In this document: in pieces, positions 1 to 5,617 of the stretch
How the letters are laid out: every line of letters starts with the position of its first letter
Position numbering within the stretch: position 1 is the stretch's first letter
Assembly (NCBI GenBank): GCA_021782055.1
Contig: JAJXVP010000188.1
Span: forward strand, 1 to 5,617
Direction of reading: 5' to 3'
Source: a bacterium
GTDB lineage: Bacteria; Spirochaetota; Spirochaetia; JABEVK01
DNA: 5,617 bases
The notes under the pieces: model-generated
Databases searched by the model: none
Told to the model about the DNA's origin: nothing
Seen by the model: the letters and a program-made list of their open reading frames with translations, nothing else
Made by a program: the position numbers and the translations under genes

Positions 1-617
1 GGGGGGGCTTGTCGCAAGTAGGCGACGAGCTTGCTTTTTTACGTTTTTTAACGGCAACTGCTGCCAGAAGTGGAACAATGCTTCAGTATGCAGACCTGGC
101 TCGTGATATCGGGATCAGTCAACCGACAGCAAAAAAATGGCTTTCCCTTCTCGTATCTTCGGGTCTCGTTATCCTAGTTGAACCTTGGCATAACAATACC
201 TTAACCCGAATGATTAAAGCACCAAAGCTCTATTTTTTAGATACAGGCCTTTCCGCTTATTTGACGCGATGGTCAACTCCTGAGACTCTAGAAGCTGGTG
301 CAGCTTCGGGGGCATTTTTTGAGACTTTTGTGGTGAGCGAGATTATGAAGAGTTGGTATAATGCCGGGAAAATCCCCCCTGTGTTTTATTACCGTGACAA
401 AGACCAACAGGAGATTGATTTGCTTTTGGAGGTTGATGGAAAGCTCTACCCCATCGAAATTAAAAAAACAGGAAACCCAGGCAAAAACGACATCGCAACA
501 TTTCGTGTTTTAGAAAAGACTGGAAACAGTATAGGCCCTGGCGGGGTGGTCTGCTGTGCCACGGAGTATTTACCGCTTGATGCTCAGAATTCTGTCATAC
601 CTTGGTGGATGATTTAA
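1..617 (+). CDS. AAA+ ATPase of the DUF4143 family, C-terminal part (5' end outside window)
   Basis: The reading frame is open from base 3 to the TAA at 615-617, and the visible 202 residues lack any P-loop, so the N-terminal ATPase domain lies left of the window. The TTG at base 9 is an internal codon, not a start. Numbered from that codon, residues 25-59 form a winged-helix segment (YADLARDIGISQPTAKKWL). A DUF4143-type domain follows, with the family-typical YFLDTGL stretch. A PD-(D/E)XK nuclease-like core is visible: D137 in QEIDLLLEVDG and E150-x-K152 in YPIEIKK. Members of this family are cytoplasmic ATPases of poorly known function, common in accessory regions. Whether the nuclease-like fold is active is not known. 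The gene ends 87 bases before vapB and is probably transcribed separately, since a promoter and a stem-loop lie between them. The family call is firm; the function is open. Confidence 0.88.
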   Translation, partial: GGLSQVGDELAFLRFLTATAARSGTMLQYADLARDIGISQPTAKKWLSLLVSSGLVILVEPWHNNTLTRMIKAPKLYFLDTGLSAYLTRWSTPETLEAGAASGAFFETFVVSEIMKSWYNAGKIPPVFYYRDKDQQEIDLLLEVDGKLYPIEIKKTGNPGKNDIATFRVLEKTGNSIGPGGVVCCATEYLPLDAQNSVIPWWMI

Positions 618-642
618 GGTTTCATGGAACTGCATGAACCTT
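616..642 (+). terminator. Stem-loop directly after the ATPase stop codon, weak terminator candidate
   Basis: AAGGTTTCATG (616-626) pairs with CATGAACCTT (633-642) around a 6-base loop, with one unpaired T in the left arm. It begins inside the TAA stop codon. No T-run follows (TTGATTGCG), so it is a poor intrinsic terminator. It may instead protect the 3' end of the message or be chance. Confidence 0.35.
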
Positions 643-660
643 GATTGCGAAGTTTGAAAC

Positions 661-689
661 TTGACGAATTGTAGTTGTGCACACATACT
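661..689 (+). promoter_or_regulatory. Probable promoter of vapBC
   Basis: TTGACG (661-666, 5 of 6 to the -35 consensus) and CATACT (684-689, 4 of 6 to the -10 consensus) are separated by exactly 17 bases. Transcription would begin at about 695-697, giving a very short leader before the ATG at 705. A small inverted repeat, AAGTTT-G-AAACTT (650-662), touches the -35 box. The -10 box lies inside the inverted repeat at 680-696. Confidence 0.55.
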
Positions 690-696
690 ATGTGTG
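680..696. promoter_or_regulatory. Operator-like inverted repeat of vapBC
   Basis: CACACATA-C-TATGTGTG is a perfect inverted repeat of two 8-base arms with a one-base centre. It covers the proposed -10 box and ends where the GAGG ribosome binding motif begins. VapB-type ribbon-helix-helix antitoxins usually repress their own operon by binding such repeats, so this is the likely VapB or VapBC site. The repeat is seen directly; the binding is inferred. Confidence 0.6.
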
Positions 697-704
697 AGGT
701 TCAA

Positions 705-929
705 ATGAAAAATATTACCCTTTCGATTGAAGAAGATGTCCTGCAGGCGGGGCGCGAGTACGCACGCCAACACAATGTCTCTTTTAACGTCTTGGTCAGG
801 CGGCTCATTGAACAAACTGTTGTTCAAAAACAAAATAGATGGCTAGACGATACGTTTTCTTTGATGGACAAGGCAAATGTTGCTTCTTCGGGTGATCGTT
901 GGAACAGGGAAGAACTCTATCGTGTCTAA
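705..929 (+). CDS. vapB: VapB-like antitoxin (ribbon-helix-helix type)
   Basis: A 74-aa protein beginning MKNITLSIEEDVL. The N-terminal 40 residues fit a ribbon-helix-helix DNA-binding unit: a short beta strand (NITLSI), then a first helix (EEDVLQAGREYARQHN) and a second (SFNVLVRRLIEQTV). The C-terminal 30 residues are charged and hydrophilic and end RWNREELYRV, as expected for the part that wraps the toxin. The ATG at 705 is chosen because GAGGT lies four bases upstream and because the fold begins there; the upstream in-frame TTG at 675 would add ten residues encoded by the operator. Its last eight bases overlap the start of the PIN-domain gene, so the two are translationally coupled. By family knowledge it would neutralise the toxin and repress the operon through the repeat at 680-696. 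The call rests on fold pattern and context. Confidence 0.8.
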   Translation: MKNITLSIEEDVLQAGREYARQHNVSFNVLVRRLIEQTVVQKQNRWLDDTFSLMDKANVASSGDRWNREELYRV

Positions 930-1353
930 AGTCTTCGTCGATACCAATTTGTTCGTCTACTCGATAGACCAACGAGATCCTACAAAACGAGATAAGGCCA
1001 GGAGAATCCTAAAACGGTTGGTGGAGGTTCACCATCCTGTGATCTCGACCCAGGTCATCAAAGAGTTCTATGTTGTCGCTTCAACCAAGTTGAAGGCTGA
1101 TTCCTTTATCATCAAAAACATCGTTCACAATTTTAGGAACCTTGAAGTAGTAAATAATGATCTTGAACTCATTGAACAGGCAATCGACATTAGTACAATT
1201 TCTAGGCTTTCGTTTTGGGATTCTATGATCATTGCAGCCGCTGAGAAAGCGAACTGCGAATTCGTATTTTCAGAAGATATGAATCCAGGCCAAACGTATC
1301 GAGGCGTAAGCTTGGTGAACCCATTTGTGAGAGATGACATCTGGACCCAATGA
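922..1353 (+). CDS. vapC: PIN-domain ribonuclease toxin, VapC-like
   Basis: A 143-aa protein with a complete PIN domain. The acidic metal-binding residues of the fold are visible: D7 in FVDTN, E48 in VIKEFY, D100 in SFWDSMI and D119 in FSEDM. VapC toxins are Mg-dependent endoribonucleases that cleave tRNA or rRNA and stop translation; the target of this one cannot be read from the sequence. The GTG at 922 is chosen because it puts the first beta strand (SKVFVDTN) at the N-terminus and overlaps the antitoxin stop by eight bases. GGGA at 907-910 is an acceptable ribosome binding site. An earlier in-frame start at 877 would add 15 residues encoded inside vapB and is less likely. With all four acidic residues present, the toxin looks intact. 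It shares the vapB promoter. Confidence 0.88.
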   Translation: MSKVFVDTNLFVYSIDQRDPTKRDKARRILKRLVEVHHPVISTQVIKEFYVVASTKLKADSFIIKNIVHNFRNLEVVNNDLELIEQAIDISTISRLSFWDSMIIAAAEKANCEFVFSEDMNPGQTYRGVSLVNPFVRDDIWTQ

Positions 1354-1411
1354 AACTGCTCTTAGGTGTGTGGGCTATCCCGCCAATTCTGTGTTTCAAA
1401 AGGAATAGTGT

Positions 1412-1417
1412 AGGAGG
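1412..1417 (+). promoter_or_regulatory. Strong ribosome binding site that sets the DUF2442 start
   Basis: AGGAGG is a full consensus Shine-Dalgarno sequence, seven bases before the ATG at 1425. It decides against the in-frame ATG at 1350, which overlaps the vapC stop as ATGA but has no such site. Confidence 0.75.
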
Positions 1418-1424
1418 ATTTGGA

Positions 1425-1676
1425 ATGAGTACTTTAACTAAAAATTTTCTTGCTATTCGCGTATGGTTCGACACAGACAACATTTGGGTTCAACTCGATG
1501 ACGGACGCCAGATTGGTGTGCCGTTGGCTTTTTACCCTCGTTTGTTGGCAGCAACTGAAGAGGATCGGAATAATTTCGAAATTTCTGGTGGTGGTAGGGG
1601 ACTCCATTGGGATGCTCTCGACGAGGACCTTTCTGTTGAAGGTTTAGCACTTGGCATACCCGATCAAACAAAATAA
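1425..1676 (+). CDS. DUF2442 family protein
   Basis: An 83-aa protein. Its C-terminal half carries the pattern I associate with DUF2442: VPLAFYPRLLAAT, then GLHWDALDEDLSVEGLALG. The N-terminal part (AIRVWFDTDNIWVQLDDGR) reads as beta strands in which a small regulator-like fold positions a conserved Asp/Gly turn. The family is small, widespread in accessory regions and of unknown biochemical role. It is often found beside a DUF4160 protein, and no DUF4160 partner is visible here. The start at 1425 is set by AGGAGG seven bases upstream. The gap to vapC is 71 bases with no clear promoter, so it may be read from the vapBC message. The length is normal for the family and nothing looks broken. Confidence 0.8.
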   Translation: MSTLTKNFLAIRVWFDTDNIWVQLDDGRQIGVPLAFYPRLLAATEEDRNNFEISGGGRGLHWDALDEDLSVEGLALGIPDQTK

Positions 1677-1695
1677 TCGCCACACAAAGGTCTCA

Positions 1696-1723
1696 TTAAG
1701 ACTGATATTAAGTAAAGTATACT
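1696..1723 (+). promoter_or_regulatory. Probable promoter of the 491-aa ATPase gene
   Basis: TTAAGA (1696-1701, 4 of 6 to -35) and TATACT (1718-1723, 5 of 6 to -10) are 16 bases apart. The surrounding DNA is very AT-rich. The -10 box lies at the centre of the perfect palindrome at 1711-1728. The start site would be near 1730, about 28 bases before the ATG. Confidence 0.5.
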
Positions 1724-1728
1724 TTACT
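1711..1728. promoter_or_regulatory. 18-bp perfect palindrome, operator candidate
   Basis: AGTAAAGTATACTTTACT equals its own reverse complement over all 18 bases. After one mismatched pair (A/A) symmetry continues for two more base pairs. It sits over the proposed -10 box and 30 bases before the ATPase start codon. A dimeric repressor bound here would block transcription. The identity of the repressor is unknown. Confidence 0.6.
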
Positions 1729-1757
1729 AAAAAATGATAAATAAGTAAAATGACTCT

Positions 1758-3233
1758 ATGATTGTGCCAGAATCGGACCTTATTACCATTTTGCGACAAA
1801 TGAACCCTTGGTGGCAGGGAACTCCCCTTGATGAAATACCCCGGTGGCACCGGGCGGCTTTCGCCGAATTGAGCCTCTGGATTCGAAATCCTCCTACCAG
1901 ACGGGCTGTTCTTTTGAGTGGTGCTAGACAAATCGGTAAGACGACCCTCTTCCTCCAAGCTATTGAGGACTTGATTTCTGAAGGTGTGCCACCGCAAAAC
2001 ATCGTTTATATAACTTTTGACCATCCTCTTTTCAAATTAGTCGGTTTGGATGCCATTCTACAATTGTGGCGAGCGATTGAACCCATCGGCCCAGGCCAAG
2101 AATTCCTGTTTATTGATGAAATTCAGTTCTTAACAGATTGGCAGGTGTGGGTAAAACATCAGGTGGATTTTCAAAAAGATCGCCGGATTGCCCTGACCGG
2201 CTCGGCAACACCCTTGGTTTTAGAAGGACAGGAAAGCGGGGTAGGGCGCTGGCATACTATCCGACTGGCGACCCTTTCCTTTTATGAATTTTTAAAAATT
2301 CAAGGTCATCCTGAGCCTAAACTCCCCGAAGTGAACAGCTTGATTTCCCTGTTTAATTGGTCACAGGGAGAATTTTCCCGGGTGTCTCAGGTATCAGAAA
2401 ATCTCGTGGGTCAGTTTCACGAATATCTTCAACGAGGAGGATTCCCTCAGTGTGCCACAGCCACAAGCACAGCATGGGCTCAGAAACTTCTTCGGGAGGA
2501 TATTGTTGATAAGGTATTAAAAAGAGATATGACGGCTCTTTTTGGAGTCAGGCTAATCGTCGAATTGGAACACACCTTCCTGTACCTATGCCTCCATGGT
2601 GGAGGAATCCTTGACATTACAACCCTGTGTAGCAACTTGTCGGTAAAAAAGCCAACTGTCCTGAATTTTATAGAATTACTGACTGCTGTCCATTTAATCC
2701 ATAAACTCCCTCCCTTCGGATATGGAAAAGAAGTCCTCCGGGGAAAACATAAAGTCTATCTTGCGGATGCCGCCATTGGTCCCAGTGTTCTATCTAAAGG
2801 GAAGACCCTGTTAGAGGATGATACCCTATTGGGAAATGCCGTTGAAACAGCCGTTTTTAAACATTTGTATACCCGGTATTATGGAGTTAATGTTAACTTT
2901 TCCTATTGGAGAGGTAAGCAGGATCATGAAGTTGACATGATCGCTGAAGTTCAAAATAGGTTTGTTCCCTTTGAGGTCAAATATCGTGGACAAAAAACTG
3001 AACTTGGGGATTTGAAGGGATTAAAAGAATTCTGTGAGACGAAAGGGATTCAGAAAGGATATGTCATCACGCGGTCTATTTCCGATTTTGGACTCATAAC
3101 GTGGAATAGTAGTCTAATGGACCACCAGTTGCTTCGTATTCCGGCACCCCTCTTTTGTTATTGGCTTGGAAAATCAGAACTTGGATCTGCCAATAGCTTC
3201 CAAGACTTAGAAACACTTCAGGAAAACTTATGA
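1758..3233 (+). CDS. AAA+ ATPase with C-terminal DUF4143/PD-(D/E)XK-like domain, complete
   Basis: A 491-aa cytoplasmic protein. The N-terminal AAA domain has Walker A G55-ARQIGKT-T63 (GxxxxGKT), Walker B 116-121 (FLFIDE) and a sensor-like TGSAT at 147-151. The linker LSFYEFL (about 173-179) is typical of this family. The C-terminal domain contains a winged-helix region (about 285-320) and then a PD-(D/E)XK-like core: E391-V-D393 in QDHEVDMIAE and E406-x-K408 in VPFEVKY. The N-terminal NPWW motif (16-19) is common in relatives. Known relatives are poorly characterised; nucleotide hydrolysis is likely, while nuclease activity is only a possibility. The ATG at 1758 lacks a strong Shine-Dalgarno. 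A four-codon reading frame, ATG ACT CTA TGA (1750-1761), overlaps the start and could feed ribosomes to it. The gene ends nine bases from the stop of the convergent higA. It belongs to the same broad family as the partial gene at the left edge. Confidence 0.92.
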   Translation: MIVPESDLITILRQMNPWWQGTPLDEIPRWHRAAFAELSLWIRNPPTRRAVLLSGARQIGKTTLFLQAIEDLISEGVPPQNIVYITFDHPLFKLVGLDAILQLWRAIEPIGPGQEFLFIDEIQFLTDWQVWVKHQVDFQKDRRIALTGSATPLVLEGQESGVGRWHTIRLATLSFYEFLKIQGHPEPKLPEVNSLISLFNWSQGEFSRVSQVSENLVGQFHEYLQRGGFPQCATATSTAWAQKLLREDIVDKVLKRDMTALFGVRLIVELEHTFLYLCLHGGGILDITTLCSNLSVKKPTVLNFIELLTAVHLIHKLPPFGYGKEVLRGKHKVYLADAAIGPSVLSKGKTLLEDDTLLGNAVETAVFKHLYTRYYGVNVNFSYWRGKQDHEVDMIAEVQNRFVPFEVKYRGQKTELGDLKGLKEFCETKGIQKGYVITRSISDFGLITWNSSLMDHQLLRIPAPLFCYWLGKSELGSANSFQDLETLQENL

Positions 3234-3242
3234 CCGACAAGT

Positions 3243-3611
3243 TCAAGGGATGAAGACTGCCGGGGATACACCAAAGCGGGAGGCCAGCGACTTAATCTGT
3301 CTTACGTTCAGTTCACGCTTTCTGTTCAGAATCTCGGAAATAACACCTTGGCTCCCCACATCCGCAAGATCCTTCTGGCTGAGTCCGTGTTCTTTCATGA
3401 GTTCTTTTAAAACAGAAATGGGATCACCTAAATTTAATACTGACTGAGAATTCTCATAGGTCTCGATTAAATTTCCAACAACTTCCATTAAGCCAGCCAG
3501 CTCATGGCTTTCGTTGTTTCCAACTTCATCAATCAGAGAATCTAAAACCATAACAAGATGATCATAGCTCTTTTGATCATGTGGAACGGCTTTTTTGAGC
3601 TCAGAAAGCAT
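3243..3611 (-). CDS. higA: HigA-family antitoxin (XRE helix-turn-helix), without an adjacent toxin
   Basis: A 122-aa protein. Residues 64-122 are a helix-turn-helix domain of the HigA/XRE type, with the conserved core HGLSQKDLADVGSQGVISEI, then NRKRELNVRQIKSLASRFGV and a C-terminal SPAVFIP. The N-terminal 60 residues are helical and acidic (DSLIDEVGNNESHELAGLME), as in the COG5499 HigA group, and are expected to contact a toxin. The ATG at 3611 is chosen because a good minus-strand promoter at 3621-3649 would start transcription just before it; the in-frame ATGs at 3680, 3644 and 3632 lie upstream of or inside that promoter. In this group the HigB toxin gene normally sits directly upstream. 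Here that position holds a 62-bp repeat and the divergent mntA gene, so this is an orphan or solitary regulator. It is convergent with the ATPase gene. Confidence 0.82.
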   Translation of the reverse strand: MLSELKKAVPHDQKSYDHLVMVLDSLIDEVGNNESHELAGLMEVVGNLIETYENSQSVLNLGDPISVLKELMKEHGLSQKDLADVGSQGVISEILNRKRELNVRQIKSLASRFGVSPAVFIP

Positions 3612-3620
3612 TATGTTGCT

Positions 3621-3649
3621 CTTATATCTCATTTTGCTATACATGACAA
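3621..3649 (-). promoter_or_regulatory. Probable promoter of higA
   Basis: On the minus strand TTGTCA (plus-strand bases 3644-3649, 5 of 6 to -35) and TATAAG (3621-3626, 5 of 6 to -10) are separated by exactly 17 bases. Transcription would begin around 3614, so the ATG at 3611 would be read from a leaderless or nearly leaderless message. Confidence 0.55.
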
Positions 3650-3664
3650 TGCCATCCGTCACCG

Positions 3665-3726
3665 TTGCCAACGCCGGCATTGAGCGAAATTGCTAGGGAG
3701 TTAAAGCTCCGTTGAGCCAAGAAAGG
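3665..3726. repeat. 62-bp dispersed direct repeat, copy 1
   Basis: Aligned without gaps to 4790-4851, 53 of 62 positions match. The longest identical run is CCGGCATTGAGCGAAATT (3674-3691), followed by TTAAAG and TCCGTTGAGCC blocks. Inside it, GGAG (3697-3700) can pair with CTCC (3707-3710) around TTAAAG. The similarity weakens further right but may resume at TCGAT and TAGAATA (3753-3765). It lies between higA and mntA, exactly where a HigB toxin gene would be expected. I do not recognise the element. Confidence 0.75.
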
Positions 3727-3735
3727 GCACCATTC

Positions 3736-3764
3736 TTGCTTTGTCCAGTCTTCGATTGTAGAAT
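3736..3764 (+). promoter_or_regulatory. Possible promoter of mntA-hepT
   Basis: TAGAAT (3759-3764, 5 of 6 to -10) is preceded by TTGCTT (3736-3741, 3 of 6 to -35) at 17-base spacing. The -35 match is weak. The start site would be near 3771, at the Shine-Dalgarno, so the true promoter may differ. Confidence 0.35.
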
Positions 3765-3770
3765 AGATTT

Positions 3771-3775
3771 GGAGG
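3771..3775 (+). promoter_or_regulatory. Ribosome binding site that sets the mntA start
   Basis: GGAGG lies five bases before the ATG at 3781. It decides against the longer in-frame start (TTG at 3712), whose extra 23 residues would be encoded by the end of the repeat and the promoter region. Confidence 0.75.
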
Positions 3776-3780
3776 CAAAG

Positions 3781-4104
3781 ATGACGGCAATCGAGAAGAT
3801 GCAAAAAAATGGAATATCTATCGATGAAAAGACTATTTATGCCATTGTCTCCAAATACAAGGTACAAGAACTTTCTGTTTTCGGCTCGAGTATTCGCGAT
3901 GACTTCAACGAGGACAGTGATGTGGACCTGATCATCGTTTTCAAAGAGTCAAAGGATATTTCACTCTTTGACTTGATGGACATCCAGGATTTTTTTGAGA
4001 CCAAGTTTTCGCGCAAAGTGGACTTGGTAGAGCCTGATGGTCTACGGAACCCGATCCGAAGAAAGTCCATTTTGGAATCGAAAGAGATTCTCTATGTCGC
4101 TTGA
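3781..4104 (+). CDS. mntA: MNT-domain nucleotidyltransferase antitoxin, MntA-like
   Basis: A 107-aa minimal nucleotidyltransferase. The catalytic motif GSX10DXD is exact: G35-S36 in VFGSS, then D47-V-D49 in SDVDLIIVF. A third acidic residue, D81 in KVDLVEP, completes the usual triad. In the studied MntA/HepT systems this enzyme transfers AMP from ATP to a tyrosine of the HEPN toxin and so inactivates it; all residues needed for that appear present. The ATG at 3781 has GGAGG five bases upstream. The last 11 bases overlap the start of the HEPN gene, so the two proteins are made together. It is transcribed divergently from higA, with the 62-bp repeat copy between them. Confidence 0.9.
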   Translation: MTAIEKMQKNGISIDEKTIYAIVSKYKVQELSVFGSSIRDDFNEDSDVDLIIVFKESKDISLFDLMDIQDFFETKFSRKVDLVEPDGLRNPIRRKSILESKEILYVA

Positions 4105-4438
4105 AGACCGGGAAAGGTCTTACTTGATCGACATGTTGCAGTACTCCAGAGAAACCGTTGAACTGATTACCGGTGAGTCCTACGAAAGTTTTATCAAGAA
4201 TCGGGTCAAGCGGTTGGCAATTGAACGTCTCATAGAAATCATCGGTGAGGCAGTAAATCATGTTTCATTGAGCACACAGGAATCGATGTCAAAGATTGCC
4301 TGGTCCAGAATTATTGGTATGCGAAACAAAATCGCGCACGACTACGGCGAAATTCTTTCAGATCGGATTTGGGTTATCTCTAACACAAGTGTTCGTGAAC
4401 TCGTGGAATTGCTGGTTGGTTACGGCGTGAAAATCTAA
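4094..4438 (+). CDS. hepT: HEPN-domain ribonuclease toxin, HepT-like
   Basis: A 114-aa mainly helical protein of the COG2361 HEPN type. The RNase motif RX4HXY is complete: R77-NKIA-H82-D-Y84, inside GMRNKIAHDYGEI. R and H form the catalytic pair of HEPN RNases. The following Y is the residue that MntA-type partners modify with AMP. The family pattern LAIERLIEIIGEAVNHVS (about 41-58) is also present. The start at 4094 gives an 11-base overlap with mntA and a normal family length; an earlier in-frame start at 4037 would add 19 residues lying inside mntA and is unlikely. The only upstream ribosome-binding candidate is GAGA at about 4084-4087, so translational coupling is likely. Known relatives cleave tRNA or mRNA; the target here is unknown. 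The gene looks intact. Confidence 0.9.
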   Translation: MSLEDRERSYLIDMLQYSRETVELITGESYESFIKNRVKRLAIERLIEIIGEAVNHVSLSTQESMSKIAWSRIIGMRNKIAHDYGEILSDRIWVISNTSVRELVELLVGYGVKI

Positions 4439-4442
4439 CATT

Positions 4443-4589
4443 TTAAGCAACGTGTGCCACAATCGGCTTCAAAAACTGTCCTGCTACTATGGCTAAAACA
4501 AGATATTTCCTCCCGGTTGGAAACCTTTCATCAGCATTTGGAAAACCTTTGACGACCAAAAATCGGCCTCGAGTAGACCCAATTTTCAT
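4443..4589 (-). CDS. Possible 48-aa hypothetical protein
   Basis: The minus strand is open from the ATG at 4589 to a TAA at 4443-4445, giving 48 residues with a mixed, protein-like composition (for example GRFLVVKGFPNADERF and KYLVLAIVAGQFL). Its stop lies four bases from the hepT stop, a snug convergent fit often seen for real genes. Against it, there is no spaced Shine-Dalgarno (only AGG touching the ATG), no obvious promoter, and a stop codon ten codons upstream in frame. I do not recognise the sequence. It may be a genuine small gene, the tail of a decayed gene, or chance. Confidence 0.3.
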   Translation of the reverse strand: MKIGSTRGRFLVVKGFPNADERFPTGRKYLVLAIVAGQFLKPIVAHVA

Positions 4590-4623
4590 CCTGACTGCAT
4601 TGTCGCCAATGACAACCCATTAA

Positions 4624-4725
4624 CTTAAGTATTCACAAAAACAGTTCGCTACCTATATTGCTGAAAGTGACAAGTTGGGATACCTGTGGAGACATGGCTT
4701 TTTTTCTGGAGCCGATCCGGAATGA
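4624..4725 (+). pseudogene. Remnant of the C-terminus of an AAA-family ATPase (RloA/OLD-like group)
   Basis: An open frame of 33 codons follows a TAA at 4621-4623, has no upstream start codon, and ends in TGA at 4723-4725. Its tail, LGYLWRHGFFSGADPE, resembles the LGxLWxxGxxGG-type ends I associate with AAA ATPases encoded directly before DUF4276 genes. The TGA overlaps the ATG of the next fragment as ATGA, the usual coupling of such pairs. Nothing of the ATPase core (Walker motifs) is present upstream, since that space is filled by hepT and the minus-strand ORF. The identification is by pattern only and could be wrong, but the coupling to a DUF4276-like start supports it. Confidence 0.4.
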
Positions 4726-4808
4726 AGGAACTCGTATTTTTCTTGGAAGAAGATAGGTGTGTTTTTGCTGTTTTGCATTCTGTGAACCTTTGCCGAAACC
4801 GGCATTGA
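4722..4808 (+). pseudogene. Truncated DUF4276-family protein, N-terminus only
   Basis: The frame beginning ATG at 4722 reads MKELVFFLEE, which matches the start typical of one DUF4276 group, then continues for 18 unrelated-looking residues (DRCVFAVLHSVNLCRNRH) to a TGA at 4806-4808. Normal family members are roughly 200 residues long and continue with a conserved Ser/Ala-Leu-rich helix after this start, so the gene appears broken after about codon 10 (near base 4752). Its end runs into the second repeat copy. GGA at 4719-4721 does not give a clear ribosome binding site; start coupling to the upstream fragment is more likely. DUF4276 proteins paired with AAA ATPases are TOPRIM-like and linked to phage defence. 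This copy would be non-functional. Confidence 0.4.
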
Positions 4809-4851
4809 GCGAAATTCCAAGGGATTTAAAGTTCCGTTGAGCCCAGAGAGG
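4790..4851. repeat. 62-bp dispersed direct repeat, copy 2
   Basis: Same orientation as copy 1 at 3665-3726, 1,125 bases away, with 53 of 62 identical positions and no gaps. The internal hairpin is kept with changed bases: GGGA (4822-4825) against TTCC (4832-4835), where copy 1 has GGAG against CTCC. One pair changes from G-C to A-T and another from A-T to G-T, so pairing is preserved. Weaker similarity resumes at TCGATGTATAGAATA (4866-4880). It overlaps the end of the broken DUF4276 frame. Confidence 0.75.
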
Positions 4852-4903
4852 TTTGTTCTCAAGTGTCGATGTATAGAATAATTAAATATTCTAAATAATT
4901 TCC

Positions 4904-4932
4904 TTGAATACATAGCGAACGTCTCTTAGAAT
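4904..4932 (+). promoter_or_regulatory. Probable promoter of the WYL regulator gene
   Basis: TTGAAT (4904-4909, 4 of 6 to -35) and TAGAAT (4927-4932, 5 of 6 to -10) are exactly 17 bases apart. Transcription would start near 4939, giving a leader of about 80 bases that contains the inverted repeat at 4973-4987. Confidence 0.45.
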
Positions 4933-4972
4933 TCTCAACAAGACGCCAATTTCGAACCCTTTTTTGCTTTTG

Positions 4973-4987
4973 GGACAAAATTTGTCC
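4973..4987. promoter_or_regulatory. 15-bp inverted repeat before the WYL gene, operator candidate
   Basis: GGACAAA-A-TTTGTCC has two perfect 7-base arms around a single A. It lies 30 bases before the ATG at 5018 and about 40 bases downstream of the proposed -10 box. Many WYL regulators bind short inverted repeats in front of their own gene, so autoregulation is plausible. It is too short a hairpin, and lacks a T-run, to be a convincing terminator. Confidence 0.5.
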
Positions 4988-5017
4988 GGCACTGGGATTA
5001 AACTTGGCGAAGTTGCT

Positions 5018-5617
5018 ATGAAGAAAGCCACCCTTAGTCCACAAGCCCTACCCGATTCACTTCGGGAGTATCAACCCAAGCACCGCCTCTTTTGGTATGT
5101 GGATCGGCTTACCCGTCACCCGTTGAAATCTATTAGAATCTCTGAAGCTGCTAAAGTTTTAGATGTTGACAAAAAAACGGTGAGGCGTGGGTTGCAGGAC
5201 ATCGCCGACCTTTTTCAAGTTTCCTTGAATATTCATGATGACCTCGTTCAAATTGCCGACCCACTCGGCTTTGATCGCCTGGATTTAGGCAGGACGTTTC
5301 CTTTTGACGATGTGTTCCTCTTTTTCTTGAAGGTCTGGGATGCCACGAGTTTGGTTCCGTTTGATCGAGCCTTGTTAGCCAGTGTCCGCGATAAGTTAAA
5401 AGACGTTGTTTCGCTCCGGGTTGAAGAGCTGATCGATAGGATTACCTTTCACCCCAAACTGCGACAAAAGGTCAAATCGCTAGAATTGCCGCGCCTTTTA
5501 GAAGCCTTCATTGATAATAAGAAAGTTAAGTTTCAATATGAATCGCTGAGTCGAGGTGCGACTCAGGAGGTGGTGGGCGACCCCCTAAAACTATTGCGTT
5601 ACGGTGATGATTGGTAC
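5018..5617 (+). CDS. HTH-WYL domain transcriptional regulator, N-terminal part (3' end outside window)
   Basis: The frame is open from the ATG at 5018 to the last base, giving 200 residues. Residues about 20-80 form a winged helix-turn-helix, with the recognition region ISEAAKVLDVDKKTVRRGLQDI (about 41-62). A middle helical region (about 90-160) follows. The WYL domain begins near residue 160 with LLEAFIDNKKVKFQYESLSR and reaches GDDWY at 196-200, so the window ends on the W-Y of the WYL motif itself. WYL domains sense small ligands or nucleic acids, and such regulators (BrxR/CapW types and others) often sit first in phage-defence loci. The ATG at 5018 is preferred to the in-frame TTG at 4982 because it starts just ahead of the fold and leaves the inverted repeat outside the gene, although its ribosome binding site (GGCGA) is weak. 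The gene it controls, apart from itself, is not visible. Confidence 0.85.
   Translation, partial: MKKATLSPQALPDSLREYQPKHRLFWYVDRLTRHPLKSIRISEAAKVLDVDKKTVRRGLQDIADLFQVSLNIHDDLVQIADPLGFDRLDLGRTFPFDDVFLFFLKVWDATSLVPFDRALLASVRDKLKDVVSLRVEELIDRITFHPKLRQKVKSLELPRLLEAFIDNKKVKFQYESLSRGATQEVVGDPLKLLRYGDDWY

Follow-up and report, generated by a model that had tools for sequence, protein, structure and literature searches.

A 66-base direct repeat on either side of an mntA-hepT gene pair in a spirochaete contig, tentatively read as the border of an inserted unit

Two copies of one 66-base segment lie in the same orientation on either side of a toxin-antitoxin gene pair, mntA-hepT (3781-4438), in a 5,617-nucleotide stretch of spirochaete DNA (contig JAJXVP010000188.1, here called the window). 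Copy 1 (3661-3726) ends 54 bases before the pair and copy 2 (4786-4851) starts 347 bases after it; both are on the plus strand, and 56 of their 66 bases are identical without gaps. Gene debris adjoins the repeat, and the same architecture stands around some HigBA modules in unrelated genomes. From this we infer that the copies bound an accessory unit, about 1.1 kb long and carrying mntA-hepT, that was inserted here, and that they are a passive scar of the insertion. We give this reading a probability of slightly less than one half. It fits the layout of the window, the divergence of the copies, the comparison with HigBA modules and the fact that no product or structure of the copies is detectable.

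The first-pass annotation of this DNA had reported 53 of 62 identical bases between 3665-3726 and 4790-4851, with an identical run of 18 bases. Both figures hold, 18 bases being the longest run, and the match reaches four bases further left. The repeat is far above chance: it scores 92, and the best of 500 dinucleotide shuffles scores 29. To the right, a gapped plus-strand alignment of 3736-3769, which contains a TAGAAT, with 4853-4883 might continue the similarity for about 30 bases with small gaps; 8 of 1000 and 21 of 1000 shuffles are equally good, and the continuation is marginal. The left flanks of the two copies are unrelated (789 of 1000 shuffles equally good). The copies have diverged by 15%, and the bracketed unit is 1125 bases long. 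The arrangement is that of a module-bounding direct repeat, i.e., same-strand copies flanking one gene module; as a single feature, two worn copies of one 66-base segment are ordinary.

What genes does the repeat bracket and adjoin? Both ends of the contig cut through genes, and we take it to come from a metagenome. In order, the window encodes a DUF4143 protein cut by the contig start; a DUF6364-like small protein (scoring just under its cut-off) and a PIN-domain protein; a DUF2442 protein; an AAA/DUF4143 protein; HigA, on the minus strand; an MntA-like nucleotidyltransferase and a HepT-like protein; debris; and a WYL regulator. The two DUF4143 proteins (3-617 and 1758-3233) are different, and both match the PADLOC candidate family PDC-S01. 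Within the bracketed unit, the MntA-like nucleotidyltransferase (3781-4104, plus strand), the antitoxin of a type VII pair, matches Pfam NTP_transf_2 with 53.5 bits (cut-off 21), and the HepT-like toxin (4094-4438, plus strand) matches Pfam HepT-like with 66.0 bits (cut-off 23.5). Against the NCBIfam models MntA_antitoxin and HepT_toxin the two proteins reach 38.9 and 33.9 bits, in each case under the cut-off of 60. The unit looks like one intact gene pair plus debris. The debris comprises an open 58-codon piece on the minus strand (4443-4619), without a Pfam match, and a plus-strand stretch (4654-4751) with 69 of 98 bases matching L103, which holds the final codons of a gene and then the initial 10 codons of its neighbour.

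Each copy adjoins a damaged module: a higA without its higB, and a gene truncated after some 10 codons. This truncated gene is the frame that the first-pass annotation had called a broken DUF4276, its own name for a very short piece, and had placed shortly before copy 2. Copy 2 does start 34 bases after the similarity to L103 ends at 4751, itself 30 bases into that frame. Copy 1 had been said to occupy the place where a HigB toxin would precede higA (3243-3632, minus strand; Pfam HTH_3 and alignment with relatives). The lack of a higB is borne out by the relatives: a HigB match lies directly upstream in 67 of 80 related loci, and the best HigB match in the window has E = 0.075 and lies elsewhere. 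Neither inspection by eye nor tblastn finds a credible higB remnant beside copy 1. The longest HigA frame begins within copy 1, at 3680, and the relatives start further in. Compared with its closest relative, P0001, this HigA is 12 residues shorter close to the N-terminus, the gap falling between two AVP motifs, and is otherwise 98% identical in the alignment. A deletion between short repeats, in what is an orphan antitoxin, may account for the gap.

How often does a direct repeat flank such a module? Our comparison set consists of 80 genome loci around relatives of the window's HigA, chosen by similarity to that HigA. Some direct repeat pair of 45-399 bases is present in 40 of 145 segments of 5617 bases (72 loci), so a pair as such is not rare. 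A stricter filter (45-150 bases, both copies mostly outside ORFs of at least 80 codons, more than 300 bases apart) leaves 10 of the 145 segments; it would reject the window's own copies, because frames that are probably spurious cover them. HigBA lies between copies of a direct repeat (28-171 bases, at least 35 bits), each no more than about 700 bases away, in 9 of the 69 loci with enough flank, 11 having been dropped and higB starts being approximated from HigA positions. Flank pairs taken from different loci contain none (0 of 399). Pseudo-modules of the same size, placed in 74 of the same 80 loci, have flanking direct repeats in 20 of 648 cases (one-sided Fisher p = 0.0009 under the assumption that all are independent; the pseudo-modules, which occur in clusters within loci, are not fully so). 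Both sides of the comparison include repeats that lie within coding tandem arrays. Per locus the contrast is weak, with 9 of 69 HigBA loci against 10 of 74 loci that have at least one of about nine pseudo-modules flanked. With a limit of 1500 bases the counts are 9 of 68 for HigBA, the nine loci being partly different ones, and 65 of 1617 for pseudo-modules. There is an apparent excess of local direct repeats around HigBA, in a sample of one family and 69 loci. None of 16 testable HigBA loci in viral contigs has a flanking direct repeat. For mntA-hepT itself, none of 3 loci in genomes of the phylum of G001 has a direct repeat in 9-10 kb, and no mntA relative was confirmed in viral contigs.

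The nine repeat-flanked HigBA units are 965-1734 bases long, compared with 1125 in the window. Seven of them (L045, L046, L033, L009, L059, L077 and L032) resemble the window in spacing, in orientation and in having just two matches to the repeat in the fetched locus; the repeats of L070 and L053 recur elsewhere in their locus. These seven differ from the window in that they belong to another toxin-antitoxin family, their repeats are unrelated and 35-177 bases long, and an intact frame is joined to one copy of the repeat in L045 and L046. Searched genome-wide, the L046 and L033 repeats each return exactly two matches, which lie to the left and to the right of HigBA. The left copy in L046 is the 3' end of an intact 383-codon frame whose stop is 7 bases past the copy, and that in L045 is the 3' end of an intact 455-codon frame whose stop is 22 bases past it; read by eye, the frames are a glycosyltransferase and a transporter, respectively. 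Such a gene 3' end was found in 2 of 8 of the nine loci (L070 left out).

Several of the comparison loci have features of their own. HigBA lies between diverged copies of the 3' end of the upstream frame in L045 (9377-9553 and 10366-10542) and L046 (7885-7973 and 9053-9141). In L080 a single segment occurs four times in 5 kb next to HigBA (1-147, 1750-1896, 2763-2873 and 4641-4785), and by eye this segment reads as a gene 3' end with its stop. The L070 repeat (6840-6924, 8397-8483 and 9440-9527) is a family of 85-88 bases, with ends that are palindromic by eye, and is likely a MITE.

The main rival, which we judge somewhat unlikely, is that the repeat is a dispersed intergenic element (MITE- or REP-like) of a host outside the searched collections, and that two of its many copies lie in this contig by chance. 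The frequency of direct repeat pairs in the comparison segments, under either filter, is in its favor, and such families do occur in comparable loci: the L070 family has at least 40 scored matches (among 408 candidates) in its genome, and a 91-base repeat in L009, different from the one flanking HigBA there, has 17. The window repeat is like the L070 family in size and in its non-coding look, but the palindromic ends and the many copies of that family have no counterpart found here. No inverted pair of at least 7 bases has one arm at each border of the 66 bases, and on neither strand is folding clearly better than in shuffled sequence (z from -1.46 to +0.98).

The searches for further copies also argue against a dispersed element. 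An exact core pattern has no match in genome contigs of 84,980 species, and three exact core patterns have none in viral contigs. BLAST of plasmids, phages and E. coli genomes gives nothing convincing; the plasmid and phage matches are only partial, with E from 0.2 to 8. BLAST of 392, 395 and 188 genomes from three phyla finds no match among the best 2 to 4 candidates scored per genome (two for the long and the short DNA query alike in the groups searched with both), an empty answer that shows little without a positive control. In a fourth phylum, that of G008, 1 of 193 genomes matches (34 bases, 85%, E = 1.5e-4 for one genome). This match lies inside a long coding frame, in two contigs sharing that stretch; a gapped alignment with copy 1 runs further, and by eye the frame shares K-P-x-x-S-E-I-x-x-D-L with copy 2. 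Since 1168 genomes were searched, we take it as a chance match and not as a third copy. At least 857 consecutive bases are identical between contigs L137 and L138 of genome G894, perhaps an assembly overlap. Relaxed patterns return 4 and 18 stretches in viral contigs, mostly unlike the repeat beyond the pattern itself. Two of the viral contigs, L117 and L118, with 47 of 86 and 46 of 86 bases identical to copy 1 inside coding frames, were likewise taken as chance. In all, the genome and viral contigs, plasmids, phages, E. coli genomes and 1168 genomes of four phyla, among which the source genome is not included, contain no convincing third copy. No close relative with this region turned up either.

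The remaining explanations are less likely than either an insertion border or a dispersed repeat. Might the copies be remnants of coding sequence? As first noted, similar peptides can be read in both copies, in one plus and one minus frame. The copies could be the 3' end of a lost gene, independent of any insertion, with the plus frame reading PLPxPALSEIxRxLKxR and then a stop; we consider this improbable. The stop is kept in both copies, and this frame scores best of the six when copy is compared with copy. The same codon-level check for selection detects no constraint in any frame, however (best P = 0.083, for the plus frame), 6 of the 8 changed codons in the plus frame are non-synonymous, and a stop stands a few codons upstream of copy 1 in that frame. 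The plus-frame peptide has no match in plasmids, Pfam or 141 loci and a single match in phages, at E = 8. The minus-frame peptides, searched against 5.8 billion predicted proteins, give 4 candidates, none with E up to 10. None of the peptide searches yields a credible relative. Two further points are in favor of a coding remnant: two HigBA repeats elsewhere are gene 3' ends, as described above, and the helicase-like frame of L118, at its chance-level match, reads VLSEITRECKVF by eye in the matching frame, which resembles the plus-frame peptide.

A structured RNA fares no better. The first-pass annotation saw a small hairpin whose pairing is preserved by changed bases. In the hairpins that a folding program draws for copy 1, comparison of the two sequences shows that none of the 12 pairs is changed on both sides and that 3 are broken in copy 2; the compensatory changes expected of a conserved structured RNA are thus absent from these 12 pairs. 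An Rfam search of the window gives one match, away from the copies and at chance level (E = 1.2), and a tRNA reading of the repeat was rejected.

It is still less probable that the copies are a duplicated regulatory region, an operator or promoter common to mntA and the WYL regulator gene (5018-5617, plus strand, cut by the contig end; ATG at 5018; Pfam WYL 28.0 bits, cut-off 21.8). Each copy does lie upstream of a plus-strand gene, and the similarity may reach the TAGAAT box. BrxR-family WYL regulators are described as binding inverted repeats upstream of their own gene, with a second, putative site elsewhere in the island, but these sites have arms of 10-11 bases and a 5-base spacer, compared with 66 bases here (PMC9122601). 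A promoter scan makes no call within the copies or at their edges. A different sequence is the better operator candidate: a perfect palindrome, GGACAAA-A-TTTGTCC (4973-4987), occurs once in the window, 30 bases upstream of the WYL ATG, and from its sequence and position may be an autoregulatory operator of the WYL gene.

Finally, the copies are most improbable as known recombination sites, integron attC or Xer/pdif, bounding a cassette. An attC site has complementary R'' (RYYYAAC) and R' (GTTRRRY) elements at its two ends. The heptamer GTTGAGC near the right end of both copies fits GTTRRRY, and the spacing of the copies is like that of an integron cassette, but no complementary RYYYAAC (5 of 7 complementary bases) lies around either copy and no attC-like pair occurs in the window, where the mean density of the comparison loci predicts only about 0.4. 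Without a complementary partner, and without the strong single-strand fold expected of attC (z values above), attC is rejected. For Xer, we scanned one half-site with up to two mismatches, a scan that diverged sites would escape. It has no match at the copies, and its sole match in the window, at 2888 and with two mismatches, is below chance expectation. In Acinetobacter plasmids, pdif modules are reported to carry higBA, brnTA, relBE or vapBC enclosed by paired, inverted Xer sites; each module seems to be acquired, lost or inverted as a whole, its mobility being without experimental proof and the mechanism, according to the authors, not shown (PMC7885321). The window is like these modules in having a toxin-antitoxin pair between short repeated sites; pdif sites, however, consist of Xer arms with a 6-base spacer, stand in inverted pairs and are common to many modules (PMC7885321), whereas the window has one 66-base direct repeat, longer than a pdif site and without an Xer half-site at its copies. 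The repeat works like a module border but, by the half-site scan, is not a pdif site.

We therefore return to insertion of an accessory unit as the preferred reading. Inserted islands with direct repeats at their ends, in which a gene 3' end is duplicated, are known. The window is like these islands in having same-strand, somewhat different copies on either side of an accessory module; it differs in that the unit is only about 1.1 kb, has no integrase, and the target gene is not recognised in the window. A DNA segment that carried mntA-hepT together with a variant of a short target sequence would have recombined with the resident variant, leaving one variant of the target on each side of the pair. 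The 15% difference between the copies would reflect divergence before or since the insertion. The target segment may once have been a gene 3' end, as in the HigBA loci L045 and L046, and we count the stop codon common to both copies in the plus frame in favor of an insertion border. The copies themselves would be passive, with no transposase and no RNA or protein product, and at most a substrate for homologous recombination able to delete the unit. We count against this reading that no intact gene is joined to either copy, that the 347 bases between hepT and copy 2 contain debris, and that the yardstick, HigBA, is another family than mntA-hepT. The first-pass annotation had suggested a recombination or insertion element that shuffles or erodes toxin-antitoxin and defence modules. 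Its link to module borders fits, with an apparently intact pair flanked, damaged neighbours, and repeats commoner at HigBA than at pseudo-modules; an active element finds no support, in that no convincing third copy, no inverted arms of at least 7 bases at the two borders, no attC pair and no unusual fold were found.

Solitary toxin-antitoxin pairs in chromosomes move without bringing a recombinase gene, and by what means they do so is an unsettled question. It is tempting to speculate that pairs of several families travel as units of about 1 kb that have neither a recombinase gene nor dedicated sites such as pdif. Such a unit would carry a homologous piece of its target, sometimes a gene 3' end, and recombine there, leaving a slightly diverged direct repeat; the window would be an mntA-hepT example and the HigBA loci would be others. 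We regard this wider proposal as doubtful. Apart from PMC7885321, no title or abstract opening that we found reports repeats around toxin-antitoxin modules, and such a report may be published nonetheless. If the repeat is merely a dispersed host element, the finding is an ordinary one. If, on the other hand, such units do end at flanking direct repeats, sequence alone could reveal insertion events and what they targeted. The apparent excess of direct repeats around HigBA is the part that might deserve attention.
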